This document shows positions 1-35,048 of a stretch of 35,048 nucleotides of DNA, piece after piece. The DNA lies in the IMG/VR virus record IMGVR_UViG_3300035701_001642, positions 1-35,048 of that record; one strand, written 5' to 3'. Each line of letters starts with the position of its first letter. The stretch's first letter is position 1. The notes beneath the pieces are model-generated. The model worked only from the letters and a program-made list of their open reading frames with translations. It was not told the DNA's origin and did no database searches. The position numbers and the translations under genes are program-made. Source of the DNA: a virus.

Positions 1-147
1 GAAGACTTCCCCGGGTTCAAGGTAGAGTACTTGAGAATGAATGAGTGTGTTATTGGAGACACTCCGGCTGAGCATAACCAACCGACCTTGATGTTGCTAA
101 GTTGGATTAGGGAAGAACCGAAGGAAGAAGAGAAGAAAGATGCCTAA
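1..147 (+). CDS. C-terminal end of an unknown protein (partial)
   Basis: The frame is open from the first base to a TAA at 145-147, giving the last 48 residues of a protein whose start lies outside the window. The fragment ends in a charged tail (KEEEKKDA). Too little is present to assign a family. Its stop region overlaps the next gene: the ATG at 140 lies inside the final codons, an 8-base overlap typical of the tight packing here. It is real coding sequence by position and continuity, but its function is unknown. Confidence 0.6.
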   Translation, partial: EDFPGFKVEYLRMNECVIGDTPAEHNQPTLMLLSWIREEPKEEEKKDA

Positions 148-814
148 AGAACAAAAAAGTCATGGTGGTTTTTATGGAAGACATCATTCTCAATTGGCCA
201 GAAAAAAGATGCGGGAGAATCATTGGGATTGTTCGGGAAGTAATCATCCGATGTTTGGAAAGCACCATTCTCCATTGGCCAGAAAAAAGATGCATGAGAA
301 TCATGTGGACTTTAGTGGAAAGAATAACCCGATGTTTGGTTGTAAAGGAAAGGATGCTCCGATGTTTGGAAAGCATCATTCTTCAGAGGCTTTGAAAAAG
401 ATTGGAGAAGGAAATCAGGGAAAATCTCGTTCTTCAAAGACTAGAAAAAAGATTTCTAGGTTCCAAAAGGAACTTTGGAAAAATCCAGAACATGCTAAAA
501 AGGTTTTTGCCCACAGAAGTCCGAACAGTAAAGAACTAGAGTGTTTTGATATCATTGATTCAGTGGCTCCGAAGGATTTTAAGTTTGTCGGGAATGGTGA
601 ATTTGTTCTTGGTGGCAAGTGTCCCGATTTTATGAATGTCAACGGGAAGAAATTGTTGATTGAATTTAACAGTGAATATTGGCACAAAGGAGAAAACACG
701 AGGACACGTTATAGGCATTTTGCTAAGTATGGACATCGAACATTATTCATTTGGCAGAGAGAGTTGAAGAATCCTGAAAGATTAAAGAAGAAGATTCTCA
801 AGTTTGTTGGATGA
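140..814 (+). CDS. Homing endonuclease, NUMOD3 repeats plus Vsr-like nuclease domain
   Basis: This 224-residue protein has NUMOD3 DNA-binding repeats in its first half: NHPMFGKHHSPLARKKM, then NNPMFG, then APMFGKHHS. NUMOD3 modules are known from mobile-intron and free-standing homing endonucleases. The C-terminal ~95 residues look like a very-short-patch-repair (PD-(D/E)XK, EDxHD-type) nuclease: an acidic ELECFD start, then CPDF, then LIEFNSEYWH followed by a basic helix. It would cut DNA in relatives lacking the gene and spread by repair. It sits as a free-standing gene between an unknown gene and a glycosyltransferase. The DNA is more A/T-rich than its neighbours, which fits transfer. A decayed piece of a close relative lies at 4663-4749. 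The family assignment is good; the catalytic residues are inferred by eye. Confidence 0.8.
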   Translation: MPKEQKSHGGFYGRHHSQLARKKMRENHWDCSGSNHPMFGKHHSPLARKKMHENHVDFSGKNNPMFGCKGKDAPMFGKHHSSEALKKIGEGNQGKSRSSKTRKKISRFQKELWKNPEHAKKVFAHRSPNSKELECFDIIDSVAPKDFKFVGNGEFVLGGKCPDFMNVNGKKLLIEFNSEYWHKGENTRTRYRHFAKYGHRTLFIWQRELKNPERLKKKILKFVG

Positions 815-817
815 AAA

Positions 818-1561
818 ATGCCTAAAGTTTCTGTAATTGTGACCAGTTATAATTATGGGGAATTTTTGTGCGATTGTCTGAACAGCATCAAGGATCAAAC
901 TTATAAGGATTACGAGTTAGTCCTTGCGGATGATGGCTCCAATGATGATACTCTCAGGATCATGGAGCAAGCTAATCCTGATCTCTTGATCCGATCCAAG
1001 GACCGGAGAGGAGTGGTCCATATAAACAACTTGGGGGTCAGGTGCTCTTCGGGGAACTACATCTGTTTGATCAATAGCGATGACATGATTCTTCCAACTT
1101 ACTTGGAACGGTGTGTCGAGGTTTTAGACAGTCGGCAGGATATCGCGATTGCTTACACTGACTTCCATCACTTCGGTGGCGGATTAGACAACGATGTGAT
1201 CTTCAGGGATTATGACACTGAGGGGGGATTGGAGGAACTCCGGAAGTGGAACTTCATTCTTGGTTCGGCATTGTTCAAACGCCAAGCCTTCATTGAAGCC
1301 GGGGGCTTTTCTTCTTTGATGACTGATGGGTATGAAGATTATGATCTATGGCTTTCGATCTGTGAACTCGATGGAGGGAAACGGTGGAGAGCCAAGAAGA
1401 CTCCTGGTGCTCTCTATTTATACCGCAATCATGGACGAAACCGAACAATAGCTATGAAGTCTAAACGGGCCATTGCTCTCTTGTGGATAAAACACAAGAT
1501 GTTTGATCGGTTGACCGAATTTGAGTTTCCACCCGAATTGATCCAGAAGACTTTTGGCTAA
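818..1561 (+). CDS. Glycosyltransferase family 2
   Basis: This is a 247-residue GT-A fold transferase. The N-terminus has the classic beta-strand VSVIVTSYNYGEF, the nucleotide-sugar motif ADDGSNDDT (DDGS at residues 38-41) and the metal-binding LINSDD near residue 90, followed by LPTYLE. A later YEDYDLW segment fits the acceptor-side acidic motif of GT2 enzymes. It should transfer a sugar from an NDP-sugar in the cytoplasm; donor and acceptor cannot be read from sequence. There is no membrane segment. Its 3' end overlaps the next glycosyltransferase by 8 bases, so the two are probably co-translated. It is the first of four GT2-type genes in this island. Confidence 0.88.
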   Translation: MPKVSVIVTSYNYGEFLCDCLNSIKDQTYKDYELVLADDGSNDDTLRIMEQANPDLLIRSKDRRGVVHINNLGVRCSSGNYICLINSDDMILPTYLERCVEVLDSRQDIAIAYTDFHHFGGGLDNDVIFRDYDTEGGLEELRKWNFILGSALFKRQAFIEAGGFSSLMTDGYEDYDLWLSICELDGGKRWRAKKTPGALYLYRNHGRNRTIAMKSKRAIALLWIKHKMFDRLTEFEFPPELIQKTFG

Positions 1562-2642
1562 ACGAACAGTCCTCGCTGAGATCTCCACGAAGGATCGTTA
1601 TGATACCACGCTCCATCTTACGCTTGCTGCTATAGCGAACCAGACAGTCATCCCCGGGAAGTTGGTTATCTATGACGATGGAGAGTGTCGGGATTTGAGG
1701 ACAATGCCTCAGTATAATTCACTGCTTGCATTGCTCATGTTGAAAGGATGCCAGTGGTATTTTTCTCCAGGAACGCACAAAGGTCAACACTATAACCACC
1801 AAAGAGCTCAGACAGAGTTCGACGATGAACTCATCTGGAGATTGGATGATGATGTGGTCCCGGAGCCTGATGTCTTAGAGAAGCTTCTCAAACGGATGGA
1901 AGATCCACGGTTCGGTGCAGTAGGGGGATTGATCTTGAACCCCTTGGAGATTCCTTTCTGCTACAGCCTTTCCTCCGGGAAGATTATGGATGTGTTCTGG
2001 GCAATGAACGTTCAATGGTTCAAACCTCAAGGAGAGCCAAAGTTCATCGCTGTAGAACATCTCCATTGTTCTTTCCTCTACAAGAGGGGGTTGGCCGAGT
2101 ATGATCTCCGGTTGTCTAAGGCTGCTCACCGTGAAGAGACTTTGTTCTCTTACGGGATTCACCGGAAGGGATACATGGTTGGTGTGGACCAATCGGCCGT
2201 GACTTGGCATTTGAGGAGTCCCACAGGGGGGATCAGGAGTTATTCTAACGTTGATTATTGGAATCAAGACGAGAAGATCTTCTACGAGAAGATGCACGGT
2301 TATAAGGTTCTGTTTCGTGCGGCACGATACTTCGTTTTGAATGCAGGACTCGGTGATCATTATATCTTCAAGTCTGAGGTTCTCCCTTGGATCAAGAGGA
2401 AGTACCGAGGAGATATCATCATCCTTTCGGTATGCTATCCGGATGTCTTCAGGGACGATAAGGAAGTCCAGATCATCTCGATCGCAGATGCCCAGTTCGC
2501 TTTAGGGATGGAAAAGGCTAATCAGTTGAGTGTATATGGCTGGATGTGGGACAAGCAGTGGTACGCTAAGCCTATCGCACAGGCCTGGAGAAGGATGGTA
2601 GGGGTTGAGGATACTGATAGCACCTTACTCCAAAAAGCTTAG
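1554..2642 (+). CDS. Glycosyltransferase, GT2-like
   Basis: This is a 362-residue protein with a GT-A core: LVIYDDGE near residues 37-44 and the metal-site segment RLDDDVVPEPDVLEKL near residues 95-110, then AVGGLIL. The rest includes a long C-terminal extension (KYRGDIIILSVCYPD onward) that I do not recognise. The start is a TTG at 1554 inside the end of the preceding gene, giving an 8-base overlap; no better start is visible in frame before the core motif. The DDG and DDD motifs support sugar transfer from an NDP-sugar. Donor and acceptor are unknown. It overlaps the following half-length GT9-like gene by 38 bases. Confidence 0.78.
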   Translation: MAKRTVLAEISTKDRYDTTLHLTLAAIANQTVIPGKLVIYDDGECRDLRTMPQYNSLLALLMLKGCQWYFSPGTHKGQHYNHQRAQTEFDDELIWRLDDDVVPEPDVLEKLLKRMEDPRFGAVGGLILNPLEIPFCYSLSSGKIMDVFWAMNVQWFKPQGEPKFIAVEHLHCSFLYKRGLAEYDLRLSKAAHREETLFSYGIHRKGYMVGVDQSAVTWHLRSPTGGIRSYSNVDYWNQDEKIFYEKMHGYKVLFRAARYFVLNAGLGDHYIFKSEVLPWIKRKYRGDIIILSVCYPDVFRDDKEVQIISIADAQFALGMEKANQLSVYGWMWDKQWYAKPIAQAWRRMVGVEDTDSTLLQKA

Positions 2643-3087
2643 GGAAGAACATCTCCGTAACCCTAAGAACTTCCCCCACTGGGAAGAAGTTCTGAAATCC
2701 TTACATTCATGCCTGATGTGTGAGGTCATCCAGTTGGGTGTAGAAGGTGAAGAGAAGCTCAAGGGATGTGATGATTACTTCTTCAGTCTACCGATTCCCG
2801 AGCTTGAGAAAGTTGTTCAGGATTGTGACACCTGGGCTACGGTTGACAGTTACCTTCCGCACATGGTCCACGCAGCTGGAGGCCCTCCTGGAGTAGTAGT
2901 CTTTTCTAAGTCAGACCCCTTAGTCTTTGGTTATCCGGAGAATATCAATCTTCTCAAAGATAGAAGGTGGCTCAAGCCTTTCCAATTCGACATCTGGGAG
3001 AAGGAGCCTTTTGAGGAAGAAAGCTTTGTCAGTGCTGATGAAGTTGTCCAAGCCATTTTGTCAGTAGTCTCAAGGAGGAAGAAGTGA
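2605..3087 (+). CDS. GT9-like (heptosyltransferase-type) glycosyltransferase, half length
   Basis: This 160-residue protein resembles only the C-terminal nucleotide-binding half of family 9 glycosyltransferases such as ADP-heptose:LPS heptosyltransferases, which are usually about 330-350 residues. The supporting segment is TVDSYLPHMVHAAGG followed by VVFSKSDP and FGYPENINL, matching the family pattern of a donor-binding helix and a short Ser/Thr-Asp-Pro loop. The start is a TTG at 2605 with a GGTAGGGG ribosome site just upstream, inside the preceding gene. Either it is a minimal phage version or it works with a partner. The methyltransferase downstream overlaps its stop by GTGA. Family assignment is moderate. 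Confidence 0.6.
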   Translation: MRILIAPYSKKLREEHLRNPKNFPHWEEVLKSLHSCLMCEVIQLGVEGEEKLKGCDDYFFSLPIPELEKVVQDCDTWATVDSYLPHMVHAAGGPPGVVVFSKSDPLVFGYPENINLLKDRRWLKPFQFDIWEKEPFEEESFVSADEVVQAILSVVSRRKK

Positions 3088-3581
3088 AATTAAATCTTGG
3101 TTGTGGAAGGGAGAAGCTCCCCGGGTATGTGAATGTGGATCTTGCTAAGGCGGGGCCGGATGTTCCTTGGGATCTTGAACAGTATCCTTGGCCGTTTGAT
3201 GACAGTACGGTTGATGAGGTTCTCTTGAAGCACGTTGTGGAGCATATCCGAGATCTGATTCCATTCATGAATGAGCTGTGGAGAGTCTGTGCTCCACATG
3301 CCATTGTAAGGATTGAATGTCCTTACTATCTTCACCACAGGGCCGTGATGGACCCGACCCATGTTCGTTATATCTGTGAAGCAAGTTTACAATATTTCAA
3401 TCAGGATTGGTTGAGGTGGGTTGGTCTCATGCAGTATGACATACTCGCAAACTTCAAGATCAACGAGATCTCTTATCGCTATGCTCCGGAATGGGCAGAC
3501 AAACCTGACAAAGATTTCTTCAGACAACATTATGCCAACGTTGTCGAAGATATCTTTTTTGTATTGGAAGCTATAAAATAA
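3084..3581 (+). CDS. Class I SAM-dependent methyltransferase
   Basis: This 165-residue protein opens with KLNLGCGREKLPGYVNVDL, which is motif I (LGCG) and the acidic end of strand 2. VDEVLLKHVVEHI follows in the place of motif IV/V of type 11 methyltransferases. This compact form is common beside glycosyltransferases and usually methylates sugars or small molecules. The GTG start at 3084 overlaps the previous stop in a GTGA and is preceded by a strong AAGGAGGAAG site. It is shorter than typical 200-250 residue members but complete through the core fold. The substrate is unknown. Confidence 0.8.
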   Translation: MKLNLGCGREKLPGYVNVDLAKAGPDVPWDLEQYPWPFDDSTVDEVLLKHVVEHIRDLIPFMNELWRVCAPHAIVRIECPYYLHHRAVMDPTHVRYICEASLQYFNQDWLRWVGLMQYDILANFKINEISYRYAPEWADKPDKDFFRQHYANVVEDIFFVLEAIK

Positions 3582-3593
3582 AGGAGATTTGAA

Positions 3594-3848
3594 ATGGGAA
3601 AAGACTCAGCGTTGTTCGGTGATAGGGAGAAGGATGTCAAGGACGCGATCGTTGATGTCTTGGTCCATGAGCAGACCCTCATGAATCGGAGTCGTGATCT
3701 TGCAGTGACCGTTGTCCGGACTGCTTTCGAGGAGACATTACGTGAGTCCTTGATCGAGTCCGATAGGAAGGTTTATGCATATCACAATCCTCCTCCCATG
3801 GAAAAGAAACCGGTTGCTGAGGAAAAGAAGGGACTATTCAAAAAATGA
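3594..3848 (+). CDS. Hypothetical small protein
   Basis: This is an 84-residue soluble protein that I do not recognise. The middle is a predicted amphipathic helical stretch (SRDLAVTVVRTAFEETLRES), and the tail is Pro/Lys-rich (NPPPMEKKPVAEEKK). The start is well supported: AAAGGAGATTTGAAATG. It overlaps the following glycosyltransferase by 4 bases (ATGA), so it is translated with the glycan genes and could be an accessory factor, but nothing in the sequence shows a function. Confidence 0.65.
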   Translation: MGKDSALFGDREKDVKDAIVDVLVHEQTLMNRSRDLAVTVVRTAFEETLRESLIESDRKVYAYHNPPPMEKKPVAEEKKGLFKK

Positions 3849-4663
3849 TCAGTGTCGTAATGCCCGTTACGAATCGGTTGGATCTATTCAAGAAGACTCT
3901 CCCTTCCCTCATTAGGCAAAGGATCACGGCAGCTGAGGATTGGGAACTTGTGATCGTCGATTGGAACTCCACTGATGGGATTGAGGATTTTCTCAAGACG
4001 CAGATCAATGTTCTCAGGATTCACTATGTCCGGGTAGATGTCAGGAAAGGATTTGTCCCCGTCTATATGAATGGGGAAACAATGGTGAACCCTGCTCTGT
4101 CTTGGAACATTGGGATCAGGAAGTCCAAGGGTGAGATCTTGGTCATCACGAGTCCTGAGGTCATTCAGCTCACAGACGCAGTTTTCCAGTTCAGAGCTGC
4201 ACATAAACACTGTGTTGGAGTTCCAGTCATCCTGGCTTTTGTTGCGGATGCTCTTCGCCCTGAGACCGATACAACCCATGTTGCTGACAATCCCGGAATG
4301 GGTGTCTTGGTCAGTTCCACGTTCAGGGAGAAGGACGCTGGGCTCTATTTCCTTGGTTCTGTTCCCAAGAAGCTATTGGAAGCGATCAATGGGATAGATG
4401 AAGAGTACATGCGGGGGTTGTCCTACGAGGACACTGATACAGGTCGTAGGATGATGGCAGCTGGAGCGAGGTTAGTCCACGATGATGAGATCATTGGGAT
4501 CCACCAGTGGCATCCCCGGGTCCAGCCTTACGGTGATGGGTGGATGATCAATGAGAAGCGTTTCCAGGTTGGGTACCGGATTGTGGCCAATGTAGATCAC
4601 CAGTGGGGAGACTTCGGGTGTATTCTGCATGAGTGGGAAGGATATAGTGGCAGTATACAGTGA
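3845..4663 (+). CDS. Glycosyltransferase family 2
   Basis: This 272-residue GT-A transferase starts MISVVMPVTNRLDLF. The nucleotide-binding motif is IVDWNSTDG, a variant of the usual DDGSTD. A middle segment, VNPALSWNIGIRKSKGEIL, matches the conserved helix that precedes the metal site in GT2 enzymes. Near the end, GIDEEYMRGLSYEDTD fits the acceptor-side ED motif. No membrane helices are visible. It overlaps the upstream small gene by 4 bases. Its TGA at 4661-4663 shares an A with the ATG of a degraded endonuclease fragment. The class is confident; donor and acceptor are unknown. Confidence 0.85.
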   Translation: MISVVMPVTNRLDLFKKTLPSLIRQRITAAEDWELVIVDWNSTDGIEDFLKTQINVLRIHYVRVDVRKGFVPVYMNGETMVNPALSWNIGIRKSKGEILVITSPEVIQLTDAVFQFRAAHKHCVGVPVILAFVADALRPETDTTHVADNPGMGVLVSSTFREKDAGLYFLGSVPKKLLEAINGIDEEYMRGLSYEDTDTGRRMMAAGARLVHDDEIIGIHQWHPRVQPYGDGWMINEKRFQVGYRIVANVDHQWGDFGCILHEWEGYSGSIQ

Positions 4664-4749
4664 TGTACAGAGTTCTTTTTATTTGGAGTAGGGAATTGAA
4701 GAATTCTGAAAGATTGAAAAATAAAATTCTAAAATTTGTTAGAGGATAG
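4663..4749 (+). pseudogene. Remnant of a Vsr-like homing endonuclease (C-terminal 28 codons)
   Basis: Between the glycosyltransferase and the next methyltransferase, the frame starting at ATG 4663 reads 28 codons to TAG. Its product matches the last 25 residues of the endonuclease at 140-814 at 20 positions (LFIW, RELKN, ERLK and KILKFV shared). The DNA is also clearly related but more A/T-rich. Only the C-terminal tail survives, with no nuclease motif. This is best read as what remains after deletion of a second copy of the same homing endonuclease. It could still be translated as a short peptide because the ATG overlaps the upstream TGA. Confidence 0.8.
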
Positions 4750-4754
4750 AGAAA

Positions 4755-5354
4755 GTGATAAAAGTTGTTTTAGGAAATCACTGGTGCCCATTGGGTGATT
4801 GGGTGGTTCTGGAGGAGAAGGATCAAGACATTACTAAGCCTCTCCAGTTTGTTGACAACAGTGTGGACTGTTTGTTCATGGAGCATGTCATAGAGCACAT
4901 TACGTTTCATGACGCTCTGAAGTTCTTCAAAGAAGCTTACCGGTCTTTGAAGCCGGGTGGAGTCCTGCGGATTGTCGCTCCTGACTTGGACAAGTTGTTC
5001 GAGTTCAACTATGCTAAGTACTGTGCTAACACTTATAACAATGAATATTGCTGGGTCTGGATGGACCACTTTGGAGTCTCTTCTGACTACTGGATGAAGA
5101 ACTTCAAGGTGTTCTTTGTCAACTGGATGATCCACTCGGACTTTAATCATAAGTTCGTTTGGGACAAGAACCTACTGAGTCTAACGCTAGAGAGAGAAGG
5201 GTTTCAAGTCAAGATCTGTGACTGTGGGAAGGGGACCAATCCTGAGTTCTGCATCGAGAGGAGATACCGTGGGCTCTTGACGCACATGAATCCTCCTCCG
5301 GATTTCCCTCCTTACTACGATGCGGAAAGTTTCTTTGTGGAGGGAGTGAAATGA
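4755..5354 (+). CDS. Class I SAM-dependent methyltransferase, type 11-like
   Basis: This 199-residue protein begins with a GTG at 4755. The region around residues 28-60 (LQFVDNSVDCLFMEHVIEHI) followed by YRSLKPGGVLRIVAPDLDKL is the typical second half of a type 11 methyltransferase core. The first motif is eroded (VVLGNHWCPLGDW instead of a glycine-rich GxGxG loop), so SAM binding may be weak or altered. It is related in layout to the methyltransferase at 3084. It starts five bases after the endonuclease remnant and overlaps the next gene by 4 bases. Sugar or small-molecule methylation is inferred from its neighbours. Confidence 0.72.
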   Translation: MIKVVLGNHWCPLGDWVVLEEKDQDITKPLQFVDNSVDCLFMEHVIEHITFHDALKFFKEAYRSLKPGGVLRIVAPDLDKLFEFNYAKYCANTYNNEYCWVWMDHFGVSSDYWMKNFKVFFVNWMIHSDFNHKFVWDKNLLSLTLEREGFQVKICDCGKGTNPEFCIERRYRGLLTHMNPPPDFPPYYDAESFFVEGVK

Positions 5355-5692
5355 AGATATTGACAATTTGTTACGGAGGAAACAGTCGGAGTGTCGCAAT
5401 GGCTTTCGTGTTGAAGTACAACTTTGGCCATGATGTTCTGACCTGCAGTTGTCAGGCCAACTCGGATGAGACCCGAGCCATGTTGTGCCAGTGGGCAGAT
5501 GTGGTTGTAGTCACGTCAGCCGAGTTCTTGCCGTATATACGGCAGGAGTTCATCAAGAAAACAGTGGTTGCGGAACTAGGTCCTGATCGGTGGTTTCTCC
5601 AGAACTACATCCCCAAGGATCTGTTGGACCTCTGCAGCTATCTGTGGACCCAGATCATAGCCGGTTGGGAAGGTCCATTGCCCGGAGCATAA
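5351..5692 (+). CDS. Low-molecular-weight tyrosine phosphatase-like protein
   Basis: This 113-residue protein starts MKILTICYGGNSRS, which contains the phosphatase signature C-X5-R-S (Cys7, Arg13, Ser14) at the N-terminus as in low-molecular-weight protein tyrosine phosphatases. A later ELGPDRWF could supply the general-acid Asp. It is shorter than the ~150 residues usual for the family. In bacteria such phosphatases often partner tyrosine kinases that control polysaccharide export, which fits its place among glycosyltransferases. ATGA overlap with the previous gene supports the start. An arsenate-reductase-like or inactive role cannot be excluded. Confidence 0.6.
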   Translation: MKILTICYGGNSRSVAMAFVLKYNFGHDVLTCSCQANSDETRAMLCQWADVVVVTSAEFLPYIRQEFIKKTVVAELGPDRWFLQNYIPKDLLDLCSYLWTQIIAGWEGPLPGA

Positions 5693-5701
5693 GGAGGAAA
5701 G

Positions 5702-6091
5702 ATGTGTAAGTACCTTTATCAAGGATTTGCCCGTGAGGTAGTTTGTAAGCGGGAAAGTGGTAGACTAGCAACGGGTATGGAGTGGGTTGAGTACAAGGGT
5801 GGAAGAGAAACCGATGAATCGATCATTCTTGGCCGTGTCAAGAAGGCTGTAAAGGATACGAAGCCGCATGAGGGATACAGCGGTTATCCTGGAGCGGGAA
5901 CTGCCTTCAAGGACAGCCTGGATGATGGGGAAGTTCTCAGGTACTTGAGGCTTGAGCTCCAAGAGATGCTTTCCGACAATCTGTTGAGTGAGGACTTGAA
6001 GAAGGAGATCAACGGTTGTCTCTGCGAAGTACTGAACAACATTGGTATAGTGAAACAGAGAATAAATTTCTATTCTCTGTGCGACCTATGA
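5702..6091 (+). CDS. Hypothetical protein
   Basis: This 129-residue protein has a strong ribosome site (AAGGAGGAAAGATG). The first half is basic and beta-rich (GMEWVEYKGGRETDES), the middle is Gly/Tyr-rich (HEGYSGYPGAGT), and the end is helical and acidic (LRLELQEMLSDNLLSEDLKKEI). I recognise no family, no membrane segment and no zinc motif. It ends in an ATGA overlap with the following glycosyltransferase. Confidence 0.6.
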   Translation: MCKYLYQGFAREVVCKRESGRLATGMEWVEYKGGRETDESIILGRVKKAVKDTKPHEGYSGYPGAGTAFKDSLDDGEVLRYLRLELQEMLSDNLLSEDLKKEINGCLCEVLNNIGIVKQRINFYSLCDL

Positions 6092-7023
6092 GACTTGTTT
6101 GTATTGTTCGGATGTACAATGAAATGAAGACCGGGCATGCTAAGCGCTTCTTTGAGCATTGGAAGGAATGGGGAGCTGATGCTCTCCTTGTCCTTGATGA
6201 CTGCTCGGATGATGGAACGTATGAGTTTGCTAAGCAGTTCACTTCTTACGTTTGGAGAAGGACTAAGCGTTATACCCGATTCCGTGAGATGGAGAACTCG
6301 ATCTTTTTGATCGAACGATGTACCGACATCGGGGCCGAGTACATTCTGTTCATGGATGCGGATGAGGTTCTGACCCGGGGTGCCGGGGGGATTATCCGTG
6401 ACAAGTGGCTCTCGATCATGGACCAGGCTGACTTCAGTGCTTTGAACTTTACGACTTACTCGCTGTGGAAAACTCCCCGGTACAGACGTTGGGATTCCCT
6501 TTGGGACTGTGAGATGCGATTCCCCCGGATTTGGAAGAACAAGGATCTCCACTATGAAGTCCCTGGCCCAAACCAGCTACATGCCTTACAGGCACCGCTA
6601 CAGGTCTACAGACACTGGTATCCTGTTCCTGATCAAGAGTTGGCCATTCTTCACTATGCCTATGCTTCTCCACAACAGATTGAGGACAGATTTCAACACT
6701 ATGTTGAGATCGATGGAAAACACATCGGATGGTATCCAAGGATCATGGATGAGACTGGATTGGTCTTAGAGAGGATACCAAATGATCGTTATCCATCTGG
6801 TCTCGTCCCGGGATTTGATGACGAATATTATCTTGAGATGTCGTTGGAGACTGTCCACAAAATCTGTGAAGCAATCGGAAAAGCTTGTTGGAAGGACAGG
6901 CCGATTGAAGAGATAGACACATGGTGGGAGAGTACAAGGCATACAGAGGAGGTCAGAACCAAGTTGGTCTTTGAACGTCCGGGGAGGGATTTCATTTTTC
7001 CGAAGGGTTTAGGAGATGGGTAA
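6088..7023 (+). CDS. Glycosyltransferase, GT2-like
   Basis: I place the start at ATG 6088, which overlaps the previous stop in ATGA and gives MRLVCIVRMYNEM, the usual first strand of GT2 proteins. The frame is open upstream to 6016, but that part only covers the preceding gene. The 311-residue product has LLVLDDCSDDGTYE, the nucleotide-sugar motif, and EYILFMDADEVL, the metal-binding DxD, within the first 110 residues. A long C-terminal part rich in Trp and Tyr is not recognised. This N-terminal layout resembles the subgroup of GT2 proteins that start from an RxYNE motif. Donor and acceptor are unknown. Confidence 0.82.
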   Translation: MRLVCIVRMYNEMKTGHAKRFFEHWKEWGADALLVLDDCSDDGTYEFAKQFTSYVWRRTKRYTRFREMENSIFLIERCTDIGAEYILFMDADEVLTRGAGGIIRDKWLSIMDQADFSALNFTTYSLWKTPRYRRWDSLWDCEMRFPRIWKNKDLHYEVPGPNQLHALQAPLQVYRHWYPVPDQELAILHYAYASPQQIEDRFQHYVEIDGKHIGWYPRIMDETGLVLERIPNDRYPSGLVPGFDDEYYLEMSLETVHKICEAIGKACWKDRPIEEIDTWWESTRHTEEVRTKLVFERPGRDFIFPKGLGDG

Positions 7024-7591
7024 GCAATGTCACACGGTTGAGTCGCTTTTGAAATTCCGAGGAGATTGGGCAACCCATCTCACTCGGTATTATTTTGCAG
7101 CAAACATTCTGAAAGATTTTGGAGTCGAGAACACGGTCCTCGATGCGGGATGTGGGTGTGGATATGGGTTGGAAATTCTGTCACGTTACGGATACAAGGT
7201 GACTGGGGTTGATTCTGACGAGGAGAACTTTCAGTATACGCTGAAGCGGTTCAATTCTCCAAAGATAAGTTTCTTAGTTATTCCGTTGGAGAAGATCGAA
7301 AAGATATATGAAGGGGTGGTATCCTTTGAAGCCCTTGAGCACTCGGATGATTTGGATAAGGGATTTGAGATACTCCGTAAGGCAGCTACTAATGTCTTCA
7401 TCTTCTCTGTTCCCTACAAACAGGTCAACGATGGGACAGACAAGATCCACAAACATTTTATGCTCGATGAGTCAAGGTTTCCCAAAGAGACGATGTTTTT
7501 CTATCAGACCTTAGACGGTCTGATCTACGATCGGATGCCAACTAAGCATTCTCCAAACACCCTGATAGGAGTTCTGAAACGTGGAAACTGA
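7016..7591 (+). CDS. Class I SAM-dependent methyltransferase
   Basis: This 191-residue protein has a clear motif I, VLDAGCGCGYGLEILSRYG, followed by VTGVDSDEEN (acidic strand 2 end) and VVSFEALEHSDD (motif IV region). This is the usual UbiG-like core. The C-terminal part has FSVPYKQVNDGTDKIHKHF, common in sugar-modifying methyltransferases. The start at 7016 follows TTTAGGAG and overlaps the glycosyltransferase by 8 bases; its own end overlaps the radical SAM gene by 11 bases. Substrate unknown; a sugar is the likeliest guess from its neighbours. Confidence 0.85.
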   Translation: MGKQCHTVESLLKFRGDWATHLTRYYFAANILKDFGVENTVLDAGCGCGYGLEILSRYGYKVTGVDSDEENFQYTLKRFNSPKISFLVIPLEKIEKIYEGVVSFEALEHSDDLDKGFEILRKAATNVFIFSVPYKQVNDGTDKIHKHFMLDESRFPKETMFFYQTLDGLIYDRMPTKHSPNTLIGVLKRGN

Positions 7592-8582
7592 CATTCCCCA
7601 GAGTTATACGGCCGCGGCTAATTTCCCACTGAAGCTCTTTGTCCATGAGGAAGTCATTCGGTCTACTAAGAATGGATTCATTCCCCCGATCCATGTTCAG
7701 CTCTGTCCTACAAACAGGTGCAACAGGAACTGTTCCTATTGTTCTTGTTCAGCTCGGGATAAGACATTGGAGTTGTCGTTCCAGAGGATCTGCCAGATCA
7801 TGGATGTCTTCCGGGTTCTTGGTTGCCGTGCTGTGACAATCACAGGTGGGGGAGAACCCCTTCTGCATCCAGATATCCAAAAGATCATTCCGTATATTGC
7901 CAAATACTTAGGTATTGAGGTTGGACTTGTGACCAATGGGATGCTTTTGAACAAGTTCTCTCCTCAGTTGTGGGACAATGTTCTGTGGTGTCGAATAAGC
8001 AATGATGACTCGAGACCACTCACCCAAGAGTATATCAAGGTTCTCGAGGAAGGGTTGGAGATGAGTCCTCGGGTGGACTGGGCGTTTAGCCATGTTGTCT
8101 CAAAAGAACCGAACATGGATGTGATCTCTGACGTGGTGGAATTTGCCAATAGGCACAATTTCACCCATATCCGTCTGGTCTCAGATCTTTTGGATTTAGA
8201 GCATGTTCGTCCAATGTTGGAGATTAAGGAGGAGCTCAGGAAACGAGGAGTAGATGACAAACTAGTTGTTTATCAGGAAAGAAAGAATTATGAAATAGGG
8301 ACTTCAAAGTGTCTTATCAGTCTCCTAAAGCCGACTGTAGGAGCTGATGGGAATTTGTACCCCTGCTGCGGGATACAGTACGCTTCCCCAAATCCTACTC
8401 GTGATTTCAAAGACGAAGAAGGAAGAATGGTTATGGGGAAAGCTACCCCAGCGGAGATTGGAGAGATCTGGAGAGCTTGCCATCCTTTCGATGGATCAGT
8501 CTGTGCAGTCTGTTACTATGGCGAGTACAATAGATCGTTGGCACTCATGCTGAAAAAGATTCAGCATCCAAACCACGTGTGA
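7581..8582 (+). CDS. Radical SAM protein with SPASM-like C-terminus
   Basis: This 333-residue protein contains the radical SAM cluster motif CNRNCSYC (Cys47, Cys51, Cys54; CX3CX2C) after a QLCPTN strand, then TITGGGEPLLHPD, the GGE motif that binds the SAM amino group. The C-terminal region has further cysteines (LYPCCGIQY and SVCAVCYYG) that could hold an auxiliary iron-sulfur cluster as in SPASM or twitch domains. It would cleave SAM to a 5'-deoxyadenosyl radical and act on an unknown substrate: a sugar, peptide or nucleotide. GTG start at 7581 inside the methyltransferase gene. It closes the modification island. Confidence 0.88.
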   Translation: METDIPQSYTAAANFPLKLFVHEEVIRSTKNGFIPPIHVQLCPTNRCNRNCSYCSCSARDKTLELSFQRICQIMDVFRVLGCRAVTITGGGEPLLHPDIQKIIPYIAKYLGIEVGLVTNGMLLNKFSPQLWDNVLWCRISNDDSRPLTQEYIKVLEEGLEMSPRVDWAFSHVVSKEPNMDVISDVVEFANRHNFTHIRLVSDLLDLEHVRPMLEIKEELRKRGVDDKLVVYQERKNYEIGTSKCLISLLKPTVGADGNLYPCCGIQYASPNPTRDFKDEEGRMVMGKATPAEIGEIWRACHPFDGSVCAVCYYGEYNRSLALMLKKIQHPNHV

Positions 8583-8592
8583 TGGAGGACTT

Positions 8593-8988
8593 ATGGCTGT
8601 CATAGTAAGGGTTGATTCTAAGTCAGAATGGGAGGGGGGAACTGGAGGTTGGGTAAGAACTCAAAATGTGAACACCGATTTTGAGACTTATCCGGACTGG
8701 TATTGGATGATTCCTTATACTATATCTTATGTGGAGTATTCCAAGACTTATTCGAGTAATGCAATCTTATCAAGATTAGCCTGGAATGCCGTGAAGTCTA
8801 TGAACGGGTTTCAAGAATTTGGATACCTGTTTATATGTGTAGATGGTGTATGGTATCCTACGGAGCCAGTAGACCCGAGATATGGATGGGAATATCTTGT
8901 GGAAGGTAAGGAAGTAGACCTCGTTGCTCTTCCCCCGGGGAAACAAATAAAAGTTCGTCTTTATCTTGGTGGGTGGGAGTCCTCATAG
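8593..8988 (+). CDS. Hypothetical protein, possibly virion-associated
   Basis: This 131-residue protein is rich in Trp, Tyr and Gly with beta-like segments (WYWMIPYTISYVEY, YLFICVDGVWYP, QIKVRLYLGGWES). It has no recognisable domain. GGAGGACTT precedes the ATG. It directly precedes two large tail genes, and its Tyr/Trp-rich beta character suits a structural or carbohydrate-facing protein. The assignment to the virion is inference from position only. Confidence 0.6.
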   Translation: MAVIVRVDSKSEWEGGTGGWVRTQNVNTDFETYPDWYWMIPYTISYVEYSKTYSSNAILSRLAWNAVKSMNGFQEFGYLFICVDGVWYPTEPVDPRYGWEYLVEGKEVDLVALPPGKQIKVRLYLGGWESS

Positions 8989-8999
8989 GAGTCAACTAA

Positions 9000-11450
9000 A
9001 TGTCAATCGGATTTGAATGGTTTCAGTTAGAGGGAGAGGAGCCTCCTCCTTCGGCACCGACTCCTGTTCCTAACGAGGTCAGGATCAGTGATTCTACGAC
9101 CCTACTGTGTCTTGGGGGGAGATTCTTCAACTACCTCAAGGGTTGGCTCGTGGATGGGAACATCTATGATAAGTCCTTGAAGGCAGTCCCTTATACGAAC
9201 AGCTACGTAAAGTTCCCTGGGCAGGCCTTCACGACCTCTGGGAATCCATCCGCAGGAACTGATTTGATCATTCATCATAGAAACTTGGACTACAGTACTA
9301 CGTATGGTGTGACTGTTGGTGCTGATGGGGAGTTCTCATTCCACTTGAAGCTTGGCTTGGGTGAGAATCGGATATGGGTTACTACAGCGGATGAACAGAT
9401 TGTTTCTAACGTTCTAATCTACAATGCGTACTACATTCACTTCTTCCTTTGTCTTTACTCATTGGAATTTGCGTTGTTCAGGAAGTACTATGTCCAGATG
9501 AGACAGAACGTGAGTCTGAGAGATTACGTCTTCGGGGATGTACCTTATCCCGATCTTCCATCAGATGAAGATTATTACACAACAGAGCAAAAGGCATTGG
9601 TCTCCAACTTCGCGCGGATGCTTTATCTTCCGACGATTCCTCAGATGACACGTGAGGAGTTTGCCAGTGCGATCCGATCCGTGTTCAGCGCGTTCGAGAT
9701 TTCTCCAATGAAGGAAGCGGTAGACTTGGTCTCCATCGCCCTGACCGGGAACGCCGCTGTGGTGTTTGAGTACTTCAAGTCTCACACATTTGAGCTTGAT
9801 GAAGAACATGATGTTAAAACGATATACCATGACTTTTCATGGAAGCTAGTAGCGGGGACTACATATCCAACGGTTTCCCCCGGGGGATCGTTCTGTTGGG
9901 GGGATAACTGGTTTAGGCTCTACAATGAGAAGAAGTTTTTGGTTCATGGGAACAAGGCTTTGAGCGATATCGGGGGAATCCCCCCTGTAGGCAGTGTCTG
10001 GGTCTACGTCGATGGAGAGGTGAGTGGAAGTTCTCTTGTCATGAAGTATGCTACGGATCAGCCTTTCCCATTTGCTAATTACTACAATGAGTCTTTCACT
10101 CCAGACCAGGTCCTTGTGGATGCTGATGGTTCTGTAACTGGATTAGCCGGGGGACTGTATGTTAAGACTAAGTACCTTCCTGTCCAGTTTGATTACGGAC
10201 AAGACTTGGCCGATGTAGATCCTGATCGGACTGTGGATCTCACCCGGGCTGTAGTTCTTTCTGGACAATCAATCATCTCTTTGAACTTGATCAACATGCC
10301 CGTTAACACTATCCGGTTTTATTACTACTATAACTACGAATTTGTAGTCTTGGGCCGGGTCTTCTATACGCAGGATGAGGGGTTCTTTCTCATTACTGAC
10401 ATTAGGAGGTGCAGCAGGATCTCTGACAAGATAGAAGAAGGGATGGTAACTGCGAACAGCAGTGATTCAACTTACCTGGTTGATACCGTAAAGGCATGGA
10501 CTCGGGACCAACACCTGATGGACAGAGTGATTTTCACTTCAGGGGGAAACAAAGGTGAGGGTCGAGTCATTGTCACAAATGATACTACACGAATAGATAT
10601 TCATCCTGTTGACATATTCCATTCCCCGTTTCCTTTCAATCCCCAGATCGGTGATCAGTACGACATCTTGTCGAGGGATTTCAATGGGGCTTTCTATTTG
10701 AGCACGCGAGGGCATCAACATTTGTTTGAAGTGTATCTGAATGATTTGAATCTCAACAAGGTGCTCTTACGGAAAGTAACACGCCAAGTCCTTAGGGACC
10801 TTATTAGTTTAGTGATCCCCGCCTATAAGCAAGGATACATCTTCTTCAAGCGTAGACTAGATGCAGTGGTGGAGGTCTTCTCGGTGGACGTTATTGTCCA
10901 TGGGCAAGTCAGGAACATATCTTCTAATTCTTCTGGAAAGTTGATTATAAAGTCCGCTTGGTCAACTCTTCCCTCCGGGAGTGACGGATTCGGGATCTCC
11001 TATGGGGGAATATCCTACGACTCAGACAGGGGAACGGTTTCTCCCGGGGGCATTGGGACTAATTGGATCATTGATAATTCTAAGAGCTATGGTTCTGACC
11101 AATGGGTCCCAGGGGTTATCATTGCAAATGGGACAGAGAGAAGGTTAGTTCTTTCTAATACCGATAGGAGAATCACGGTTTGGCCCAATTGGAGCATTGT
11201 CCCAACGACGTATGAATTGATGTCCATTGAGGACTATGGAAAAGTTCTTTCCTCAGGAACGGATTACATCAATTGTGTAAAGTGGAATACTGATCCTGAG
11301 GAATGGGGCACTAACATATTCATGAGCTTACCGGAAGGTCCCGGGTACTACGTTGATTTCGAGTACTACGATAAGACTTATCGGCCAGACAGACCTCTGG
11401 CCCAAGAAGAAACTTTTAGACAATCACTGTTTACAGAAAGGATTAGTTAA
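9000..11450 (+). CDS. Large tail/baseplate-type structural protein
   Basis: This 816-residue protein is rich in aromatic beta segments and has no enzyme motif. Two internal segments, near residues 482-556 and 678-741, share a pattern: an Asp-x2-Lys-x-Trp or Ser-x-Ser-Tyr turn, then hydrophobic strands separated by Gly/Asn turns, an R-x-hydrophobic-x-(T/S)-N core and a closing (P/T)x3-Y-(D/E) strand. A related segment occurs in the tailspike. Such modules are common in phage tail and fibre proteins. The N-terminus is Pro/Glu-rich (EGEEPPPSAPTPVPNE), as in linkers. TAGGAG precedes the ATG, and the tailspike gene follows directly after the stop. A tail or adsorption role is inferred from size, composition and neighbour. 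Confidence 0.65.
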   Translation: MSIGFEWFQLEGEEPPPSAPTPVPNEVRISDSTTLLCLGGRFFNYLKGWLVDGNIYDKSLKAVPYTNSYVKFPGQAFTTSGNPSAGTDLIIHHRNLDYSTTYGVTVGADGEFSFHLKLGLGENRIWVTTADEQIVSNVLIYNAYYIHFFLCLYSLEFALFRKYYVQMRQNVSLRDYVFGDVPYPDLPSDEDYYTTEQKALVSNFARMLYLPTIPQMTREEFASAIRSVFSAFEISPMKEAVDLVSIALTGNAAVVFEYFKSHTFELDEEHDVKTIYHDFSWKLVAGTTYPTVSPGGSFCWGDNWFRLYNEKKFLVHGNKALSDIGGIPPVGSVWVYVDGEVSGSSLVMKYATDQPFPFANYYNESFTPDQVLVDADGSVTGLAGGLYVKTKYLPVQFDYGQDLADVDPDRTVDLTRAVVLSGQSIISLNLINMPVNTIRFYYYYNYEFVVLGRVFYTQDEGFFLITDIRRCSRISDKIEEGMVTANSSDSTYLVDTVKAWTRDQHLMDRVIFTSGGNKGEGRVIVTNDTTRIDIHPVDIFHSPFPFNPQIGDQYDILSRDFNGAFYLSTRGHQHLFEVYLNDLNLNKVLLRKVTRQVLRDLISLVIPAYKQGYIFFKRRLDAVVEVFSVDVIVHGQVRNISSNSSGKLIIKSAWSTLPSGSDGFGISYGGISYDSDRGTVSPGGIGTNWIIDNSKSYGSDQWVPGVIIANGTERRLVLSNTDRRITVWPNWSIVPTTYELMSIEDYGKVLSSGTDYINCVKWNTDPEEWGTNIFMSLPEGPGYYVDFEYYDKTYRPDRPLAQEETFRQSLFTERIS

Positions 11451-14400
11451 ATGGGTAACGATATCCCTAAGGGGACAATCTACAACGAACGTTTTGATGC
11501 GACTCAAGATGATCTTCAAAACTCGGAGGATCGGAGAATCATAGAGGATCATCTCAGGACTTCAGAAGTCCACGTCGGAGGAATCATTCCCCGCCAGGAT
11601 GTTACGAAAGGGGGAGTTGATCTCACGGCACTGGAGAGTAGTCGAGCTGGTGTGGTGAGTGATCGAGTCAGTGATCTTCCCTTTCGTGTTACGGCTACGG
11701 ATGTAGGAAGTGATTGGAAGATACGGGTGTACAATGGACTTGCGTTCGATCACAAGGGGAGAATGATCCATCTTTACAATTCTGCGGGCTATGTGGATTT
11801 TACTATTCCCGGAGCCTATGGAGGTTATTATCTCTGTGCTCACGCATGGACTTTTGATGCCACTCAACGTTCTCATCCCGTGACAGGTGAACTCGGTTAC
11901 ACTCGTTTGAATTACAAGAATGACGATTCCGCTAGAGCATTGGAGATCATAACTTCGGTTGGAGCTGGTGATGATCCTCCTCCTTCCTTGACTCCCGGTT
12001 ATGTTTTTTATCTCTGTTCCAAGGTCCCGGGAAATGGAGATATTGTAATTGGACGCATTCAAAGCATTTCCGGTGGTGGGGATGTTAAGATGTATGGAGA
12101 ATTTGATGAATCGGGTATTGCGGTATCCGGAGATGATGCGAAGGGTGAAGTCTTGGTCCGGAGTGCTAGGAGGGATTCCCGATCCGCAAAATCTAAATTT
12201 CACGATGCGTTTCCTTCTCCCTTTTCAACTTATGATACGGGAGATCCCGGATTTGTTCAAAGGATCTCAGGGACGTTGACTACGGTAGATCCAGCGGGAC
12301 TGTATGTGGAGGATAACACAAAGACTTTCACATCATCATTGGTTGGGTACACGATCATTGTAACTACTCCAACTAAGATCAGACAGCGAAGGAGAATTTC
12401 AGGTGCTTCAGGAATAAGACTCTACCTGGAAATTGTTGCTCCTTTTCCGGCTTGGGTTACCCCCCCTGTGGCTAATGAGAGTACTTACCAAATCCAACGT
12501 GAAGTAATCCCGGGTGTTTCAGCGGGAGTTGATGCAGAGAGGTTCATGGCTTGCCAAGGGACGCATTACGCAGGGAGGACTGTTAGAAATCCTTTGGCTT
12601 TGGCTGCTAGGGACATAGGAGCTGCTGAGTCTTCAGAACTCCCCGATGCTCTTTATGATGCCATATACCCCAGCACGGCTTATCCGGAGGGACATCTCCA
12701 AGATGCCATAGATGCTCTTTCTGGGGGTTCTACTATGGCGACGATATTCATTAAGAACGGTGAATGGGAAATGAGTTCTACTATAAATCTCATGCCCAAT
12801 ATTCGTCTATTTGGAGCAAGCAGAGAAGGTGCTATTCTTACTAGCGGAACGGTTCATACTGTAACTGTAGACACTACCGTGTCTGCTGTCAATCCTTCGG
12901 AGTTGTCCAATTTAACCATCAAGAATACTTGCTCTACAGCTAAACGTTGTTTGACTGCGGTGGATGCTGAGGGTTTGTATCTTGATGGATTAAATGTTAT
13001 TGGAGGAGAAACTACTGGTTCGCATGGTTTTTACTTTGAAGATTGTAAGAATATCTTCATCGAAGATTGTTATTTTGAAGGAGAGCCTTCTAACAGCTTT
13101 GCTATCTTTATTCAACAGGATTCTGTTTCAATTCATCCTACTGAATTTCAAATTGATAGCTGCTTTATAGCATGGAACAGTGTGGATGGAACAGATCCGC
13201 TTAATAGCGGTGGAGGAATCAAGATCACTACCAGTGCTACTTCTTCTTTCGGGCTTGTTCAACCCCACATTGTTAACTGTTCCATCTGGGGATTCGTTGG
13301 AGACGTAGGAAATTATCGAGGGTCGGGAGTATTATTGGATGGTGGAGCATATTTTGTTGGTCTCTCGGTGATCATTCAAAATTGTCAGATAAGACGGTAT
13401 AAGATGTGTGTCACAACTCTCCGTGCTGCCATCTTATACGCTTTTGGTTCTGATCTTACTGATTGCAAGTATGGATTCTACTTCGGTGATTACACGATGA
13501 CCTCTCCCTCTAAGGAATGGGGAGCAGGGGGAGCTGTTATTACTTCTTGTGTAGTCATTTCCAACATTTTGACAAGTGGTTGGGGTGCTGCTATATCGAT
13601 ACGTGGAGGAGTGGCCGGTCTAACGCAGAGATATAAATTTAACAATAGTTATTTTGAAGCTTATGGAGATTTCGGAGGGGGAGCTCAGAATAGTGCAGTA
13701 TATATTGCGTTGCATGATGCCGATACTACTGGTAGTGCAGTTTCTCCTAAGGACTTGGGGTTAATAGTTGCTGATTGGATCGGTTGTACCCTTTATGCGA
13801 TCGACGTAAACGACGATGCTAATTGGGATGGAGTCCATATTGTAAATTGTTCGACGTATACGAACAATCCTATGTGTGTTTCTCTTCGCAACTGCATTTA
13901 CAGTAGCAATTCGCAGAGAATGTTTAGGGTTATCAATTGGGCTAACGACAAGTCTAAGATTCTGTATTTCGACATGATGAGTGGGGCGATTTGGAATGGA
14001 GTTGGACAGGATACGAGTACTATCTTCTGCATGTTGACTAAGTATGTTCCAGGACCTCCGCTTGTTCCAAATAACTCTCCAATAGTTGCTCATTTTTGGA
14101 ATCTGGTTATCTGGAACAATAGTGGAAATAATAGCAGCCATCTCTGTATTGAACAACAGCCCCAAGGAACTACTCCGGGACAGTACTTCTTAGGTTCTGT
14201 AGAGGCTGACCTGTGTTCTGTCTGTGGTTGGGTAAGAGATGGGACTGGAGCTTCTGCGAAATGGCTTGGCCCATGGGACCCTGTTTATGTTAGGATGATA
14301 AACTGTTCCAATGGTTCGTATGTTATGGGATATCAAGGATTGTTGTACCCTGTTGAGGCATCGTGGGGACAGACATACGATAATATGTTTCAATGTTGCG

Positions 14401-14648
14401 GGATATTAAAGATACCAACAGGAGAGAATCACGGCCATATTGAACATCTTCCATATTACGATGTAGATAGTTATGTTGTTGTCGCATGCATAGCAGCTGT
14501 TCCTGCCGGAGAAACCATTGCTGCCGTACTAAGAGTAAGCCCACATGATCCTGGAGACCAGGAGACTCTTATCAATTTGAATACGACTGCAGCAGGAAAT
14601 GTTTATGTAAATTGGATAGCATGGGGTGTTCATTACAGGGCCACATAA
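11451..14648 (+). CDS. Tailspike protein with right-handed beta-helix
   Basis: This 1065-residue protein begins with a baseplate/fibre-type head (NDIPKGTIYNERFDATQDDL). A beta module at about residues 273-346 resembles those of the preceding protein. From about residue 397 it reads ALYDAIYPSTAYPEGHLQDA then TIFIKNGEWEMSSTINL, the usual entrance of a pectate-lyase-like right-handed beta-helix. Rungs follow with repeated patterns such as SNLTIKN, KNIFIEDCYF and PHIVNCSIW, to about residue 900, then a C-terminal domain. It probably binds and may degrade the host surface polysaccharide; catalytic residues cannot be assigned by eye. Translation restarts one base after the previous stop, so the two proteins are coupled. 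Confidence 0.85.
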   Translation: MGNDIPKGTIYNERFDATQDDLQNSEDRRIIEDHLRTSEVHVGGIIPRQDVTKGGVDLTALESSRAGVVSDRVSDLPFRVTATDVGSDWKIRVYNGLAFDHKGRMIHLYNSAGYVDFTIPGAYGGYYLCAHAWTFDATQRSHPVTGELGYTRLNYKNDDSARALEIITSVGAGDDPPPSLTPGYVFYLCSKVPGNGDIVIGRIQSISGGGDVKMYGEFDESGIAVSGDDAKGEVLVRSARRDSRSAKSKFHDAFPSPFSTYDTGDPGFVQRISGTLTTVDPAGLYVEDNTKTFTSSLVGYTIIVTTPTKIRQRRRISGASGIRLYLEIVAPFPAWVTPPVANESTYQIQREVIPGVSAGVDAERFMACQGTHYAGRTVRNPLALAARDIGAAESSELPDALYDAIYPSTAYPEGHLQDAIDALSGGSTMATIFIKNGEWEMSSTINLMPNIRLFGASREGAILTSGTVHTVTVDTTVSAVNPSELSNLTIKNTCSTAKRCLTAVDAEGLYLDGLNVIGGETTGSHGFYFEDCKNIFIEDCYFEGEPSNSFAIFIQQDSVSIHPTEFQIDSCFIAWNSVDGTDPLNSGGGIKITTSATSSFGLVQPHIVNCSIWGFVGDVGNYRGSGVLLDGGAYFVGLSVIIQNCQIRRYKMCVTTLRAAILYAFGSDLTDCKYGFYFGDYTMTSPSKEWGAGGAVITSCVVISNILTSGWGAAISIRGGVAGLTQRYKFNNSYFEAYGDFGGGAQNSAVYIALHDADTTGSAVSPKDLGLIVADWIGCTLYAIDVNDDANWDGVHIVNCSTYTNNPMCVSLRNCIYSSNSQRMFRVINWANDKSKILYFDMMSGAIWNGVGQDTSTIFCMLTKYVPGPPLVPNNSPIVAHFWNLVIWNNSGNNSSHLCIEQQPQGTTPGQYFLGSVEADLCSVCGWVRDGTGASAKWLGPWDPVYVRMINCSNGSYVMGYQGLLYPVEASWGQTYDNMFQCCGILKIPTGENHGHIEHLPYYDVDSYVVVACIAAVPAGETIAAVLRVSPHDPGDQETLINLNTTAAGNVYVNWIAWGVHYRAT

Positions 14649-14666
14649 AACAAAGGAGAATTAAAA

Positions 14667-14903
14667 ATGTCAAAAACGTGTAATAGCTTTACGACAGTTG
14701 ATAGCAATAGCGATACTGCTATTGATGCCCTGGTTTCGGCCTATGGTGCGGGATCTGTAACTGAGATGGTTAAGATGTTGTTGGCAAGGGCAGTTCTGTC
14801 TTACCAACTTGCGCAAAATCGCACTACCTCGGAGTCTACACTGTCCTCTGCCAACTCGGCTACTCAAGCTGCAGTTAACACTACCTTTGGGACCTCCGTC
14901 TAA
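14667..14903 (+). CDS. Hypothetical small protein
   Basis: This 78-residue protein has a strong ribosome site (ACAAAGGAGAATTAAAAATG). It is rich in Ser, Thr and Ala with one predicted helix (SVTEMVKMLLARAVLSYQLA) and a Ser/Thr/Asn-rich tail. There is no transmembrane run long enough for a holin. It follows the tailspike with 18 bases between and could be a tailspike-associated or virion protein, but nothing shows this directly. Confidence 0.65.
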   Translation: MSKTCNSFTTVDSNSDTAIDALVSAYGAGSVTEMVKMLLARAVLSYQLAQNRTTSESTLSSANSATQAAVNTTFGTSV

Positions 14904-14923
14904 GCCATAGGGAGAAGTCTCCA

Positions 14924-15199
14924 ATGCTCGATTACATAGGCGAAACTAAGCGTGTCCTCTCTTTGCCGGTCACAGACATCAGGAAGGAGATGTGTGACTT
15001 CAAGAAGTTCTTGGGAAATTCAAACCCAATTCCTCAGAGAGATCTGTCCAAGTTGAAGGGTCTTATTCTCCATTGTACCGATGATTCAGATGTGGTGAAC
15101 AAGGATGATGTCTGGAGGGTGGACCAGTCAATGCATCACTTGGGATTTCGCTATAACTTAACGGATTTGTTTCTGACTTTTCGTCAATTCGTGATATAA
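14924..15199 (+). CDS. Hypothetical protein, faintly amidase-like
   Basis: This 91-residue protein includes KGLILHCTDDSDVV and SMHHLGFRYNL. The first part resembles the HC(S/T)A zinc-ligand strand of amidase_2 / T7-lysozyme-type N-acetylmuramoyl-L-alanine amidases, and the second sits where those enzymes have a GYHF strand, but the His there is Arg-Tyr-Asn and the rest of the domain is missing. It is therefore either a truncated amidase relic or an unrelated protein with chance similarity. The stop codon TAA lies inside the -10 hexamer of the promoter for the next gene. No confident function. Confidence 0.55.
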   Translation: MLDYIGETKRVLSLPVTDIRKEMCDFKKFLGNSNPIPQRDLSKLKGLILHCTDDSDVVNKDDVWRVDQSMHHLGFRYNLTDLFLTFRQFVI

Positions 15200-15200
15200 T
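15173..15200 (+). promoter_or_regulatory. Sigma70-type promoter for the exported protein gene
   Basis: CTGACT at 15173-15178 is a partial match to TTGACA (4 of 6). A 16-base spacer leads to a perfect TATAAT at 15195-15200, preceded by TTCGTGA. Bases 15182-15202 are nearly identical to the promoter at 29444-29471 (shared CGTCAATTCGTG). The gene start follows 31 bases downstream with an AAAAGGAGGAACA site. Confidence 0.72.
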
Positions 15201-15230
15201 ATAATAGGAAACAAACGAAAAGGAGGAACA

Positions 15231-15959
15231 ATGTTTAGAGTAGTGTTCATCTTATTTTTTGCGCTCATCGGGGTTTGTCAAGCGCAGCAGTGGACCGAGA
15301 TGGTATTCAATGGGGGTTTCGATGACAGTAGAGGGTCTTACTATGGATGGCGGGTAACCCATAGACAAACCTCTAGCAGTCAGGACTATGTTACTCCCCC
15401 CCGGAGTGCTGTTATCAATCCCGATTCTGGAGTGGTTTGGCAGGAGCCTCCCGAGTTAGGTTGGCCATCTCTAACTGGTCCTGGGACATTCAGGTTGAAC
15501 ATTGGCTATTCGCACAAGTTTCCAGTTCCCGGATGTAGTCTATATGTTATCTTCGAGGTCGTTGATTCCCGGAACAGAGCGTACATCAGAACTGAAATAG
15601 CTAATGCTGTGGATTTGAATGATCAGACGAATTGGACATATAAGGACACGATTTTCTCTTTCCAATTGTCTGACACGGAGTCTATTAGTCGCAACTTGGT
15701 TCATGCTTATCCTCGAGTTGTCATCCGGGGCTGGAGATGGTATTACAGCATTAAGTTCGATGGTGTCAGCGTAGGGTATCAGTGGGTCCCTACAGGTGTG
15801 GAACAAGAAGAACCTGCCCGACGGCTTCCTACGGCCTTTCTCCGGCCTCTAGGGACCTATAATATCCTGGGCCAAAGGGTGGAACATCTACGTCCTGGCC
15901 AGGTAGGGTTTGTCGTAAGGAACGACGGTTCTGTGAAGAAGATCTTGAATTTACGGTAA
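15231..15959 (+). CDS. Exported jelly-roll-like protein with a T9SS-type sorting tail
   Basis: This 242-residue protein starts with a typical Sec signal peptide (MFRVVFILFFALIGVCQA) with likely cleavage after Ala. The mature part (NGGFDDSRGSYYGWRV onward) reads like a carbohydrate-binding jelly-roll of the CBM4/9 type. The last ~46 residues contain GTYNILGQRVEHLRPG, then a strand, then SVKKILNLR. This closely follows the YDxLGRRV...G...KKxxxxR pattern of C-terminal sorting domains of type IX secretion cargo, here in a short form. It has its own promoter and strong ribosome site. I infer a protein displayed on the host surface during infection, perhaps binding glycan or blocking other phages. 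The signal peptide is clear; the sorting-domain call is moderate. Confidence 0.72.
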   Translation: MFRVVFILFFALIGVCQAQQWTEMVFNGGFDDSRGSYYGWRVTHRQTSSSQDYVTPPRSAVINPDSGVVWQEPPELGWPSLTGPGTFRLNIGYSHKFPVPGCSLYVIFEVVDSRNRAYIRTEIANAVDLNDQTNWTYKDTIFSFQLSDTESISRNLVHAYPRVVIRGWRWYYSIKFDGVSVGYQWVPTGVEQEEPARRLPTAFLRPLGTYNILGQRVEHLRPGQVGFVVRNDGSVKKILNLR

Positions 15960-17443
15960 TGCTGAAAGTCGTACTGGAATACAATAACCTATTTTGCCGG
16001 ATCGGACAGATGCAAGGGGACATCCTAGCGATTCCCCTTGCTTCGTTGATGGAGAGGTTGTCTTATCGGATCAAGAAGTTCAGAAGGTGGTATGGCCAGA
16101 CGACTATCAAGGTAGTCGACTACTATCTCTTCGATATAGAGACCATGCGATTCCCCACGGGACTCATCTCCGATGTCTGCGAAGTGCTTGATGAACATGG
16201 TGTAGAGTACGACTTCGAGGATCAGAGGGAAAAGCCAGAATGGAAACCTCTGAAGTTCTTAGGGAAGCTCAGGGATGATTATCAGGTTGGATATACCGAG
16301 GAGGCGTTGGAGAGAACACGGGGGATCTACGACATCCCAACGGGCGGGGGGAAGACGATCATGATGTCCCACTTAGTTGCCACTGCAGGAGTCAAGACAT
16401 TGGTGATGGTGCCCAGTCTGGAGCTCCTTCGGCAGACGAGCAATGACTTCAAGGACTTTTTGGGATTTCTCCCCGGGAAGATTGGTGGGGGGAAATTCGA
16501 GTTCGATCAACTGATCACTGTGGCGACTCCTCAATCGTTGTGGTCCCGTAGAAAGACACGGGACATCAAGAAGTTCATGGCTTCAATCCAAATGATCATT
16601 GGGGATGAGATTCACCACGAGAACGACACGGGGCAATGTTCTTGGTACAAGTTGTTCAGGTTAGCCACGAATGCTTATTATCGGTTTGGTTTCAGTGGGA
16701 CACCCATGATGACTGAGGCTGGGGGAATCTTGGTGAAAGCTTCCACGGGAAATATCATCAAGGGGAAGATTCACACCTCCGAGTTGATTGAGAAGGGCTA
16801 TCTCGCTAAGCCTACGGTCCAGATGGTCAAGTTCCAAGTGGATTTCCAACATTTTCGATTTGATGTAGTCTATTTCAATGGGATCATTGCCAACAAGTTC
16901 AGAAACAGGGCTATTGCTGAGATCGCCTTAGATCGGGCGCGGCAAGGGAAGCTTGTTCTTATTGGTGTGACTCGGGTTGTCCAGGGTGAAATGATCCAAG
17001 ATATGGTTGGTCCATTTGGGCGGTTCATGCAAGGTGATTGTAGCGAAGAGGATCGGAAGGAAGCCATTGAGAACTTCAGAAGTGGGAAGAAGAAGATTCT
17101 CATTGGGACGATCTACGGGGAGGGGAGCAACTTCCCTGAAGTGAATTGCTATATCAATGCCCCGGGTGGCAAATCGAAGAAGGTTGTGATCCAGAGGGTA
17201 GGGAGGAGTCTTCGGGTCACAAAAGACAAGAAGGAAGCTGAGGTCATCGACTTCTACGATATGGACCCACAGAGAGTCAAGGTAGATCGGGTCACTGGTG
17301 AAGTCAGAAAGTACGATGGACCTTTGACTAAGCACAGCAAGCATAGATTGAAAGTCTATAAGGAAGAACCTGAGTTCGTGGTCAACATGGTTGAGAAGTG
17401 GGAAGATCTCGTCAAAAGTTTTGACGATAAAAATGTGGTATAA
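15959..17443 (+). CDS. Superfamily 2 DNA helicase (UvsW/RecG-like DExH ATPase)
   Basis: This 494-residue protein has the ordered SF2 motifs: IPTGGGKT (Walker A, residues 126-133), GDEIHH (DExH box, residues 217-220), FSGTP (motif III, 247-250), IGTIYGEGSNFP (motif V region) and VIQRVGRSLR (motif VI). An N-terminal ~100 residues precede the ATPase core, as in phage UvsW-type helicases that remodel replication forks and recombination intermediates. It overlaps the previous stop by one base. Its own stop lies inside the -10 box of the promoter for the next gene. Function as an ATP-dependent DNA helicase is confident; its exact role in replication or recombination is inferred. Confidence 0.88.
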   Translation: MLKVVLEYNNLFCRIGQMQGDILAIPLASLMERLSYRIKKFRRWYGQTTIKVVDYYLFDIETMRFPTGLISDVCEVLDEHGVEYDFEDQREKPEWKPLKFLGKLRDDYQVGYTEEALERTRGIYDIPTGGGKTIMMSHLVATAGVKTLVMVPSLELLRQTSNDFKDFLGFLPGKIGGGKFEFDQLITVATPQSLWSRRKTRDIKKFMASIQMIIGDEIHHENDTGQCSWYKLFRLATNAYYRFGFSGTPMMTEAGGILVKASTGNIIKGKIHTSELIEKGYLAKPTVQMVKFQVDFQHFRFDVVYFNGIIANKFRNRAIAEIALDRARQGKLVLIGVTRVVQGEMIQDMVGPFGRFMQGDCSEEDRKEAIENFRSGKKKILIGTIYGEGSNFPEVNCYINAPGGKSKKVVIQRVGRSLRVTKDKKEAEVIDFYDMDPQRVKVDRVTGEVRKYDGPLTKHSKHRLKVYKEEPEFVVNMVEKWEDLVKSFDDKNVV

Positions 17444-17444
17444 T
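17432..17444 (+). promoter_or_regulatory. Extended -10 promoter, leaderless output likely
   Basis: AATGTGGTATAAT holds a perfect -10 hexamer (17439-17444) with the TG extension. The -35 region is weak: the nearby TTGACG at 17421 is only 12 bases away. The ATG of the next gene starts 7 bases after the hexamer, where transcription should begin, and no ribosome site fits between. Confidence 0.62.
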
Positions 17445-17450
17445 TGACAC

Positions 17451-17792
17451 ATGGAACTCACTAAGGTAAGAGAATCTCTCGAAAAGGCTTTGAAGATCCA
17501 ACAGCGGTGGTTTGATGGGATGCGACCGACTGATAAGTACATGGCTCCGGGGACAGTTGCCAAGGCTACCATAAGCCTTTTGGAAGAGGCCTTGAAGGAA
17601 CTTTCGGGGGTTGGGGAGAGCGCAGGGATTCGGCTTGGAGAGATGACTGATGCCACATCGGAGTCTATTCCGGAATCTCCTCCCCAACCTCTTGGAGAAG
17701 AGGAACAAGCTCGGAGAGAGTTCGCAGAACAGGAATATGAAAACCTGAAGCAGGAAGCTATCGAAGATTTCGAGTCACGTTCAAAGGAGTAA
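17451..17792 (+). CDS. Hypothetical acidic protein
   Basis: This 113-residue protein is helical at its N-terminus (LTKVRESLEKALKIQQRWF), has a Pro-rich middle (IPESPPQPLGEEEQ) and an acidic helical tail (REFAEQEYENLKQE). I do not recognise the family. The ATG is at the predicted transcription start of the promoter just upstream, so the first gene of this transcript may be translated from a leaderless mRNA. Possible role as a small regulator or DNA mimic is speculation based only on acidity and separate promotion. Confidence 0.65.
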   Translation: MELTKVRESLEKALKIQQRWFDGMRPTDKYMAPGTVAKATISLLEEALKELSGVGESAGIRLGEMTDATSESIPESPPQPLGEEEQARREFAEQEYENLKQEAIEDFESRSKE

Positions 17793-17794
17793 TA

Positions 17795-18064
17795 GTGAAA
17801 AGAGCTATTTTGTTATTCGTGAATGGAACGTTGTTCAAGGTCATCAGGATTTATGGCAAGATCATGGATTGGATCTTGTTGAGTATCTACGTTCCCTACT
17901 TAAACAGGGGGTGGAGATTAGTTCCAGTTGACGATCAAGTCCAATGGCTCCAAGAGCAACCTTTCTATAAGTTTTCTCGGAGGTCAACTAGGACTTTGTG
18001 TCTCCAAGTTGTGAAGATCACCATGTATCTCTGGGTGACTTTCGGTTATGTCAATAAAGCCTGA
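17795..18064 (+). CDS. Hypothetical protein, possibly membrane-associated
   Basis: This 89-residue protein begins with a GTG at 17795 after AAAGGAG. It is basic and hydrophobic, with stretches such as WILLSIYVPYL and KITMYLWVTFGYV, but neither is a clear transmembrane helix. No family recognised. Its end overlaps the start of the HNH endonuclease gene by 17 bases. Confidence 0.5.
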   Translation: MKRAILLFVNGTLFKVIRIYGKIMDWILLSIYVPYLNRGWRLVPVDDQVQWLQEQPFYKFSRRSTRTLCLQVVKITMYLWVTFGYVNKA

Positions 18065-18659
18065 AATACGAACACGGCGCTGCAATTTGTTGTTGTTTTG
18101 GTCAAAGATAAAGAAAACCCGTAATTGTTGGATTTGGATGGGGACTTTACGTAGTGGTTATGGTATATTTCGAGTTAGAGACTTGGATAATAAGTGGAAG
18201 CTTCAGAAAGTTAGTAGGATAATGTGGGAATTGACTTATGGATCAGTTCCTGCTAATTTGAATATTTGCCATCGTTGTGATAATAAAGCTTGTGTTAGAC
18301 TGGATCATTTATTTTTAGGTACCCAATTAGACAATGTACGTGATGCAGTTTCAAAAAATAGATTGTGTAAAGGGAGTAGTTGGCACGAAGCTCACAAGGG
18401 TAAATTGAGTTCTGGGAATAATTGGTACAAGGCACACAATGGAACATTTCAATCTGGAGAACAATGGCGTAAGTCACACATTGTCTCCGTACGCTCCGGT
18501 GAGAAACACCCGATGGCTAAGTTAACTTTGAAAGAAGTAGTTGAGATTCGAAAATTGTATAGATTGGGTAAGTTTAATCAGTCTGAGTTAGGAACTATGT
18601 TTGGGGTTTCTAGGGTGAATGTTGGTTATATTATTAAGAATAAGTTGTGGGCAGATTGA
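18048..18659 (+). CDS. HNH homing endonuclease with C-terminal HTH
   Basis: This 203-residue protein has the HNH_3 core: FWSKIKKTRNCWIWMG at the start of the domain, then ICHRCDNKACVRLDHLFLGT (zinc-type HNH). A linker follows with three copies of a short unit, SSWHEAH, NNWYKAH and EQWRKSH, each followed by a Ser-Gly turn. The C-terminus (FNQSELGTMFGVSRVNVGYI) is a helix-turn-helix that would read the target DNA. It is free-standing, lies directly upstream of the exonuclease gene and is A/T-rich, all typical of mobile homing genes. The first ~15 residues are extra compared with the HNH gene at 26606 and resemble the exonuclease N-terminus. Confidence 0.86.
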   Translation: MSIKPEIRTRRCNLLLFWSKIKKTRNCWIWMGTLRSGYGIFRVRDLDNKWKLQKVSRIMWELTYGSVPANLNICHRCDNKACVRLDHLFLGTQLDNVRDAVSKNRLCKGSSWHEAHKGKLSSGNNWYKAHNGTFQSGEQWRKSHIVSVRSGEKHPMAKLTLKEVVEIRKLYRLGKFNQSELGTMFGVSRVNVGYIIKNKLWAD

Positions 18660-18682
18660 ACTTCTGATTAGAGGACAAAACA

Positions 18683-19654
18683 TTGGTGAAACCAGAGATT
18701 AGACATTTGGTTCCTAAATGTGGGTTATTGTTGGTTGACGGGGAACACGCGGCATATCGTTCATACTACGTATTCCCTAACATGTCGTATAATGGTAAGC
18801 CTACAGGTCTGATCTTCGGATTCTTGAACCTCTTCCGCACTGCTCTCCGTCGGTACAATCCTTTTATCACAGTCATCTGTTGGGGGGGAAAGAGGAAGGA
18901 TCTCTTCCGTAGAGAGTTGTCGCCGGCTTATAAAGCAAGCCGTGATTCTGAGGAGCCCCCTGTGGGGCTCTACGAGCAGATCGATGGGTTGAAGGAAATC
19001 ATCAAGCATCTCGGTTTTCTACAGATCCGGGGGGAAAGGCTCGAGGCCGATGATGTCATTGCGATCTTGTCGATGCAAGCTTCTTTCAAAGGGAGTGCTT
19101 CTAATCCTTGGGAAGTCTACATCCTGTCAGGTGATAAGGATCTTCTCCAGCTTGTTTCAAGTAATGTGAAGGTCATCGCTCCTACTGGTAAGGAAGAGGA
19201 CGAGATCTATACTATAAAGCGGATCAAAGAGGAGTATGGACTGAGTGATCCAACTCTCTTGGCTGATGTTGCAGCCTTAGCGGGAGACCGTGGCGATGGA
19301 GTTGAGGGAATTAGGGGGATTGGTGGGAAAACAGCATTGAAGCTCATTCAGGATTATGGTTCGATCTTCAAATGGGTGGGAGAACATGAGCTTTCTATTT
19401 ACCATCCGGATTGTCTCTCTCCTCGTGTTGCCAAGTTGTCCGGAGAGATCTGTGACAAGGTCTTCCCTAGTTGGGATCTCGTGAAGCTTCCTCCTCCTTG
19501 GCTCAAGGAGAAGATGTGGCATGAAGAGAGATCTATTCTCGATCAATTCAAGTTTGCCACAAGTCGGGAGCGTAGCTCTGTGGACCTTGAAGCTGCAATA
19601 AGGATGTTCAGTGATTGGGGATTCAACAAGATCAAAGCCACAGATTTTGGATGA
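18683..19654 (+). CDS. 5'-3' exonuclease (FEN/T5 D15-type)
   Basis: This 323-residue protein follows the flap endonuclease pattern: LLVDGEHAAYRS (first Asp at residue 19), FRRELSPAYKASR (the arch lysine/arginine cluster), ERLEADDVIAI, YILSGDKDLLQL and LAGDRGDGVEGIRGIGGKTA (metal site and helix-hairpin-helix). It would remove RNA primers and flaps during phage DNA replication. The start is TTG 18683, with GTG 18686 as an alternative; GAGG lies just upstream. Its codons are ordinary for the region, unlike the A/T-rich HNH gene beside it. Confident assignment. Confidence 0.9.
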   Translation: MVKPEIRHLVPKCGLLLVDGEHAAYRSYYVFPNMSYNGKPTGLIFGFLNLFRTALRRYNPFITVICWGGKRKDLFRRELSPAYKASRDSEEPPVGLYEQIDGLKEIIKHLGFLQIRGERLEADDVIAILSMQASFKGSASNPWEVYILSGDKDLLQLVSSNVKVIAPTGKEEDEIYTIKRIKEEYGLSDPTLLADVAALAGDRGDGVEGIRGIGGKTALKLIQDYGSIFKWVGEHELSIYHPDCLSPRVAKLSGEICDKVFPSWDLVKLPPPWLKEKMWHEERSILDQFKFATSRERSSVDLEAAIRMFSDWGFNKIKATDFG

Positions 19655-19657
19655 TCA

Positions 19658-19963
19658 ATGGATATAGAATTGACTGAAAAAGAAATTCAGGAAATTGAGA
19701 ACCACTATTTGTTGACTTTCAGAGGTAAGAGATTGACTTGGAAACAAGTCAACCGCCCTCAGGTCGAGAAGCTGGTAAAAGCTCTGCGTTTGGAACGAAG
19801 AAGAGTCAATAAGTTGAAGACGGCATTGAGGAGACAATACCGTTGGATTCGTTGTGTTACTAAAAATGGATATGGAAGTTTTGAAGGAGTATCTTTTGAT
19901 CAGTGGAGTGAGTGTGCTTTGTTAAAGAGTGAAGCTAGAAAACTCCTGGGCGGTGATCAATGA
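19658..19963 (+). CDS. Hypothetical basic protein
   Basis: This 101-residue protein is helical and basic in the middle (ALRLERRRVNKLKTALRRQYRW), which could bind nucleic acid. I recognise no family. The ATG lies 4 bases after the exonuclease stop, and the stop overlaps the next start by ATGA, so it belongs to the same operon as the exonuclease. Confidence 0.6.
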   Translation: MDIELTEKEIQEIENHYLLTFRGKRLTWKQVNRPQVEKLVKALRLERRRVNKLKTALRRQYRWIRCVTKNGYGSFEGVSFDQWSECALLKSEARKLLGGDQ

Positions 19964-20337
19964 CGAAAGCGGGGGAGACAGTAAGATTGACCACTGGCCA
20001 ATTGGCCAAGGTTGTCCGCTACGGAGGGGCAAGACCATCGACCCTCCGGGTCTGTTCTGGAGACTGTGATGGACTTGGATACATTGTTGGAATGGTCTGG
20101 AAAGTGGAAGGTACTACTCATCGTTATACGCAAGGACTTATATCCTGTCCCAAATGTCAAATGACGGGACGGTGTTCTCTCTGGGAGACTTTCCTTCGAG
20201 TCCCAGAGTGGTTTGAAGACACTGTGGTATTCATTACTTCTAACCTCTCGGGGAATATGGGGGGGAACAGGATCAGGTACATCTGGACTCTCGTCGAGGC
20301 GTCTTTTGTTTGGGACGTTAAACACTTTTTCGATTAG
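19960..20337 (+). CDS. Hypothetical protein with zinc-ribbon-like cysteines
   Basis: This 125-residue protein has CSGDC near residue 32 and CPKCQMTGRC near residue 64, a layout like two halves of a DnaJ-type zinc ribbon. No other domain is recognised. ATGA overlap with the previous gene and placement after the exonuclease suggest a role in the DNA replication operon, but this is only positional. Confidence 0.6.
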   Translation: MTKAGETVRLTTGQLAKVVRYGGARPSTLRVCSGDCDGLGYIVGMVWKVEGTTHRYTQGLISCPKCQMTGRCSLWETFLRVPEWFEDTVVFITSNLSGNMGGNRIRYIWTLVEASFVWDVKHFFD

Positions 20338-20346
20338 GAGGTCGTT

Positions 20347-20562
20347 GTGGGAAAGATTCTTAACGTGGTAAAGATCGCTGTGGCTGAGGCTTTAAGAGAA
20401 GTTGAGAACCGTCCTCCGGAGTTCTTCGATAATCTAGCACGTGCGGGAAGCTTGGTGGAGCTGAGGAGGGCGATGTGCAGTACGGACTTTCCTGCTCCCT
20501 GGTCCGATATCGATGCCGAGAAGTTCATTGAGAAGGTGATCAGCGAATCGGACAAGGCCTAA
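20347..20562 (+). CDS. Hypothetical small protein
   Basis: This 71-residue protein has a GTG start at 20347 with TAGGAGGTCGTT before it. It appears mostly helical and acidic (KIAVAEALREVENRPPEFFD). No family recognised. It is the last gene before a promoter-containing gap. Confidence 0.6.
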   Translation: MGKILNVVKIAVAEALREVENRPPEFFDNLARAGSLVELRRAMCSTDFPAPWSDIDAEKFIEKVISESDKA

Positions 20563-20603
20563 AAAAAATAAAAAAGATTTTTGATAACTATAGACTAAAA
20601 CCG

Positions 20604-20633
20604 TTTACAAACATATCCGTTTTGTAGTATAAT
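20604..20633 (+). promoter_or_regulatory. Sigma70-type promoter for 20652-22110 genes
   Basis: TTTACA at 20604-20609, an 18-base spacer and TATAAT at 20628-20633. The spacer ends in TTTTGTAG, identical to the spacer end of the promoter at 28747. The flank 20563-20600 is an A/T-rich stretch. The first gene starts about 18 bases after the -10 box at a TTG. Confidence 0.72.
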
Positions 20634-20651
20634 AATAGTAGGCATACATCC

Positions 20652-21464
20652 TTGAAGAACCGAGTTGCCTTGCTCCTAATCGAGCAATGCGAAGTACTAG
20701 CCAACCAGGTTCGTGAACTCTACGGCCAATCAATCGGGGAGAAGGACTACCCGGGAGATGACTGGGATGTCAAAGTCCTAGAGGTTGCTGAGAAATATGG
20801 ATTCAGCACGACTCCAATCAGGAGGGGGGACCAGGAGTCAATCACCAAGCTCATTGAGTTCTTCAAGGAACTAGGAATCGATACATTGACTGATGTTGAA
20901 GCAGTTTGGAAAACTATTCAGAAAGGAGAAGAAGTGGCGAAAGAACTGAAGAAAGAGGACGGGAAGACCGCCTACGCAGTTCCAATCTTTATCTCTGCGA
21001 AGGTGATCAGGACGGATTGTGAGTTCATCCTCCGGGGATGGGAGACCCAGCCAGTCAACTACCGGTGTCACAATCCTAATCTGCTCAAGAAGTATCAAGA
21101 CACCGGGTCGATAGTTCTAAACTGCGATGGCTGCAAGCACCACATCGGGAGGCCGAAGAATCAGGAGATGCCCAAGGAGCCCAAGCCCGACGTCGACCGG
21201 TCCAGAGGTGTGGCCATCCCGGACATCCCCAAGGGTGGTGGGAAGAGAGTCAAGAAGGATCTGAATGGTAAGCTCAGCACCCAGAGCGGAGCTAACCCTT
21301 ACAGTCATGGGGCCAAGCACTTCATCTTCGAACGGATCAAGGCCGGGGACAAGATGATCGACATCGTGGAGAAGCTCAAGGTCGAATACCCTGACGTCAA
21401 TCCGATGGAGCGGATCAAAAAGGTGACAAAGCAGACCGGGGCCAAGATCCAAGGGGCTGAATGA
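20652..21464 (+). CDS. Hypothetical protein
   Basis: This 270-residue protein starts at TTG 20652, close behind a promoter and without a visible ribosome site. The first half is helical with many Glu and Lys (ELYGQSIGEKDYPG, FKELGIDTLTDVEAVW). A possible zinc site lies in CHNPN and LNCDGCKHH. The C-terminal third (HFIFERIKAGDKMIDIVEKL) resembles small helical DNA-binding modules. Codons here end more often in G or C than in its neighbours. No family recognised. It begins an operon with three short genes. Confidence 0.6.
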   Translation: MKNRVALLLIEQCEVLANQVRELYGQSIGEKDYPGDDWDVKVLEVAEKYGFSTTPIRRGDQESITKLIEFFKELGIDTLTDVEAVWKTIQKGEEVAKELKKEDGKTAYAVPIFISAKVIRTDCEFILRGWETQPVNYRCHNPNLLKKYQDTGSIVLNCDGCKHHIGRPKNQEMPKEPKPDVDRSRGVAIPDIPKGGGKRVKKDLNGKLSTQSGANPYSHGAKHFIFERIKAGDKMIDIVEKLKVEYPDVNPMERIKKVTKQTGAKIQGAE

Positions 21465-21676
21465 AGAAGAGCCGGTCATTGATCCGGGTGTTCAACTGGG
21501 GGAAGTGGGGACGGCCGGGGAGCAAGACTGTACCGGACCGGTTGAAGAAACCTATGTTGGCTGAGAAGGAAGTTGACACCGCGAAGTTGGGTGAGAGCAT
21601 AAAAGAGGTGCTTGGTAAACTTTCTACAACCGACAGGAGTAAGTGGACGCACATCGCAGTGATAAGAGAGCGATGA
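21461..21676 (+). CDS. Hypothetical small protein
   Basis: This is a 71-residue basic protein (KSRSLIRVFNWGKWGRPGSK) overlapping the previous stop by ATGA. No family or domain seen. It ends in another ATGA overlap with the following zinc-ribbon gene. Confidence 0.55.
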   Translation: MKKSRSLIRVFNWGKWGRPGSKTVPDRLKKPMLAEKEVDTAKLGESIKEVLGKLSTTDRSKWTHIAVIRER

Positions 21677-21828
21677 CCAATAAGGAACTCAAGGAAATTC
21701 CTTGTCCCAACTGTGGAAGGAGAGGATTGTATCATCCTCGACATCCTCATGCTTTCACGTTTAAGGAGTACGACAAAGCCCAGTGTCGGTTCTGTCATAA
21801 GACTTACAAGATCAAAGAGAAGAAGTAA
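21673..21828 (+). CDS. Small zinc-ribbon protein
   Basis: This 51-residue protein contains IPCPNCGRRG and QCRFCHKTY, a two-CxxC zinc ribbon of the kind found in many small phage proteins. I start it at ATG 21673, which overlaps the previous stop as ATGA. The same frame is open upstream to 21643, but that part only covers the preceding gene. Likely binds zinc and possibly nucleic acid. Confidence 0.68.
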   Translation: MTNKELKEIPCPNCGRRGLYHPRHPHAFTFKEYDKAQCRFCHKTYKIKEKK

Positions 21829-22110
21829 ATGGACACAGTCTTCTGGTTGATCATTGGATTCTGCTTTGTGGGAATCTGGCTGTGTCTCAGGCTCCTTGAG
21901 CGCAATGAGGAGGTTTGTGGCTATCTCTTGGGGATGGTTGACCTAATCCATGAGTCGAACGTGAAGGATATAGAGGATGGGGATGACCGGTATTGGGATC
22001 AACGGTACGACCTCCTGAACTCTAAGTCACAGGGCTGGATGGTCATTCTGTTCTGGATCCCGTTGGACAAGTTTTACAAGGATATTGACTTCAAGTTTAG
22101 AGGTGTGTGA
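21829..22110 (+). CDS. Small membrane protein
   Basis: This 93-residue protein begins with a single hydrophobic segment (TVFWLIIGFCFVGIWLCL) at residues 3-20, followed by an acidic soluble part (DIEDGDDRYWDQRYDLL) and a second hydrophobic patch (GWMVILFWIPL). This would make a single- or two-pass inner-membrane protein. ATG follows the previous TAA directly. Possible accessory lysis or defence roles cannot be judged. Confidence 0.6.
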   Translation: MDTVFWLIIGFCFVGIWLCLRLLERNEEVCGYLLGMVDLIHESNVKDIEDGDDRYWDQRYDLLNSKSQGWMVILFWIPLDKFYKDIDFKFRGV

Positions 22111-22114
22111 AATG

Positions 22115-22319
22115 GACTGGCGTGCGGCGTGGATGGACACGCTGATGAGACCTTAAGACATACATAGTAGATGGTCTTGGGCGAGACGATTAGCTACCGT
22201 CTATTAGGGAGGAAACTCAGGTTTGTCGTGGACTCGAAACAAGATAAGGGTCCGAGTGAGATAGCCCCTGTCCGTCATTGAGTATGTCAGTCGGATGGAG
22301 ACGTCCGGCCTCGCCAGTC
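22115..22319 (+). ncRNA. Structured RNA element, copy 1
   Basis: The gene-free stretch after 22110 starts and ends with complementary arms: GACTGGCG (22115-22122) and CGCCAGTC (22312-22319), 8 perfect pairs. Just inside is a hairpin, GCGTG (22127-22131) and CACGC (22138-22142), with loop GATGGA. Then ATGAGA (22145-22150), then a further hairpin AGACC (22148-22152) with GGTCT (22173-22177). The beginning matches copy 2 at 22845 almost base for base, and a C:G pair here is T:A there. A TTG-started zinc-finger gene follows at 22350. Two-copy covariation argues for RNA, not coding DNA. Confidence 0.7.
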
Positions 22320-22349
22320 AAACTAGGAAGTTGAGAGAGGTGAAGAGTT

Positions 22350-22517
22350 TTGAAGTACACGCGGTTCTGCAATAATTGTGGCCGAAAGTTCAAGACCAAA
22401 TGGCCATGGAGAAGGTACTGCCAGTCTAAGTGTAGATACACATTGTACAACCAGGTCTATTACTACCAAGTCACAAAGAAAAAAAGAAAAAGACAGCGAA
22501 AGAAAAAGAAGTTATAA
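22350..22517 (+). CDS. Mini zinc-finger protein with a basic tail
   Basis: This 55-residue protein starts at TTG 22350 after AGAGAGGTGA; the frame closes 7 bases upstream at TGA, so no longer version exists. It has RFCNNCGRKF and YCQSKCRY (Cys-x2-Cys then Cys-x3-Cys), a zinc finger, and ends with a very basic tail of Lys and Arg (VTKKKRKRQRKKKKL). RNA or DNA binding is likely. It lies just downstream of structured RNA copy 1. Its TAA stop falls inside a -10-like box. Confidence 0.68.
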   Translation: MKYTRFCNNCGRKFKTKWPWRRYCQSKCRYTLYNQVYYYQVTKKKRKRQRKKKKL

Positions 22518-22518
22518 T
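22490..22518 (+). promoter_or_regulatory. Possible promoter for the PC4-like gene
   Basis: TATAAT at 22513-22518 overlaps the stop of the zinc-finger gene. A weak AAGACA (3 of 6 to TTGACA) lies 17 bases upstream at 22490-22495. The context lacks the TTYGTRG pattern of the other promoters, so this one is less certain. Confidence 0.35.
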
Positions 22519-22540
22519 TTAGGTACATTGGGAGGATTGG

Positions 22541-22837
22541 ATGATGGATGAAGGAAAGGATTTCAAAGACCTGTTCGATGAACTGAAAGTGGTGGGGGAG
22601 ATTGGGAAGGGCGGGGAGAACAAGATCATTGCTCGTCTCCTTCAGAACAAGAAGAGCGGTAACGTATTCCTTGATGTCCGGAAGTGTTTCACGGATAGAG
22701 AAAGTGGTGAGCCCAGGTTTGGCAAGGGGATCATGCTGAACTGGGAGCAGGCTCACTTCTTGGCTGATCTCCTTGTTCCCGACATGTTCATCTCTTGGGA
22801 AGAGCTGGATAAGCCTAAGTTCAAGAAGAAACGGTAA
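22541..22837 (+). CDS. PC4-like single-stranded DNA-binding protein
   Basis: This 98-residue protein contains NVFLDVRKCFTDRESGEP followed by FGKGIMLNWEQAHFLADLL. This matches the PC4 (transcriptional coactivator p15) pattern: a strand with IR/VR, a charged turn, the glycine-lysine-glycine motif and a helix. In phages and bacteria this fold binds single-stranded DNA as a dimer. Its N-terminal extension is acidic and the tail is Lys-rich (KPKFKKKR). It sits between two related structured RNAs and just before the replication genes, so replication or transcription roles are both plausible. Confidence 0.65.
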   Translation: MMDEGKDFKDLFDELKVVGEIGKGGENKIIARLLQNKKSGNVFLDVRKCFTDRESGEPRFGKGIMLNWEQAHFLADLLVPDMFISWEELDKPKFKKKR

Positions 22838-22841
22838 GGTT

Positions 22842-22959
22842 GGAACTGGCGTCGGTGTGGAGGAGCATACGGAAAGCAATGAGAGCTGAAGGAGCCGGTC
22901 CCCAAGGCTCAGGGCCCTAAATATGGGACTAATCGGTTCAAATCCGATACGCCAGTTCT
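22842..22959 (+). ncRNA. Structured RNA element, copy 2 (tRNA-like ends)
   Basis: A terminal helix of 10 perfect pairs joins GAACTGGCGT (22843-22852) with ACGCCAGTTC (22949-22958). Inside are a hairpin GTGTG/CATAC (22855-22870, loop GAGGAG), then ATGAGA (22879-22884), a GAGCC/GGCTC hairpin (22892-22910) and, right beside the closing helix, ATCGG-TTCAAAT-CCGAT (22932-22948), which looks exactly like a tRNA T-arm. The 5' part matches copy 1, including a compensated base pair. No anticodon loop with U33 and no CCA end are present, so it is not an ordinary tRNA. A zinc-finger gene follows at 22981. Confidence 0.72.
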
Positions 22960-22980
22960 TAAGGAGGTGATGAGTTCCAG

Positions 22981-23151
22981 TTGAGAAAGGTCAAGGTTAG
23001 ATTCAGTTGTCACCATCACACTGTAGTGGATCTAACAAATCAGCAAGATACGAACCAAGTCAAAGAAGAATATGCTTCAAAACCCTGTCTGACCTGTGAA
23101 CGAACAAAACGGAAGGCAGTAAACAATTCGAATGAACATCTTGGGCAGTAG
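22981..23151 (+). CDS. Mini zinc-finger protein
   Basis: This 56-residue protein starts at TTG 22981. AAGGAGGTGA, a perfect anti-Shine-Dalgarno complement, lies at 22961-22970; the nearby ATG at 22970 soon stops. It contains FSCHHHTVVDL and KPCLTCERTKR, a Cys-x-x-His plus Cys-x2-Cys zinc-binding layout. The arrangement copies that of the other mini zinc finger: structured RNA, then TTG start. Its end overlaps the next gene by 20 bases. Nucleic acid binding is inferred. Confidence 0.65.
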   Translation: MRKVKVRFSCHHHTVVDLTNQQDTNQVKEEYASKPCLTCERTKRKAVNNSNEHLGQ

Positions 23152-24148
23152 CCTTAAAACAGTTGAACACTTAGGAGCTTCGGCTCTACGTCTGAAGCTC
23201 CTTTCACGTTGGGCTAAGGGGTTGGCTAAAGCCCGGGGGAATCCTTGGGGGACGGTTGAACAGAAGCCTGAGGACTTATCCAGTCGAAGACTACCAGCGG
23301 AAGAGGTCAGCAAGGTCTTCGATAAGTTCTCCGAGTTCTGCTTCAACTACGCCAAAGTCACTTACAAGCCTAGGCGGTCTGTCAAGAAACTTCGGGGGCT
23401 TATCCACAATTCCTACCGTTCACTTAAGACGGTAGGCCGTACGATTGATGACTACCTAGAGTGGCTCTACAAGTGGAGATTCATCCCAATACAGTTTCTC
23501 TCCATTGAGTATCTATTCGGTAGGCGTTGGCTCGATTCCTACTTGACAGCCGTTGGAAGGTTGGATAGTCTCACAGACCAAGAGTATGAAATCGAGATTC
23601 TTTTGGAGCACTACAGGAATCGCTTCGGATTCTGCCGAGGGTCCTTGAACGAGAAGATGGCTAATGTCTTCCGTGAACGGGTCGGGGATATGATCAAGGT
23701 GGGAGTCCTGATGGAGGACATCAAGAAGGGAATGGATGAATCCAACTTGTCCAGTCCCGCTCCTTGGGAACTGTTCAGAACCACTCTCCGGAGGAAACGT
23801 GATCTCCTCAAGGAGAAGTTCGGTGAGAGAAAGGGGATATGGAATCGGGATGTCGAGTCCAGGAGGCTAGAGGAGTTCTACTGGGCGACACTGAATATGG
23901 CTTGTGGTATTCCTCTGGATGATAAGCAGCGGAGGGTCTTTGGGCTTCCTAAGACCAAAGAAGAGGCCGAAGAGATCCTCTTAGAGTCCGATAGGGGGCG
24001 CTTAATGCTTCTTCTGTACCCTGAGGGACAGAAGATCTTGAAGAAGTCTAAGGCAGGTTTAGATCTGCTCCAGGAGAATGTGGACCGGGAGAAGGTTCTT
24101 CAGAAACTTTCAGCGCTCAAGGGGGCAAATGATTCGAGCCGACGGTAG
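23132..24148 (+). CDS. Unknown protein of the replication region
   Basis: This 338-residue protein is basic and mostly helical. I see no Walker, zinc or metal motif. Some segments (LEWLYKWRFIPIQFLSIEYL, FYWATLNMACGIPLDDKQRR) look like packed helices. It lies directly before the helicase loader and DnaB-type helicase. The order PC4-like, unknown, loader, helicase is what one would expect of an initiator or primase-associated protein, but that role is inference. A perfect 14-pair hairpin follows the stop directly. Confidence 0.6.
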   Translation: MNILGSSLKTVEHLGASALRLKLLSRWAKGLAKARGNPWGTVEQKPEDLSSRRLPAEEVSKVFDKFSEFCFNYAKVTYKPRRSVKKLRGLIHNSYRSLKTVGRTIDDYLEWLYKWRFIPIQFLSIEYLFGRRWLDSYLTAVGRLDSLTDQEYEIEILLEHYRNRFGFCRGSLNEKMANVFRERVGDMIKVGVLMEDIKKGMDESNLSSPAPWELFRTTLRRKRDLLKEKFGERKGIWNRDVESRRLEEFYWATLNMACGIPLDDKQRRVFGLPKTKEEAEEILLESDRGRLMLLLYPEGQKILKKSKAGLDLLQENVDREKVLQKLSALKGANDSSRR

Positions 24149-24179
24149 GTTAACAAATTCCCTTCGGGAATTTGTTAAC
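24149..24179 (+). other. Perfect 14-pair hairpin after the stop codon
   Basis: GTTAACAAATTCCC pairs completely with GGGAATTTGTTAAC around a 3-base loop (TTC), right after the TAG at 24148. The bases after it (TACAGTTCTCC) lack a T-run, so it is not a standard rho-independent terminator. It could protect the 3' end of the upstream mRNA or pause polymerase. Confidence 0.7.
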
Positions 24180-24188
24180 TACAGTTCT

Positions 24189-24256
24189 CCTAAGAAAAAC
24201 TCCTATATAGATTGTATTATGTTTTTTAAGAAAGTCTTAGGAAAAAAGGAGGAGTT
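24189..24256 (+). other. Possible RNA pseudoknot in the loader leader
   Basis: CCTAAGA (24189-24195) pairs with TCTTAGG (24235-24241), and AACTCCT (24198-24204) pairs with AGGAGTT (24250-24256). Both are 7 perfect pairs and the order is 1-2-1'-2', so they can only form together as a pseudoknot. The second helix covers a GGAGGAG ribosome-site-like stretch, which suggests control of downstream translation. Confidence 0.5.
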
Positions 24257-24311
24257 AAGAGGAGGAAAAAAACCACGGTGCCAGTTTCTTCATTGTGGAG
24301 CATGGCGATGA
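24219..24311 (+). CDS. Possible 30-residue leader ORF before the loader
   Basis: ATG 24219 opens 30 codons ending in a TGA that overlaps the loader start in ATGA. The product is basic at first (KKVLGKKEELRGGKK) with two Cys later (RCQFLHCGAW). No ribosome site precedes it, and part of it lies in the pseudoknot. It may be a leader peptide that couples translation to the loader, or simply an open stretch of leader DNA. Confidence 0.3.
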   Translation: MFFKKVLGKKEELRGGKKPRCQFLHCGAWR

Positions 24312-25054
24312 CTGAAATTTGTTCCAAGTGTACTGACAAAGGATACATCTTCGATAGGGATGGGAAGTCCTATCATCCGTGCTCTTGTCTAAAGGGTCAA
24401 GTTCATGACAAGGTCTGGAGGGCATCACGGATCCCGTATGTCTACTGGAGATATAGCTTCGAGGATTTCGTTCCACAGGTTAGTGATCCAGCGGATAGGG
24501 CGGTGAACAAGAGGACCTTGGAAGTGGTCAAGTCATTCACCGAGAAGTTCGAAGAACTGATTCTTGACAATGTTGGTCTCTACCTCGAGGGGCCTCCCGG
24601 GACAATGAAGACGATGTTGGCTTGTATCGTTGGCCGTGAAGTCTCGTTGAAGAAGAAGACTACCGGTGATGAACCAATCCTCTTCAAGGTCAGGTTCTGG
24701 TTGTTCTCCGAGGGGGTCTCAGCTGTATTCTCCAAAGAGGGGGAGAAGCGGAGGGCTTTCATGGATGATCTCGACAATGCTGACCTCTTCATCCTTGACG
24801 ATCTGGGCAAGGAGATGACGACGCACTCCGGTGGCGAGGTAACATTCCTAGATGAGGTACTCAGGAGACGCCACAATGGGGAGAAGAAATCGACGATCAT
24901 CACGAGCAATGTTTCACAAGATGAGGCGGGAGAGATATACAACGAGAACATCAAGTCCTTGTTGACTCGCCACATTCTCCGGCTTGTTGTTAAGGGGGAG
25001 GACAGGAGTTCTCTTTCGTCTGTGGACTTGGAGAATAGGATTTTGTTGCCATGA
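24308..25054 (+). CDS. DnaC/IstB-type helicase loader ATPase
   Basis: This AAA+ protein begins at ATG 24308, giving TEICSKCTDKGYIF and HPCSCLKGQ, the zinc-finger-like start typical of this family. GGAG lies 7 bases upstream; a longer version from GTG 24278 would add 10 residues that look unrelated. Walker A is GPPGTMKT (residues 95-102), with Met where most members have Gly. Walker B is LFILDDLGKE, and a sensor-like TIITSN follows, all expected for DnaC/IstB-type loaders. It sits two genes before the DnaB-type helicase and would load it onto the phage origin. Confident except for the odd P-loop. Confidence 0.82.
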   Translation: MTEICSKCTDKGYIFDRDGKSYHPCSCLKGQVHDKVWRASRIPYVYWRYSFEDFVPQVSDPADRAVNKRTLEVVKSFTEKFEELILDNVGLYLEGPPGTMKTMLACIVGREVSLKKKTTGDEPILFKVRFWLFSEGVSAVFSKEGEKRRAFMDDLDNADLFILDDLGKEMTTHSGGEVTFLDEVLRRRHNGEKKSTIITSNVSQDEAGEIYNENIKSLLTRHILRLVVKGEDRSSLSSVDLENRILLP

Positions 25055-25290
25055 ATTCTAAAATCCATGGTTCTATGTTAGGAAAGCATCATTCTCTGAA
25101 GACTAAAGAATGGAAGTTGAACAGGTTCGACCCCCCAGTGAAGGAACGGTTTGGAGAAAGAGACCTGTTGAATTGGGACACCCCAGAAAGGAGTCCTTCA
25201 GGTTATTTGATTGAGAAAGAGATTTGTGGTCAGTGCCATGGGTGGGGAAAGACTTATGGTTTGGTGATGGAGGTAACCCTTGCCCTTTGA
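25051..25290 (+). CDS. Small protein with a NUMOD3-like start
   Basis: This 79-residue ORF starts at ATG 25051 in an ATGA overlap with the loader. Its N-terminus (HGSMLGKHHSLKTKEW) and its DNA (GGAAAGCATCATTCT) closely match the NUMOD3 repeats of the endonuclease at 140-814. The rest has no nuclease domain; the C-terminal part has ICGQCHGWGKTYG, a possible single zinc knuckle. It may be a relic of a second homing gene fused to a small resident gene, or a small protein that captured the motif. It overlaps the helicase start by 11 bases. Confidence 0.5.
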   Translation: MNSKIHGSMLGKHHSLKTKEWKLNRFDPPVKERFGERDLLNWDTPERSPSGYLIEKEICGQCHGWGKTYGLVMEVTLAL

Positions 25291-26605
25291 TCTCCCTCCT
25301 CCCCAAGCCGCAGAGGCCGAGGAGGCGTACTTAGGGTACCTGCTCTCCAACCCCGAAGAGTTTTTGATGTTCTCCGGGAGAGTTGATTCTGATGAGTTCT
25401 TTGAACGTCCCCGACAATTGGTCTATGAAGCTATGATCTCTGTTTCTGAACGGGGACAACTTCCCGATTTTGTAACGACGGTAGAAGAGCTCAGGCACCT
25501 GAAGACTTTGGATTCGGTGGGAGGTGCTTCCGGAGTAGGGTACATCATTGAAGCGGCCGGATTTCCTACACGGATAGAGCAGTACATTGATGCAATCCAT
25601 GGAGCTTACCGACGGAGGAGATTGATTGCTCTTTCTGACAAGCTCTCCAAGGCTTGCTACTCTACCCAGGAAGATGTTGGTGAGGGCATTGATGCATTAT
25701 CCTCAGAGATCGTTTCACTCGATCCTCGGAGCCGTAAGCAGGATCTGATCAGTGTTGGAGAAGTCGATGAGAAGTATTATGAACATCTCAGGACAAGGCG
25801 TGATGTCCAGAAGGTCGGGACTGGATTCGAGAACTTAGACCATTGCATCTCAGAGGGGTTTGCTCCCGGGAAGTTGGTTGTCCTCGCTGGTCGGACACGG
25901 AATGGGAAGTCAGTCTTTGCTCAGAACATGATCTACAACCTCTGTGAACGTGGGGATGGAGTATTCGTTTCCACCCAGGAGATGGACTTTGGGGCCTGCT
26001 TTGATCGGATAGTAAGCAGGGCGACACAGATCCCATTGAATGAGATGCTCAATCTGCGGGATTGGCAGGCTGAAGATCCACGGAAGGAAAAAATCATCAA
26101 GTTCGTGGACCACGTGAAATCTCACTGGCCAGTATTCTTCTTTGACAAGCGGGGAGTCACATTCCGGGAAGCGATCTCTCAGATCTATGTGGCTAAGCAG
26201 AAGGTCCCTAACTTGAAAGTGGCGATCTTTGACCTGTTCGACAAGTTTGCTGACGTCAGTGTTGAGGACAATACTCCAATTGTCATTGAGAGGAAACTCA
26301 ACGAGGCGGTGACTGAAGCACAGCGATTGGGGATGTGCTTTGTGGTTGTAGTCCAGATCGCTAGGACGGCTGAGGAATCGAAGAACAAGCGGCCTGAGAT
26401 CCGGATGCTCCGTTACTCCTCGGCATACGAGAACTCCTCTGACTTGATCCTTTTGCTCCACAGGCCTAAGGTGTATGATCTGGAGCTCACTGAAGACATC
26501 TGTGAACTGAACATTGCTAAGCAGAGACAAGGCCAACAGAGAGTTGTCAAGTTCCTCTTTGATGGAGATACAATGACCTTCTATCCCTACACGGAACTTT
26601 TCTAA
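25280..26605 (+). CDS. DnaB-type replicative helicase
   Basis: This 441-residue protein has the two-domain plan of DnaB: an N-terminal helical domain (AEEAYLGYLLSNPEEF onward) and a RecA-like ATPase from about residue 175. Walker A is AGRTRNGKS (residues 203-211), a variant of the family GARPSMGKT. Walker B is VAIFDLFDK, and the conserved end LNIAKQRQGQ matches the NR(x)G motif region. It would unwind DNA at the phage fork. TTG start at 25280 after GGAGG with 6-base spacing. It follows its presumed loader. Confident. Confidence 0.87.
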   Translation: MPFDLPPPQAAEAEEAYLGYLLSNPEEFLMFSGRVDSDEFFERPRQLVYEAMISVSERGQLPDFVTTVEELRHLKTLDSVGGASGVGYIIEAAGFPTRIEQYIDAIHGAYRRRRLIALSDKLSKACYSTQEDVGEGIDALSSEIVSLDPRSRKQDLISVGEVDEKYYEHLRTRRDVQKVGTGFENLDHCISEGFAPGKLVVLAGRTRNGKSVFAQNMIYNLCERGDGVFVSTQEMDFGACFDRIVSRATQIPLNEMLNLRDWQAEDPRKEKIIKFVDHVKSHWPVFFFDKRGVTFREAISQIYVAKQKVPNLKVAIFDLFDKFADVSVEDNTPIVIERKLNEAVTEAQRLGMCFVVVVQIARTAEESKNKRPEIRMLRYSSAYENSSDLILLLHRPKVYDLELTEDICELNIAKQRQGQQRVVKFLFDGDTMTFYPYTELF

Positions 26606-27124
26606 ATGTCTCGTTGGCCGAAACGAACTCTGGCAGAAAGATTTTGGTCTCATGTCAATATGGGTACCAGCTGTTGGTTGTGGACCGGAGCTTCGACCCC
26701 TGCGGGATATGGAGCATTTGGATATCGAAAGGGTGGGAGAGAGTATACCATTGGAGCGCACAGGATGGCTTGGGAGTTGACCCGTGGGTCTATACCTAAA
26801 GGGAAGTGTATTTGTCATCATTGTGATGTTGGATTATGTGTCAATCCTTCTCATTTATTCGTTGGGACTTATCTTGAAAATGAAAAAGATAAGATGTCCA
26901 AGGGTAGGACCTGTAGTGGGGGTCGTTGGGAGAAGGCACATGCCCAGTCTATTCTGTATGGGGAGAAACATCAGAATTGTAAACTTTCTAGCCGTAATGT
27001 GTCTATTATCCGGAAGGCTTATTCTTCAGGGGGTATACGTCAAACTGATTTAGCTTTAAGATTTGGGGTAGGTAAAGGATATATCAGCGCTATTGTTCGT
27101 ATGAAGAAAAGAGTCTTAGGATGA
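26606..27124 (+). CDS. HNH homing endonuclease with C-terminal HTH
   Basis: This 172-residue protein is a paralogue of that at 18048. It reads RFWSHVNMGTSCWLWTG, then ICHHCDVGLCVNPSHLFVGT (HNH_3 core with zinc-type cysteines and the catalytic His region). The linker carries one RWEKAH unit instead of three. The C-terminal IRQTDLALRFGVGKGYISAI is a helix-turn-helix. It begins right after the helicase stop and is A/T-rich at its 3' end, typical of a mobile homing gene that targets a replication locus. Confident. Confidence 0.86.
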   Translation: MSRWPKRTLAERFWSHVNMGTSCWLWTGASTPAGYGAFGYRKGGREYTIGAHRMAWELTRGSIPKGKCICHHCDVGLCVNPSHLFVGTYLENEKDKMSKGRTCSGGRWEKAHAQSILYGEKHQNCKLSSRNVSIIRKAYSSGGIRQTDLALRFGVGKGYISAIVRMKKRVLG

Positions 27125-27363
27125 ATCGGGTTGCTGTTATCATTGTTTCTAATGGTGATGCGGTTGATGGTTGGTGGACTCCTGAGATATGGAAAGTGGA
27201 CCCTGTGACGCTGGAGCCTATCCCTAATGGTCAGCTTTGGGCTCCTTCAGGAATAGATCACATGTATGGCACAGTGAATGGAGCACGTGAGGTGGTCAAG
27301 GAAGTTGTTGATAACTGGATCAGACACGAATTGAACATTATGGTTGGGAAGGAGGTCTTCTGA
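27121..27363 (+). CDS. Hypothetical protein
   Basis: This 80-residue protein overlaps the HNH gene by ATGA. It begins with a strand (RVAVIIVSNGDAVDG), contains TPEIWKVDPVTLEPIPNG and ends in a helical Val/Glu-rich tail. No family recognised. The AAGGAGG near its end serves the next gene. Confidence 0.55.
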   Translation: MNRVAVIIVSNGDAVDGWWTPEIWKVDPVTLEPIPNGQLWAPSGIDHMYGTVNGAREVVKEVVDNWIRHELNIMVGKEVF

Positions 27364-27364
27364 G

Positions 27365-27868
27365 GTGTTACAACGGAATTGTGTTTTCAGAGGGAGTCTG
27401 GCCACCAGGTTTCCCGCTGCACCGGAGTTGATCAATGAAGCTTACAAGGGGACTCCGTATGGGTCTGAGAATTGGGTATATCCGTACTTGATCTATGGAG
27501 AGCCCTGTTCCAACTTCTACAGTGAGGTCTGGACAACCGGGATGGATTGGACTTTGGATGTCTGGGTGATCCATGTGGGGAAGTCACATGAACCTCAAGC
27601 TGAATTGATTATCCATTTCTCGGACAATAACAAGATGATCAACGATCACGACCTGAAGGACATCTTGAGGGGGATTCTTTCCCGGTTTTCAGGGTTTGGA
27701 GCATGGGGGTATGACATATTTAAGTTCATCAAGACTTTTCCATCCGAGGGTCCACAGGAGGCCGATGCAGGGTATGGACGATTCTATTTCAGACACGCTT
27801 CGCAAGATGTGGTAGATTTCTGGATGAATATGAAGTTCTATCGGGTTATCAAGGATATAGTTGAATGA
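27365..27868 (+). CDS. Hypothetical protein
   Basis: I start this protein at GTG 27365, because the ribosome site AAGGAGG at 27348-27354 lies upstream of it and would lie inside a gene starting at the earlier TTG 27344. The 167-residue product is rich in aromatic residues (WVYPYLIYGEP, WTLDVWVIHVG). No family or catalytic pattern recognised. The gene directly follows the previous stop. Confidence 0.58.
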   Translation: MLQRNCVFRGSLATRFPAAPELINEAYKGTPYGSENWVYPYLIYGEPCSNFYSEVWTTGMDWTLDVWVIHVGKSHEPQAELIIHFSDNNKMINDHDLKDILRGILSRFSGFGAWGYDIFKFIKTFPSEGPQEADAGYGRFYFRHASQDVVDFWMNMKFYRVIKDIVE

Positions 27869-27880
27869 GGTCATTGGGGG

Positions 27881-28150
27881 ATGGCTGAGTCTGAGGAGAA
27901 AGTCAGGGAAGATATTGCCGTTCTTCGCGAATTGTTGCTTCTCGAGATGGCAAAGATGACTCTTCAAGAACTGGATGGGAGAATTGTTCATGCACTTCTT
28001 AATAAGCAAATAGAGAAGGAGCGTAATCTTATAGGAGCGTTTCATGTGTGGGGTTGTCCGAGAGGTCAGAAGGGATATGGTCCATGTTCTTGTGGAGGGT
28101 TTAAGCCATACGACTGTATCTTGAAGCCTCTGGAGGAGAAGCAACAGTGA
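27881..28150 (+). CDS. Hypothetical protein with zinc-type cysteines
   Basis: This 89-residue protein has an N-terminal helix (SEEKVREDIAVLRELLLLEM) that may form a coiled coil, followed by a cysteine-rich part (VWGCPRGQ, GPCSCGG, PYDCIL) that could bind zinc. No known family. A run of G (GGGGG) precedes its ATG. Overlap of 4 bases with the next gene (GTGA). Confidence 0.55.
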   Translation: MAESEEKVREDIAVLRELLLLEMAKMTLQELDGRIVHALLNKQIEKERNLIGAFHVWGCPRGQKGYGPCSCGGFKPYDCILKPLEEKQQ

Positions 28151-28443
28151 AGCTCTGGGTGGATGATGAACGGGAAGCCCCTGAAGGTTGGGAGTGGGTG
28201 GCTAGCATTGAGGAGGCTAAGGCTTTTCTTGGGTCTCCATTCATCAGGGTTGAGATCTTGTCCTTAGACCATGATCTCGGTGAGAACAAGGGTACGGGGT
28301 ATGATCTCCTCAAGTGGATACATGAGAAAAGCTGCTGGCCGGCTGTCGTGGATCTTCATACCATGAATCCTGTAGGACGTGAGAATATGCGGGCTTTTCT
28401 TGATCGGTATTATCCGGGAATCATCGTGCAAAAAGGGAGGTGA
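28147..28443 (+). CDS. cREC-type (cyclic-phosphate-processing) receiver domain protein
   Basis: This 98-residue protein matches the small receiver-like family annotated as cyclic-phosphate processing: KLWVDDEREAPEGW, then IEEAKAFL, LSLDHDLGENKGTGYDLLKW and a late LHTMNPVGRENM. The family is predicted to act on cyclic phosphate ends of RNA or nucleotides. GTG start at 28147 in a GTGA overlap. In a phage it might serve RNA repair or counter cyclic-nucleotide immunity; this is speculation. The fold assignment is fairly strong, the function is not. Confidence 0.62.
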   Translation: MKLWVDDEREAPEGWEWVASIEEAKAFLGSPFIRVEILSLDHDLGENKGTGYDLLKWIHEKSCWPAVVDLHTMNPVGRENMRAFLDRYYPGIIVQKGR

Positions 28444-28450
28444 GTGACTG

Positions 28451-28669
28451 GTGTTGATTGCATTAGGAATCGTTATTGTTATTGTGATTTTGTCTGTTGG
28501 TGTAGCGTGCTATTTCATTTTCCGCAATGGGGACCCATTGACCTTGATGCGTTGTCCATTCTGCAAGGATACTACATGGCACCATCGGAAGAAGGGTTTC
28601 TTTGAACGGGGTCATCATTGGATCTGTCTCAAGTGCAATCAGGTTACTGGCTGGAGTCATCCCCGTTAG
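28451..28669 (+). CDS. Small membrane-anchored zinc-ribbon protein
   Basis: This 72-residue protein has an N-terminal transmembrane segment (LIALGIVIVIVILSVGVACY), followed by RCPFCKDTTW and ICLKCNQVTG, a two-CxxC zinc ribbon facing the cytoplasm. GTG start at 28451 after GGGAGGTGA. A membrane-tethered ribbon of this kind could bind nucleic acid or a host protein at the membrane. No named family. Confidence 0.6.
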   Translation: MLIALGIVIVIVILSVGVACYFIFRNGDPLTLMRCPFCKDTTWHHRKKGFFERGHHWICLKCNQVTGWSHPR

Positions 28670-28677
28670 ATAAAATC

Positions 28678-28702
28678 AGACAACTATCGGTAAGACAACT
28701 AT
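28678..28702. repeat. Direct repeat AGACAACTAT
   Basis: AGACAACTAT occurs at 28678-28687 and 28693-28702, 15 bases apart, in the gap before the sigma-like gene. It lies about 50 bases upstream of the -35 box and could be a binding site for a regulator, or may be chance. The gap 28670-28827 otherwise holds a promoter and a ribosome site. Confidence 0.4.
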
Positions 28703-28746
28703 TGACTGATATTGGGGGATTTTTTCCACTTTTTCTGTTTTAGCCA

Positions 28747-28781
28747 TGGACATTCACCCTCCTTTTGTAGTATAATATAAT
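28747..28781 (+). promoter_or_regulatory. Sigma70-type promoter for the sigma-like gene
   Basis: TGGACA (28747-28752), an 18-base spacer ending TTTTGTAG, and two overlapping TATAAT boxes (28771-28776 and 28776-28781). The gene starts at GTG 28828 with a TTGGAGGT site. The spacer end is the same as in the promoter at 20604. Confidence 0.75.
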
Positions 28782-28827
28782 GGTAACGAAATCCATATTA
28801 AGTTATATCCCATTGGAGGTATGAGAA

Positions 28828-29985
28828 GTGGAAGATCTCTCAAGACCTAATCCTATCACCAAAGAACTGATCTGCTCAGCAAGGACGGAGTCCCAAGGGT
28901 TCTCCGAGCTTTGGAAGCGTATGCGGATCAGGCTCAATCCTGTCCTCGCCCGTGCTTTTGATTTCCGGGGGATCTTGAGCAAGGAAGACTTTGAGGCTAT
29001 CGCGATGGCTGAGGTCTGGAGGGCTCTTGCTAATTACTCTCCCCGGAGGAATGTTTCATTCGTTACGGTTGCTTACCAATATGTACGCAACCGTTTTCTC
29101 AAGGAAGTCAAGGGGTTCTCTCGCCAGAAGCGGAACGAGGTGGGCACGGTTTCCTTGGACGAGGCAATCAGCAATGTGGTCCCTGTTGCTCGGGACCCGA
29201 TGGTCGATTATGAGTTCCATGACTACGTCAAGGTGATCTTGAACAAGCTGGGGAGCGAAGAGGTCAGGATGATCTTCGGTCTCCGGTTGAATGGGTATTC
29301 CTTTGAGGAGATCGAGAAGGAACTCCATCTTCGTCCCTATATGGGGAAGTATGGGAAGAAACCCGGAAAGAAAGCCTATCGCCGACTCAAGGGTCCATTG
29401 CTGAAAGTCATTTCGTCAATTTCTGAATCTGAAAAAAAGTCGTTTGACAAAACGTCAATTCGTGGTATAATATTGGATGAAGGCACATCATTCAAAACAA
29501 AGGAGGTGAAACAGGTGGACAGCAAGAAGGCGGCGTTATTCGGACCAAGGACAGGAAGTGCTGTCATTGCCGGGACGGAGAAGAAAGAACCCATTCAAGG
29601 AGAAGAAAAGATGAAAGATCTGCAAGCTGGAGAGGGTGCTGCCCCCGCGGCTTCTCACTCGGAGCCCAAGAAGCCGGTGGCCAAGAAGGCCGCTGTGAAG
29701 AAAGCCCCGGTGGCCAAGAAGCCGGTGGCCAAGAAAACCGCCAAGGCCAAGCCCGCTCCTGGGGAGAATCCCTTCAGGGAGACCTCCGCACTGCACAAGG
29801 CCTTCGGGATCGTGAAGGCCGGCGGGACCACGGAGACCATGATCAATGCCATGGAGAAGTCGGGAGCCGAGACCGACAACGCCGCGGCCCGCATCCGCTC
29901 CTGCATCTCCAAGATGAAGAAGCGGGGATGGAAGTTCACCAAGAACGAAGACTCCGGCAAGCTCACGGTGGTCTTCGGGAAGTGA
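28828..29985 (+). CDS. Sigma-factor-like protein fused to a histone-H1-like protein
   Basis: This 385-residue frame has two unlike parts. Residues 1-196 resemble sigma70-type factors: FEAIAMAEVWRALANYSP then RNVSFVTVAYQYVRNRFLKE (region 2 core) and EVRMIFGLRLNGYSFEEIEK (region 4-like HTH). Residues ~276-313 are Lys/Ala/Pro repeats (KKPVAKKAAVKKAPVAKKPV) as in histone-H1-like proteins, followed by a compact basic domain. Between them, residues ~197-230 are low-complexity and encoded by a stretch carrying a full promoter and ribosome site. The frame lacks a stop, so the fused protein can be made, but the C-terminal part also has its own start (29515). Sigma role: transcription of phage genes. 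The two halves differ in codon use. Confidence 0.7.
   Translation: MEDLSRPNPITKELICSARTESQGFSELWKRMRIRLNPVLARAFDFRGILSKEDFEAIAMAEVWRALANYSPRRNVSFVTVAYQYVRNRFLKEVKGFSRQKRNEVGTVSLDEAISNVVPVARDPMVDYEFHDYVKVILNKLGSEEVRMIFGLRLNGYSFEEIEKELHLRPYMGKYGKKPGKKAYRRLKGPLLKVISSISESEKKSFDKTSIRGIILDEGTSFKTKEVKQVDSKKAALFGPRTGSAVIAGTEKKEPIQGEEKMKDLQAGEGAAPAASHSEPKKPVAKKAAVKKAPVAKKPVAKKTAKAKPAPGENPFRETSALHKAFGIVKAGGTTETMINAMEKSGAETDNAAARIRSCISKMKKRGWKFTKNEDSGKLTVVFGK
29444..29471 (+). promoter_or_regulatory. Consensus sigma70 promoter inside the sigma-like gene
   Basis: TTGACA (29444-29449), a 16-base spacer, and TATAAT (29466-29471), a perfect match at both hexamers with the TTCGTGG extension. It lies in frame inside the sigma-like/H1-like ORF, 44 bases before a GTG with the site AAAGGAGGTGA. 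Confidence 0.85.
29515..29985 (+). CDS. Histone-H1-like protein from an internal start
   Basis: GTG 29515 lies in frame within the longer ORF, preceded by AAAGGAGGTGA (29500-29510), about as strong a ribosome site as any in the window, and by its own consensus promoter. The 156-residue product begins MDSKKAALFGPRTGS, has the Lys/Ala/Pro repeat and a C-terminal domain (FGIVKAGGTTETMINAMEKS and RIRSCISKMKKRGWKFTK). ATG 29611 is another possible start. H1-like proteins compact or decorate DNA; an abundant phage nucleoid protein is likely. Codons favour G or C in third positions, as in highly expressed genes. The terminator at 30013 follows. Confidence 0.7.
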   Translation: MDSKKAALFGPRTGSAVIAGTEKKEPIQGEEKMKDLQAGEGAAPAASHSEPKKPVAKKAAVKKAPVAKKPVAKKTAKAKPAPGENPFRETSALHKAFGIVKAGGTTETMINAMEKSGAETDNAAARIRSCISKMKKRGWKFTKNEDSGKLTVVFGK

Positions 29986-30012
29986 TTCCATTAGGCCGAA
30001 GCTAGTCCACCG

Positions 30013-30050
30013 AAGGGGGAGAGGAAAAGCCTCTCCCCCTTACTGTTTTT
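30013..30050 (+). terminator. Rho-independent terminator
   Basis: AAGGGGGAGAGG (30013-30024) pairs completely with CCTCTCCCCCTT (30030-30041), a 12-pair stem with a 5-base loop, followed by ACTG and TTTTT (30046-30050). It closes the sigma/H1-like gene, and the ribosome site for the next gene follows at once (AGGAGG). Confidence 0.88.
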
Positions 30051-30060
30051 AGGAGGAATC

Positions 30061-30891
30061 ATGGAGACCGCAATACAAGGGAGTTTTTCTTGCAGAGGAT
30101 CAGAAGACACGAAGTTCATTGTTCCTGTGACTTCCATCGGGGGATTCTGGAGAACAATGGCCGAACGGATGTACTGTTCTCCAGATCATTGGTTGTTCAG
30201 TTGCTTTGATTCACAGAGGAGAGTCATTTTCGGAGTTGATTTCTCTCTTTCTAAGTGGACCATTGGGGATCTTCCGAAGACTAATCTGTTGGGGTACACT
30301 TCTTCCAAGATGAGCAGACTGCGTTTCTTCTACTATGATGAAGAGCTCGGTGAGAAGTTCAGAGAGAGATTGAAGTTGAAGTCCAAGGGGGGGAAGGCCA
30401 AGGCTTTTGCCATTCCATTTCAGTTCGCTGATAAGAAGCGATCTGACACCACGGGGAACTGTATGCTGTCTTTCGTTGTCCAGGGGTTCATCCAGGACAA
30501 AGGGCAGAAGCACACAGAGATCCATGTGTTCTACAGGACGACAGAACTTCTTCGAAGGTTTGTTGCTGACATCTATTTCCTTGACTCTTTGTTCATGGAG
30601 TTGATCGGCCCGGAGATGTTGGATGCTGTTGACCGAGTTGTCTTTCATTTCCCCTCGATCTATGTATCGGCCCTGTGGTTTCCTATCTACACGGTGCTGA
30701 GACCTAACTACAAGTTCGCAGATCCTGACGGGTGCTTTGCCAAGAAGTGCATGACCGCTCTGGATAATGTCATCAAGGGGAAGCATGCAAAGAGTCCATT
30801 CGGTCCACGCAAGAAGGCGGTCGAAATCTACAAGAGCATTGTTGGATCTCCTGACTTTATATCGTCATGCATGGCAGAAGGGGAGGTTTGA
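30061..30891 (+). CDS. Divergent thymidylate-synthase-fold protein
   Basis: This 276-residue protein has no confident family by motif, but residues ~137-175 read NCMLSFVVQGFIQ then HVFYRTTELLRRFVADIYFL. The spacing Arg-x2-Glu-x7-Asp mirrors the Arg-x2-Asp-x7-Asn of thymidylate synthases, and a Cys lies 25 residues before the Arg (20 in thymidylate synthase). I read this as a diverged member of the same superfamily as the enzyme at 32455, with Asp instead of Asn at the base-recognition position. It may methylate or hydroxymethylate a nucleotide, or be a structural relic. It follows the terminator with an AGGAGGAATC site. Confidence 0.5.
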   Translation: METAIQGSFSCRGSEDTKFIVPVTSIGGFWRTMAERMYCSPDHWLFSCFDSQRRVIFGVDFSLSKWTIGDLPKTNLLGYTSSKMSRLRFFYYDEELGEKFRERLKLKSKGGKAKAFAIPFQFADKKRSDTTGNCMLSFVVQGFIQDKGQKHTEIHVFYRTTELLRRFVADIYFLDSLFMELIGPEMLDAVDRVVFHFPSIYVSALWFPIYTVLRPNYKFADPDGCFAKKCMTALDNVIKGKHAKSPFGPRKKAVEIYKSIVGSPDFISSCMAEGEV

Positions 30892-30895
30892 GAGA

Positions 30896-30908
30896 TTTGT
30901 GGTATAAT
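30896..30908 (+). promoter_or_regulatory. Extended -10 promoter for the structured RNA
   Basis: TTTGTGGTATAAT (30896-30908) has the full extended -10 pattern shared with other promoters here. No good -35 is visible. Transcription should begin near 30915, a few bases before the stem of the RNA at 30918-30998. Confidence 0.62.
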
Positions 30909-30917
30909 TATACTGTC

Positions 30918-30998
30918 AGGGGGGAGGCTGAGTCCGTAGTGCCTGCGGTAACCATGGAGATGTTTAGGTTTGGGCAACCACCACTTGGCTTCCCCCCT
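30918..30998 (+). ncRNA. Structured RNA with switch-like inner pairing
   Basis: An 11-pair terminal helix joins AGGGGGGAGGC (30918-30928) with GCTTCCCCCCT (30988-30998), with one G:T pair. Inside is a hairpin CCGTA-GTGCC-TGCGG (30934-30948) and a GGTT segment (30967-30970) that can pair either with AACC at 30950-30953 or with AACC at 30976-30979. No U-run follows, so it is not a terminator. It has a dedicated promoter and is followed by a basic 11-residue ORF and then 31057. It resembles a leader or regulatory RNA; I cannot name a class. Confidence 0.6.
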
Positions 30999-31019
30999 TA
31001 GAATTTAGGAGAACTAGAA

Positions 31020-31055
31020 ATGAGAAAGAAGAACAAGAAAGGCAAACGGAGGTAG
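31020..31055 (+). CDS. Basic 11-residue ORF (MRKKNKKGKRR)
   Basis: ATG 31020 follows TTTAGGAGAACTAGAA, a good ribosome site, and opens 11 codons, of which 8 encode Lys or Arg. Its last codons contain the ribosome site (GGAGG) of the next gene, so it may act as a leader peptide that couples translation. It lies right after the structured RNA at 30918. Confidence 0.45.
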   Translation: MRKKNKKGKRR

Positions 31056-31056
31056 G

Positions 31057-31620
31057 ATGGGGAAGTACGAACGGATAAAAGAGTTCCAGGTCCTGGGATT
31101 CAATACCCCGGAGATTCTCTATATCCGGCGTGGAGCACTTGTTGATCTTCGTATAGTGGGGGAGTTCTTCAAGGATTGTGAACGTGGTAGCATCCGGACG
31201 TACAGTGATGATGAGTCTAAGAACTTCAAGTGCCCCCACTATCCTAACCGTCAAATTCCCGAGTTGATGGAATTATTCCCGAAGATAGTTGACCAGTACC
31301 ATGTGATGCTCGCGAAGCCAGTAGATCCTAATGATACTCTCTGGTGTGGGAATCTCGTTGTTGATCCCGATGGGGAGGAGGTCTACGTTGAGGCAATCAA
31401 GGGTCCTGGAACTGTACGAGATCTTGACAGGAGAGCCCACGATCTTGACCGGAAGATGCGGGTTTCGTGGTGGAGGGCTCAAGGTGAACCTTGGGATATT
31501 GTTATTCCAGAAGCTGTCCAGTTCCCTCGGAGGGGAGTGGTCATCGAATGGTCTTATTATAGAGTTCCAGTTGGTATGAAGAAACGTCAGTTGATCTTCT
31601 GGGAATATAGGCCTTACTGA
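31057..31620 (+). CDS. Hypothetical protein, faintly ATP-grasp-like
   Basis: This 187-residue protein begins YERIKEFQVLGFNTPEILYI, like the start of ATP-grasp enzymes, and includes GSIRTYSDDESKNFKCPH and NLVVDPDGEEVYVEAIKG. These are weak hints only; the glycine-rich loop and metal-binding residues of that fold are not obvious. The C-terminus is Trp/Arg-rich (VSWWRAQGEPWDIVIPE). Ribosome site overlaps the preceding basic ORF. Its position after the structured RNA suggests the RNA may control it. Confidence 0.55.
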   Translation: MGKYERIKEFQVLGFNTPEILYIRRGALVDLRIVGEFFKDCERGSIRTYSDDESKNFKCPHYPNRQIPELMELFPKIVDQYHVMLAKPVDPNDTLWCGNLVVDPDGEEVYVEAIKGPGTVRDLDRRAHDLDRKMRVSWWRAQGEPWDIVIPEAVQFPRRGVVIEWSYYRVPVGMKKRQLIFWEYRPY

Positions 31621-31631
31621 TTGGATAGAGT

Positions 31632-31826
31632 ATGGATTTTCAACACATGATTGGTTTGATTCTGGGGACATTCGTCGGGATTGTCTTGGTCTTGCTGTTT
31701 TGCTTTTTGATCATTTTTGTTATCTTTTGGGTCGGGGCGTATTTCATGAAATTCATGGATAACCATTGGGACAGGGTCATGGAGGGGAAGAAGCCTCCTG
31801 TTCACAAATCATCAGGAGAAAGGTAG
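31632..31826 (+). CDS. Small single-pass membrane protein
   Basis: This 64-residue protein is mostly one long hydrophobic stretch (GLILGTFVGIVLVLLFCFLI followed by IFVIFWVGAYF), followed by a charged tail (RVMEGKKPPVHKSSGER). One or two helices could fit. It has the size of phage holins or small membrane regulators, but lies among nucleotide-metabolism genes rather than lysis genes. No strong ribosome site is visible. Confidence 0.55.
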   Translation: MDFQHMIGLILGTFVGIVLVLLFCFLIIFVIFWVGAYFMKFMDNHWDRVMEGKKPPVHKSSGER

Positions 31827-31838
31827 GAAGTCGGAATA

Positions 31839-32447
31839 ATGAACGTAACTGATGTGCAGGCTGCGAATGTAGTAGGGGATAAACTCCAAGCGATCTTCGA
31901 TCGTCAGATGGAGTTGCTCTTAAAGTACCGGGAGATCGAGGGGATGCCGTACGGAGTCCCCCCTCTTCCATTGGATACTGCCCTTGGACAGAAATGGGTC
32001 CGGGACTTCATGTGGAGGGTCACTGAGGAACTGGCCGAAGCCTATGAGTGCCGGAACGCTCAGGATCACTTCGTCGAAGAGATTTCAGATGCAATCCACT
32101 TCCTTGTGGAGTTGTTCATCCTCTCCGGGATCGACCGGAAGGACATCCCGGGGACATTAGAGGATCAATTCCGGAGTGTTTCTGTCGCTTCAGGAGTTGG
32201 TCATTATAGAGAGAAGGTCTGGGAGTTTATCTATCAGTTGGGGATTTCAGCCAATGTTCTTCGGAACAAGGCTTGGAAGCAGACTCAGGTCCCGACTGAT
32301 CTTCCATATTTCAGGAAGCTGCTCTTGGAGAGTTGGATGAAGTTCATTCACTGTTGTTCTCATACCGGGATGGATGCCGAGTCATTCACTGAGATCTACT
32401 TCAAGAAATCGGAAGTGAATAAATTCCGAATCCGGTCTTACTATTGA
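31839..32447 (+). CDS. Dimeric dUTPase / MazG-like all-alpha NTP pyrophosphatase
   Basis: This 202-residue helical protein has the metal-binding pattern of this family: FMWRVTEELAEAYE and FVEEISDAIHFLVEL (EExxE and ExxD). The C-terminus EIYFKKSEVNKFRIRSYY matches the Y-x2-K-x3-N-x2-R-x3-Y tail of dimeric dUTPases. It would hydrolyse dUTP (or a similar dNTP) to the monophosphate and PPi, limiting uracil in DNA and feeding the enzymes that follow: the thymidylate-synthase-type enzyme at 32455 and the dCMP deaminase. GGTAGGAAG precedes the ATG. Good assignment at the fold level; substrate inferred. Confidence 0.75.
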   Translation: MNVTDVQAANVVGDKLQAIFDRQMELLLKYREIEGMPYGVPPLPLDTALGQKWVRDFMWRVTEELAEAYECRNAQDHFVEEISDAIHFLVELFILSGIDRKDIPGTLEDQFRSVSVASGVGHYREKVWEFIYQLGISANVLRNKAWKQTQVPTDLPYFRKLLLESWMKFIHCCSHTGMDAESFTEIYFKKSEVNKFRIRSYY

Positions 32448-32454
32448 GGAGGAG

Positions 32455-33156
32455 ATGATGAGGATCTTTCAGAGTTGTTGTGAGATGATCCGGGAGGTAG
32501 AACGGGACTTGTTCGAGATGGGTATTCGTTGCCATACCGAAACAATGCAGGACAAGAACATCGCGGATGACCCATCGTTTGAGACCAAGGAGATCATGGG
32601 GTACTCCTTCCGGATTGTGGATGGTGGTGACAAGGACGCGATGCTCGAGTTCCGGGGGCTTGATCTCAAGTGGGCTATTCGTGAGTTCGCGGAACGCGTT
32701 TCCCCTGAGTGGATCAATCCCGGAAGCGCTTGGACCCTTAGGGGGGGTGTCTGGGAAGAATTTCTCAAGAAGGGTGAGGGGCGGTTCTCTTATACCTATT
32801 GTGAGCGGTTCAGGACACAACTCCCGATGATCATTGAGGAGCTCAAGAAACACCCCAACACCCGGCAGGCTGTGATGACCATCTACGAGGGTCCATTGGA
32901 TGTCCCCAAGCTCGGGGTCTTCCGGGTCCCTTGTTCCCTGTCCTACCAGTTCCTGATCAGGGAGGGGAAGCTCCATATCATCTATGTGATGCGGAGCACG
33001 GATTTGATGACTCACTTCCCGTACGATGTATGGTTGGCAATCACGATGATGGAACATGTGGCCCAGAAGATTGGTGTCAAGTCTGGTTCATTCACGATGT
33101 TCGCGGGGAGTCTCCATCTGTACAAAAAAGATGTAGAAGGAAGGAACATATTCTGA
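32455..33156 (+). CDS. Thymidylate-synthase family enzyme, predicted dCMP hydroxymethylase
   Basis: This 233-residue protein carries the thymidylate synthase layout with exact E. coli spacing: catalytic Cys160 in RVPCSLSYQF, then Arg180-Ser181-x-Asp183 (20 residues on), then position 191 (8 further), then His221-x-Tyr223 (30 further). At position 191, where thymidylate synthase has the Asn (N177) that recognises uracil, this protein has Asp (HFPYDVW). In T4 dCMP hydroxymethylase that same Asn is Asp, which selects cytosine. The His next to the catalytic Cys is Ser. I infer dCMP as substrate, giving 5-hydroxymethyl-dCMP or a similar product. ATG 32455 follows GAGGAGGAG. Strong support for fold, good for substrate. 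Confidence 0.8.
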   Translation: MMRIFQSCCEMIREVERDLFEMGIRCHTETMQDKNIADDPSFETKEIMGYSFRIVDGGDKDAMLEFRGLDLKWAIREFAERVSPEWINPGSAWTLRGGVWEEFLKKGEGRFSYTYCERFRTQLPMIIEELKKHPNTRQAVMTIYEGPLDVPKLGVFRVPCSLSYQFLIREGKLHIIYVMRSTDLMTHFPYDVWLAITMMEHVAQKIGVKSGSFTMFAGSLHLYKKDVEGRNIF

Positions 33157-33398
33157 TGGCTATTGCTTGCAAGATCTGTATTGCTCAGAGGGGGTTGAGG
33201 GGGAGTGATCTTAATTCGCTTCCTCAGGATGAGGAAGAATTGGTCAAGCACATGGAGTCAGTTCATCACATGCCTGTGATTCGTGAAGGTGAAACGGAGG
33301 AGCAGGCCGAAGCTAGATTTATTAAGGAACATCCCGAGGCTTTGAGTTGTTCCGAGTGTATTGAGGCCGGTGCTCATTGGATAGGAGGTAAGTCTTGA
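33156..33398 (+). CDS. Small zinc-binding protein
   Basis: I start this 80-residue protein at ATG 33156, which shares a base with the previous TGA. The frame is open further upstream but only over the hydroxymethylase gene. It has ACKICIAQ and LVKHMESVHHMPV, a Cys2-His2-type zinc finger layout, and a second pair in SCSECIEAG. It likely binds zinc and perhaps DNA. The gene lies between the dCMP-type enzyme and dCMP deaminase, and its stop overlaps the latter's TTG start. Confidence 0.6.
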   Translation: MAIACKICIAQRGLRGSDLNSLPQDEEELVKHMESVHHMPVIREGETEEQAEARFIKEHPEALSCSECIEAGAHWIGGKS

Positions 33399-33979
33399 AG
33401 AAGAAAGAGGCTCCTAAGCTCGACCGTGATCTCCTGAAGGATCAGGTCTTCCTTAACATCGCGAAGGAGTTGATGCGGATGGGGACTTGCACCCATTTGA
33501 AAGTGGGTGCGGTCTTAGTCAAGGATGGACGGATCATCTCTACTGGATGGAACGGGAATCCCAAGGGAATGCCCCACTGCGATGACATTGGGTGCACCGT
33601 GGATAAGACTGGACATTGCATCTCCACACTCCATGCTGAGCTCAATGCTGTGGTCTGGGCTGCTCGAGCTGGAGTTCCAATCGATGGATCTGTCCTCTAC
33701 ACGACTGACTATCCTTGCTACCAGTGCACCAAGATCATCCTGGCCTCTGGGATCAAGCGAGTCTGCTATCTCCGAGACTACGGAACTAAGGAGTCAGTTG
33801 AGCGGATCATTGGTCTCTTCGCCAAAGCGGGGATTGTTTTAGATCAGTATGTAAAACGAGGGACGTTCGAGGGTCTGGATAGTATAGTTTCTTTTGATTG
33901 GATCGAAGTTCCCGAAGGGAAGGTTGTCGGTGAAGTCTATATCAGAGGTCGCCAGGTTGATTCTTCTGGTAGACTATGA
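33395..33979 (+). CDS. dCMP deaminase (ComEB-type)
   Basis: This 194-residue protein has the zinc deaminase motifs STLHAELNAV (His-x-Glu) and TDYPCYQCTKI (Pro-Cys-x2-Cys). A structural zinc cluster (HCDDIGCTVDKTGHC) just before the active site is typical of dCMP deaminases. It would convert dCMP to dUMP and so supply dTMP synthesis. TTG start at 33395 in a GTGA-like overlap with AGGAGG 6 bases upstream. It has a C-terminal extension of about 40 residues (FDWIEVPEGKVVGEVYI) not common in the family. Good assignment. Confidence 0.88.
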   Translation: MKKKEAPKLDRDLLKDQVFLNIAKELMRMGTCTHLKVGAVLVKDGRIISTGWNGNPKGMPHCDDIGCTVDKTGHCISTLHAELNAVVWAARAGVPIDGSVLYTTDYPCYQCTKIILASGIKRVCYLRDYGTKESVERIIGLFAKAGIVLDQYVKRGTFEGLDSIVSFDWIEVPEGKVVGEVYIRGRQVDSSGRL

Positions 33980-34233
33980 GTATTAGACTAGAAACTCTGA
34001 TCCATGACGAGACGAGTGATTGTTATCTCTGTTTTCGTCATGCAGTAGCGGCTGCTCAAGCAGGTCACGAGATAAAGCTTGAGACAGACAAAGAGAGTGA
34101 TGGTGACGAGTATGGTCTGAGACATACGAGCTGTTCAGTATGCGATACCATTTCTGAAGCCGTAGAGAAGGAGACTGAAAAGAAGGCCTTGGAGATCCTT
34201 AAGGCTCTTTGTCCAGGAGAGAAAGTTGGCTAA
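33976..34233 (+). CDS. Small zinc-type protein
   Basis: This 85-residue acidic protein has two CxxC pairs, DCYLCFRH and SCSVCDTI, enough for one zinc site, within a helical and charged context. It overlaps the dCMP deaminase by ATGA. No family recognised. Several such small zinc proteins occur in this window. Confidence 0.6.
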   Translation: MSIRLETLIHDETSDCYLCFRHAVAAAQAGHEIKLETDKESDGDEYGLRHTSCSVCDTISEAVEKETEKKALEILKALCPGEKVG

Positions 34234-34498
34234 GAATAACCCATTCAAGCTTCGGGTTTCATACGGGACGACGAAGAACTTGGGGAATATGGAGTTCTTC
34301 CGAGCTCAGGGAGAAGTGGAACGTGACTTCGATGGGAGTAACCATTTCCAAGCGGAGTTCAGCAAGACCTTCGATGAGGTTGTTGCGGTTGTCGATATGA
34401 AGGTTAGTCAAGTGGTCAAGCAGAGAGAAGAAGAGTTGAAGTCGGTTGTAGAAGCCCGAGAGAAAAGACGAAAGGAGTCCTTCGGTCCTCGTGGCTAA
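34226..34498 (+). CDS. Hypothetical protein
   Basis: This 90-residue protein starts at TTG 34226, overlapping the previous stop by 8 bases after AGGAGAG. It has an N-terminal beta-like part (PFKLRVSYGTTKNLGN, EFFRAQGEVERDFDG) and a coiled helical C-terminus rich in Glu, Lys and Arg (VVKQREEELKSVVEAREKRR). No family recognised. Confidence 0.58.
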   Translation: MAKNNPFKLRVSYGTTKNLGNMEFFRAQGEVERDFDGSNHFQAEFSKTFDEVVAVVDMKVSQVVKQREEELKSVVEAREKRRKESFGPRG

Positions 34499-35048
34499 TG
34501 TAAACGTCCCTAAAGTCGATTTCCCTTTCAAGCGGTGCGAGGAGTGTACCTTGAACCGTTCTTCACGTCGTAATGTGACCGGGCGTGGGAGCTTGAAGGC
34601 AAAGGTCATTTTCCTTGGGGAAGCTCCTGGAGCCCAGGAAGTCATTGAGGGAGCTCCATTCATGGGTAAGGCAGGGAGGTTGTTCAACTCCTTGCTCGAT
34701 GAAGTAGGGTTCGATTCTGAGTCTTACTACATCACAAATCCCGTGTTCTGTCGCCCAACGGATTCTGTGGGGAGTAACCGGGAGCCTACGAAGGAAGAGA
34801 TGGCTTGCTGCTTCGATAATCTGGAGACTGTGATCAAGTTGATCAATCCTAAGGTTGTTGTCCCAATGGGGAATGTAGCCTTAGAACGGATTGAGGGGAA
34901 GAGCAAGTCCAAGATCTCAGCACGACGGGGGATCCCTCTGCCTAACCCTAAGAACTACTTCTTCATCAGTATTCCCACGTTTCATCCTTCATTCGCTCTC
35001 CGAGACCCAAGCAAGACTGGGATCATCAGAAGCGATCTGCTCTACATC
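34491..35048 (+). CDS. Family 4 uracil-DNA glycosylase (partial)
   Basis: The frame runs from GTG 34491 to the window end without a stop (186 residues). It has the family 4 hallmarks: RCEECTL at residues 15-21 (two of the four iron-sulfur cysteines), LGEAPGAQE (43-50), EGAPFMGKAG, TNPVFCRP with a later CC for the other cluster ligands, VVVPMGNVA and FHPSFALRD near the end. It removes uracil from DNA and fits beside dUTPase and dCMP deaminase. It overlaps the previous gene's stop. Confident family call; the C-terminal end lies outside. Confidence 0.9.
   Translation, partial: MANVNVPKVDFPFKRCEECTLNRSSRRNVTGRGSLKAKVIFLGEAPGAQEVIEGAPFMGKAGRLFNSLLDEVGFDSESYYITNPVFCRPTDSVGSNREPTKEEMACCFDNLETVIKLINPKVVVPMGNVALERIEGKSKSKISARRGIPLPNPKNYFFISIPTFHPSFALRDPSKTGIIRSDLLYI

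Follow-up and report, generated by a model that had tools for sequence, protein, structure and literature searches.

A viral record of 35,048 bases (the whole stretch of DNA analysed here, hereafter the window) contains two segments that share a 17-mer and fold in a similar manner, and this locus raises the question of whether the two represent a genuine RNA family and, if so, what such an RNA might do. An earlier note on this DNA had described them as two copies of an undescribed structured RNA at 22115-22319 and 22842-22959, and both sets of coordinates were found to be correct (Table 1). As that note had stated, the copies have the same kind of closed shape. In both, a closing helix of at least 8 bp is followed by a 5-bp hairpin and, on the 3' strand, by a second, stacked hairpin; the middles of the two copies are unrelated to each other. 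When the first hairpins of copy 1 and copy 2 were compared, the reported compensating change from C:G to T:A and the change from G:C to G:U were both present, although the side of the change had been misprinted. The T-arm-like hairpin described at the end of copy 2 is a perfect hairpin on the closing helix, and it proved to be the key to the family. The motif ATGAGA, which had been listed as part of the common shape, was dropped as a family feature, because it is common to the two window copies only and was found elsewhere once, at a different place. Copy 1 was more stable than 200 of 200 shuffles (folding z -4.5). The stability of copy 2 was modest relative to shuffles (z -1.7), and folding energy alone is therefore insufficient to prove this copy. 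When antisense targets of both inserts were sought within the window, the longest complement was 9-11 nt, equal to that obtained with shuffled sequences.

Table 1. Coordinates of the two RNA copies, their parts and the neighbouring ORFs in the window.
Feature	Position	Strand	Remarks
Copy 1 RNA element	22115..22319	+	205 nt; fold; covariance-model match 22117-22317, E 0.021
Copy 1 closing helix	22115-22122 with 22312-22319	+	GACTGGCG pairs with CGCCAGTC; 8 bp
Copy 1 D-arm-like hairpin	22127..22142	+	GCGTG-GATGGA-CACGC; 6-nt loop identical in Iodobacter phage PhiPLPE
Copy 1 variable insert	22143..22289	+	structured, z -3.1; sequence not common to other members
Copy 1 3' hairpin at T-arm position	22290..22309	+	8 bp, GNRA (GAGA) loop
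Zinc-finger-like ORF, 3' of copy 1	22350..22517	+	55 aa, TTG start; neighbour, outside the RNA family
Weakly PC4-like ORF, between copies	22541..22837	+	98 aa; Pfam E 0.013, below cut-off; neighbour
Copy 2 RNA element	22842..22959	+	fold; covariance-model match 22845-22956, E 4.9e-6
Copy 2 closing helix	22842-22852 with 22949-22959	+	GGAACTGGCGT pairs with ACGCCAGTTCT; 11 bp, one G-U
Copy 2 D-arm-like hairpin	22855..22870	+	GTGTG-GAGGAG-CATAC
Copy 2 variable insert	22871..22931	+	
Copy 2 T-arm	22932..22948	+	ATCGG-TTCAAAT-CCGAT; perfect hairpin, stacked directly on closing helix
ORF with C/H residues, 3' of copy 2	22981..23151	+	56 aa, TTG start; neighbour

Since searching by protein revealed no close kin of the virus in the collections searched, RNA patterns were used to find relatives. 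When the 17-mer common to both copies was scanned against IMG/VR, 52 contigs were obtained, mostly through chance matches in genes; three contigs (L005, L040 and L045) combined a complete closing helix and the same first hairpin with another hairpin on the 3' strand. The loops of these three elements were then used as patterns on viral contigs, together with a structure filter, and about 27 further distinct members were recovered in unrelated phages. In the layout designated type A, an 8-bp closing helix is followed by two bases (CG, CA or, rarely, AA), a 5-bp hairpin with the loop GAUGNUGA, an insert of 51-213 nt, and a 5-bp 3' hairpin that sits directly on the closing helix and usually has the loop GUCAGAA. 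Exceptions to this 3' loop are UUCRAAU in copy 2 and L055 (with the exact T-loop forms UUCAAAU and UUCGAAU) and GNRA in copy 1 and L045. Family-wide, the closing helix has 5-16 bp (typically 8), and the 3' hairpin, stacked on it in nearly all members, has 5 bp and a 7-9-nt loop. The insert, which stands at the position of the anticodon arm, is hypervariable and about 35-210 nt long; no k-mer above shuffles was found when inserts were searched for a conserved motif, and insert stability was on average little above that of shuffles (mean z -0.6). Moreover, among 84,980 cellular species genomes the type-A hairpin pattern gave 58 matches, none of which had the whole structure, and type A thus looks phage-specific.

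Annotated phages were also queried with short sequences. Iodobacter phage PhiPLPE was found to carry a type-A element with a 16-bp closing helix and a loop as in copy 1, followed at once by an element of a second layout, sub-type B, with one helix strand common to both. Sub-type B consists of an outer helix (for example GTTGTGATG/CATCACAAC), AA, the hairpin TGCGC-AGGCUGAU-GCGCA, an insert, and the hairpin GCCGG-AGAUCAGCA-CCGGC. It is carried by PhiPLPE, P1 and phages of Klebsiella, Pseudomonas, Erwinia and Cronobacter, and the intergenic region of Pseudomonas phage AH02 that contains it matches 93 phage records. In P1 there are two type-B units, and the RNA region follows immediately after tRNA-Asn and tRNA-Thr; in KP591P1 and CASP1 the element likewise adjoins tRNAs, and in PAJU2 and Shamal it lies between Q and the holin/lysis genes. 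P1 and several other phages have a long hairpin at the place held by the type-A element in PhiPLPE; given this hairpin, and the helix strand shared with the neighbouring element in PhiPLPE, alternative pairing is possible. Within Escherichia phage P1 (L254:1414-2060), a hairpin CACAACAGGTAAGG...CTTACCGTTGTG is repeated before and after unit 1, and because the 3' strand of this hairpin runs into the closing helix of the unit that follows, the two pairings are mutually exclusive.

The P1 sequence was present in 842 of 5,426 complete E. coli genomes (about 1 in 6), at 709 chromosomal and 237 plasmid places; the carriers are prophages or phage-plasmids, and no annotated feature was found at the element among the 40 E. 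coli places listed. A structurally conserved RNA lies unannotated in a classic laboratory phage and, at the places listed, in E. coli genomes, and this occurrence makes its function testable at once in a model system, by deletion, probing and expression. The 15-mer of the B loop occurred at 39 places in 398 proteobacterial genomes, and 4 of these were real elements according to the structure filter. In the P1-related records RCS47 and JL22, an ORF named lipoprotein Plp covers the RNA, which may be a misannotation.

Whether all these elements form one family was assessed through covariation and covariance models. In the alignment of 20 type-A members, 98.9% of the cells in 18 pairs were paired, compared with 70% in shuffles and 31-39% in slid alignments, and all 8 closing pairs had changed on both sides. 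Because the closing pairs had served in filtering, an unbiased test was carried out in which places were picked by the two loops only, with pairing ignored. The 38 places so selected separated cleanly: 13 had both hairpins and 7-8 of 8 closing pairs, and 25 had at most 6 pairs. In sub-type B, 11 pairs showed double changes (0 of 500 shuffles). A covariance model built from sub-type B only (R1) recovered the type-A elements of L182, L221 and L174 at exact coordinates (E 0.009 to 0.16). The reciprocal model (R2), built from 13 type-A viral members with the window left out, recovered the other type-A members at E < 1e-7, PhiPLPE at 2e-6, and, again at exact coordinates, the type-B elements of CASP1, KP591P1, JJ1886, ES2 and P1 (E 0.02 to 1.4). 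Moreover, when R2 was run on the 35-kb window, the two best matches were copy 2 and copy 1 (Table 1), and the next had an E of 0.5. The earlier note held that a lack of covariation or of homologues would refute an RNA family; covariation and homologues were both found. These data strongly support the conclusion that the two elements of the window are members of a genuine family of tRNA-shaped noncoding RNAs, which is apparently undescribed and occurs in many unrelated phages.

No Rfam 15 family was found at the gathering threshold at any element, permissive searches likewise gave no match, and ARAGORN never called the elements, although it called neighbouring tRNAs. Hammerhead, HDV-like, riboswitch and C4-antisense readings were also considered, and none was shown by Rfam. 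The literature searched, from which subscription papers were largely absent, contained no description of the RNA family, and an earlier description is possible.

The architecture resembles that of tmRNA (SsrA), with its acceptor helix, its D and T regions contributed by the two ends, and its long insertion replacing the anticodon arm. It differs from tmRNA in having an 8-bp rather than a 7-bp acceptor helix and a real D-arm-like hairpin, besides lacking an Rfam or ARAGORN match; the G3-U70 alanine identity pair is absent (pair 3 is C-G, G-C, U-A or A-U in 20 of 20 aligned members), and a tag frame with a small hydrophobic end and a stop occurs in 3 of 28 inserts, without conservation. The 8-bp acceptor helix and 5-bp T arm are shared with tRNA-Sec (8+5 bp acceptor/T stack). 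A T arm stacked on the acceptor helix is common to the family and tRNA, as is the T loop UUCRAAU of copy 2 and L055, whereas the family departs from tRNA (RF00005) in its insert of about 35-210 nt, in having no anticodon arm, and in carrying mostly GUCAGAA or AGAUCAGCA at the T position. The arms and location of the elements, and a broken tRNA-like sequence in the insert of L061, are what would be expected of tRNA or tmRNA genes that have decayed and persist by chance; this is contradicted by the covariation, with strong purifying selection on the loops and compensatory changes in the stems, and also by the missing anticodon arm and the negative ARAGORN and Rfam results, and we consider it extremely unlikely. 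Bacterial Y RNA (YrlA), likewise noncoding and also known in phages, resembles the present family in its tRNA-like D and T features. It binds a Ro protein and is not known to have an acceptor stem, and no YrlA match was obtained in Rfam. GOLLD, ROOL and other large phage RNAs are noncoding RNAs found near tRNA genes; the family is alike in being phage-borne and near tRNAs, but GOLLD and ROOL are much larger, and Rfam matched neither at any element. A further small phage RNA, Proteo-phage-1 (RF03044), was detected by Rfam in Pseudomonas phage PS-1 (L258:971-1050), about 150 nt before the type-B element; it is separate and has no overlap with that element.

We favor the interpretation, with a probability of roughly 0.6, that these elements are phage-encoded, trans-acting noncoding RNAs which mimic the top half of a tRNA (acceptor, D arm and T arm) and carry a hypervariable insert. 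The ends of the RNA would pair into an acceptor-like helix, a D-arm-like hairpin would follow two bases on, and the T-arm-like hairpin would stack on the helix. Contact between the two conserved loops may then produce a tRNA-like elbow; the loops are complementary in most type-A members (UGA:UCA) and in sub-type B (CUGAU:AUCAG, five pairs) but they are invariant inside each sub-type and the contact is lacking in L045, L196 and copy 1, which counts against this reading. Most members have stops in all frames, which argues for an RNA rather than a protein. With respect to the ends, 24 of 27 members have a pyrimidine at base -1 and 26 of 28 have G or A at base +1; the closing helix is followed by A (21 of 27) and then by pyrimidines (23 and 22 of 27), an end that the window copies do not have. 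These are features by which bacterial RNase P recognizes precursor tRNAs. Based on the pyrimidine at -1, the A after the helix and the two pyrimidines thereafter, RNase P would be the likeliest binder among the host tRNA-handling machinery. This machinery may mature and protect the RNA or be titrated by it, and the insert could carry a lineage-specific function or drift freely. Members are frequently found near phage tRNA genes, several of them in tRNA arrays, which is in line with tRNA mimicry: in L201 the element ends an array of 31 tRNAs, 18 nt behind tRNA-Pro on the same strand, and in L045 it lies 75 nt before tRNA-Ser. The data show the structure, conservation and distribution of these RNAs, and the proposed function is inferred. 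As tRNA mimics they would join the few such families known and would give a reason for phage RNAs beside tRNA arrays. More tentatively, and with more doubt than confidence, the family may be a new class of phage tRNA mimic in which the conserved acceptor/D/T frame displays a hypervariable, lineage-specific RNA cargo against host RNA-processing or tRNA-directed defences; such an RNA would be the natural counterpart of the engineered tRNA scaffold. A published P1 CRISPRi screen scored the surrounding genes trnT, plp, upl and tciA-C as non-essential for lytic growth under laboratory conditions (PMC10695390), which fits an accessory, host- or defence-facing role of the P1 RNA.

Transcript signals and neighbouring genes bear on whether the RNA would act in trans. 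Four members (L178, L201, L210 and L182) have a strong -10 hexamer; such hexamers occurred solely at a distance of 6-7 nt from base 1, with a summed score above all 1000 controls, and this promoter-like spacing suggests that some members have their own transcript starting at base 1. The TATAAT box of L201 would equally start an mRNA exactly at base 1, and many elements (window, L056, L059, L063 and L201) sit closely behind a stop codon, at a distance of a few nt, with a start codon 20-50 nt further on. A leader role is thus possible for the many members just before a gene, which counts against tRNA mimicry, and the elements could be cis-acting, that is, structured 5' leaders or processing signals that protect or separate phage mRNAs in the manner of tRNA punctuation and have no function in trans. 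We judge this unlikely. The downstream genes are unrelated, a mere processing signal would need no insert of 35-210 nt, and in L151 the element lies between convergent ORFs. Moreover, the downstream neighbour with a PHROG match in L178, and both long flanking ORFs in L210, are on the opposite strand, which suggests action in trans. A discrete, stable, trans-acting transcript therefore remains our preferred interpretation.

Copy number and location were also considered. The 3' loop motif was single in 24 of the 25 viral records having it, and the one extra was an antisense tRNA-Gln. Occurrence once per genome, inverted-repeat ends around a variable middle that recall attC sites, and proximity to replication genes in the window, L056 and L062 could indicate a DNA-level structure, such as a cruciform or single-strand hairpins serving as a replication origin, packaging or recombination site. 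Nonetheless, the elements are mostly on the coding strand, genome position is not conserved, and neither the -10 boxes at fixed distance nor the T-arm sequences and tRNA neighbours would be expected, so that such a site appears very unlikely.

Five type-A members (L150 [7326-7494], L174, L208, L238 and L179) lie within ORFs; they share one phase, and each has a length of 1 mod 3. Their closing helix is GAGAGTCG or GAGAATCG, and in four of the five the element ends translate as ESRSPDGDG...GSEPADSH or close to it; a search for uninterrupted homologues of these ORFs found none. These members are odd for an RNA that is to be excised, and they weigh against tRNA mimicry. Together with the two units in P1, the two copies in the window and the unrelated hosts and sites, they might point to a mobile or selfish element, either MITE-like or resembling the palindromic elements of Rickettsia, which insert into genes in frame, with a structure serving its own spread. 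However, there is usually one copy per genome, the middle is not common to members, and neither a target duplication nor an empty site was detected; we regard mobility as a decidedly improbable explanation. In L061 (4183-4351, minus strand), the insert holds a tRNA-like cloverleaf in which an extended hairpin replaces the anticodon arm and which ARAGORN did not call, and the insert of L040 carries a type-B hairpin loop. The in-ORF members, this cloverleaf and this loop suggest an exchange of modules.

The earlier note had further proposed that the RNA is paired with small nucleic-acid-binding or zinc-finger proteins. This proposal was not supported, because the genes around the element change from phage to phage in nearly all cases, the zinc-finger neighbour does not recur, and small CxxC proteins are seldom found next to other members; PHROG matches of genes flanking members include portal, scaffold, terminase, Sak4, exonuclease and integrase. 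Elsewhere in the window, a near-perfect hairpin, GTTAACAAATTCCC-TTCG-GGGAATTTGTTAAC, lies at 24147-24182 directly 3' of a 338-aa ORF and is probably a terminator or processing site. By eye, positions 818-8582 appear to encode a series of glycosyltransferases and methyltransferases together with a radical-SAM-like protein, which looks like surface-modification cargo in a phage genome, and HNH-like ORFs are present elsewhere. Also by eye, a secreted-looking 242-aa protein is encoded at 15231-15959; its C-terminal NILGQRVEHLRPGQVGFVVRNDGSVKKILNLR is reminiscent of a type IX secretion sorting tail, a possible clue to the host.
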